DNA of 35,758 nt. Source: a virus. The stretch lies in IMG/VR virus record IMGVR_UViG_3300032249_000675, positions 1 through 35,758 of that record. The stretch is one strand, 5' to 3'. Below are positions 1 through 35,758 of the stretch, in pieces. The position numbers and the translations under genes were made by a program. Each line of letters begins with the position of its first letter. The first letter of the stretch is position 1. A model generated the notes under the pieces. The model was not told the DNA's origin, searched no databases, and saw nothing but the letters and a program-made list of their open reading frames with translations.

Positions 1-27
1 AAAATAATATAGAGTTATCTTAAGTAA

Positions 28-183
28 AGTACTGATTGTAGAGCCATTATAGAACTTGATTCAGATAACACGCAAAAAACCATACAAACTATCGCGAAAT
101 ATCAACATAAAATATCACTCAGCTTTAAATGCTTTATAACCAACGATTCAAAAAGCTATGAGTATTTATTGGGATTAGGGTAA
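28..183 (+). pseudogene. Reading-frame remnant, 51 codons, no start codon
   Basis: An open frame follows the TAA at 25-27 and ends in TAA at 181-183. It contains no ATG, GTG or TTG in a start context. The end reads ...SYEYLLGLG. It could be the 3' end of a decayed gene or chance. I do not recognise a family. It is read toward the phage genes but separated from them by about 440 non-coding bases. Confidence 0.2.
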
Positions 184-622
184 ATTCATTGCACCAGTGA
201 GCGTATAACTACCTTAGCGTTACAGTTCTGGAGTTATTTCAAAATTCCCAGCTTCCTATTCGCCCCAACAAAAGATAGCCGATAAAAAAATGATAAGAGA
301 TAGCCGATTAAAAACATGACAATAGACAGCCGATAATGAGCTAGTTAATAGAAAAATAGCCTATTGCTTTAGACGGGGTTGGAGGGGTTTTATTTCCACA
401 TTCATTACCATCTTTAAACCCCACACATCAGAATCTCAAAATTTCAAAATCAAAGACATTAACCAAGCAATCAATCAGAAGCATCACAAAACCCCTTTAA
501 AACCCTCAAGGTTAAACAAAAACCATATTAAAGCCATAATTACCCAAAAAAAAGAAAACGAATCAATTTAAAGCGATTTAAACGAGCAATAAACAAAATC
601 AAGAAGGTGGTATATTGTTTTT
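184..622. other. Left-end non-coding region
   Basis: About 440 bases without a convincing gene on either strand, as every frame is broken by frequent stops. It holds the three GAYAGCCGAT repeats at 274-334. A G-rich stretch near 375-391 (AGGGGTTTT) has its inverse (AAAACCCCT) about 100 bases downstream. An A-rich run leads into the first ORF. It lies just upstream of the terminase genes, where packaging sites often occur, but no cos or pac site can be proven here. Confidence 0.5.
274..334. repeat. Three direct repeats GAYAGCCGAT, period 25-26
   Basis: GATAGCCGAT occurs at 274-283 and 299-308, and GACAGCCGAT at 325-334. The spacing is 25 and 26 bases, with A-rich sequence between. Regular spacing of this kind suits a protein-binding array (packaging, partition or regulatory), or the multiple terminal repeats of an IS21-type element. 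No transposase is present, so neither reading is established. Confidence 0.55.
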
Positions 623-625
623 ATG
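611..625 (+). promoter_or_regulatory. Possible leaderless promoter of the packaging operon
   Basis: TATATT at 611-616 is followed by exactly six bases and then the ATG at 623, the spacing seen at other operon starts in this window. No good -35 is present. The G-rich AAGGTGG at 604-610 could instead be a Shine-Dalgarno, but at 12 bases it would be further away than in most neighbouring genes (7-11). Confidence 0.35.
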
Positions 626-793
626 GTTAGTGTATGGGCATTAGTTAAGGAAATGAAAGAATTGTTAAGCGAGCAAGGTTGTTTTGAGGTAAGTACAAAG
701 CCATTAACCCTGCATGAGGCGATGAGTAGTGCGTTAGAGGATTATTTGGCGATAGAGGAGCAGTTTAGAGAAAGTAGAGATGAGCGAATCTAA
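623..793 (+). CDS. Small protein upstream of terminase, 56 aa
   Basis: An ATG at 623 opens a 56-codon frame ending in TAA at 791-793, overlapping the next gene by 14 bases. It begins MVSVWALVKEMKELL and looks like one helical, acidic domain. It is the first gene of the rightward packaging operon. I know no named family. The clean frame, overlap and position argue that it is real. Its function is unknown; a structural or packaging accessory role is only suggested by position. Confidence 0.55.
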   Translation: MVSVWALVKEMKELLSEQGCFEVSTKPLTLHEAMSSALEDYLAIEEQFRESRDERI

Positions 794-1136
794 AGATTTT
801 TTCAAGGATAAGAATTTTAGCATTCAGGCTGAGAGGTTGGAATTATACGAAGGCTTAAAGCGTTTAGAGGATGCTGCTGAGGAATTAGACCCAGTAAATG
901 CGGCTAAGGTTTTGTTAGATGCTAAGGGTTCTAGGATAAAGTTGTTAAATGATATGCAGAATTCGATTTATGCAGAAGAAAAGATTGAAATTGCTATAGA
1001 GGCTACCCGTAAGCAGGCGGATAATAGTAATGTTAAATTTTTCATTCCGACGTTTAGAGAGGTTAAGGATGAGCATGGCAGGATACGTTTAGTTCCGACT
1101 AAGGCGAATACTGAGGAGATGAAGTTAATTGAGTGA
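780..1136 (+). CDS. Putative terminase small subunit
   Basis: This 118-residue, mainly helical acidic protein directly precedes and overlaps (8 bases) the large terminase gene, the standard place for the DNA-recognition subunit of the packaging motor. The central helices (about residues 15-80, with LEDAAEELDPVNAAKVLLDA) would suit oligomerisation. An obvious N-terminal helix-turn-helix is not visible. The call rests on position and size rather than on a recognised motif. An alternative is an unrelated packaging accessory protein. Confidence 0.6.
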   Translation: MSESKDFFKDKNFSIQAERLELYEGLKRLEDAAEELDPVNAAKVLLDAKGSRIKLLNDMQNSIYAEEKIEIAIEATRKQADNSNVKFFIPTFREVKDEHGRIRLVPTKANTEEMKLIE

Positions 1137-2697
1137 TGAACTTTCTAAGGTTAGTAATTGGCGTGAGATTGCGGCAAATCCTGAACATCCTTTGCATTAT
1201 CAGAATGTTTACGATGCAAGTGAGTATGTAGCTCCTATTGAAGTTTTTGATAGCAAGGTAACTGCTGAGGAATGTAATGAGATTTTAGGTAATCTTTGGG
1301 GGAAATTTGAGCCGACGTTTTATCAGTTTGAGTGGTTTAAGTTTTTTAATCAGCGTGATGATAAGGGGCGGTTAAAGAAGCATTTAGACGGGATTGCTAT
1401 AGTTCATAGGCGTGCGGGGAAGAGTACGGCTATCCCGTTATGTATTGCGTTACCTCGAATGTTAGAGGATAGAGGGCTGTATATACATGCTTTCCCGAGT
1501 TTAACGCAAGCAAGGGCGGCGATATGGAATGGTTTAGGTAGGGTTACACGTGATCCTGATGAGCAGGCGATACCTTATTTGGAGTTATTCCCTAAAAAGC
1601 TTTGGAAGCGTAAAGATAACCATGCGATGACTTTAGAGTTAGTTAATGGTTCAGTTTATCGTTTAGTTGGGGTTGTTGGTGCAGATGGAACGGCTAATCA
1701 TTTAAGGGGTTTAAATCCGATTGGGGTTATATGCGATGAGTATCCTGAATGGCGAAGTGGGGTTTTTGAAGAGATTTTTTCGCCAATTCTTGCACAGAAT
1801 GGAGGATTTAGCTTTAAGGTTGGTACTCCTAAAGGTGAAAATCATGCACATAGGGATTATATGTATAACCTTGAGCATGAATCGGATAAGAAGCGTGCTT
1901 GGTTATATGGGATTGAGGATACTTACTACAACGATGGCGACCCAGTAATAACAAAAGAATATGTTGATGAATTAATCGCTAAAGGGATGGACCCTGAAAT
2001 TGCGATGCAAGAATTTTATTGTTCTTTCAAGGCAAGTGCTAGCGGTTCTTATTTTAAACATCAAATGCACGCTATAGATGAAGAGGGTAGAATAACGCAT
2101 GTACCGCATAATTCAAATTTGCAGACTTTTGCAAGTTTAGATTTAGCGGAGGGGGAAGATTTGATGACTGCTGTAATTCATCAACATCCTGATAAGAACA
2201 CGATACATATTGTTGATAATTTTGTTTCTAAAGATATGGCAAGCGGGCAGTTTACGGACATGATACGCAATAAATATACGATTGATGTATGGTTTTTGCC
2301 GTGGGATGCAACAAAACGCCAAGATAAAATGGATAAATTGCAATCAAGGGCAGAGACGTTAAGGAAGCAGAAGGGTTTAAAGATTGTTATTATCCCGAAA
2401 ACAAATGATTTAGCGGGCAATATTGAATGGGTTCAAGAAGTTTTAGCTTATTGTTTTTTTGATAAGGAAAAATGCCGCAGATTAATTAATGATTTACGGA
2501 ATTATAAACGGAAGAAAAATACAGAGGGAGTTTTTACTAAAGTTCCAGTACATGATAAGCATTCGCACAACGCTGATGCGGTTCGCTGTATGGCAAGTGC
2601 TTATAAGTTAGATGTAATTCCTGTTCATTCTTTACAGAGGCATAAAAAAATGATTGAGTTACCAAGCTTTGCAAATTATAAACGTGGTGTAAAATAA
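1129..2697 (+). CDS. terL: Terminase large subunit (packaging ATPase/nuclease)
   Basis: Motor protein that pumps DNA into the prohead and cuts concatemers. The ATPase half has Walker A HRRAGKST at residues 93-100, Walker B VICDEYPEW at 200-208 (Asp203, Glu204) and a coupling motif VGTPKG at 231-236. The RNase H-like nuclease half has Asp338 in FASLDLAEGED and a C-terminal HDKHSHNADAVRC (475-487) whose Asp483 would complete the metal site. The length, 522 aa, is normal for TerL. Translation most likely starts at TTG 1129, overlapping the preceding stop; the nearby ATG at 1136 is in another frame. Confidence 0.95.
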   Translation: MSDELSKVSNWREIAANPEHPLHYQNVYDASEYVAPIEVFDSKVTAEECNEILGNLWGKFEPTFYQFEWFKFFNQRDDKGRLKKHLDGIAIVHRRAGKSTAIPLCIALPRMLEDRGLYIHAFPSLTQARAAIWNGLGRVTRDPDEQAIPYLELFPKKLWKRKDNHAMTLELVNGSVYRLVGVVGADGTANHLRGLNPIGVICDEYPEWRSGVFEEIFSPILAQNGGFSFKVGTPKGENHAHRDYMYNLEHESDKKRAWLYGIEDTYYNDGDPVITKEYVDELIAKGMDPEIAMQEFYCSFKASASGSYFKHQMHAIDEEGRITHVPHNSNLQTFASLDLAEGEDLMTAVIHQHPDKNTIHIVDNFVSKDMASGQFTDMIRNKYTIDVWFLPWDATKRQDKMDKLQSRAETLRKQKGLKIVIIPKTNDLAGNIEWVQEVLAYCFFDKEKCRRLINDLRNYKRKKNTEGVFTKVPVHDKHSHNADAVRCMASAYKLDVIPVHSLQRHKKMIELPSFANYKRGVK

Positions 2698-2701
2698 GAG
2701 C

Positions 2702-2944
2702 ATGGTATCAGGTGGCGTTCCAAAAGATTTAAGCGAAGAAGAAACGGCAGCTTATGCCTTGCGTAAAGCTAATAAACAGGCTTTAAAGCAGCTTTCTTTA
2801 TTGGCAGAAAGAAAGACGATAAGTGATTTTGATACGAATATTCCATTAACGCCGCTTGAGCAGGCGAAGCAAGATGAAGCTAATAAATTTGGTGGGGGGT
2901 TAATCCTGCCTAAAGGTAAAAAGAATGAACGAAAAATTATTTAA
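2702..2944 (+). CDS. Small hypothetical protein between terminase and portal
   Basis: An 80-residue, highly charged protein starting four bases after the TerL stop and overlapping the portal start by 20 bases. The N-terminal half is Ala/Lys/Glu-rich helix (about residues 10-45) and the end is basic and Gly-rich (FGGGLILPKGKKNERK). I recognise no family. Tight packing between terL and the portal gene implies co-translation and a role in packaging or portal assembly, but this is inference. Confidence 0.7.
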   Translation: MVSGGVPKDLSEEETAAYALRKANKQALKQLSLLAERKTISDFDTNIPLTPLEQAKQDEANKFGGGLILPKGKKNERKII

Positions 2945-4547
2945 AGCTTTTAGTGATTGTGCAGCAGATCGTTCTAATTACGATAATGAATGGCGGGCAA
3001 TATCTGAGCATTTAAGCCCTGAATCAAGGGGTTTTAATACAAGTTCTTCTGACGGATTTGTTGATCAAACTAAAATTTTAGATTCGACTCCTGAAAGGGC
3101 AGCGGAAGATTTAAGTAGTGCTTTAGTATCCATGCTTGCAACGGAAAGCAAGAAATGGGGAAGCTTAAACATTGAAGGGTTTAGCGAAGAAGAAGATTTT
3201 GAATTAAGCAAAAATTTACAGATTGGTACTAATTTAGTTTTACAGCATTTAAGCCGCAGTAAAGCAAATTTTTATACAACATTTGGAGATATCGCTGATG
3301 ATTTAATTTTATATGGTCAAGGTTATGGCTATATGCACTCAACGATTGAAAATAAATCTAGTTATGTTCGCTTTTGCCGTTTGCCGCCTCAAGATTGTTA
3401 CATTAAAAGAAATAGCTATGGGGATGTATTTTATTTCTTTAGAAAATATAAACTTGATTTAGATGTCTTGTTAGCTGAATTTGATAATTTAGAGAAAGCC
3501 GAATGCACGGATTACGATAAAAAGCAGCTTAAAGAAAGCGGGAAGAAAAATGTAGATATTTTGCATTCAATAATGAAAACCGAATACGCTAAAGCTTTAG
3601 GGTGCAAGATAACTACTACTAAACCTTATGTGTCTTGTTATTTTATTTATGATACGAAGATTAAGATTTGGGAAGATGGTTACTCTCAATTCCCTATAGT
3701 CGCTCCATCTTGGAAGCGTAAAGCAGGCTCTTCTTATGGGCGTGGTCCAGGGCATAAAGCTTTGCCTGATATTAAAGTTTTAAATAGCATGATCGAATCT
3801 AACCTAGGTGCAGCCGAGGCAATGGTTACGCCGCCAATGGCAGTACCTTATGATTTATTGGTCGATACTGGGAAGGCTTTAGACTTAAGCCCAAAAGCGA
3901 TGACTTATTTATCAATGCAAGAGGCTTCTTTGGCAACAGGGATTATCAAGCCTGAGCCTTTAGTTACAGTGGCGAATTTACCAGTTAGCTTAGAGATGGA
4001 AGATCGCAGGCGTAACGGAATTGCACAAAGCTTCTTTTCTGACTTGTTAGTTGATTTTAAAAATGCTGAAATGTCCGCAACTGAAACGAGTATGCGTGAA
4101 AATTCAAGGGTAAGAAAATTAACAAATTATATATTACGCATTCAGGATGAGTTTTTAGCTCCTGCGTTTTTATTTGTTTTTAACCAATTGAAAGAATGGA
4201 AGATGTTAGATTTTCCTGATGATATGGAGTTAAAAGTTGATTTCACGAGTGCATTATATGAAGCTTCAAATGCTCAATCAATTACTTTACTCGAGAGAGC
4301 GTTAATAACTTTAGCAAATACTAAATCTATAGACCCATCTGTATTAGAAGCAATTAAGGAAGAGAAGTTTATACAATATGTATTTAAGAAAATCGGTGCT
4401 GATTTAAGCGTGTTAAAATCACCAGCAGAATTAGAAGAAGCGAAGGCACGCAGAGAAGAGACCGCTCAAGTAGCGAATATGCAAGGTGCAGCAGGGGCGG
4501 CAAAAGATTTAAGCCAAGCCGTAGCTTTACAGCAAGGGGTAATATGA
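2925..4547 (+). CDS. Portal / head-tail connector protein
   Basis: A 540-residue podovirus-type connector, the ring at the capsid vertex through which DNA enters and leaves and to which the tail is joined. It matches the head-to-tail connecting family in length and signatures: an early segment with DSTPERAAEDLSSALVSML (about residues 53-71) and a central SYGRGPGHKALPDIKVLN that precedes a conserved helix. The C-terminal 40 residues are Ala/Glu/Gln-rich. It follows terL and precedes the scaffold and capsid genes, the canonical order. The last four bases overlap the next ATG. Confidence 0.92.
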   Translation: MNEKLFKAFSDCAADRSNYDNEWRAISEHLSPESRGFNTSSSDGFVDQTKILDSTPERAAEDLSSALVSMLATESKKWGSLNIEGFSEEEDFELSKNLQIGTNLVLQHLSRSKANFYTTFGDIADDLILYGQGYGYMHSTIENKSSYVRFCRLPPQDCYIKRNSYGDVFYFFRKYKLDLDVLLAEFDNLEKAECTDYDKKQLKESGKKNVDILHSIMKTEYAKALGCKITTTKPYVSCYFIYDTKIKIWEDGYSQFPIVAPSWKRKAGSSYGRGPGHKALPDIKVLNSMIESNLGAAEAMVTPPMAVPYDLLVDTGKALDLSPKAMTYLSMQEASLATGIIKPEPLVTVANLPVSLEMEDRRRNGIAQSFFSDLLVDFKNAEMSATETSMRENSRVRKLTNYILRIQDEFLAPAFLFVFNQLKEWKMLDFPDDMELKVDFTSALYEASNAQSITLLERALITLANTKSIDPSVLEAIKEEKFIQYVFKKIGADLSVLKSPAELEEAKARREETAQVANMQGAAGAAKDLSQAVALQQGVI

Positions 4548-4813
4548 TAAAGACGATAAGCCGTTATGTGGCTACACTATTTAAAGATAAAGATGATTAT
4601 AAAAAAAGAGTTAAGCAGGCTTATGAAAGTATTCCAGCCGAAACATGGGATTTAATTATTTCAGATTTAATGCTTTACGCTGAATTTAATAAGCCTTGTT
4701 GGGATGAAAAGTTTACTCCTTTTATTGAGGGAAAAAGAGCAGTAGTGTTAAAGCTTTTAGCGAACAAGGAATTAACAGAGAAAGATTTTTTAGCAAATTT
4801 AGGAGAATATTAA
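4544..4813 (+). CDS. Hypothetical 89-aa protein between portal and scaffold
   Basis: Starts in an ATGA overlap with the portal stop and ends one base before the scaffold-like gene. It is a mixed-charge helical protein with aromatic residues (DLIISDLMLYAEFNKPCWDEK) and no signal peptide or TM segment. I recognise no family. Its place inside the head-assembly block suggests an assembly or minor virion role, which is inference only. Confidence 0.7.
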   Translation: MIKTISRYVATLFKDKDDYKKRVKQAYESIPAETWDLIISDLMLYAEFNKPCWDEKFTPFIEGKRAVVLKLLANKELTEKDFLANLGEY

Positions 4814-4814
4814 A

Positions 4815-5627
4815 ATGAACGAAGAAACACCAGCATTTAATTTTAGCGAGTTTAAAACTCAATACTTAGGGAATATTCAAGACCCTACCGAAAGGGAAAC
4901 ATTCCAAAAAAATTTAGAGCCGATAAAGGATGTTCAAGGTTTAGTTACGAGTTATGTTCATGCTCAAAAAGCAGTAGGCTCTAAAGTGAATTTACCTAAC
5001 GAAAAATCAGCTCCTGAAGAATGGGATAAATTATTTAATCGCTTAGGCAGACCCGAAAATGCAGATGGCTATGAGATTGAAACGCCTGATTATAAGTTTG
5101 ACGATAATGTTTTAAAAGAAATTAAAAAGGCAGCTCACGAGGCAGGCTTAACTAAGACTCAAGCAAATAAGGTTATCGGCTCTATCGCTAAGATGTCTAG
5201 GGAAGCAATGGAAGTTTTAGAATCCTCTAAAGCAGCACAGTTAGAAGCAGTTAAGGCAGAGCGTAGCAAATGGGAAGATTTATCAACGACTGAAACAAAA
5301 GTTGATTTATTTTTAAAGCAAAATACTAAAAACGTAGAAGATTACGAAAAGCTTAAGAACTTAATTGATACTGATAATAATTTGTTTAAGTTTGTGAAGG
5401 ATGTAGCTTTAACGAATACGCCTAAGGATATCGGGCAAACTCAAGCTAATTTATCAGCTAAAGAAACACCTGAGCAGGTAGCGGGTAGAATATTAAGCGA
5501 TAGAAATAATTTTAATGATTGGTACAATAATGCTGGTCGCAATATGCCTGAAAGCGTAAGAAGGGAATTGCAAGAAGCGATAAATAAATCAAACCCTAAA
5601 GAAATTGCTAAATACATAAGAAAATAA
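4815..5627 (+). CDS. Putative capsid scaffolding protein
   Basis: A 270-residue, highly charged helical protein immediately upstream of the capsid gene, as expected for the internal scaffold that directs prohead assembly and is then expelled. The segment LPNEKSAPEEWDKLFNRLG followed by RPENADGYE (about residues 59-87) is the Gly-Arg-Pro-x-x-x-x-Gly-Tyr type signature common in phage scaffolds. Long coiled-coil-prone helices span roughly 95-165, and a basic C-terminus (KEIAKYIRK) could bind coat protein. An AGGAG ribosome site lies 9 bases before the ATG. Confidence 0.8.
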   Translation: MNEETPAFNFSEFKTQYLGNIQDPTERETFQKNLEPIKDVQGLVTSYVHAQKAVGSKVNLPNEKSAPEEWDKLFNRLGRPENADGYEIETPDYKFDDNVLKEIKKAAHEAGLTKTQANKVIGSIAKMSREAMEVLESSKAAQLEAVKAERSKWEDLSTTETKVDLFLKQNTKNVEDYEKLKNLIDTDNNLFKFVKDVALTNTPKDIGQTQANLSAKETPEQVAGRILSDRNNFNDWYNNAGRNMPESVRRELQEAINKSNPKEIAKYIRK

Positions 5628-5634
5628 AGAAATT

Positions 5635-5663
5635 TTGAATCTTTATTAAAAATAGTGTAATAT
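5635..5663 (+). promoter_or_regulatory. Sigma70-like promoter of the capsid gene
   Basis: TTGAAT at 5635-5640 is separated by 17 bases from TAATAT at 5658-5663. The -10 is preceded by an extended TG at 5656-5657. Predicted transcription starts near 5670, giving a leader of about 125 bases before the capsid ATG. It lies just downstream of the scaffold stop codon. Confidence 0.65.
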
Positions 5664-5675
5664 ATAATTAATTCT

Positions 5676-5772
5676 CAATGAATCCGCTAGCGGGTAGTTC
5701 ATTGTTTAAGAATCCGTGTTACGGGTAGTTCTTGCTAGAAGAAATTAGTTATACGTTACTCTTTTGAGTAAC
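5676..5772 (+). promoter_or_regulatory. Structured capsid mRNA leader: two covarying hairpins plus a third
   Basis: Hairpin 1 (5676-5704) has arms CAATGAA and TTCATTG around CCG-CTAG-CGG. Hairpin 2 (5708-5733) has arms AAGAA and TTCTT around CCG-TGTTA-CGG. Both carry the same asymmetric internal loop, a single T on the 5' side and GTAG on the 3' side. The outer stems differ but remain paired, so structure is conserved rather than sequence alone. A third hairpin (5755-5772) is GTTACTC-TTTT-GAGTAAC. An AGAGG ribosome site (5784-5788) follows, 6 bases before the ATG. The role (translational operator or stability element) is inferred. Confidence 0.75.
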
Positions 5773-5794
5773 ACAAATTTAATAGAGGTAAATA

Positions 5795-6772
5795 ATGGTT
5801 TATTCAGTTGATCAAAACTGGATTAATACATACGAGGCAAATTTACATATTTTGTCTCAGCAAATGGACTCAGTATTTGAGGGCATTGTTAAAAAAGGTG
5901 ATATTAATTCAGAATTTAAATTTTTCCCACGTATCGGCTCGATTTCGATGTCCGCAAACACTACACCAAATCAAGCAACTTCATACTCTGATGTTGCACA
6001 TACGATGCGTTCAGTTGATTTTACGCAATATGATGTAGCTCTTTATGTTGATAAAAAGCTTGATGTTGCAAGAATGCTAACTGATCCGACAAGTTCTTAT
6101 GTCAAACTAGGTGTTGCAGCTTGGAAGCGTAAGATTGATGAGGTTTGTATTGCAGCCGCTTTAGGTACTGCTTACGATGGTAAAACGAGAGGTACTTCTA
6201 CGACATTCCCTACAGCTACTAGAACTATCGATGTTAATTACATTGATGGTAACCCAGTAGGTGCAGGTAATGGTACTGGTACTTGGACTAACAGAGCTCA
6301 ATCTGGTTTCACTTTAGCTAAAATCTTGAAGGCAAGAGAATTAACTTTAGCTTCTTTTGGTTTAGAGGCAGGCGATAGGCTTAATTGTCTTATCGGTCCA
6401 GCAGAAGAAACTGAGTTAATGGGTATTGCTGAATTTAAGAACAGAGACTTTAGCGAAGCTAGACCTTATGATAAACAAATGATTTACATGCCTTACATTG
6501 GCACATGGTTAGGTATTGACTTCTATAGATCAGTTCTTTTAACAGAGACTGACCCAGCGAGTGCAAGTAACCACTATAGATCATGTCTAATGTTCCCTAC
6601 AAGTGGACTAGGTGCTTACATTGGTAACAATTTAGAAGTTGATATTCGTCCAAACCCTGAAAGAAGAATGGTTCCGACTATTTATATTTCTGGTGGTATT
6701 GGTGCGGTCCGTATTGAAGAAGTTAAAATGGTTGAAATTAGAACTTCTAGCGGTATTGTTGATGCTTCTTAA
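5795..6772 (+). CDS. Major capsid protein
   Basis: A 325-residue coat protein forming the icosahedral shell. It is placed after the scaffold and resembles the Phage_capsid_2-like coat proteins of podoviruses: an N-terminal WINTYEANLHILSQQMDS, a central region with AAWKRKIDEVCIAAALG and a Gly/Thr-rich loop near residues 128-170, and a C-terminal beta-rich domain ending in a short acidic tail. The HK97 fold is expected from the family, not seen directly. It is transcribed as its own unit, with promoter and structured leader upstream and a strong terminator 39 bases after the stop codon, fitting a need for very high expression. Confidence 0.9.
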   Translation: MVYSVDQNWINTYEANLHILSQQMDSVFEGIVKKGDINSEFKFFPRIGSISMSANTTPNQATSYSDVAHTMRSVDFTQYDVALYVDKKLDVARMLTDPTSSYVKLGVAAWKRKIDEVCIAAALGTAYDGKTRGTSTTFPTATRTIDVNYIDGNPVGAGNGTGTWTNRAQSGFTLAKILKARELTLASFGLEAGDRLNCLIGPAEETELMGIAEFKNRDFSEARPYDKQMIYMPYIGTWLGIDFYRSVLLTETDPASASNHYRSCLMFPTSGLGAYIGNNLEVDIRPNPERRMVPTIYISGGIGAVRIEEVKMVEIRTSSGIVDAS

Positions 6773-6810
6773 TGTATAATTAAGTTTGTAATTCTTTCAT
6801 CATAAACCTT

Positions 6811-6844
6811 AAAACCCTCGGCATAAACCCCGAGGGTTTTTTTT
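6811..6844 (+). terminator. Intrinsic terminator after the capsid gene
   Basis: A perfect 11-base stem (AAAACCCTCGG at 6811-6821 and CCGAGGGTTTT at 6830-6840), an 8-base loop and eight consecutive T residues (6837-6844). It ends the capsid transcript and insulates it from the tail operon. The A-run on the 5' side means it could also work on the minus strand. Confidence 0.92.
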
Positions 6845-6853
6845 GTTACTCAT

Positions 6854-6917
6854 AACTCTATAGCTGACTATAGAGTTTAATAAGTCTATAGTCCACTATA
6901 GAGTTTAAGGGTATAAT
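6854..6917 (+). promoter_or_regulatory. Tail-operon promoter with two CTATAG dyads
   Basis: Dyad A is CTATAG-CTGA-CTATAG (6858-6873); its flanks extend the inverted repeat to 10 bases per arm (6854-6863 with 6868-6877). Dyad B is CTATAG-TCCA-CTATAG (6886-6901). Both are followed by AGTTTAA and lie 28 bases apart. TATAAT sits at 6912-6917, exactly 10 bases after dyad B. No -35 consensus exists at the proper distance; dyad B occupies that place. This looks like an activator-dependent or repressor-controlled late promoter. The ATG follows the -10 by six bases, implying a leaderless message. Confidence 0.7.
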
Positions 6918-6923
6918 GTAAAT

Positions 6924-7499
6924 ATGCTAGTAAACAGGCTTAATGTATTTAATTTAGCTTTAATGCAGTTAGGCAAAGACCCTGTAGTCGATGTTAATAG
7001 CCATACTGTTGAGTTAGCGAAGTTAAGAGCAGTTGAGCAAATGGCTTTAGAATCTTTACTCCAATCTCATAGATGGGATTTTGCCATTCAGAAGCAGGAA
7101 CTAACTTTTGTTCAAGATTTATTAAACGAGGAATTTATTAAGCTTTATTCAATCCCTAATAATTGTATAGAGATATGGAGAGTTTACGACGTTGAAGGCG
7201 AGGATTTAGATTATTCAAAAGATAGCCGAGGATTAGCGACAAGTTCAGATAGGGTTTTTATTGAGTATACTTTTTTGCAGACAGATTACGGGAAATACGA
7301 TGCGACGTTTTGCGAAGCTTTAGCAATGCGAATAGCAGCTTTAGCAGCTCCATCAGTGCAGCATTCAGATTCTAAAACTGATTATATTTCAAGCACGGGG
7401 CAAAAGAAGCAGGCGGTAGCAGCAAGTAAAGCCATTGGGAGAAGTCAAAGGAACTGGGAGCAAAACACCACTTGGTTAAGAAACAGGAATAATTATTAA
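6924..7499 (+). CDS. Tail tubular protein A-like (head-tail adaptor)
   Basis: A 191-residue homologue of the T7 gp11 type, forming the ring joining connector to tail nozzle. The start has the family pattern VNRLNVFNLALMQLGKDPVV, then alternating helices with LESLLQSHRWDFAI (about residues 45-58). The C-terminal part has CEALAMRIAALAAP (about 131-144). It is followed with a one-base overlap by the tube B gene, as in T7-like phages. There is no Shine-Dalgarno at the usual distance, and the ATG is positioned as the likely transcription start. Confidence 0.87.
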   Translation: MLVNRLNVFNLALMQLGKDPVVDVNSHTVELAKLRAVEQMALESLLQSHRWDFAIQKQELTFVQDLLNEEFIKLYSIPNNCIEIWRVYDVEGEDLDYSKDSRGLATSSDRVFIEYTFLQTDYGKYDATFCEALAMRIAALAAPSVQHSDSKTDYISSTGQKKQAVAASKAIGRSQRNWEQNTTWLRNRNNY

Positions 7500-9628
7500 T
7501 GCCTCGAATTTCAATTAATCAAACTAATTTTACTCAAGGTCAAATCTCTAAGCACTTTGCAGGGCGTTATGATTCTAAAGAATATTTAGAGGGAGCTTTA
7601 GAATTAACTAATGTAATAGTTAGACCCGAAGGCGGAGCGGTTAGAAGACCTGGAACAAAGCTAGTACAAAATTATGATGATTATGCAAGGGCTATAGGAT
7701 TTCAGATTACAGCAGGCACGGCAGCTAAATTGATATTTGAGCCTGACGGTAATGTACAGATTATTGACCCTAGCGGAAGCCAATTTTTTTCAAGTGGCAT
7801 TACTGGTGCAGCAGTCCATGAATTTGATTATGCAAAGGTTAGAAGTTCTTTGATTATTGTTCATCGTTCTTTTACTCCAAAAGAATTAAAACGTGCAAGT
7901 GATGGCACGTGGAGTATTAACGATTGGGTTTTTAAAGATGGACCATGGGAAGAATTAAATTTAAACCCTCAATACAAGTTTAGACCAGAGGCGGATAATG
8001 CTAGCAACTGGGACCCAGTACCATCTAGTGGAGGCGGATTTATTGGTACGGGGGGTTTAAAAATTGTAAATAAAAACGATAATTCTGTAAATTGGATTGG
8101 TACATCGGGAGCTTTATTTGATGCTTTTAGTGCAGGAAGAAAAATCAGATTTAGGCAGATAGATACAAGTCCAGCAGAAGAAAAATGGGCGGTATTTACA
8201 ATTAATTCTAAAAATACAACAGACGTAAATGTTACGGTAGACCCCGAATATCCTTTTTTAAAGGCGGGAGTTGGTCATCAATCTAAAAATTGGCGGTTAA
8301 GTGCATGGTATCCAAACAATTACCCTGATAGGGTAGCACTTCATCAAGATAGATTATGGTTTTTCCGTGATGGTTGGTCATGGGCGACAATGGGAAGTAA
8401 TTTAGATACCTTTAGCCCTTCTATACCAAGCTTGAATGACGACACTTATCAAGTTACTAATGATTCAGGTATTGCAGTTGAAGGCATTAATCCGACTACT
8501 ACTACAACTCAATGGGCGGTAAGCTATCAAGCCTTGCACGTTGGGTTAGATGGAGGCGGGCAAATTATACAAGGACAAAGCACTTATAGTGGGATAACTC
8601 CAAGCACTGTAAGTATTGCAAGGCAGCACGGTTTGCCTTGTTCTAATGTAAAACCTGTATTAGCTAACTATTTATATTTTGTGGATAGCTCAAGGCAAAA
8701 GCTTTACAGACTTGAATATCAATATTTGTACAATGCTTTTTTGCCTAAAGAAATTACGGAGAGCGATAGAGATATTTTATTTCCAGGTGTAAGGGATATG
8801 ACCTTTGTAGCTTTCCCGTGGAAAATGATCTGGGCGACACTGGAAGATGGCACTATTGCAGTTTGCACGATAGATGATGAGGAAAAGGTCTTTGCGTGGT
8901 CAAAAATTGTTTTAGCGAATAATTATAAAGCTCGTTATATTTTCACAGTAAACGAAGATTATGATTTTCCTTCTAAGCCGACAATTTATATTTTGACAGA
9001 AGATAGTTTGCTTTTAAGTTTTGGGGATATTACAGTTAGAAAAGGCGTAAGTACAAGCCGTTTGACTAATACGGACAGTCCGCCTTATTATGCGACTACT
9101 GCTTATAAGCCAAGAGAATACGTTGTAGATTTAGCTTTAGATGCAAATGCTGGCACACCTTACGACCTTTCTAGCTTAACGTCTACTTACTGCCTAGTAG
9201 ATAAAACGACTTATGCAAACTATTTAACTAAATCTGAAACTATTACACCAGCAAATGATTATCAGGTGGGGGCAAGCTTTTATGCTTCTATGAGATTAAA
9301 ACCAGTAGATTATGTTCAATCTCAAACTTCAAATAAAAAAGATTTAAAATCATTTCAAAGAATATTTTTTAATTTAGTAGACTCAGGCGAATTTCAAATA
9401 GCAGAAGAAAATACTATTGTTGAGGGGGCTTTAGTATGGAAAGATGTTAAGTTTTGGGATGCAAACAGTAATATAACTACTCCACCAGCTTTATTTACAG
9501 GAGAAAAAGAAATAGATTATGGTTCAACTCAAACTTTTAAGCCTACTCTATTAATCAAGCAAACAAAAAATGTACCATTCCAAGTAAACTCAGTAAGCTA
9601 TGACATTAACATTAACGAGATCAAGTGA
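7499..9628 (+). CDS. Tail tubular protein B-like (tail nozzle)
   Basis: A 709-residue protein of the T7 gp12 class, the nozzle of the short tail. The N-terminus NQTNFTQGQISKHFAGRYD and then VRPEGGAVRRPGTK (about residues 43-56) are the characteristic opening of this family. The remainder is beta-rich (propeller-like in relatives), with NYPDRVALHQDRLWFF near residue 273. Its start overlaps the adaptor stop by one base and its end overlaps the next gene by 29 bases. The length is close to that of other gp12-like nozzles. Confidence 0.88.
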   Translation: MPRISINQTNFTQGQISKHFAGRYDSKEYLEGALELTNVIVRPEGGAVRRPGTKLVQNYDDYARAIGFQITAGTAAKLIFEPDGNVQIIDPSGSQFFSSGITGAAVHEFDYAKVRSSLIIVHRSFTPKELKRASDGTWSINDWVFKDGPWEELNLNPQYKFRPEADNASNWDPVPSSGGGFIGTGGLKIVNKNDNSVNWIGTSGALFDAFSAGRKIRFRQIDTSPAEEKWAVFTINSKNTTDVNVTVDPEYPFLKAGVGHQSKNWRLSAWYPNNYPDRVALHQDRLWFFRDGWSWATMGSNLDTFSPSIPSLNDDTYQVTNDSGIAVEGINPTTTTTQWAVSYQALHVGLDGGGQIIQGQSTYSGITPSTVSIARQHGLPCSNVKPVLANYLYFVDSSRQKLYRLEYQYLYNAFLPKEITESDRDILFPGVRDMTFVAFPWKMIWATLEDGTIAVCTIDDEEKVFAWSKIVLANNYKARYIFTVNEDYDFPSKPTIYILTEDSLLLSFGDITVRKGVSTSRLTNTDSPPYYATTAYKPREYVVDLALDANAGTPYDLSSLTSTYCLVDKTTYANYLTKSETITPANDYQVGASFYASMRLKPVDYVQSQTSNKKDLKSFQRIFFNLVDSGEFQIAEENTIVEGALVWKDVKFWDANSNITTPPALFTGEKEIDYGSTQTFKPTLLIKQTKNVPFQVNSVSYDININEIK

Positions 9629-9953
9629 TAAATTAAATCAAATAGATGACCCTTATGTTCAAGATAGATTAAGGGAGCGTGGCGTTGAAACTTTAGCTTT
9701 AGAGGACGGGGATAAACTGCTTGCGATTGCTACTATTTATTCAGATTTTACTTGTGATTTTATTTTATTGGAAGAATTATCAAACTTAGGTAAACTTAAA
9801 TTTCTTAAGGAAATTAGAAAAAGCCTGAAATTGACAGAGGAAAGTATCTTTGCTTTTTGTAAAAAAGAAGGGATTAAGGAAAATCGTTTATTAAAGTGGC
9901 TTGGTTTTAGACCCGCAGGGGAAATTCACGAGTATAATGGTTATATATGGTAG
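9600..9953 (+). CDS. Short GNAT-like protein, gp13-type position
   Basis: A 117-residue protein whose end WLGFRPAGEIHEYNGYIW is the typical last strand pair of GNAT acyltransferase folds. The acetyl-CoA loop (R/Q-x-x-G-x-G/A) is not evident, so it may be a non-enzymatic derivative. In T7 the gene after the tail tube is gp13, an accessory for internal-virion assembly, and a GNAT-like protein often occurs here in related podoviruses. The start lies 29 bases inside the nozzle gene with only a weak ribosome site, suggesting translational coupling. Confidence 0.6.
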   Translation: MTLTLTRSSDKLNQIDDPYVQDRLRERGVETLALEDGDKLLAIATIYSDFTCDFILLEELSNLGKLKFLKEIRKSLKLTEESIFAFCKKEGIKENRLLKWLGFRPAGEIHEYNGYIW

Positions 9954-10366
9954 ACCCAGTAACAGCAGCGATGGCGGCGAAAGCAACAGTAGATTTTGCC
10001 AAAGGCATCTTTAATGCTATTGCCGCAAAAAAGAGAGCTGGTTATATTAGCAAGCAATTAGATGAACAATCTAAAATGCTTTCAATTCAATGGAATAGAA
10101 AGATAACTGAATCAGTGGGACAAGTCGTAGGCGGTTTAGGTGATCGAGGGGTTAGTTTTTCAGGTTCAATTATGGACTTAGCTTTAGATACTGCTTTTGA
10201 TGGAACAATACAGAAGCAAGCACAGAAGCGGCAGATCGAAGCAGAAAAGCAAAAGGCTTTAGCTTTAGGTTCAGAGGCGGCATTGGCGGCATTTGGTAAA
10301 GGTCTTGGCGATGCGACGGGTACGGTAGCCGAATATAAGGTAAAGCAAGCAGAGGATAATAAATAA
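9947..10366 (+). CDS. Internal virion protein B-like (gp14 type)
   Basis: A 139-residue, Ala-rich helical protein. It carries the GDRGVSFSGSIMDLALD pattern (about residues 65-81), a G-x-x-x-SGS turn recurring in small podovirus ejection proteins such as T7 gp14. These leave the virion first and help form the channel through the cell envelope. The helices before and after are amphipathic, with an Ala/Lys-rich repeat near 88-115. It overlaps its neighbours by 7 bases and 1 base and precedes two large ejection-type proteins, consistent with gp13-14-15-16 order. Confidence 0.7.
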   Translation: MVDPVTAAMAAKATVDFAKGIFNAIAAKKRAGYISKQLDEQSKMLSIQWNRKITESVGQVVGGLGDRGVSFSGSIMDLALDTAFDGTIQKQAQKRQIEAEKQKALALGSEAALAAFGKGLGDATGTVAEYKVKQAEDNK

Positions 10367-13206
10367 TGGGATATGCTTTTTTTGGTGGGGCGGCAGAAGG
10401 TTTAAGCGATAGTATAGATAGAATCGGTGCGATGGTTGATAGGCGTGTCGAGATGGAGCAGGGCATTGAAGCTGTTAAATTATCTAATGAATTGAATGTA
10501 GCCTATGAACAATCATGGGCGAAAGCTCAAGAGGAAGACCCTTTAGATGGTAATTTTGTTCAAAGACAAAGTCAAAGTTTTGATACTCTCAAAAGTCAAT
10601 ATTTAAACAATATTAAGAATAAAAACGTAAGGTTAAAATTTGAAGCTCTTGCAACGAAGGACAAGGGTAACTATATGAGCAAGTCAGCTCTATGGGAGAC
10701 GGAAGCCAAGCGAGTAAGAATTAAACAAGATGCGATGGATATTGAATCTGTAAGTTCTGGCTATGTGTCAAATATTGCAGAGAATACAGGCGATATAGCC
10801 GCTACTCTTGCAGAGGTTGATGCTCAAGTGGGTAGAATGACTGCCTCATATTCAGGTTTACCAGCAGAGGAACAAATTAAAGCAGTACAGCAGGTTAAAG
10901 ATAAATTTGTTTTATCGGGTGTTGATGGCATTACAAGAAAAATACAAAATGATTATGTTACTGGGGATATTGACGAGGAAACGGTCGCTAAAAGATTTGA
11001 TGAACTTGGAGATACCATTAATAGTCCTGAATTTATTGGCAGCACTGAGCTTAGGCAAAGGCTTATAGATCAGGTTAGTGCTAAGAAGATAACGGCTTTA
11101 AACCAGCTCAAGGCTTATAATGACGGAGTAATTGAAAAGAGATTTAAGTCATATCTTGATTTAGCAGCGAAGGGCGAAGCAGTCGAAGACCCTAATCTGT
11201 TAAATAGAGCTTTAAAACTTGGCAAGACAGCAGAGCAGAAAGAAGAAATCCAAAGAGAATATAATATTGCTTTAGAAAAAGGCAAAGCGGCTACTTCTGT
11301 TTTAAATGGCGATATTGGTTCAGTATCGGACACTGTAACGGATTTAAACAGAAGAGCGGAGACGGCTTCAAGTGCTGGTAATTACGAAGAAGCACAAAAG
11401 CTTTTAGAAGCAGCAAGTGCTATCCAGCAAGGCGGTACTGCCATGATTAAAGCCATCAAAGAAGACCCAGCAGGAACAGCAATAGCTAATGATGCAATAT
11501 TGCAGCAAGCTTACCAAGAGGGAGATAAAGAAAAATTCTTTAGAGGTTTAGTTACGAAGTTTGGGATGATGACCCCAGCTAATAAATTGATGCCTATTCC
11601 TGCCGCTGAAAAAGCAAGATTAGTTAGCACTTTAGTTAATGGTTCTCCTGATGAAGTTGGCAGAGCCATTAAAGGACTTGAAAGTTGGAATATTAAGACT
11701 GATTTGTTAAAAGATGATACTACCCCAATGGATATTATTATTAATGAAATTTCTAAAGATGTTATAAAGCAGACAGAAAAAACAGGCGATAGATCGGCTT
11801 TAGCTTTGCTTTGGTACGGAGACAATGATCTTAAGCGTGGTACTTTAATGAAGTATCTTAAAACGCCTATCAGTGCAGATAACAGCAGTTTAAAGAAAGA
11901 AGAAGTTAATAAGGCGATTGAAAAAGTTATAAAGCCTTATGTTTTAGGTTTTGAAAAGCAAGCTGATTTAGCGGGCGGTGCTGGTAATTGGATTGTAGCA
12001 AATAAGGATATAGTGCGAGGATTGGCATATCAAATAGCCGAGCTTAACCCAAGCATGAAAGGGAAAGCAAGCGAAGCAGTAGCCGAAGCGATGCGATTAA
12101 CGATACAGGACAAATACGTTACACAAAATAAAGGTTCTAATTCAGTTACGATACAGAAAGAATATGCAAGCGAAAGCTATTTATCTTTTTTAGGGGATAA
12201 AAACAAACAAACTTCTTATGCCCTTAGTAATCTTTTTGGTAAAAAGGTTTGGGAGGGGATTCACACGGCTTCTCAAAGAGGTGATGAATTTGGCGGCTTT
12301 GGAAAGTTCATTAAAGATGACGTAATGAAGAACTTAAAATTAGAGGCAACAAAAAGAGGGATTAATACAGACAATCTTGATTTAGAGAATATCGGAGTAA
12401 CTGATTCCTTCAAGCCAAAAACTGTAAAAGATTTAAATTTTATTACAACGCAAGAAGGTTTTAGGAATAAAGCTTATCCCGATGGCTCACAGTATTCTAT
12501 CGGATTTGGCACAAAAGCAAACACACCAGATGAAGTGATTAGCAAGGAAGAAGCTCAAACAAGATTTACTCAAAGAGTCAATCAAGATGTGGCTTTTGTT
12601 AATAGATTGCAAGCAGAAAGAATATCTAGAACTGGTAAGGGTTTAAGCCAAAAGCAATTTGATTCTTTAGTCTCTTTTTTTTACAATGCAGGGCAGGGTG
12701 TTAATTCAGTTAAAGACCTTGTTATCACTGGCAATGACGAGGCAGTAATGAAGAAGATGAGAGAATTTAACAAAGCGGAAAAAGACGGAGTACTTGCTGT
12801 CTCAACGGGTTTAGTCTCTCGAAGAGAAAAAGAAACAAAATTATATGGCGAGGGAGCTAAAGAATTAGATGCAGTTATTAAGCTAACTCCTGAACAAGAA
12901 AAGCTAGTAAACCTAAGAGAAGAAGTTACAAGCCGTGTAATTGAAACGGCTATTCGTGATAAGGGAACTTTTAGACCAGTAGGAAACACTGGCAGGGCTA
13001 GGCTTTACGTCAATTATATGATACCTGGACTAAACGCAACTAAGGCTTATCCTTTACCTATTGGGCGTGAAAGTGGGAATTTTAAATATTTTGAAGTTGA
13101 TGCAAAGACAGCAGGGTCTTATGTTCCGCCGCCTAAAATAGACAAAACAACAGTTGGGGCAGTTCAAAACGCAACCAAGGTATTGGAGATGTTTCAAGGG
13201 TGGTAG
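10366..13206 (+). CDS. Large internal virion protein with C-terminal GH24 lysozyme domain
   Basis: A 946-residue ejection protein. Residues 1 to about 680 are long charged helices without recognisable enzyme motifs, like T7 gp15. A phage-type lysozyme domain follows. TQEGFRNKAYPD places catalytic Glu697 and Asp706 nine residues apart, as Glu11 and Asp20 in T4 lysozyme. The next key position is Ser711 in SIGFGT, where T4 has Thr26. A helix with FDSLVSFFYNAG lies near 765. It would be injected and open the murein layer for the DNA channel. About 110 further residues follow the lysozyme. The start overlaps the preceding stop (TAATG). Confidence 0.85.
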   Translation: MGYAFFGGAAEGLSDSIDRIGAMVDRRVEMEQGIEAVKLSNELNVAYEQSWAKAQEEDPLDGNFVQRQSQSFDTLKSQYLNNIKNKNVRLKFEALATKDKGNYMSKSALWETEAKRVRIKQDAMDIESVSSGYVSNIAENTGDIAATLAEVDAQVGRMTASYSGLPAEEQIKAVQQVKDKFVLSGVDGITRKIQNDYVTGDIDEETVAKRFDELGDTINSPEFIGSTELRQRLIDQVSAKKITALNQLKAYNDGVIEKRFKSYLDLAAKGEAVEDPNLLNRALKLGKTAEQKEEIQREYNIALEKGKAATSVLNGDIGSVSDTVTDLNRRAETASSAGNYEEAQKLLEAASAIQQGGTAMIKAIKEDPAGTAIANDAILQQAYQEGDKEKFFRGLVTKFGMMTPANKLMPIPAAEKARLVSTLVNGSPDEVGRAIKGLESWNIKTDLLKDDTTPMDIIINEISKDVIKQTEKTGDRSALALLWYGDNDLKRGTLMKYLKTPISADNSSLKKEEVNKAIEKVIKPYVLGFEKQADLAGGAGNWIVANKDIVRGLAYQIAELNPSMKGKASEAVAEAMRLTIQDKYVTQNKGSNSVTIQKEYASESYLSFLGDKNKQTSYALSNLFGKKVWEGIHTASQRGDEFGGFGKFIKDDVMKNLKLEATKRGINTDNLDLENIGVTDSFKPKTVKDLNFITTQEGFRNKAYPDGSQYSIGFGTKANTPDEVISKEEAQTRFTQRVNQDVAFVNRLQAERISRTGKGLSQKQFDSLVSFFYNAGQGVNSVKDLVITGNDEAVMKKMREFNKAEKDGVLAVSTGLVSRREKETKLYGEGAKELDAVIKLTPEQEKLVNLREEVTSRVIETAIRDKGTFRPVGNTGRARLYVNYMIPGLNATKAYPLPIGRESGNFKYFEVDAKTAGSYVPPPKIDKTTVGAVQNATKVLEMFQGW

Positions 13207-15083
13207 ATATTAATTTAGCTACATTCCAAGATACACCAGTCCAAGAAGATTTTAGTCTTCTTTCGATTGGCGGAGGCGTTGAAGCGGAGCAAAGAATACA
13301 GCAAGGCTTTGAAACAAACACGGGTATCGCTTGGGGTTTGCAAACGGCAGAAGAGGCAGCTTTAAGAGGATTACAAGCTTTAGGCAGAGATGACAAAATG
13401 CTTACAGCAGATGAAGCAAATAAGGTTTATGGGGTAGAAGGAAAGTTATCTTTCAATGAAGCAATGCCCGAATCAGTGGCTAAATTAAGATATAACAAGC
13501 ATATTAATTATGAAGCAAGATCAGAGATTTTAAGCCAAGCAGAGCAGGATAATAAGGGTTTAGAATGGTTCATGCAGGGATTAGCTGGCAATGTTCCAGC
13601 GATAGCGGAGGCAGGTTTTGGCTTTGCGGCGGTTAGTGGGGCGGCTCCATTCTTAATCAAAGCGGCACAGCTTGCTAAATATGGTGCAGCAGGCGAGGCG
13701 ATAGAGGCGGCTTTAATTAGTCCTTTTGCTTTTGGTTCAGGTGCAACGACTGGAATCGTTAGGGGTGCAGTTGGTGAAGGTGCTTATGAAACTCTTTTAC
13801 AGGTAGGGATTAAAGCTCAAGCAGATAGAAACGGTTATGACTATGATATCTTGTGGGGTTTAGCGAGTATTGCTTTAGGTAGTGCAGGCGGTGGATTAGG
13901 TGGTTTTTTTCTTGGGAAGCAAGCCGATGATATAGCAAGCACTGTTAAAAACTTTGAAACGGCTTTAGACGATTTAGTCGAGTCGGGAGTTATCACAAGA
14001 GACGGGCAAGCTTCTATTATGTCTAAGATGATGTCTGATATTAATTCAGGCGTAATCACTGACCCGAAAACAGTTAATGCAGCGTTGAGGGTTGATTATG
14101 GAACAGCTCTAAGAAGCAAGATGGATAATCTTTTTGAAAGTGGTTATCTAGACGGGATTATTTCAAAGGCTGAACTAGATAAGCTTGATGATGTTAAATT
14201 GCAAAAAGTCGCAAACACTTTAAAGTTTAAAGCTTACTTGAAACAACAAGCAGGCGTAGAGTCTCAGGCATTTGTTCAATTCCTTGATGACATAGAAGCC
14301 AAGATATCAAATCTTGAAACGCAAAAAGCCTTAAACGCAGACAACCCTAGAGTTGTAGAGATTATTCAAAAGAAAATAGATGAAGCCTTAGACGAAAAAA
14401 ACGCAATTAACGCAACTAGAAATCAAGAATTTAATAGGATTATCCAAGCAGTATTAAGAGAAACGGCGGAGGAAGGCTTCACCAAAGCCGTTAGGACTGG
14501 TGAAGATTTTATTCCTGTTACGGCAAGAGAAGTTAGTGATTTAACTTTTGATGAGTTTTTAAAAGAATACAAACTTGCGGCAAACAATGTTAGAACAAAA
14601 AAAATAAAAACTCTTTCTAATTTTTTAAAAATGCATAAAAAAACACAAGTCAATATAGCAAAGCTTTTCAGGCTTATTGACCCAGTAGAAAACAATTTCA
14701 ATTTTCAGGATTTGCTTAAATTAACAGATGATGAGCTAAAAGCAGCTTATACTAAACAGCTACACGGAAGGCAAATTTTAAATTCATCATCATTAGAAGA
14801 AGCACAAGGAATTTTAAAAGGCACTTTCAAGCAGGCAGACGAGACCTTTAATGAAGCAGTAGCACAGCTAGGCAAAGAAACAGAAGAGATGCAGAAGGTT
14901 GTAAGCAGTTTAGAGAATAAAGATTTAGATGCAATTTTAAAAGATATGAATATTCCCGAGGAAGAGCTGGCAGCGTTTAAGGCTGAAATAGAAAGCAGTG
15001 CAGAATACCAAGATATTCTTAAGACTGATTCTAAATATCAAGGTATGGCAGAAGCGGCACGTTGTGTCTTGGGAGGACTATAA
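13200..15083 (+). CDS. Internal virion / DNA-ejection protein, Gly-Ala-rich
   Basis: A 627-residue protein starting at GTG 13200 inside the end of the preceding gene. Residues about 131-195 and 217-240 are unusually hydrophobic and Gly/Ala-rich (IALGSAGGGLGGFFLGK), suggesting membrane insertion after ejection. The rest is charged helix, with coiled-coil-prone stretches at about 325-400 and 535-600. It lies between the lysozyme-bearing protein and an 875-residue partner. No enzyme motif is seen. Function is inferred from context as part of the trans-envelope conduit. Confidence 0.7.
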   Translation: MVDINLATFQDTPVQEDFSLLSIGGGVEAEQRIQQGFETNTGIAWGLQTAEEAALRGLQALGRDDKMLTADEANKVYGVEGKLSFNEAMPESVAKLRYNKHINYEARSEILSQAEQDNKGLEWFMQGLAGNVPAIAEAGFGFAAVSGAAPFLIKAAQLAKYGAAGEAIEAALISPFAFGSGATTGIVRGAVGEGAYETLLQVGIKAQADRNGYDYDILWGLASIALGSAGGGLGGFFLGKQADDIASTVKNFETALDDLVESGVITRDGQASIMSKMMSDINSGVITDPKTVNAALRVDYGTALRSKMDNLFESGYLDGIISKAELDKLDDVKLQKVANTLKFKAYLKQQAGVESQAFVQFLDDIEAKISNLETQKALNADNPRVVEIIQKKIDEALDEKNAINATRNQEFNRIIQAVLRETAEEGFTKAVRTGEDFIPVTAREVSDLTFDEFLKEYKLAANNVRTKKIKTLSNFLKMHKKTQVNIAKLFRLIDPVENNFNFQDLLKLTDDELKAAYTKQLHGRQILNSSSLEEAQGILKGTFKQADETFNEAVAQLGKETEEMQKVVSSLENKDLDAILKDMNIPEEELAAFKAEIESSAEYQDILKTDSKYQGMAEAARCVLGGL

Positions 15084-17711
15084 ATGTCAAAGTTTGATAA
15101 ATGTATCGAAGGTATAAGAAAATCTTCTGACGGGCAGCTTAACGAGTTTGAAGCTAGAGCTTTATTGGAGGCGATGGTTAAAGAACTTGATGCGGTCGGA
15201 GCAGATCGTTTAGCTGAAATAGAGATGGGCGTTTTAAAGAAGACCGCTCAATCTAAGTTAGTAAAGCAGATTGGTTATATTCGTAATAGTTTTGCTGAAA
15301 AGAAAGCGGTATCTTTTTTACTTGCAGAAGGTAAATCAGAAAGTGCTTTTAAGATGGGTTATCAAAACCTTATCAGAAATACAGAAGCTAGAACGATGTC
15401 TTATAAAAATCAATTTGAGCAAATGATTGCGGGGCATTACCAAAAGATATTTGGAAAAGATAGCGGCTTACATGAATTTTTTACACCTGGAAAAAAGCAC
15501 GATACAAAGAAGCTAGCTCAGTTTGTAGCTGAATTATCAGATAATGGAAAGAGGGCTGTAAACAGTCTATCAGAAGAAGACCAAGCACTTTACAAAATGG
15601 CTAAGGTTATTAAAGCAACTCAGGACGAGATCAGAGTAAGGCAAGAATACGCAGGGATTCCCGTTAAATATTTAGCAGGAAGGATAGGTTATCAAACTTG
15701 GGATGCTATTAAACTAGCAGGGAATAAGGATAGCTTTATCGCAAAGGCTTTAACAAACTTTGACTGGCAGCGTATGAGCATGGGTAATTTATCCACAGAA
15801 GCAAAAACGAAATGGCTAGATGATTTCTTTGATCAAGTGCAAAATGGTACCACAGAAGAAGCTAGTGATTTAGCAGTCTTTCAAATTAAGAATTTAAAGA
15901 CTAAACAGGCAAACCGAAGCGGGGCGGGTGATTATCAAGACCTTTTAACACAGTCAAGGCAGATTCACGTTAAGGCTGAATATTGGGATGAAATGCAACA
16001 GGAGTTTGGAGGCGGTGATATTCTTACTGGCTTACAAGAAGCGATGGCAAGAACGGCTAAAAATTTAGCTTTAATTGATAACTTTGGTACAAACCCAAAA
16101 GCAGGGATAGAAAATATCATGCGTGCTTATAAAGCTCAAAATCCTGAAATTAAAGTTCTTGGTGATTTTTTAGATACTAGCACTGAGCGTAAGCAGTTTG
16201 GTGAATTGATCGGAGAATATGATAAGCCTAATGATTTTATGCTTGCAAGGGTGGCAGCGACAGGAAGAAAGTTATCTGCGACAGTAGCTTTAGGCGGTAG
16301 TGCGATTGCTCAAATTGCGGACGTTCCAGTAAAGGCAATGCGTAAGGCAGTTATAGCAGGAGGAAGCCCAGTAAATCAACTAAAAGCTTTTACAGGTGAA
16401 CTTGTTGATAGCTTTAAACTCTTTAAGGTTCAATATGGGGATGAAGTCGCAAAGCAGATTTTAGAAACGGCTCAAGAGCAGTTAGAGGATACTATTTTTA
16501 ATCTATCTAGACAATATCGAATGGCAGATATTGGAACGTCAGCAGCAGAAGTAGGCGGAAAATATAATCACGGGATAGTAAACAAAAGCTTAAACGCAGT
16601 CGATAAGTTTAGCGACATAATGTATAAATTCAACTTTATGGAGCAAATGACTTTAGCCTCTAAAAAAGGTGCTTATGTCAGCATTGGGCGTGATTTCGGG
16701 ATGATGTCAGCTAAGACTTATAATCAATTACCCGATGTTCAAAAGCAAATGCTAACTGATTTAAAGATTAGACCCGATGAGTGGGATTTTATTAGAACTA
16801 AAGCGGCTAAGGCGGAGAATGGTAGAACTTACGTTACCCCCGATGCTTTAGATAACTTGACCGATGATGAAATTAAAGCTTTTCTTTCTAAGCGTGGTGT
16901 TAAAGACCCAAGTAAATCAGGCATGGATTTGGCAAAAAGAGAATTAAAAACCAACTGGCAGGCAGCTTTCGGGCAAGAAGCGGATAATAGGGTAATAACA
17001 CCAGGTGCAACGGTTAGAGCTAAGACAACTCATGTATTCGGTGCAAATCAAAGAGGCACGGTATCAGGTGAAATCGCTAGAGGCTTTGCACAGCTTAAAT
17101 CTTTTCCAGTGGCTTTAGTTCAACAAGTTATAGGACCAGCTTTAGCAAGAAAACAGCATTTTGCTTTAGGTACTTTTGCGGCGACTTCTATCGCTTTATG
17201 GACTGGGTTAAGGGTTGTTCAGGATTTGTTATCTAACAAAACGCCTCGCGATCTATGGATAGATGGGGATGAGGATAGCGGAACTGTTTTAAAGAACTGG
17301 TCGGGTATTCTTGGGGCAGCAGTGGGTGTACCTTTCACGCAAGAGATAGTACAGGCAGTCGCAACAGCAGCAACGGAAGGAACGGGGGCGGCAGGCATGG
17401 AGGCAGGACGTACCCTTTTAGGTATAGCTGGACCACTCAACGCCAATTTAATTAAGACTGGATTAAGTGTAGGTACTATAGTCGGTGGCACTCTTGGGCT
17501 TGGAAATCTTGAAGGGAAAGATGCAGGTAAAGCAGCGATGGATATTGCAACTAATGCTCCAATTATAGGACCTGCTTTGTATGGTCATTTTTTAGCAAGA
17601 ACTTTAAAGGCAACGGTTTATGATTCATTCTTTGAATTATGGGATGAGAATTATTCAGATCGTATAGAGAAGGCAGCAGAAAAGCAAGGCAGCGAAATAA
17701 TATTTGAATAA
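15084..17711 (+). CDS. Large internal virion protein, gp16-like C-terminus
   Basis: An 875-residue protein beginning one base after the previous stop, with GGAGG seven bases before the ATG. It is soluble and helical for about 680 residues. The last quarter alternates Gly/Ala-rich hydrophobic stretches (about 692-715, 745-812 and 825-840, including GTIVGGTLGLG). T7 gp16 likewise puts its membrane-active part late, but no transglycosylase motif is visible here; the murein-cutting job seems to sit on the 946-residue partner. It ends just before the second CTATAG promoter. Virion assignment is by size, order and composition. Confidence 0.72.
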   Translation: MSKFDKCIEGIRKSSDGQLNEFEARALLEAMVKELDAVGADRLAEIEMGVLKKTAQSKLVKQIGYIRNSFAEKKAVSFLLAEGKSESAFKMGYQNLIRNTEARTMSYKNQFEQMIAGHYQKIFGKDSGLHEFFTPGKKHDTKKLAQFVAELSDNGKRAVNSLSEEDQALYKMAKVIKATQDEIRVRQEYAGIPVKYLAGRIGYQTWDAIKLAGNKDSFIAKALTNFDWQRMSMGNLSTEAKTKWLDDFFDQVQNGTTEEASDLAVFQIKNLKTKQANRSGAGDYQDLLTQSRQIHVKAEYWDEMQQEFGGGDILTGLQEAMARTAKNLALIDNFGTNPKAGIENIMRAYKAQNPEIKVLGDFLDTSTERKQFGELIGEYDKPNDFMLARVAATGRKLSATVALGGSAIAQIADVPVKAMRKAVIAGGSPVNQLKAFTGELVDSFKLFKVQYGDEVAKQILETAQEQLEDTIFNLSRQYRMADIGTSAAEVGGKYNHGIVNKSLNAVDKFSDIMYKFNFMEQMTLASKKGAYVSIGRDFGMMSAKTYNQLPDVQKQMLTDLKIRPDEWDFIRTKAAKAENGRTYVTPDALDNLTDDEIKAFLSKRGVKDPSKSGMDLAKRELKTNWQAAFGQEADNRVITPGATVRAKTTHVFGANQRGTVSGEIARGFAQLKSFPVALVQQVIGPALARKQHFALGTFAATSIALWTGLRVVQDLLSNKTPRDLWIDGDEDSGTVLKNWSGILGAAVGVPFTQEIVQAVATAATEGTGAAGMEAGRTLLGIAGPLNANLIKTGLSVGTIVGGTLGLGNLEGKDAGKAAMDIATNAPIIGPALYGHFLARTLKATVYDSFFELWDENYSDRIEKAAEKQGSEIIFE

Positions 17712-17713
17712 GC

Positions 17714-17745
17714 CTATAGTTCACTATAGAGTTTAGAGGTATAAT
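17714..17745 (+). promoter_or_regulatory. Tail-fibre promoter with CTATAG dyad
   Basis: CTATAG-TTCA-CTATAG at 17714-17729 is followed by AGTTTAGAGG and TATAAT at 17740-17745. Dyad, 10-base gap and -10 match the tail-operon promoter at 6886-6917 position for position. Six bases separate the hexamer from the fibre ATG at 17752. The -35 place is again non-consensus (TAGTTC). The AGAGG at 17735-17739 could alternatively serve as a distant Shine-Dalgarno. Confidence 0.7.
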
Positions 17746-17751
17746 AAAAGC

Positions 17752-19077
17752 ATGACCGTCGCAAGTGTTGCTACGACTCAAAGATTTAATGGCAACGGCT
17801 CACAGACGAGCTTTAATTTTGCCTATCCTTATTTTGCGAATACAGATTTTAAAGTTTATATTGGCGATACCCTTCAAACTTTAACAACTCATTATGCGGT
17901 AAATCCCACTGGTTCATTATCAGAAGGAAAATATCCAGGTGCAAACATTGTTTTCGTTACGGCTCCTGTAGCTGGTTCTTTAAACGTAAGAATATCAAGA
18001 AGAGTAACAGCAGTTCAGAATACTGATATTTCTAATGTTACGCAGCTTAACACTACTGATGTAGAAACTACTTTAGATAAAGTTGTTATTATTGCTCAAG
18101 ATTCAGTGGACAATGCTAATCAAGTAGTAGATAGTGCTATCAGTGCAGCGGTAACAGCGGCAGAAGCGGCTATTGTTGGGGATGTAAGTGCAGCGGCAGC
18201 AAGTGCGGCGAGTGCTAGCAGTTCAGCAAGTACCGCAACAACTCAAGCGGGGATAGCGACTACTCAAGCAAGCAATGCTAGCGGTTCAGCTAGTTCTGCT
18301 AGTACCTCGGCAACTTTAGCGGGGAATTACGCTAGTTATTCAGAGGACAATTTAGTACCAGGTGGTTCTGGCTATTCAGCTCTTCATTGGAGAAATAAGG
18401 CAGAAGATCAATATTTGTTAGCGGCAGGTTTAATTGAAGCGATAGATGATTTAACGGCAGGCGTTTATTTAGCATGGGAAAGTAGGACATCTAATTTCAC
18501 TGCGGTATATGGTGGCAGGTATTTTGCAGATACTACTAGCGGTGGTATAACTGTTACTTTACCTAGCAGCCCTACTATCTTAACCGAGATAGAAGTCTTT
18601 ACTAATGCTACTGATGATAACCCCTTAACAATTTCTAACAGCCCAGTAGCCGTATCTGGCTATGAAACAAACCCTTTAATTATTACTAGGGTAGGATTCT
18701 TAAAATTAAAATATGACCCTATTTTAACTAAGTGGGTGTGGCTAAATTACAGTGAAGCTCCTAGAAGATTTAGACAGGTAGCAACTAATTTAACATCGAG
18801 TACCGCAGGTGAAGCTAGACCTGGTGACTATATTTATGTTGATAGCACTAGCGGTGCTAGAAGTATTGACGCTCCTTATGGGACTAACTGGCCTGAGATA
18901 GGCGATGAGTTCACGATAGCAGATCACAAAGGAACATTTGCTACAAATAATTGCACGATAGTTTTCAATCCCAAAAAGCTAGAGGGTGGAACTAATAATT
19001 TAGTCATTAGTCAAAACGGTGCGTTTTTTACTTTTAGGTATCTTGATGACACGACGGGATGGACTTGGGTAAGGTAA
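17752..19077 (+). CDS. Tail fibre protein with T7 gp17-like N-terminus
   Basis: A 441-residue adhesin. Residues 1 to about 125 resemble the tail-anchoring domain of T7-type fibres (RFNGNGSQTSFNFAYPYFAN, then YIGDT). Residues about 131-190 are an Ala/Ser-rich stretch typical of a trimeric fibre shaft. From about 240 on the protein is beta-rich with many Thr and Ser residues (tip or receptor-binding part). Its own promoter allows expression separate from the tail tube genes. The tip would determine host range. Confidence 0.85.
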   Translation: MTVASVATTQRFNGNGSQTSFNFAYPYFANTDFKVYIGDTLQTLTTHYAVNPTGSLSEGKYPGANIVFVTAPVAGSLNVRISRRVTAVQNTDISNVTQLNTTDVETTLDKVVIIAQDSVDNANQVVDSAISAAVTAAEAAIVGDVSAAAASAASASSSASTATTQAGIATTQASNASGSASSASTSATLAGNYASYSEDNLVPGGSGYSALHWRNKAEDQYLLAAGLIEAIDDLTAGVYLAWESRTSNFTAVYGGRYFADTTSGGITVTLPSSPTILTEIEVFTNATDDNPLTISNSPVAVSGYETNPLIITRVGFLKLKYDPILTKWVWLNYSEAPRRFRQVATNLTSSTAGEARPGDYIYVDSTSGARSIDAPYGTNWPEIGDEFTIADHKGTFATNNCTIVFNPKKLEGGTNNLVISQNGAFFTFRYLDDTTGWTWVR

Positions 19078-19081
19078 TTTT

Positions 19082-19564
19082 ATGAGTATTAACGCAACAA
19101 CATTATATCCGTGGCTACAAACTCCAACTGTAGAGAAGTTCCCGCCTGAGAATAAAATGATTTTAACAGCTTATACTGATATATTGGTAACGGGCACGGC
19201 AGATTTTACAGTTTTTGATTCGGGCTCTATTGGTGGTTTTACCAATGGTGGTATTTTAATGGACGTTCAAATTTACCGCAACAGTTCAAGTAGGGCTACA
19301 ACTGAATCGGTTTTACAGTTTTATGGATATAAGGCTAATTTAAACGGTGGTGGTTTAACTAATTACTTGGCTCCTAGTAATTTACCTCATACTGGCATTA
19401 TTGCGGACACTTCGGGTTCGGGGCAGTACGGGCAACTTGATTTATTAATGTTCCAGCAACTTTTTGGTATTAGGTTTACTAGCAGTTTGAGGCTTGATTT
19501 TAGGTTAGATCGTGGCGGCTCAAATTTAAGTTTAGTCTGCATGGCGAAATACTATAAATTATAA
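19082..19564 (+). CDS. Virion-associated accessory protein (fibre module)
   Basis: A 160-residue, Gly/Ser/Thr-rich, beta-type protein lying four bases after the fibre stop codon; the ribosome-site bases (TAAGG) overlap the fibre's end. It has few charged residues and an aromatic C-terminus (MAKYYKL). I do not recognise a family. The composition suits a tail-fibre tip, chaperone or decoration protein, and the location inside the fibre module supports a host-contact role. Confidence 0.6.
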   Translation: MSINATTLYPWLQTPTVEKFPPENKMILTAYTDILVTGTADFTVFDSGSIGGFTNGGILMDVQIYRNSSSRATTESVLQFYGYKANLNGGGLTNYLAPSNLPHTGIIADTSGSGQYGQLDLLMFQQLFGIRFTSSLRLDFRLDRGGSNLSLVCMAKYYKL

Positions 19565-19587
19565 AATTAAAAACAGGAGACAAATAA

Positions 19588-19941
19588 ATGGAAACATACA
19601 AAAAACAAGAAATAGTAAAAATTAACGGAATAGATTTAGATTTAGAGACTTTAATCTTTACCGAATTCGACCAAGGGGATACTTTGTCTAAAGTTTTTCA
19701 AGGGCTTAAAAAAGATAAAAAGAAAGGTTTAACGACTTTTATTTACAAGGATAATACTTTTTTCGCTACTTATGTTAAGACTAATGGCGTTATTGACGGA
19801 GAGACTAATGAGAAAGAATTAGTTGAGGTCGGAGCGGCTTTATTTTCAGCAGAAGTTGAAAAAGCTTTTGCGGCAGAAGACAAAAAAAAAGATAAGAAAG
19901 AAGATAAGAAAGAAGATAAAAAGGTAGGCGATAATGATTGA
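19588..19941 (+). CDS. Small protein with Lys/Asp/Glu repeat tail
   Basis: A 117-residue protein with a compact N-terminal part and a low-complexity tail from about residue 94, made of KKDKKEDKKEDKK. A good AGGAG precedes the ATG by 8 bases. The tail is encoded by a 12-base tandem repeat and would be unstructured. No family is recognised. It sits between two fibre-module genes and overlaps the next start by 8 bases. A tail assembly or chaperone role is conceivable but unsupported. Confidence 0.65.
   Translation: METYKKQEIVKINGIDLDLETLIFTEFDQGDTLSKVFQGLKKDKKKGLTTFIYKDNTFFATYVKTNGVIDGETNEKELVEVGAALFSAEVEKAFAAEDKKKDKKEDKKEDKKVGDND
19891..19922 (+). repeat. 12-base tandem repeat in coding sequence
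   Basis: GATAAGAAAGAA is repeated at 19891-19902 and 19903-19914, then a partial third copy GATAAAAAG runs on. The unit is a multiple of three, so copy-number change would lengthen or shorten the charged tail without a frameshift. Confidence 0.75.
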
Positions 19942-21415
19942 ATCTTATAACATTAGTGGCTCAAGAAGACCATTCCCAGCTTTAGAAGGCAATGATGGGA
20001 ATTACTACCCAATAATCGTAGAGGGAGCTTTAGACTCGCTCGGTAATTTAGTTTCTTCTACTGGTAATGAAGACGTTCGAAAATATGGGTTTTCAAAGGT
20101 AATAGCATCTGGCATAGATACCTCTCTGGGTACGGTTATAGTTACTGGTGCTGGTCAAACCGTTTCTCAATCGGCGGGCAATTTAGTTTTAGCGGCAGGA
20201 ACTACTATTAATGCGGAAACTATAATTAGACTTAATGACACTGTTTCTTCTGAGTTTACCGCTCAAATAAACTCTTTATTAAGCCAAAGGGTGGCTAACA
20301 ACAATTTCTTTTTTGAGTTAGTAGATGTTATAGGCGATGCTTTGGCAATAACGATAGTTAGTGCTACTAGCGTAACAGTTACTATTCCAAGTAATCCTTT
20401 TACATCAGAGAATGTAGGACAATTTATGTATTTAGGTGGCTACGCTGGTACTGGTGTATTCGTGCCTGGTAGGTACGCTATTAGTGCTGTAGCTGGTAAT
20501 GTGGTTACATTTACTGTAGCTGGTTTTACGGCTGGTGCAGGTACTTGCTCGGCTTTTGGTTGGAACTACCATCAGTTAAGATATCAAGGCACAACCGTAA
20601 CCAGTGCAGACTATGATACACAACGCAATGGCTGGAATACTGGTTTTACTGTAGCTACTATAAATACAACGGCATCGCCAGGGCATGTAGCGTTTTTGGT
20701 AAACGAGCAATCTGGAGCTTTATTATCAGATGCGTTAGTCGCTTCTAGCGGTACCCTAGTAGCTAATGCTCAAAGAGCATCAAGAAATAATAATGTGCCT
20801 TTCGGTGAAGCTAATCTAAGAATCCAAATAAGGATGGTGAACGGTACATCAGCCCCTACTGCTACGACTTGGACTATTAATTTAGTAGAGTTAAGAAAAC
20901 GCAATAGCAAAGCTGTAAGCATAAAAGAGATAGATATAACTAATGCACGTCAGCCGTTGCCAGTAGTTTTAAACAACCCTTCGGCAGTAACTGTTAGTTC
21001 TGGTACTGTAACGACTGTAAGTACGGTGACGGCGGTGACCACAGCTGGTACTCCTGCGGTTCCAGCAACGCAGTATTCAGTAAACTCCTTAAACACGACC
21101 AACGGTGCTTTAATTCTAACAGGTACAAGTGGTTTACAAGCTTTTTATGCTTCAAACATCGGTGCTACGGTAGCTTATGTCAAACTTTATAACAAAGCTA
21201 CAGCTCCAACAGTAGGAACTGATGTACCATTAATGGTTATTCCAGTTCCAGCAGCAGTTGGCACGGTCGCTGGGTTTGTTGAACTGACACCTGGATTTAA
21301 TGGGTATAGATTCCCACTAGGATTAGGGATAGCAATAACTGGATTAATGGCTGATTCTGATACTACGGCAGTAGCAGCAGGTCAAATCAAAGTACAATTG
21401 TCAAGGACGGTATAA
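19934..21415 (+). CDS. Beta-rich virion protein with conserved phage C-terminal domain
   Basis: A 493-residue Thr/Val/Ala/Gly-rich protein with almost no helix. The last ~110 residues have the pattern ATVAYVKLYNKATAPTVGTD, then LMVIPVP and GLGIAITGLMADSDT, a module I recall from many phage tail-region proteins of unknown role. The low-complexity segment at about 355-380 (TVSSGTVTTVSTVTAVTTAG) probably links domains. It is placed in the fibre module, so receptor binding or tail decoration is likely. The start overlaps the previous gene by 8 bases. Confidence 0.7.
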   Translation: MIESYNISGSRRPFPALEGNDGNYYPIIVEGALDSLGNLVSSTGNEDVRKYGFSKVIASGIDTSLGTVIVTGAGQTVSQSAGNLVLAAGTTINAETIIRLNDTVSSEFTAQINSLLSQRVANNNFFFELVDVIGDALAITIVSATSVTVTIPSNPFTSENVGQFMYLGGYAGTGVFVPGRYAISAVAGNVVTFTVAGFTAGAGTCSAFGWNYHQLRYQGTTVTSADYDTQRNGWNTGFTVATINTTASPGHVAFLVNEQSGALLSDALVASSGTLVANAQRASRNNNVPFGEANLRIQIRMVNGTSAPTATTWTINLVELRKRNSKAVSIKEIDITNARQPLPVVLNNPSAVTVSSGTVTTVSTVTAVTTAGTPAVPATQYSVNSLNTTNGALILTGTSGLQAFYASNIGATVAYVKLYNKATAPTVGTDVPLMVIPVPAAVGTVAGFVELTPGFNGYRFPLGLGIAITGLMADSDTTAVAAGQIKVQLSRTV

Positions 21416-21416
21416 C

Positions 21417-21608
21417 ATGGAAATAGGAATATTAAATAGCAGTAATGATTATCATTCTTTAAGATTGACAATAAATGGTAATGTTTATGAGCAGCTTATC
21501 TTTTCTAAAAAGAAAGGTTCAGACTTAACTAATTTCGTTCAAGCATATGCGGAAGATTATGCAAGTGGTTTAGAAGCTCTTGGTAGCGAAATATTAAGCG
21601 TTGATTAG
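21417..21608 (+). CDS. Hypothetical 63-aa protein
   Basis: Begins one base after the previous stop, with AAGGA about 10 bases upstream, and ends directly against the next ATG. It is acidic at the C-terminus (EDYASGLEALGSEILSVD) and has no TM segment. No family is recognised. The strict adjacency on both sides suggests a genuine co-translated gene of the fibre/lysis boundary. Confidence 0.65.
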   Translation: MEIGILNSSNDYHSLRLTINGNVYEQLIFSKKKGSDLTNFVQAYAEDYASGLEALGSEILSVD

Positions 21609-21959
21609 ATGACCGAAACAGAATATATCTTTAAGTCATATGAACTGTTAATGCTGGTAGGCTCTATTATTGGTGGTGGTCTAACTATACTTATTCTTTT
21701 TTATAGTCTTGTCATAGAGCCTCAATTAAAAGTTTTAGATAAAAAGATATTGGCTTTAGAGATAAGGACGGAAGAGCAAAGCAAGGATATTAAAGTTTTA
21801 GAAAGATCGACTATTAAGTTTGAAGAAAACTTTAAAGCCGTTATGAGTGCTATTAGTGATCTTAAAAAAAGCTTTGAGGAATTTGTTAAAGAAGAAAAAG
21901 AAAAAGACAAGGAAAGATTAAGAGATGAAAAGGAAAGGCTTAGAGATCATCACTCTTGA
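21609..21959 (+). CDS. Membrane-anchored coiled-coil protein
   Basis: A 116-residue protein. One hydrophobic segment spans about residues 13-36 (MLVGSIIGGGLTILILFYSLVI), followed by a long charged coiled coil to the C-terminus, ending in two heptad copies KERLRDE/KERLRDH. This is the shape of an inner-membrane spanin or of a small phage membrane effector. No lipobox partner gene is adjacent. Being last in the rightward late operon fits a lysis or membrane role; the exact function is unproven. Confidence 0.65.
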   Translation: MTETEYIFKSYELLMLVGSIIGGGLTILILFYSLVIEPQLKVLDKKILALEIRTEEQSKDIKVLERSTIKFEENFKAVMSAISDLKKSFEEFVKEEKEKDKERLRDEKERLRDHHS

Positions 21960-21984
21960 TTAGGTATCGAAAGTTTGCTATACT
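21956..21984 (+). promoter_or_regulatory. Promoter-like sequence just before a terminator
   Basis: TTGATT (21956-21961), a 17-base gap, then TATACT (21979-21984). Transcription would start near 21991, about 30 bases before the terminator stem at 22023. That would give a transcript of roughly 60 bases with no ORF, or a read-through promoter for the 22090 gene. Confidence 0.4.
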
Positions 21985-22022
21985 TTTAAGCCTACACTCG
22001 TTTTTCTTTTCGTTTGAATTAG

Positions 22023-22055
22023 ACCCTCTAACTAAAACTTAGAGGGTTTTTATTT
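22023..22055 (+). terminator. Intrinsic terminator ending the late rightward operon
   Basis: A 9-base perfect stem ACCCTCTAA / TTAGAGGGT (22023-22031 and 22039-22047) with a 7-base loop, followed by TTTTTATTT. It separates the fibre/lysis genes from the regulator-methyltransferase pair. Confidence 0.9.
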
Positions 22056-22083
22056 GCAATAAATATGTAAAGCCTTTTATAGT
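22054..22083 (+). promoter_or_regulatory. Promoter of the regulator-methyltransferase operon
   Basis: TTGCAA at 22054-22059 and TATAGT at 22078-22083 with an 18-base gap. Exactly six bases separate the -10 from the ATG at 22090, so the message would start at or next to the initiator codon. No Shine-Dalgarno is present. Confidence 0.5.
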
Positions 22084-22089
22084 ATTTGT

Positions 22090-22605
22090 ATGAAAGTTGC
22101 AAACATGAAAACGAAAAGAAAAAAAGATTATACGCAAGAGTTGTATTTTGATGTCATTGAGGAAATCAAAAGGCAATATGGAGATGGTATTTTTAGGGAA
22201 AAGCCTAATCTATTCGCTCAAGTGGCTGAGCTAATTAATGAAGGTAAGCCAACGCAAGAAACTAAAATCGAAAAAAGAAGACAAACCCGTATAGAGAATC
22301 TCCAGAAAATTAAGCCTTTGCCTGTTTGGACTGGCAGAAGAACGACTATTTTAAAGCCCGAAAGCCAAGCGGTGAAAGACTGTATTTTAAAGTTAGGTGC
22401 TAATGGCGTATGGTTCACAAGATCGGAAGCAAAGGAAGCGATTAAATCTGTTTTAACTAATTTGGATAATATAGATAGCACTATTCATTCACAGCTTGTA
22501 GTTCTACAAAAACATGGGATTATCAAGAAGGTTGGAGAAGGTAAAAGTAAGGTTAGTACTACAGGCAAGAAGAAGATTAACTATTATGCTTTGGTGCAAG
22601 CATGA
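22090..22605 (+). CDS. Basic winged-helix-like DNA-binding protein (putative regulator)
   Basis: A 171-residue basic protein. The last ~80 residues (from SQAVKDCILKLGANGVWFT through VVLQKHGIIKKVGEGKSK) have the helix-helix-helix-wing pattern of winged-helix domains, with KKINYYALV as the final strand. The N-terminus is Lys-rich. An internal ATG at 22105 is an alternative start. It overlaps the methyltransferase by four bases (ATGA) and lacks a ribosome site. It may regulate this phage's promoters, assist the methyltransferase or control the host; the family is not named with confidence. Confidence 0.6.
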   Translation: MKVANMKTKRKKDYTQELYFDVIEEIKRQYGDGIFREKPNLFAQVAELINEGKPTQETKIEKRRQTRIENLQKIKPLPVWTGRRTTILKPESQAVKDCILKLGANGVWFTRSEAKEAIKSVLTNLDNIDSTIHSQLVVLQKHGIIKKVGEGKSKVSTTGKKKINYYALVQA

Positions 22606-23465
22606 GAGTCTTAAGTCTATTTGATGGCTGCGGCATGTGCTATCAAGCTCTTAAAGATTCTGAGATAGAGGTATCTGATTATTATGCTTCTGAAATAGAT
22701 AAGTTTGCTATTAAGATAGCTTTAAAGAATCACCCGGGCATCGTGCAGGTGGGGGATATAACATTGCTAGATGATGGAAAGTTAGCCTCTCTTGGGGAGA
22801 TAGATTTGCTTTGTGCTGGCTTTCCTTGTACAAGCTTATCCATCGCAGCAAGGCAAAAAGAATCAGGCTTAGAAAAAGGGCAGTCTACTTTATTTTACGA
22901 GGCTTTAAGAGTCATTAAAACAGTAAAGCCTAAGTATTTTTTAGTTGAGAATGTGGCTTCAATGAAAAATATAGATAAAGATAAAATCTCAGAAGCTTTA
23001 GGAGTGGAGCCTATTATGATTAATTCAGCTTTGCTTACGGCTCAATCGAGAAAAAGATATTACTGGACGAATATTTCTAATGTGTCTCAACCGGAAGATA
23101 AAGGTGTTTTGTTAAAAGATATACTAGAAAGCGGATTTACTAATAGAGATAAATCATTATGCGTTACGGCTACTTACGCCCGGGCTTGTCCTAATGATTA
23201 TTTCTTGCATTCAAATAGGCAAATGATATTCACTGAAAAGCCTACATTCTTTACCGAGTTCGAGTTATCCTGCAAGAGTCCAGAAAAATATATAGCCGAA
23301 AATTTAAAGCCTATAATGAGAAGGCTGTTTATAACTGAATGCGAAAAGTTGCAGGGCTTACCGGGGGGATATACAGAAGGTGTTAGCGAGACTCAAAGGT
23401 ACAAGATGATAGGCAACGGCTTCACTGTACCCGTGATCTCTCATATTCTGCAAAACTTATGTTAA
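22602..23465 (+). CDS. DNA cytosine-C5 methyltransferase
   Basis: Transfers methyl from S-adenosylmethionine to C5 of cytosine in DNA. A 287-residue enzyme with motif I LSLFDGCG (residues 4-11), the catalytic GFPCTS loop with Cys76, ENV at 115-117, QSRKRYYW at 148-155 and a C-terminal RYKMIGNGFTVPV. All core motifs are present, and the target-recognition region between about 165 and 230 is short, as in compact phage enzymes. No restriction endonuclease is recognisable nearby, so it is probably an orphan enzyme protecting phage DNA or altering regulation. It is translationally coupled to the preceding gene. Confidence 0.93.
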   Translation: MRVLSLFDGCGMCYQALKDSEIEVSDYYASEIDKFAIKIALKNHPGIVQVGDITLLDDGKLASLGEIDLLCAGFPCTSLSIAARQKESGLEKGQSTLFYEALRVIKTVKPKYFLVENVASMKNIDKDKISEALGVEPIMINSALLTAQSRKRYYWTNISNVSQPEDKGVLLKDILESGFTNRDKSLCVTATYARACPNDYFLHSNRQMIFTEKPTFFTEFELSCKSPEKYIAENLKPIMRRLFITECEKLQGLPGGYTEGVSETQRYKMIGNGFTVPVISHILQNLC

Positions 23466-23474
23466 GATACTTTT

Positions 23475-23517
23475 AGCTATTAAGTTTCAACTGCGGAGCG
23501 GGGAAAGTTTAATAGCT
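23475..23517 (+). other. Long imperfect hairpin before the tRNA
   Basis: Perfect 9-base arms AGCTATTAA (23475-23483) and TTAATAGCT (23509-23517), then an inner TTTC/GAAA pairing, enclose a G-rich loop (CTGCGGAGCGGG). It has no T-run, so it is not a simple terminator. It lies between the methyltransferase stop and the tRNA start, and may guide processing of a shared transcript. Confidence 0.5.
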
Positions 23518-23521
23518 TCAA

Positions 23522-23608
23522 GGGCAGGTGTCCGAGTGGTTAATGGAGATAGACTGTAAATCTATTGGCTTTTTGTCTACGCTGGTTCAAATCCAGCTCT
23601 GCCCACCA
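23522..23608 (+). tRNA. tRNA-Tyr (anticodon GUA)
   Basis: An 87-base tRNA. Acceptor strand GGGCAGG pairs with TCTGCCC, with discriminator A and an encoded CCA. The anticodon stem ATAGA/TCTAT closes the loop CTGTAAA (anticodon GTA). A long variable arm, as in bacterial tRNA-Tyr, and a T-arm GCTGG-TTCAAAT-CCAGC are present. It could supplement host tRNA for the Tyr-rich phage proteins or mark an integration site, although no integrase is seen. Confidence 0.95.
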
Positions 23609-23632
23609 TTTCATAAAAAACGTTCGCAAGTC

Positions 23633-23678
23633 CACAAAAAAAAGCACTAGGGAAAAAATTGAAAAACCTAGTGCTTTT
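23633..23678. terminator. Bidirectional terminator
   Basis: An 11-base stem AAAGCACTAGG (23641-23651) and CCTAGTGCTTT (23667-23677) with an A-rich 15-base loop. On the minus strand the stem is followed by a run of eight T; on the plus strand by TTTTGTG. It can stop the rightward tRNA transcript and the leftward early operon. Confidence 0.85.
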
Positions 23679-23698
23679 GTGTATGGAAGGAAAGAAAA

Positions 23699-23716
23699 AA
23701 ACCGCTTAAGAGGTTT
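23699..23716 (-). terminator. Weak minus-strand terminator
   Basis: On the minus strand AAACC / GGTTT flank a CTTAAG-containing loop and are followed by TTTTCTTT. The stem is only five pairs, so this is a minor member of the terminator cluster. Confidence 0.35.
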
Positions 23717-23743
23717 CATAATTAATATAGCACAAAAATAAAA

Positions 23744-23771
23744 GCCCTGCAAAGCTGGGGGCAAGCAGGGC
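23744..23771 (-). terminator. Minus-strand intrinsic terminator
   Basis: GCCCTGC (23744-23750) and GCAGGGC (23765-23771) form a GC-rich 7-base stem. Read leftward it is followed by TTTTATTTTTG. It is the first terminator met after the M15 endolysin gene. Confidence 0.85.
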
Positions 23772-23815
23772 AGTTAGGTTATATGCTTTTCTTTATACCT
23801 GATGGAGTTTAAGGT

Positions 23816-24286
23816 TTAGTTAAACTTTAAAGGCTTATATGTTTTGCCGTCAAATATTAAAGCTTGCTTTCTGTTTTTGCTTAAATCTTTTTTGCAAGAA
23901 ACGTGTACCCATCCTGAGCGTGGGTCTTTTTCATTATAGAATTCTAGAATTAGCTGGTCGTAACTAGGGCATATCTCATGGATAATCTGAGCTAACTTAT
24001 AATTACTTACAGAGGGATGTTCAAGGTCTACGGCTTCACAAGTTAAATGCTGAGAGGTTGCAGAGCCGCCTATGGCTTTATTTAACGCAGGCGATCTGTA
24101 CCAGCTATTCGGACTAAAGGCTAGACCTAAATGTTTTCTGACAGGGTCAAGGATTACCTTAGCGGTATTCTTTGCATTTTCAACACCTTCCTTGGTAGGC
24201 GTGTTATCAATGCCTAACCTAGTAGCGGTCATGGATTTACCTATTTCTGAGTGCCAAAAAAATTCCGAGATTCTATAATCTGTCAT
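23816..24286 (-). CDS. M15-type peptidase endolysin
   Basis: A 156-residue zinc D-Ala-type carboxypeptidase/endopeptidase that would cut peptide stems of murein at lysis. The zinc site is visible: SQHLTCEAVD gives His80 and Asp87, and GWVHVS gives His128. SWYRSPALN with Arg64 is the usual substrate-side motif. No signal peptide is present, so export would need a holin. It is the last gene of the leftward operon, followed by terminators. GAGGT lies 12 bases before the ATG. Confidence 0.92.
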   Translation of the reverse strand: MTDYRISEFFWHSEIGKSMTATRLGIDNTPTKEGVENAKNTAKVILDPVRKHLGLAFSPNSWYRSPALNKAIGGSATSQHLTCEAVDLEHPSVSNYKLAQIIHEICPSYDQLILEFYNEKDPRSGWVHVSCKKDLSKNRKQALIFDGKTYKPLKFN

Positions 24287-24302
24287 GCTTATATTTTACC
24301 TC

Positions 24303-24704
24303 TTATTTCCACTTAGGATTCTTAAGCCTATTCCATCCAACAACTGCCAAGTAAGCAGCTTTACGCCTCCAAAAAGGGAAACCATCTGCTTTTAAAATTA
24401 ATTCAAATAATTTATGCGTAACTTCTTGGCTTTTAATTTGATAGCAGCATAGGGCATCGTGGAAGAGGGCAGCTCTTAAAGTAGTTCCTTCAAATGGTTC
24501 GCCAACAATAGGTTGTAGCCATTTAGGAATACTCATTCCATCGGTTAGATAGTCTTTAGGAACTACTGCTTCAACACCATGCAGCTTATGCTTAGGCTTA
24601 GTTACCTTAGTATGATAGTGCTTCTTAACACGCAATAATAATTTAACTTGTGAGAAATCAATCTCCAAGTCTTTCGTAAAATCGAAATCGCTAAATTCTA
24701 GCAC
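24303..24704 (-). CDS. DUF1353-family phage protein
   Basis: A 133-residue protein with the DUF1353 hallmark LTDGMSIPKWLQP (residues 53-65) and a later RAALFHDALC (about 77-86), where His82-Asp83 could bind metal. The family is common in tail or lysis regions of phages, and its biochemical role is unknown. A GTG start at 24704 overlaps the small upstream ORF by 7 bases. Neighbours are the M15 endolysin and a holin-like protein, hinting at a lysis-related or virion job. Confidence 0.8.
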   Translation of the reverse strand: MLEFSDFDFTKDLEIDFSQVKLLLRVKKHYHTKVTKPKHKLHGVEAVVPKDYLTDGMSIPKWLQPIVGEPFEGTTLRAALFHDALCCYQIKSQEVTHKLFELILKADGFPFWRRKAAYLAVVGWNRLKNPKWK

Positions 24705-24772
24705 TTGCCTTTTTTACCAGTCTTAGGAGCTGGCATAGATTTCTTAGGAGCTGGTTTTGATTTAATTTTCAT
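24698..24772 (-). CDS. 24-aa Lys/Pro-rich peptide
   Basis: ATG at 24772 to TAG at 24698 encodes a very basic peptide containing KPAPKK and MPAPKTGKKGK with a terminal Cys. It overlaps the GTG start of the DUF1353 gene and is preceded by a weak GAGA. Ten of its 24 residues are basic. Similar tiny Lys-rich peptides occur beside tail or lysis genes in many phages, from general knowledge. It could bind nucleic acid or simply couple translation. Confidence 0.45.
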   Translation of the reverse strand: MKIKSKPAPKKSMPAPKTGKKGKC

Positions 24773-24786
24773 TCTCAAATTATATA

Positions 24787-25002
24787 CTATTTTTGTTTGG
24801 GGATTAAATTTTCAATTTCCTGTGCGTTTAAGTACCACGATGAGGGTTTGGGGATTGACTGATCGGGGGATAAAGTCCACGGGCAAAAGAATCTATAGTT
24901 AGGACCATTACTACCTATCGTCCAAGAATGGTCAAAAATTAAACGTTCTTTCTCCGCTCCGTAAACATAAATCTTCCCTTTAATTAAATCTTCTGGTTTC
25001 AT
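24787..25002 (-). CDS. Hypothetical 71-aa protein
   Basis: Starts in an ATGA overlap with the two-TM protein upstream. It is Trp/Pro/Tyr-rich (YRFFCPWTLSPDQSIPKPSSWY) and looks like a small beta domain such as an SH3-like fold. It has no TM or signal sequence. No family is recognised. Its location among lysis-related genes is the only functional hint. Confidence 0.6.
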   Translation of the reverse strand: MKPEDLIKGKIYVYGAEKERLIFDHSWTIGSNGPNYRFFCPWTLSPDQSIPKPSSWYLNAQEIENLIPKQK

Positions 25003-25202
25003 TTTTTACCCTCCACGCGACAAGCCCAAGAAGCATATAAAGCAGAAATGCAAATAACTAAAAGCCCCAAAAGTATCCAAATTAAATAAGGTATAAATGA
25101 GGCGGCATAAGTCTTTAAAAGCTCAAAAACTAAATATGTGCCAATGCCATAGCCAATAAAAACAGTTAATGCTTTTATAAAGTTAATTAAAAATCTCATC
25201 AT
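24999..25202 (-). CDS. Two-TM small membrane protein, holin candidate
   Basis: A 67-residue protein with two hydrophobic segments (about residues 5-27 and 37-58; the latter IPYLIWILLGLLVICISAL) and a short charged tail RVEGKK. This is the size and shape of a class II holin, which would release the nearby M15 endolysin. A second ATG three bases inside (MMRF) could give a dual start. It overlaps the preceding gene by 20 bases. No holin family signature can be claimed from sequence alone. Confidence 0.65.
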   Translation of the reverse strand: MMRFLINFIKALTVFIGYGIGTYLVFELLKTYAASFIPYLIWILLGLLVICISALYASWACRVEGKK

Positions 25203-25464
25203 ATTTTCTTTCTAAGAACATTTTACAGTAATTGTATTTTTGCTGATTTCTTGTCTCGTAGTTTTTCCCATCCCAGATGTACTTATCTCTAAGCAATGGG
25301 TAAGGTTTGTCTACTTGTTGCAAAATTCCTTCAAGAAGAACTGGGTCTGCCAATTGAGTTTTTACCCATTCTCCCTTGTTATTTGTTGGTTTGTTTTTAA
25401 GATATTTAAAACCAGTAAATAATATTTCAGTGCAACCGTTTGGGTCTAAGTTAGGTTCTCTCAT
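25183..25464 (-). CDS. Hypothetical 93-aa protein
   Basis: A compact, charged 93-residue protein with many Tyr and Asn residues (DKYIWDGKNYETRNQQKYNY) and no membrane segment. It overlaps neighbours by 20 and 4 bases in the leftward operon. No family is recognised and no function can be assigned. Confidence 0.65.
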   Translation of the reverse strand: MREPNLDPNGCTEILFTGFKYLKNKPTNNKGEWVKTQLADPVLLEGILQQVDKPYPLLRDKYIWDGKNYETRNQQKYNYCKMFLERKYDEIFN

Positions 25465-25697
25465 TTTTTAAACCCTACATCCTTTTCAAATTTAACACTA
25501 ATCTCGAACTGATAGCCATTTGAATTATACTTGTAAGTCTCATCAATTTTCTTCATATGGTCGCTAGAGCCTGTAACAATCATGGCTTCCACAAATCCCT
25601 CAAGGTGCTTGCTTAGGTAAGCCTTTATAGCATTAAGCTTTAGGCTTGGCTCGGTGATTTCTCTTAATTTTTCTTTTAGTTTTTCAATTAGCATCAA
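25461..25697 (-). CDS. Hypothetical 78-aa protein
   Basis: An N-terminal amphipathic helix (LIEKLKEKLREITEPSLKLN) is followed by a small beta part ending FEISVKFEKDVGFKK. It overlaps the RuvC-like gene by 14 bases. Two adjacent Met codons (MML) leave the exact start open. No family is recognised. The tight coupling suggests co-production with the resolvase. Confidence 0.6.
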   Translation of the reverse strand: MMLIEKLKEKLREITEPSLKLNAIKAYLSKHLEGFVEAMIVTGSSDHMKKIDETYKYNSNGYQFEISVKFEKDVGFKK

Positions 25698-26307
25698 AAA
25701 TCCTCCTTGCTTGATCTACTTCTAGTCTTGACTTTTCTTCTTTCTCTTGTTGTTCCTGATATTTAATATCTCCAACTTTTAGCCCATACACTGCCAACAA
25801 TAAAGCTTCTGCCATTCCATCAGATTTAGTTCTTCCTTTGGGTGAAATTAAATTAGCTTGAGGAAACAGCTCTTCTGCTTTAGCGATAGCATCTTCCTTT
25901 TCTGCCCCTAAGTCAAAGTATCCCTTCCAGCTATTTGCTGGAACTCTAAGGATTTTGTGCCCCAATCCTTCTACAATCCCGTATATCCTGCCTACATTTT
26001 CCCCAACTGTTCCAACTGTTACGGAACTGTTAATACCTAAATAAAAAGGTTTTTCAATAACTACTAAGTCGGGTTTAAAGTTTAAAACTAAATCATAAAC
26101 TGCTTTAGAATCCACAATAGTTTTAGTTTTAAAGACAGGCTTTTTAGCTTTATGAAGCTTCTTTTCCTTAGTGGTCATCTCTTTAACTTTCTTTTTAGTT
26201 TTCGTGGCTAGCTTTGTAATTGGCATTTTAATTAATTTTATTATAAGCTCATTTTCTAGAAAGGCTATGCCGCCTTGTAGTCCTGGGTCAATTCCGATTA
26301 TTTTCAA
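25684..26307 (-). CDS. RuvC-like Holliday junction resolvase
   Basis: A 207-residue RNase H-fold nuclease expected to cut four-way DNA junctions from replication or recombination before packaging. IGIDPGLQGGIA carries Asp7, VVIEKPF carries Glu85, and KSDGMAEALLLAVYG carries Asp163 and Glu167, the acidic set typical of RuvC. Between the first strands (about 30-65) lies a Lys-rich stretch with KTKKKVKEMTTKEKK, longer than in cellular RuvC. It clusters with an HNH nuclease and, further upstream, ERF and Gam-like genes: the recombination part of the operon. Confidence 0.88.
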   Translation of the reverse strand: MKIIGIDPGLQGGIAFLENELIIKLIKMPITKLATKTKKKVKEMTTKEKKLHKAKKPVFKTKTIVDSKAVYDLVLNFKPDLVVIEKPFYLGINSSVTVGTVGENVGRIYGIVEGLGHKILRVPANSWKGYFDLGAEKEDAIAKAEELFPQANLISPKGRTKSDGMAEALLLAVYGLKVGDIKYQEQQEKEEKSRLEVDQARRIFDAN

Positions 26308-26660
26308 CGCACTTCTCCCTTAAACATTTTTTCTAAAATTCTTCTAACATGGCTATCTGCTATAAAATAGTGGGGATTCTGCCGATTGTAGCCGATAATG
26401 CCCGCTTTAATTAAAGCACTAGATAAAGCTCTCTCTTGTCTATGCACTGCTTCATGGGTTTGCCCGTCAAGCAAATGAATATTTTTAGGATCAGCGTTCA
26501 TTCGATCTAAATCAATATGGTGTCTCTCCATTAACTTTCTTTGCTGGTCGGTCATTCCCTTAGTTTGAGGATTTGTTTTTAAAATCTCTTCTTTAGAAGG
26601 ATAAAGCCTGCCTCGTGAACCACTCCAATTCGGCATGTAGTCTGGGTAAATTATTTTCAT
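26304..26660 (-). CDS. HNH endonuclease-like protein
   Basis: A 118-residue protein with an HNH core: RHHIDLDRMNADPKNIHLL (residues 46-64) followed by THEAVH (68-73). His47/48, Asn60 and His69/His73 fill the nuclease and metal positions. The remaining C-terminus is helical and basic (SHVRRILEKMFKGEVR). No zinc-binding Cys pairs are present. It is coupled by four-base overlaps on both sides. Roles for such phage enzymes include packaging nicking, host DNA damage and homing; none can be chosen here. Confidence 0.82.
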   Translation of the reverse strand: MKIIYPDYMPNWSGSRGRLYPSKEEILKTNPQTKGMTDQQRKLMERHHIDLDRMNADPKNIHLLDGQTHEAVHRQERALSSALIKAGIIGYNRQNPHYFIADSHVRRILEKMFKGEVR

Positions 26661-26881
26661 TCCAATACCTTCTTAATTAAATCATTAATCTTATTTAAGT
26701 TCTCTTGTTTAGTCATGTCGATTACGGCTTCCTCTTCTGTTGCTTCATCGTAAAAATAAAATTTATTTTTTTCCCAGTCTTCAATAGAAAGGTATTTGCC
26801 TTTATGTTCTAGTACAAGCTGAATCCCAATGATATTTCCTTCATCATCCGTTAGAGCGTCATAAAAAATCTTTAAGCTCAT
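26657..26881 (-). CDS. Hypothetical 74-aa protein
   Basis: An acidic small protein that looks like an alpha/beta domain (KIFYDALTDDEGNIIGIQLVLEHKGK) with helical end INDLIKKVLE. It overlaps its neighbours by 4 bases each. No family is recognised. Its size and acidity resemble small phage host-modulating proteins, but that is only an impression. Confidence 0.6.
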   Translation of the reverse strand: MSLKIFYDALTDDEGNIIGIQLVLEHKGKYLSIEDWEKNKFYFYDEATEEEAVIDMTKQENLNKINDLIKKVLE

Positions 26882-27069
26882 TTTGTTTTTAGCCTCACGA
26901 CATTGAAACCTTTATCCTTAACATCTATAAAGGCTCCAAAGGGTAACCTAAGCTCTAAATACTCAAGGTATCGAATAGGGTGTATATCAGGGAAAAGTTG
27001 CCTGATTTTTCTAAACTCTCCCTCTGTTTCGACTGTCAATATTCTAGGTTGTGGCTTTGGTTTTTTCAT
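26878..27069 (-). CDS. Hypothetical 63-aa protein
   Basis: A basic N-terminus (KKPKPQPR) is followed by a small mixed alpha/beta part (LPFGAFIDVKDKGFNVVRLKTK). It lies 16 bases after the metzincin stop and overlaps the next gene by four bases. No family is recognised. Confidence 0.6.
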   Translation of the reverse strand: MKKPKPQPRILTVETEGEFRKIRQLFPDIHPIRYLEYLELRLPFGAFIDVKDKGFNVVRLKTK

Positions 27070-27085
27070 AATTCAAATCCTCCAC

Positions 27086-27946
27086 TTAAAACTCTAAGTT
27101 TAAAATCCTGTCCCTGTCTATGTTTACTATTCTTTTCCCTCTGAAATACCTAATCTTGGAATAAGTAGACGGCTTAGGGAATAAGTTTATAATCCCTGCT
27201 CCACTTGTTACTGGCGTAACATTAATATAGTACCTGCCTTTCTTTAGCCTCTTAATCTCATACTCTGTTTTCTCTTCAAAGGAATAACTAGGTACGATCT
27301 GGCTAGAATCCTCGGGGTTATCTACATTAATAAAATTTAATACCATGCCTTCAAGAGCTGGAATAGTACCAGTGATAGTAACCGTGTCGCTCAGATAACG
27401 CTCGTTTAGGGTTTCGGATAAAGCCTTAATGTCATCATGTAATAATCCTTGATTCGGTTTAAAGCTAGTCATTAAACCCCTTGGCTGTGCTGACCCTTCG
27501 CCTGCCCTGAACGGTTGAATGTGATCTATACCGATAGAGTGAAATATCTCGTGAATTATAATCCAAGCTAAACGCTCTGCACTAGAAGCAGTACCAGCAG
27601 CACATAAGCCACGGTTAAGCCCGCCATTTAGCAATCTATAGGCTGGGTCTAGGAATGAGGCTCCCGTATTGTTATAGATACTTGCATAGGCTACGGCTAC
27701 CTCGTTCGTTAAAGGGTCATAGGCTAGATCAATGGCTTTTCTTTCTTTTAAAAGAAATGGGTATGGCTCTAGTATCTCAAAAACTCTGTTAATAACTTCT
27801 TGCGGGTATTCAGTATCGATCACTAACTGCACTGGCTTAGTTCCTGCCCAGTAAGCATTAGTTCCATTATCCCAATGATATACTGCTGCTTGAGCCTGAT
27901 TAAGCCCTATTACAAGCAAGCTAGTTAGTATTGTTATTTTTTTCAT
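27086..27946 (-). CDS. Exported metzincin-type zinc protease
   Basis: A 286-residue protein with a clear signal peptide: Lys-Lys, hydrophobic core TILTSLLVIGL, cleavage predicted after AQA at about residue 20. The zinc site is complete: HEIFHSIGIDH (132-142) fits HExxHxxGxxH, with catalytic Glu133, and Met159 in RGLMTS is a plausible Met-turn. The preceding region resembles matrixin-like domains. The last ~90 residues form a beta-rich domain ending in basic strands. It is translated from an ATGA overlap inside the early/recombination operon, unusual for a phage. Targets could be envelope proteins, a competing phage's receptor, or host factors after release. Confidence 0.85.
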   Translation of the reverse strand: MKKITILTSLLVIGLNQAQAAVYHWDNGTNAYWAGTKPVQLVIDTEYPQEVINRVFEILEPYPFLLKERKAIDLAYDPLTNEVAVAYASIYNNTGASFLDPAYRLLNGGLNRGLCAAGTASSAERLAWIIIHEIFHSIGIDHIQPFRAGEGSAQPRGLMTSFKPNQGLLHDDIKALSETLNERYLSDTVTITGTIPALEGMVLNFINVDNPEDSSQIVPSYSFEEKTEYEIKRLKKGRYYINVTPVTSGAGIINLFPKPSTYSKIRYFRGKRIVNIDRDRILNLEF

Positions 27947-28155
27947 AATTTGAAACTCCTATTTAAATGTTCAATCGCTAATTCTCGGTTTACGACTCCC
28001 TCAATTTCAAGAATGCACCCTAATTCATAAAGGCAATTTTTAATTACTTCCATTCCTGCTACTGTCCTGTAATCACCATCTATGGCAGCTTTTAGGCTAA
28101 TAGCCCGAACTAATTTGAGTGATTCTATTACGTCTTGTTTGTCATTGTTTATCAT
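27943..28155 (-). CDS. Hypothetical 70-aa helical protein
   Basis: An entirely helical small protein (VIESLKLVRAISLKAAIDG) with no membrane segment. Four-base overlaps link it to the metzincin and to the upstream gene. No family is recognised. Being directly upstream of the protease it could be functionally paired, but nothing in the sequence proves this. Confidence 0.6.
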   Translation of the reverse strand: MINNDKQDVIESLKLVRAISLKAAIDGDYRTVAGMEVIKNCLYELGCILEIEGVVNRELAIEHLNRSFKL

Positions 28156-28448
28156 TGACTTGCATCCCCATTAATCAAAGCCCTAACCAATCCAGCCCTC
28201 CCTTCTTCTCCAATCTTAACCCCCTTCCTTAAGGCTTCCATCGCTAAAAAACGCCATTCGCTATCAGTAGCCGTTAAGCCGTGGCGTATCCTGTCTTGTT
28301 TCTCGACTTTCTTGTATATTGGCTTAATTTCTCCTGCCTTGTATCTAGCAATTAAAACAGTCAAGAAGTTATCAGGAAGCTTATTGTTTTTGACTTTGTA
28401 CTTATCAACTGAGCCGATTTCTAGATTAACTATTCTAACTTTTTTCAT
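28152..28448 (-). CDS. Hypothetical 98-aa basic protein
   Basis: A basic protein (VDKYKVKNNKLPDNFLTVLIARYKAG) with a helical C-terminal half (LAMEALRKGVKIGEEGRAGLVRALI). It may bind nucleic acid or another replication protein. Four-base overlaps occur on both sides. No family is recognised. Confidence 0.6.
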   Translation of the reverse strand: MKKVRIVNLEIGSVDKYKVKNNKLPDNFLTVLIARYKAGEIKPIYKKVEKQDRIRHGLTATDSEWRFLAMEALRKGVKIGEEGRAGLVRALINGDASQ

Positions 28449-28735
28449 ATCTGCTCCTTATCCAGCTCTCTTTGAGCCTCGGCTTTAGGGTCTTCTTCTC
28501 CCTTTTGGGATAAAGCTATCTTTTCCTCTAGCCAAGAAATCATCTCGACTAGTTGTTTCTCTGTAGTTCCCCAAATCCCTGAATTATCCACCCAGTGGTC
28601 AAAATCAAAGAATAGATATGTCCCCTTTTCGGTAATGTGGATTACCGCTTTTTCAACTTTTGAGTTTTCGTTGAAATCCATAACTCTATTTACTAGAGTT
28701 TCGACTAGACATCGGATATCATTATTTAGTTTCAT
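28445..28735 (-). CDS. Hypothetical 96-aa acidic protein
   Basis: A small alpha/beta protein (AVIHITEKGTYLFFDFDHW) with an acidic helical tail (KGEEDPKAEAQRELDKEQI). It overlaps the SSB-tailed gene by one base, so the two are made together. No family is recognised; association with single-stranded DNA handling is a guess from position. Confidence 0.6.
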   Translation of the reverse strand: MKLNNDIRCLVETLVNRVMDFNENSKVEKAVIHITEKGTYLFFDFDHWVDNSGIWGTTEKQLVEMISWLEEKIALSQKGEEDPKAEAQRELDKEQI

Positions 28736-29406
28736 TAGAACGGTATCTCCTCAGTCTCTACTGCTGTTTTAGTCTTAGCTTTAGTTAAGTTATCCTTAGC
28801 TAAATCTAACTGTCCTTGAGTAACAGGAGCTTTCTTTTTAGTCGAACTAGGCATGATTCTAGGAGCTTGCTTATTTAATTTCTCAGTAAATCTTGCATCC
28901 TTTTTAGAAATTACATATTTCTCGTAAAAACTGGCAGCATCAGGGAAAAGCTCATCTGATTGTGCTAAATCTTCATCCGAAAAATCAATATCAGGAATGC
29001 TTGTTACTGGCGTACCATAATTTTCTAAAAACTTTTCTGAAATATAACTATTCTCTTCTAGCCTTACTGATAATCTTTCCTTATCTAACCAACCTTGAAT
29101 CGGAAAATACAAGCCAAAATCAGTAATTAGATCACCACCTATGCTAACACTTCCTTTTTCTGTTTGATTAATAAACAAGGTAACATCTGGCTTCTCGATC
29201 TCGTAAGTAGTGCCGTCATCTTTAGTGATAGTTTGCATTTCAGGCTCTTTGCCTTCAAGGAAAAGCTCGACCAACTGTTTACCATTTTTGGTAACTTTTT
29301 TTTGTCCCTTAACTGAGGCGATAGCTTTTTCTCTGTAGTAAAAATAGCCTTCGTATTCCTCCGCTTCATTTTTCCTTATTCCGATTATTGTGTTTCCTGC
29401 TTTCAT
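28735..29406 (-). CDS. Putative single-stranded DNA-binding protein with SSB-type C-tip
   Basis: A 223-residue protein whose last residues VETEEIPF match the acidic-Ile-Pro-Phe tail by which bacterial SSB recruits partners. The N-terminal ~120 residues are beta-rich (FYYREKAIASVKGQKKVTK, VTLFINQTEKGSVSIGG), possibly an OB-like domain, though no standard SSB signature is recognised. A disordered Lys/Pro/Thr-rich linker (about 185-215) connects the two. It lies next to ERF and Gam-like genes, the usual recombination setting for phage SSBs. AGGAG lies 11 bases before the ATG. Confidence 0.7.
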   Translation of the reverse strand: MKAGNTIIGIRKNEAEEYEGYFYYREKAIASVKGQKKVTKNGKQLVELFLEGKEPEMQTITKDDGTTYEIEKPDVTLFINQTEKGSVSIGGDLITDFGLYFPIQGWLDKERLSVRLEENSYISEKFLENYGTPVTSIPDIDFSDEDLAQSDELFPDAASFYEKYVISKKDARFTEKLNKQAPRIMPSSTKKKAPVTQGQLDLAKDNLTKAKTKTAVETEEIPF

Positions 29407-29423
29407 GTGTTTTGTTTCTCCTT

Positions 29424-29873
29424 TTAGAAAATTGTTTGTTTAGTTGGTTTTACTGCTGGCTTTGCTTCTGCCGTTGGCTCTTGTGAATCTGGGTCGTCTT
29501 TGTCATCTGCATCTATAGCAAATAATCCCGCTAGTCCATATTTACGAGCATAGGTTATTGCACTACCAGTGGTCTGGCTTTCATCCATTTTAGGTTTACA
29601 TTTAGGCTCTCTGATTTTAATAGAGTGTTGGATCGTCTCGCCATCACCATTCCTTAAAGTGATAGTTTCATCTACATAAAACCTTATACCTATTTGCACT
29701 ACATCATCTTTGAAGCTTATCGTAAGCTTTTTTCTTTTGGTAACCTCTAGAGCTTTAAATTTGCCTAAAATATCTTTCACGGTGAAGTATTTAAACTTGC
29801 CGAAAGTGTTATTGGTATCTTTATCTACTTTTAAATTGCTTTGGATTTCAAAAAGATCATCGTAAATGCTCAT
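29424..29873 (-). CDS. erf: ERF-family single-strand annealing protein
   Basis: A 149-residue recombinase that anneals complementary single strands. Family features are the FGKFKYFTVKDILGKFK opening (about 24-40), the central strands, and the conserved QTTGSAITYARKYGLAGLF (100-118) followed by the acidic DADDKDD. The C-terminal linker is Ala/Pro/Lys-rich and ends KQTIF. It is somewhat short for the family (about 180-200), mainly in the C-terminal tail. It is coupled to the Gam-like gene upstream. Confidence 0.88.
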   Translation of the reverse strand: MSIYDDLFEIQSNLKVDKDTNNTFGKFKYFTVKDILGKFKALEVTKRKKLTISFKDDVVQIGIRFYVDETITLRNGDGETIQHSIKIREPKCKPKMDESQTTGSAITYARKYGLAGLFAIDADDKDDPDSQEPTAEAKPAVKPTKQTIF

Positions 29874-30307
29874 TCTTTCCCTCCAAATTGCAGATACATT
29901 TTTTCATAAGCGGGTACTGCTTCCACGCCTTCGATATTCTCCCCATCTTTTAAGATGGCTTCTTTTAATTTAGAGTTATCCAGCTCTAAAGATATTTTCT
30001 CTCTAAAAAACTCTTTAGGCACTAAGGTTTTATCATAGACCTTAATAGATGGAGCTAAAGATTTAAACTGTATAGTACCTTGAAAGGTCTTAAGGTTTTT
30101 AGATTTACTAAAGTCTATTTGACTTCTTGCAAAGGCTTCTGCCTCTGCTGAGAATCTATTATTTAAACTTTCTAGCTTTGCTTCTGTTTCTTTAAGCATT
30201 GCCTCTGATTGAGACTTAATGGTCTCAATACGGCTATTATATTCCCTAACCTTCCTGAGATACCATTCAAGGCTTTTAATGTCGTCTATTTTAAACTCTT
30301 CATTCAT
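29870..30307 (-). CDS. Gam/Gp157-like host-nuclease inhibitor
   Basis: A 145-residue protein with an N-terminal coiled coil (about 10-60) and a beta-containing C-terminal part starting SKNLKTFQGTIQFKS, then KLKEAILKDGENIEGVEAV. This layout is that of Mu Gam and Siphovirus Gp157 proteins, which coat DNA ends and block exonucleases. The two families cannot be separated by eye. It is first in the recombination segment behind its own TTGACA promoter, with AAGGA nine bases before the ATG. Confidence 0.75.
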   Translation of the reverse strand: MNEEFKIDDIKSLEWYLRKVREYNSRIETIKSQSEAMLKETEAKLESLNNRFSAEAEAFARSQIDFSKSKNLKTFQGTIQFKSLAPSIKVYDKTLVPKEFFREKISLELDNSKLKEAILKDGENIEGVEAVPAYEKMYLQFGGKE

Positions 30308-30321
30308 AATCTTCTTTCCTT

Positions 30322-30351
30322 GTTATATTATATCATATATCATTATGTCAA
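30322..30351 (-). promoter_or_regulatory. Leftward promoter for recombination genes
   Basis: On the minus strand a perfect TTGACA (30346-30351) is followed after 18 bases by TATAAC (30322-30327); an overlapping TATAAT (30327-30332) has a shorter 13-base gap. The start point would be a few bases before the Gam-like ribosome site, so the leader is very short. Confidence 0.65.
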
Positions 30352-30360
30352 TGTTAAGAA

Positions 30361-30807
30361 TTAACTATACTCTTGATAAATATATTTCTTTCTTTGATCT
30401 TCCTTATTCAATAAGGCTATCTCGGCTATTCGTCTTTTCTTTAATCCTTTCTCAGAAGCTAAACCTTTGTTGATTTTCTGTTTCATTACCCAGCTAGCAC
30501 CGTCTTTATTGCCACTAGCAGCTAATTTAACGGCTTTAGTGCAGCCATACCTGCCCGAGTTGTAGCAATAGCTGACAAGTGCGTCATGCTCGTTTTGTTT
30601 AGCACTTGGGAATAATGATAGTACATGCTTGCTATCAAGCTCTAAATGCTTAACCATTCTAGATTTAGCCTCGGTCTTGCCTATGCACTCCCACTGGTTC
30701 TTAGCTTTAGTTCCATAGCCATTTGACCATTGCGACACATCCCAGTAAGCACAACTTAAAAAGCCTTCTAAGCCGATTATGAATAGCAATAGTGATTGAT
30801 TAATCAT
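30361..30807 (-). CDS. GH24 lysozyme endolysin
   Basis: A 148-residue muramidase. GLEGFLSCAYWD gives catalytic Glu14 and Asp23, and SNGYGT (28-33) puts Ser28 at the third catalytic position where T4 lysozyme has Thr. VSYCYNSG (about 80-87) matches the conserved downstream helix. The hydrophobic start SLLLFIIGL runs straight into the catalytic Glu, so it is part of the fold rather than a clear signal peptide; a holin is then needed. The active-site spacing matches the lysozyme domain in the 946-residue virion protein. An ATGA overlap couples it to the exported protein upstream. Confidence 0.88.
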   Translation of the reverse strand: MINQSLLLFIIGLEGFLSCAYWDVSQWSNGYGTKAKNQWECIGKTEAKSRMVKHLELDSKHVLSLFPSAKQNEHDALVSYCYNSGRYGCTKAVKLAASGNKDGASWVMKQKINKGLASEKGLKKRRIAEIALLNKEDQRKKYIYQEYS

Positions 30808-31133
30808 TTTCCGATTCTCCTAATCCCAGTCTCAGCAAGTCTAGGCTCATGCACATAAGTAGCACCTATTCTAGTATGCGATTCTGAGCTAGCAAGAGCT
30901 GTTAATCTAGACTGTTCCTCTAGTTTCTCCATAAGTTCTACAGTTCTAACAGAACTAGACAAAAGCCTGTTAGACTCTAAATAGTTTCTTTTGGCTCTGC
31001 GATATTCTGCTTCTGCATACCTTTGATTCTCTCTATGAATGTTTAACGCATCTCTAGCGATTTGCAAATTAGGTACGTCTGCTAGTGCAGTTTGTCCTAT
31101 TAATATTAGTGATAGTAGTATTTTATTTTTCAT
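30804..31133 (-). CDS. Exported small coiled-coil protein next to the lysozyme
   Basis: A 109-residue protein with signal peptide NKILLSLILIGQTALA (cleavage before DVPN). A charged coiled coil follows (about 30-80, HRENQRYAEAEYRRAKRNY), then a basic end. The mature protein would be periplasmic. A lipobox Cys is absent, so it is not a standard outer spanin. Its place beside the lysozyme suggests lysis or superinfection control. GGGAGAG lies seven bases before the ATG. Confidence 0.72.
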   Translation of the reverse strand: MKNKILLSLILIGQTALADVPNLQIARDALNIHRENQRYAEAEYRRAKRNYLESNRLLSSSVRTVELMEKLEEQSRLTALASSESHTRIGATYVHEPRLAETGIRRIGK

Positions 31134-31149
31134 TGTTTTTCTCTCCCGT

Positions 31150-31347
31150 TTATTTCCTGTAAATTATTTTGTCAAACTCTTGATGACCATTAGAATATGG
31201 CTTATTCAAGGCTATCAACATGGCTATTTTTTTCCCTTCTAACTGTTTGGCATAGGTAACACCTTGCTTATCCATCTCTGCTTGAATCAAGTCTATGGAC
31301 TCTTTGGATTCAGCTACTAGCCATCTGCTGCGGTCTAAGGTTCTCAT
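31150..31347 (-). CDS. Hypothetical 65-aa protein
   Basis: A charged soluble protein (LVAESKESIDLIQAEMDKQG) with a short hydrophobic patch (KIAMLIALN) and a basic end. It starts in a 4-base overlap with the 34-residue membrane peptide, so the two are coupled. No family is recognised; it may be a partner or antagonist of that peptide. Confidence 0.6.
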   Translation of the reverse strand: MRTLDRSRWLVAESKESIDLIQAEMDKQGVTYAKQLEGKKIAMLIALNKPYSNGHQEFDKIIYRK

Positions 31348-31448
31348 CCCAAGTACCTCCCAACTGTTACAGCTACAGCTAGGATAGCTATTACTACGAC
31401 AAAGCTAAGCAATAGCTGAGTTGTTTTTAGTTCTTCTAGTTCGTTCAT
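31344..31448 (-). CDS. 34-aa single-TM peptide
   Basis: ATG at 31448 to TGA at 31344 encodes an acidic N-terminus (MNELEELKT) followed by one strong TM segment (about residues 11-30, LLLSFVVVIAILAVAVTVG) and a short RYLG end. A clear AAGGAAAAG ribosome site lies about 9 bases upstream. The stop overlaps the next ATG by four bases. Size and topology suit a pinholin-like or regulatory membrane peptide near the lysozyme gene. Confidence 0.7.
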   Translation of the reverse strand: MNELEELKTTQLLLSFVVVIAILAVAVTVGRYLG

Positions 31449-31499
31449 TTTGTTTTCTTTTCCTTCTTTGATTGTTATTCCACGTCTTATAACATTATA

Positions 31500-31943
31500 T
31501 CAACTCTTTGATTGATTTTTAGTTATTTTTTCTAAAATCTCGTCAGCTTTAGAGATTAAAACCCCGTAACGAAAGCTAGCAAAAGGGTCTTTCTCGGGGT
31601 TCCCAATGACCGCTAAGGCTATCCCCAAAGGCTCAAGATGGCTCATAGTGTATGCGTGTTGCTGTCCTATTTCATACCTCACCACGTCCCTCGTTTCTTC
31701 TAGAGCCTCTAATCGTTCACGTTCCCCACGATACACGTCTCTCCACTCTCTCATTTTTTCCAAATCAGAAATGATATCTTTCTTGAGAATTTGATTAGGG
31801 TTTTCGCTTGCGATAATTCTTCCATCTCCCAAGGCTAAGCAGAAAGACAGAAATTCTTTATGATATTTTTGTGCTTCATCTTTAGGTAGTTTGTAAGACG
31901 GGCGTGCTATTAAATTAATAAAATCGTATAGTTTATTTTTCAT
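31500..31943 (-). CDS. Hypothetical 147-aa helical protein
   Basis: A mostly helical, charged protein with a central coiled-coil-like stretch (DLEKMREWRDVYRGERERLEALEE). Its ATG directly abuts the upstream stop (TAA-ATG). No membrane segment or enzyme motif is seen, and no family is recognised. It lies in the run of small early genes between helicase and lysis-like genes. Confidence 0.6.
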   Translation of the reverse strand: MKNKLYDFINLIARPSYKLPKDEAQKYHKEFLSFCLALGDGRIIASENPNQILKKDIISDLEKMREWRDVYRGERERLEALEETRDVVRYEIGQQHAYTMSHLEPLGIALAVIGNPEKDPFASFRYGVLISKADEILEKITKNQSKS

Positions 31944-32399
31944 TTATTTTTCTTCTCCTGTTTGTTTTTCAAGTTTTTCATATTCAGTTTTAATAAAATT
32001 AGACCAAAATTCTCTAATCTTTGCGTCCGCTCTCTTCTGCAAAATACTGAGTATTTCGCTTTTGTAAACAAAGTCAAAAGGTAATTCGTAAATTTCGAAA
32101 AGTTGATATTTACTCCAGTCATCTTCCTGATAAAAAATATCCCGAGATTTATTAAAGAATAAATGTAAAAACAAATGTGTATCTCTAATGAAAAAAGACA
32201 AAGAACACTTTAGGTTGTATTCATTCAAATGATAGGAAGAATACAACTCAGGCGTGTCTAATTCGTCCACTCCTTCGGGGAATGCCTCGTTTACACCTTG
32301 AAACCATTTAACTTGCCAAGTGGCAAGCTCTAATGCTTTCAGGAACTCGTCCTTTGTTACTCTTGGTTTTTCTGCGTAAGCTCTGTCATAAATACTCAT
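31944..32399 (-). CDS. Hypothetical 151-aa protein, aromatic-rich
   Basis: Unusually rich in Phe, Tyr and Trp in its central part (SLSFFIRDTHLFLHLFFNK), with charged helical ends. It does not look like a TM protein because charges interrupt the hydrophobic stretch. No family is recognised. It abuts the downstream gene with no spacer. Confidence 0.6.
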   Translation of the reverse strand: MSIYDRAYAEKPRVTKDEFLKALELATWQVKWFQGVNEAFPEGVDELDTPELYSSYHLNEYNLKCSLSFFIRDTHLFLHLFFNKSRDIFYQEDDWSKYQLFEIYELPFDFVYKSEILSILQKRADAKIREFWSNFIKTEYEKLEKQTGEEK

Positions 32400-32401
32400 A
32401 T

Positions 32402-32557
32402 TTAAATTTCTCCTATTTCTTTTTCAAGTTCCTTGTATTTGTCCTTTAGAATATTGATAGTAACCCTTCTGTAATCATCATATTCTGGGTCATCAGAAAG
32501 TTCTAACTCTTCCATTGCTTTGATTTTTAGCTCTAGGTCTTCTCTGTAATCGTTCAT
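32402..32557 (-). CDS. 51-aa acidic helical protein
   Basis: ATG at 32557 directly follows the upstream TAA, and the frame ends in TAA at 32402. It is almost wholly charged: MNDYREDLELKIKAMEEL, then DDPEYDDYRR and a KDKYKELEKEI helix. It abuts its neighbours with no real gap. No family is recognised; small acidic early proteins of this kind often bind host proteins. Confidence 0.6.
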   Translation of the reverse strand: MNDYREDLELKIKAMEELELSDDPEYDDYRRVTINILKDKYKELEKEIGEI

Positions 32558-32953
32558 TTAACCCTCTCCCTGCTTGTGCCTTCTGCTTTGAACATGTTCT
32601 TTAACGATCTTAGAGATTCTCTTTTGTGCTTCTGATTCTTCTATATCGGGATTCAAAAGCCTAAAAGCCTGAATCTTTAAGGTTAAGTCCTTATAGACTG
32701 GGTTGTTTATAGCTGGTGGTAAGGCACTAAATGGGGCCGCAATTTCATTATCAAGCTCTTCATCTAGGATTTTAAATTTACGATCAACATTATTTAGCCA
32801 ATGATGATGTACCTGCCACTTGAGGATAGCGTTATCAGAATCCTTGACCAGTAAGCCTAGTCTGCGACTGACATCTTTAATTTTTTCAGCATAATCTAAA
32901 AACTCTTGATGAAGTTCTTTTAGTTCTGCTTGTATTTCTAGTAGGTCGTTCAT
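32558..32953 (-). CDS. Hypothetical 131-aa coiled-coil protein
   Basis: An N-terminal coiled coil (LLEIQAELKELHQEFLDYAEKIKDV) is followed by a helical part with HHHW and a basic C-terminus (VQSRRHKQGEG). No enzyme motif is seen. It overlaps the preceding gene by four bases. Unknown function; close linkage to the helicase gene suggests a replication-related or early host-directed role. Confidence 0.6.
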   Translation of the reverse strand: MNDLLEIQAELKELHQEFLDYAEKIKDVSRRLGLLVKDSDNAILKWQVHHHWLNNVDRKFKILDEELDNEIAAPFSALPPAINNPVYKDLTLKIQAFRLLNPDIEESEAQKRISKIVKEHVQSRRHKQGEG

Positions 32954-33114
32954 GGTGCTTGTCCTTTTAAAAATTTAATCTGCTCCTGAGTACGTTTTAG
33001 TTCTATTCTTGCCTTAGCTCTTTGCTCTTCGCTAAAAGCTCTTTGAATAGCAGCTTTGCAATCTAGTATTTTGCCTTCTAATATTTCAATCTGTTCACTT
33101 ATTGTGTAGCTCAT
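32950..33114 (-). CDS. Hypothetical 54-aa coiled-coil protein
   Basis: I start this gene at ATG 33114 (MSYTISEQIEILEGK), which gives the ATGA overlap with the helicase stop and a GGAG site upstream. A longer version from 33147 would overlap the helicase by 37 bases and is less likely. The protein is one charged helical hairpin (KAAIQRAFSEEQRAKARIEL). It could act as a helicase partner. Confidence 0.6.
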   Translation of the reverse strand: MSYTISEQIEILEGKILDCKAAIQRAFSEEQRAKARIELKRTQEQIKFLKGQAP

Positions 33115-34889
33115 GTTATTATTTCTCCTTTTAAAACGAATTGCCAATTCTTGCCATTGGCTTTGTTGATGGTACCTAGACCTGCTTTTTGCATAAGCTC
33201 AAACAGATAGCGAGCATAATCTGAGCCTTTCTTAAAGTTAGCTGGGTAACGCTTAAGAATTGTTTTGGCAAGATCATTAACTGTTCTTTTTTCCAGTGGT
33301 TTCCCCATGATTTTGTTGATGAAATATTGGTCTTCATTATTTGTTTTTTCAACACTAAACACCTTTTCCGCGTGAGAGATAAAAGCTCCAAGTAAAGAAA
33401 AAGCATTTTCGCTAGTTGTTTTAGAGATTGATCTTTCATAAGGCAAGTGGTTAAAATGGCAGTCAAGGATATGCAAGAGCAATGATAGCCTTAAATAAAG
33501 GCTTGAACACTTGCTGTAATATGATTCCATGAATGGATTATTAAGGTTTTTTTCTTGCTCTTCGTCTAAATAATCAAAAACAAAATCAACAAAATCAGGG
33601 TCAGCAAAGGTAACGTTTGCCCCTTCTGAGGCGATAATATGGCTATAGAGTTGAGTTAATATTGAATGATTGACAGGGGTTTTATTTTTGTTCCTTTGCT
33701 TCTTCATGGACTCATAGGTAACATAAACAAAGCGTTCCCACAGTCCATTATCGTTATCTTTATCTTCTGCGATAAGCCTTTTTAATACTGATGGCTGAAT
33801 GCCTCCTGTTACAGAAATAGCCGTTTGCTCCATCTCAATATCGGTATCCTGTCTTGAGACAGAAAGCCTAGCACCAGCACCTAGCTGTAATAGTGTTTCT
33901 TTGTCTTCTCCCCGTCCGCCTTTATAGGAATTAAGAGAATTAAATAAACCTTTTAATTCGTCTTTATCCCATAATAAGCCATTAGGGTTTTCAAAATGAG
34001 CCTTGCAAGCTGTTTCCATTGTGGAGTTAGAAATATAATATCTTTTGCGAATCGGCTTAGGTTTATCTGGTACTTGCACCCCTGAGTTTTTCTTTTTTAA
34101 TTCTTTTTTATCTTCAAGATAGCTTTTATAGTCTTCTTTTTCTTTTTCGTATTCTTCTAGTGCTTCGCATTGTAGCCTACCTAATGGTTTCATAAGACTG
34201 CTTAATACTGGTGTTTTTCCAGCACCAACTGGTAAGGCTACAGCACTCCAAAAGAAGGCATGTTCTTTAAATCCATGCTCAACTGTAAACTTAGAGCCTG
34301 CTAGAGAGGCGATGATTGAAAGCAAAAAGGTAAAGGGTACTTCTATCGGGAAATCTTCATAACGAATAGTACACATTGATTTTAGGTAGCTATAAAGTGA
34401 TGGTGATAGTATTTCTTTCAGGCTAAAGCTTGCTTGATTCTTTTTCTTTTCAACAAAGTTTTTAATCTCTTGAGCGTTAATAGAATCTTCCAACTCTTCG
34501 AATTTTTCGATAAGTTCCTTAACTTTCCTGAGATCATGGCGATTTATTGCGACTTGTTCGCTTACTTCTAGCCTTTGTTTCTCTTTGTGTTCCTCAAGTA
34601 TCTTGCCTAATAAAAAATTTGCATTAGCTGGAATATCTGAAAAATCCCAAGTTGCTTTAAGGTATTCCGATAATTCTGAATACTTGATATCGCTACCAAG
34701 TTCTTTAAATTTAAGTTTTACTGATTCAATTTCTACTGGTTCATTGGAGTTATACATTAGCTGCATAACTTTAAAAAGTTCTTGAGCGTTAAAACTGGTA
34801 AAGTATTCTGGCTTAAGCTCGTAAATTAAATACTTGCATTCAGGCTCACAAAGGATTAAACCTAGTAAGCCTTGTTCTGGGTCTCTCAT
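33111..34889 (-). CDS. Replicative helicase: DnaB-N domain fused to DUF3987-type ATPase
   Basis: A 592-residue protein. Residues 1-110 resemble the DnaB N-terminal domain (EQGLLGLILCEPECKYLIYE ... YFTSFNAQELFKVMQLMY). From about 160 a DUF3987-type ATPase follows, with the P-loop LPVGAGKTPVLS (219-230), a long charged insert (240-282) and LLWDKDELKGLFNSLNSYKG (305-324) as Walker B region. SVTGGIQPSVLKRLI near 357 fits a later ATPase motif. It would unwind DNA at the phage origin, most likely the iteron region at the right end. No primase or polymerase is encoded, so host enzymes would complete replication. Confidence 0.82.
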   Translation of the reverse strand: MRDPEQGLLGLILCEPECKYLIYELKPEYFTSFNAQELFKVMQLMYNSNEPVEIESVKLKFKELGSDIKYSELSEYLKATWDFSDIPANANFLLGKILEEHKEKQRLEVSEQVAINRHDLRKVKELIEKFEELEDSINAQEIKNFVEKKKNQASFSLKEILSPSLYSYLKSMCTIRYEDFPIEVPFTFLLSIIASLAGSKFTVEHGFKEHAFFWSAVALPVGAGKTPVLSSLMKPLGRLQCEALEEYEKEKEDYKSYLEDKKELKKKNSGVQVPDKPKPIRKRYYISNSTMETACKAHFENPNGLLWDKDELKGLFNSLNSYKGGRGEDKETLLQLGAGARLSVSRQDTDIEMEQTAISVTGGIQPSVLKRLIAEDKDNDNGLWERFVYVTYESMKKQRNKNKTPVNHSILTQLYSHIIASEGANVTFADPDFVDFVFDYLDEEQEKNLNNPFMESYYSKCSSLYLRLSLLLHILDCHFNHLPYERSISKTTSENAFSLLGAFISHAEKVFSVEKTNNEDQYFINKIMGKPLEKRTVNDLAKTILKRYPANFKKGSDYARYLFELMQKAGLGTINKANGKNWQFVLKGEIIT

Positions 34890-34895
34890 TGTTTT

Positions 34896-35039
34896 CTAGT
34901 ATCCTGCTTTTTTAAGTAACTGCCTTAACAAATAATCCCAGCTTATGCCATCTTCTTTACCGAGCTTTTGCTTTAGTTCTTCCATAGTAGTTCGTTTGAT
35001 GGTCATGGTTACTTGATTATCTCTATTTGGAGCTGTCAT
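34896..35039 (-). CDS. 47-aa ribbon-helix-helix-like protein
   Basis: ATG at 35039 to TAG at 34896. The pattern NQVTMTIKRTTMEELKQKLG, then DGISWDYLLRQLLKK, is one beta strand and two helices as in Arc/CopG-type DNA-binding dimers. It overlaps the upstream gene by 17 bases and lies 6 bases before the helicase gene. It could be the phage repressor, an origin-binding factor, or the ligand of the CTATAG dyads; which one is unknown. Confidence 0.65.
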   Translation of the reverse strand: MTAPNRDNQVTMTIKRTTMEELKQKLGKEDGISWDYLLRQLLKKAGY

Positions 35040-35409
35040 TTGTTGCCTCTTGTGTTTTATATTTTTCGTGAATTTTTAAAATAGTTTCGGCATATTCTCG
35101 AATAAAAGAAGAATCAGGCTCGCATGCTTCTGCTTCTGTTATTTCGTGATATATTTTGTCCAGCTCTATATTTAATATTGCTTGATAATAAAGCTGCCAT
35201 TTGTTTAAAAAATTATTTAATTCCCCCCATCTCATCAACTTAGAGTTTAATTTTTGACGTGCTTCTAATACTGTTTCGTTCATTTCTGGGATTTCTCGCC
35301 TTGTTTCATACTCATTGTTTAATTGCAAGAACTCACGCCATTGGTGATTTCGTTCTGCACGAATAAGATTTATTTTTCCGAGTTCAGGGTACATTTCGAA
35401 TTTGCTCAT
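35023..35409 (-). CDS. First leftward early gene, 128-aa helical protein
   Basis: A soluble protein of long charged helices (NLIRAERNHQWREFLQLNNE; ETVLEARQKLNSKLMRWGEL) ending in an acidic, disordered tail. No family is recognised. It is the promoter-proximal gene of the whole leftward operon and its ATG lies six bases from a strong -10, with no ribosome site, so translation is likely leaderless. Its position suggests immediate-early function, for example host takeover or regulation. Confidence 0.7.
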   Translation of the reverse strand: MSKFEMYPELGKINLIRAERNHQWREFLQLNNEYETRREIPEMNETVLEARQKLNSKLMRWGELNNFLNKWQLYYQAILNIELDKIYHEITEAEACEPDSSFIREYAETILKIHEKYKTQEATNDSSK

Positions 35410-35415
35410 GTAAAC

Positions 35416-35444
35416 ATATTAACATTGCACTACACTTAAGTCAA
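35416..35444 (-). promoter_or_regulatory. Strong leftward early promoter
   Basis: On the minus strand TTGACT (35439-35444), a 17-base gap and TAATAT (35416-35421) with an upstream TG (extended -10). Six bases separate it from the ATG at 35409, which would be the first transcribed codon. ATATTAA occurs at 35416-35422 and 35444-35450, 28 bases apart, bracketing the promoter like operators. Confidence 0.75.
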
Positions 35445-35468
35445 TATTAATCTTTTCTAATAAACAAT

Positions 35469-35758
35469 GGCGGAATCCGCCTTTTTCTCGCTATTCTTTC
35501 CGCCATGCAAAACCCTTACGCAGACTGGATATTGACACTATTTCCGCTTTTCCGCTTTTAGTCTAGAGAAATCCGACAATCCGACAGGACACTAATATGT
35601 TATAAAAAGATAATATATATATACTAAATACATATTTTTAACTATGTTTATTTTTTCCCTAGGGAAGAGGCGGAAAAGGCGGAAAACGTATATTTTGGCT
35701 CTAGGCTTGATTATCCAAGGCGGAAAAATTGACGGAGAAAAAGCGGAAAGCGGAAAAT
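35469..35758. other. Iteron-rich candidate replication origin
   Basis: GGCGGAATCCGCC palindrome at 35469-35481; TTTCCGCC at 35497; TTTCCGC and TTTTCCGC at 35541-35555; then an AT-rich stretch (35591-35656). GGCGGAAAA follows at 35669, 35678 and 35719, and AGCGGAAA twice near the end. Left copies point one way and right copies the other. TTCCCTAGGGAA (35655-35666) is a 12-base palindrome, and ATCCGACA is a perfect tandem pair at 35571-35586. Iterons flanking AT-rich DNA near a helicase gene are the usual form of an origin. The array runs off the end of the window. Confidence 0.7.

Follow-up and report, generated by a model that had tools for sequence, protein, structure and literature searches.

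To our knowledge, the control of capsid dosage in tailed double-stranded DNA (dsDNA) phages is little understood and is not usually ascribed to specific RNA sites. Does the capsid leader of the 35,758-base virus record IMGVR_UViG_3300032249_000675 (hereafter, the window), which represents a podovirus-type phage with a PF19821 capsid, carry such sites? Two hairpins with the same asymmetric internal loop follow each other in this leader, and the original prediction held that the loop is recognized by a protein.

Two tandem hairpins in a capsid leader

The late block of the window is of the podovirus type and comprises terminase, portal (phrog_332), scaffold/protease, capsid (PF19821), and tail tubular A and B genes. 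Both hairpins were found with the coordinates and sequences originally given, in the sequence as well as in the minimum-free-energy fold of positions 5676 to 5733 (z = -2.4), and the T versus GTAG internal loop described for them was correct (Table 1). Folding of positions 5640 to 5780 yielded a z score of -3.4, with 0 shuffles folding as well. In addition, the pattern AATCCG N3-12 CGGGTAGTT has two matches in the window and 0 in 100 shuffles.

Table 1. Features of the capsid gene region in the window
Feature	Position	Strand	Basis or remark
Scaffold/protease-like gene, immediately 5' of the leader	4815..5627	+	
Promoter-like -10 TATAAT (in GTGTAATATATAAT), weak -35	5663..5668	+	~7 nt 5' of hairpin 1
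Hairpin 1, N topology: CAATGAA-U-CCG(CUAG)CGG-GUAG-UUCAUUG	5676..5704	+	sequence, fold
Module 1, 1-nt strand (U)	5683..5683	+	
Module 1, 4-nt strand GUAG	5694..5697	+	
Hairpin 2, N topology: AAGAA-U-CCGU(GUU)ACGG-GUAG-UUCUU	5708..5733	+	sequence, fold
Module 2, 1-nt strand (U)	5713..5713	+	
Module 2, 4-nt strand GUAG	5725..5728	+	
Plain hairpin GUUACUC-UUUU-GAGUAAC, between modules and ribosome site	5755..5772	+	
Likely ribosome-binding site AGAGG	5784..5788	+	
Major capsid protein, PF19821 Phage_capsid_2 / phrog_3437, 325 aa	5795..6772	+	homology, PF19821 3.5e-36
Strong intrinsic terminator, immediately 3' of the capsid gene	6811..6840	+	

Hairpin 2 stops approximately 50 nt 5' of the likely ribosome-binding site and leaves it uncovered, and across most leaders the modules end approximately 30 to 60 nt upstream of the capsid start codon. 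Because of these distances, direct blocking of the ribosome site by occlusion of the Shine-Dalgarno sequence is unlikely. A leader attenuator was rejected as well, since a scan of the window between the modules and the capsid gene flags the module hairpins alone and no convincing intrinsic terminator, as was an RNase III-type processing site, for which the stems are too short, judged from general knowledge. The plain hairpin is conserved in near relatives only and lies outside the tandem-module family.

The promoter-like TATAAT would place the transcript start approximately 0 to 5 nt before hairpin 1. The promoter match in the window itself is no better than in shuffles; strong matches are found in leaders L209 and L272 and in phages ZP6 and phiVC8. 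A good promoter lies directly before the modules in 6 of 27 leaders, at a score cutoff passed by 2.7% of shuffles. Several relatives share with the window a terminator directly 3' of the capsid gene.

Further elements were observed nearby or elsewhere in these genomes. Two inverted repeats around CTATAG at positions 6855 to 6905 of the window, between the capsid-gene terminator and a TATAAT before the ATG of the tail gene (6924), are a possible operator or tail promoter. In Vibrio phages phiVC8 and VP5 (L237/L238), a 14-bp inverted repeat 5' of the capsid gene (GTGTTCTCCCTATG..CATAGGGAGAACAC), annotated as a terminator in phiVC8, encloses the -10 element of the capsid promoter. A tRNA-Tyr gene (gta) at positions 23522 to 23608 of the window, at the end of the late block and near a C5-cytosine methylase gene (22602 to 23465), could serve host assignment.

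Recurrence of the module before PF19821 capsid genes

A capsid homology search retrieved IMG/VR contigs at 94 to 99%, 72 to 73%, 59%, and 55% identity to the window capsid. The leaders of near-copy contigs are identical in kind to that of the window, and diverged contigs show new stems and apical loops around a retained internal loop. Modules read in these leaders include those of L019 (CCAG-T-CC(GAAA)GG-GTAG-CTGG and GTGAAG-T-CC(GAAA)GG-GTAG-CTTTAC), L022 (AAG-T-CTG(TATGT)CAG-GTAG-CTT), and L023 (CTG-T-CCTG(CTTG)CAGG-GTAA-CAG and TATAG-C-CCC(TTAAT)GGG-ATAA-CTATA). Single-query capsid scans with L022 and L023 returned the same contigs again and nothing further. Near-identical contigs were taken as one lineage, and the shuffle and bulge tests did not count them separately.

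The module has two topologies, N (the window form), in which the 4-nt strand lies 3', and P (the ZP6 form), in which the strands are exchanged and the 4-nt strand lies 5'; the two are related by circular permutation. Alteromonas phage ZP6 has the strands exchanged in both modules (PP; CGG-GTAG-CC(ATAG)GG-T-CCG and AAATTCAG-GTAG-CC(ACTA)GG-T-CTGAGTTT), and Vibrio phages phiVC8, VP5, and K300 carry a P module followed by an N module, in phiVC8 GAGG-GTAG-CGGA(AACT)TCCG-T-CCTC (P) and GAG-T-CCG(GAAA)CGG-GTAG-CTC (N). L209 is NN and K300 is PN, with capsids that are 53% identical. Since the topologies differ among ZP6, the Vibrio phages, and L209, the hairpin is rewirable while the internal loop persists. 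Together with Yersinia phage YeP5, ZP6 and the three Vibrio phages are the cultured examples. The leader of one contig (L256; IMGVR_UViG_3300017992_000381) has three modules (PPN) instead of two.

The pair therefore recurs, beyond what the original prediction saw, before the capsid genes of diverged phages with other stems, loops, and topology. When further examples upstream of capsid genes were sought as a check on that prediction, many more were found, nearly all before PF19821 capsid genes. The recurrent module is a predicted 1x4 internal loop, U versus GNNG or C versus ANNA, with a G-C pair on one side and freely covarying stems. Sequence comparison shows this RNA module twice in the leader of the capsid mRNA, retained when stems and apical loops are replaced and when the strands are exchanged.

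A gene-blind test, in which two tandem patterns ignorant of genes were run through IMG/VR, sampled the GUAG/U class. Of the 46 stretches that were examined, folding gave two or more GUAG/U modules in 31, and a PF19821-capsid-like open reading frame (ORF) lies immediately downstream in 30 of these 31 versus 1 of the 15 other stretches (L252), counts that take in the near-identical relatives of the window. New distant contigs with the pair are L199, L201, L209, L211, and L255 to L259 (L261 repeats L259), and all nine newly found capsids tested belong to PF19821. The exception, L194 (2001 to 2041, minus strand), has two GUAG/U N modules within the initial codons of an ORF that resembles a scaffold gene and comes from another phage type, a match that may be due to chance.

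In an unbiased test, 44 leaders were chosen by capsid homology alone, the window excluded, and scanned with a general descriptor (stem, 1x4 loop, stem; score 9). At least two modules were present in 22 leaders, versus a shuffle mean of 0.7 (maximum of 3 in 30 rounds); the remaining half show no pair at this threshold, which counts against our best explanation. In a stricter test, at least two strict modules occurred in 11 of 12 leaders, some of them found by motif, versus 0 in 2,400 shuffles.

The composition of the loop is equally restricted. When the single base and the opening base of the 4-nt strand were tallied together, just 2 of the 16 possible combinations, C/A (25 versus 2.2) and U/G (25 versus 1.3), showed strong enrichment, with G/A (7 versus 1.5) next. 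When bulge lengths of 0 to 6 were compared, 3 nt stood out (50 versus 3.0), with a lesser excess at 4 (17 versus 2.7). Joint counts against expectation are 24 versus 0.5 for U with G..G and 19 versus 0.8 for C with A..A, a three-position covariation compatible with either a base triple or a wobble-shaped pair. A G-C pair precedes the first purine on its 5' side in 73 of 80 modules. Stem covariation in 43 aligned N modules, from which a few chance-looking automatic modules were omitted, equals 0.594, versus 0.230 after shuffling and no more than 0.203 with the structure slid; the pairing of the inner three outer pairs is partly selected because the descriptor required it, and the covarying positions include the two outermost pairs, which it left free.

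Whole-genome scans under a same-bulge rule covered the window, phiVC8, K300, YeP5, ZP6, HTVC010P, and HK022. The window, phiVC8, K300, and YeP5 each have one same-bulge pair, sited in the capsid leader. The scan of ZP6 gave the capsid-leader pair and two other same-bulge pairs, and the only such pair in HTVC010P is unrelated and on the minus strand. In five phages of the PELAGIPHAGES group (HTVC010P, HTVC034P, HTVC203P, Lederberg, and Greip), a common P module, C/ACAA, was found, together with a second N module, C/ANAA, that was read by eye, has one outer-stem mismatch, and falls below the acceptance of the automatic scan (in Lederberg, C-CUGUC(ACUC)GACAG-AGAA-C). These second modules are suggestive only; pelagiphages related to HTVC010P are probably among the cultured carriers.

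Phages Piluca and TPWB-05, with PF19821-type capsids, have leaders of at most 12 nt and no modules, which also counts against our best explanation, and no clear pair was found on scanning leaders L275, L278, L287, and L288. A cellular origin of the pair was rejected, as the GUAG/U pattern, run against the genomes of 84,980 species of bacteria and archaea, matched two stretches, neither with a tandem pair.

Bulge classes and candidate binders

Within the module, we define the bulge as the three bases that follow the first one in the 4-nt strand. UAG is the most common bulge, and the class differs by lineage: UAA occurs in L023, CAA/UAA in Baldr and ct3Et533, UAC twice in YeP5, UCG/UUG in L285, CUA/UUA in L283, and GUA twice in L268. 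Bulges agree far better within than between leaders (Hamming distance of 0.63 versus 1.19, P < 5e-5; 1.33 versus 1.88, P = 0.004, with UAG pairs removed), in a permutation test that leaves kinship between leaders in and takes in a few automatically picked modules that are probably chance. The matching bulges are unlikely to result from simple duplication, since stems and often topology differ within a leader. Sister capsids with different classes have changed both sites (L022/L023, L277/L283, and L268/L274, the first module of L274, U/AUCG, being read by eye). Among Vibrio phages, phiVC8 and K300 have UAG and 1.182.O has UAC, with one module of 1.182.O from the automatic scan and a second, long-looped one read by eye. 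Because Vibrio phages show two classes, the loop class follows the phage rather than the host.

The proposed recognition of the loop has gained support. As the loop persists through circular permutation, covaries at three positions (U with G..G, C with A..A), and has paired bulges that change in concert, a specific trans partner is indicated. The joint change of both bulges and the two loop classes of Vibrio phages, like the linkage to one gene family and the lineage-specific loop class, point to a phage-encoded, co-evolving factor. Our preferred reading, held tentatively and as somewhat short of probable, is that the modules would be two sites for one trans-acting, co-evolving, probably phage-encoded binder, most likely a head-assembly protein, that controls capsid synthesis. 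The internal loop, rather than the hairpin as such, would be the binding site, and the factor would use it twice, which makes dimeric or cooperative binding probable. As a capsid or scaffold protein, it would match capsid synthesis to head assembly. Its target may be ribosome entry, at the stretch free of structure that separates module 2 from the Shine-Dalgarno site, or, alternatively, the stability of the capsid message or early elongation.

A head-assembly protein under autogenous control is an economical guess; capsid, scaffold, or another protein may be the binder. Both capsid and scaffold proteins are acidic (pI of about 5), which counts against this explanation. Bulge-class labels are weakly clustered on the capsid tree (20 of 200 shuffles equally low, all classes together), a comparison that neither confirms nor excludes the capsid as putative binder. 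A phylogenetic profile was uninformative: a small conserved gene, located between the portal and scaffold genes, also occurs in the module-free Piluca and TPWB-05, and gene content consequently singled out no binder.

Alternatively, a host factor for translation, RNA decay, or RNA chaperoning could recognize the modules and raise capsid translation. The position of the modules just 5' of the ribosome landing stretch and the presence of the UAG class in phages of several hosts agree with this idea, which we consider unlikely given the two loop classes in Vibrio phages and the lack of a cellular original in the species genomes scanned with the GUAG/U pattern.

The main rival having a named mechanism is a factor-independent antiterminator. 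In phage HK022, two put stem-loops in the nascent phage transcript bring about factor-independent antitermination via the host RNA polymerase (PMC9378689). A put-like two-hairpin RNA binding the polymerase to pass terminators, e.g., the one after the capsid gene, would suit the size of the pair (two tandem irregular stem-loops of ~60 to 70 nt), its proximity to strong promoters in several phages, and the terminator of the window and several relatives. However, that terminator has been retained, as for a deliberately separate transcript, a good promoter is missing before some leaders, and whole-genome scans located the pair only at the capsid gene and not at early promoters or other operons. 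Binding to a host polymerase surface is also hard to square with a loop class that varies among phages of one host genus. In HK022, the early control region, in which the put sites were not placed base by base, has no same-bulge 1x4 loop pair (one likely chance pair lies in gene O). This mechanism fits less well than a trans-acting binder and is decidedly unlikely.

Quite improbable, and again fitting less well than a trans-acting binder, is a 5' stabilizer, in which the hairpins, whatever their structure, would guard the capsid mRNA against 5'-end-dependent decay. Hairpins at the predicted 5' end in many phages, a terminator hairpin at the 3' end, and the large demand for capsid, known in general, are compatible with it, but it leaves the strict 1x4 loop, the three-position covariation, the permutation, and the matching bulges of each leader unexplained, and some pairs have no detectable promoter. 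A DNA-level operator or promoter part with an incidental RNA fold is very improbable: the pair adjoins a promoter, hairpin 2 was taken for a promoter in the annotation of phiVC8 (PMC4802629), and phiVC8 and VP5 have the DNA inverted repeat around the -10 element, but the signatures are those of RNA, as stems vary yet pair, U.G and C.A interchange, and the loop asymmetry is constant.

With the trans-acting binder preferred, a fuller proposal can be formulated, namely that, in dsDNA tailed phages with PF19821 capsids, a capsid or scaffold protein would grip a permutable loop pair and in this way regulate the phage's capsid synthesis, with a bulge-triplet code that drifts at both sites together as this protein evolves, in a system extending to pelagiphages. 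We regard this combination as rather unlikely; if true, RNA control of capsid synthesis would extend to pelagiphages, among the most abundant marine viruses. As a candidate for such control, the modules are widespread and open to testing in phages that can be cultured (ZP6, phiVC8, VP5, K300, YeP5, and probably HTVC010P relatives). Paired sites whose specificity differs by lineage would form a natural set of RNA-protein recognition variants, and RNA structural studies gain a new target in a module that is preserved when circularly permuted.

Relation to annotated and known RNA elements

The original statement that no named RNA motif has this form agrees with Rfam 15, in which the window and 15 relatives matched no family at or above the gathering threshold, nor at a permissive threshold. 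A literature search, for which subscription journals were mostly out of reach, returned no description of tandem modules. We file the tandem capsid-leader modules as a new family among leader RNA elements, defined by two GNNG/U or ANNA/C modules upstream of a PF19821 capsid gene, a definition that includes the window.

One hairpin was seen earlier without being recognized. The phiVC8/OVC8 paper gives hairpin 2 as predicted promoter 2 (AGAGTCCGGA-AACGGGTA-GCTC...) (PMC4802629), and this "promoter" of phiVC8 ORF8 is the second hairpin. In NC_027118 (L248), the "promoter" annotated at positions 5551 to 5601 is hairpin 2 of the capsid leader and thus probably misannotated. Other record peculiarities concern phages Baldr and Hodr, whose locus tags are apparently swapped between OQ414636 and OQ414635, and JSF9 (KY883656, L246), for which the record gives the capsid ORF from an internal start (1218) alone; the homologous reading continues upstream in two pieces, through a possible frameshift or record error.

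Among known systems, the put elements of HK022 resemble the modules in length (~60 to 70 nt), two adjacent irregular stem-loops, non-canonical pairs, and a place in a phage leader near a promoter, and the window leader also offers two stem-loops of about 70 nt in total in the nascent transcript. The put elements lie at the early promoters PL and PR, are fixed in sequence, contain a triplex in stem I, and suppress termination by binding the beta' zinc-binding domain with no need for a phage protein, whereas the modules occur at the late capsid gene only, as two copies of one 1x4 loop with interchangeable topology and lineage-specific bulges.

In mini-ykkC and other tandem-hairpin motifs, the conserved part is the apical loop. 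The modules also consist of two similar tandem hairpins, but their apical loops are free, the internal loop is conserved, and Rfam gives no match. The kink-turn, or L7Ae site, is a portable protein-binding module with a 3-nt bulge in an asymmetric internal loop. Its tandem sheared G.A pairs after the bulge are absent from the modules, the aligned N type included; the pair 3' of the module bulge is Watson-Crick, as the descriptor required, and mostly C-G (55 of 80). In ribosomal protein leaders (L1, L10, S8, and S15), an asymmetric internal loop is the specific protein site for autogenous control; the modules differ from these in having no Rfam match at the gathering threshold and no tandem copies in cellular genomes searched with the GUAG/U pattern. 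The coat operators of RNA phages (MS2/R17, PP7, and Qbeta) are hairpins with an unpaired purine-containing bulge through which the coat protein controls translation. These operators are single hairpins over the replicase start site, whereas the capsid-leader modules, with their putative binder, are tandem, belong to dsDNA phages, and lie upstream of, rather than over, the start of the capsid gene itself.
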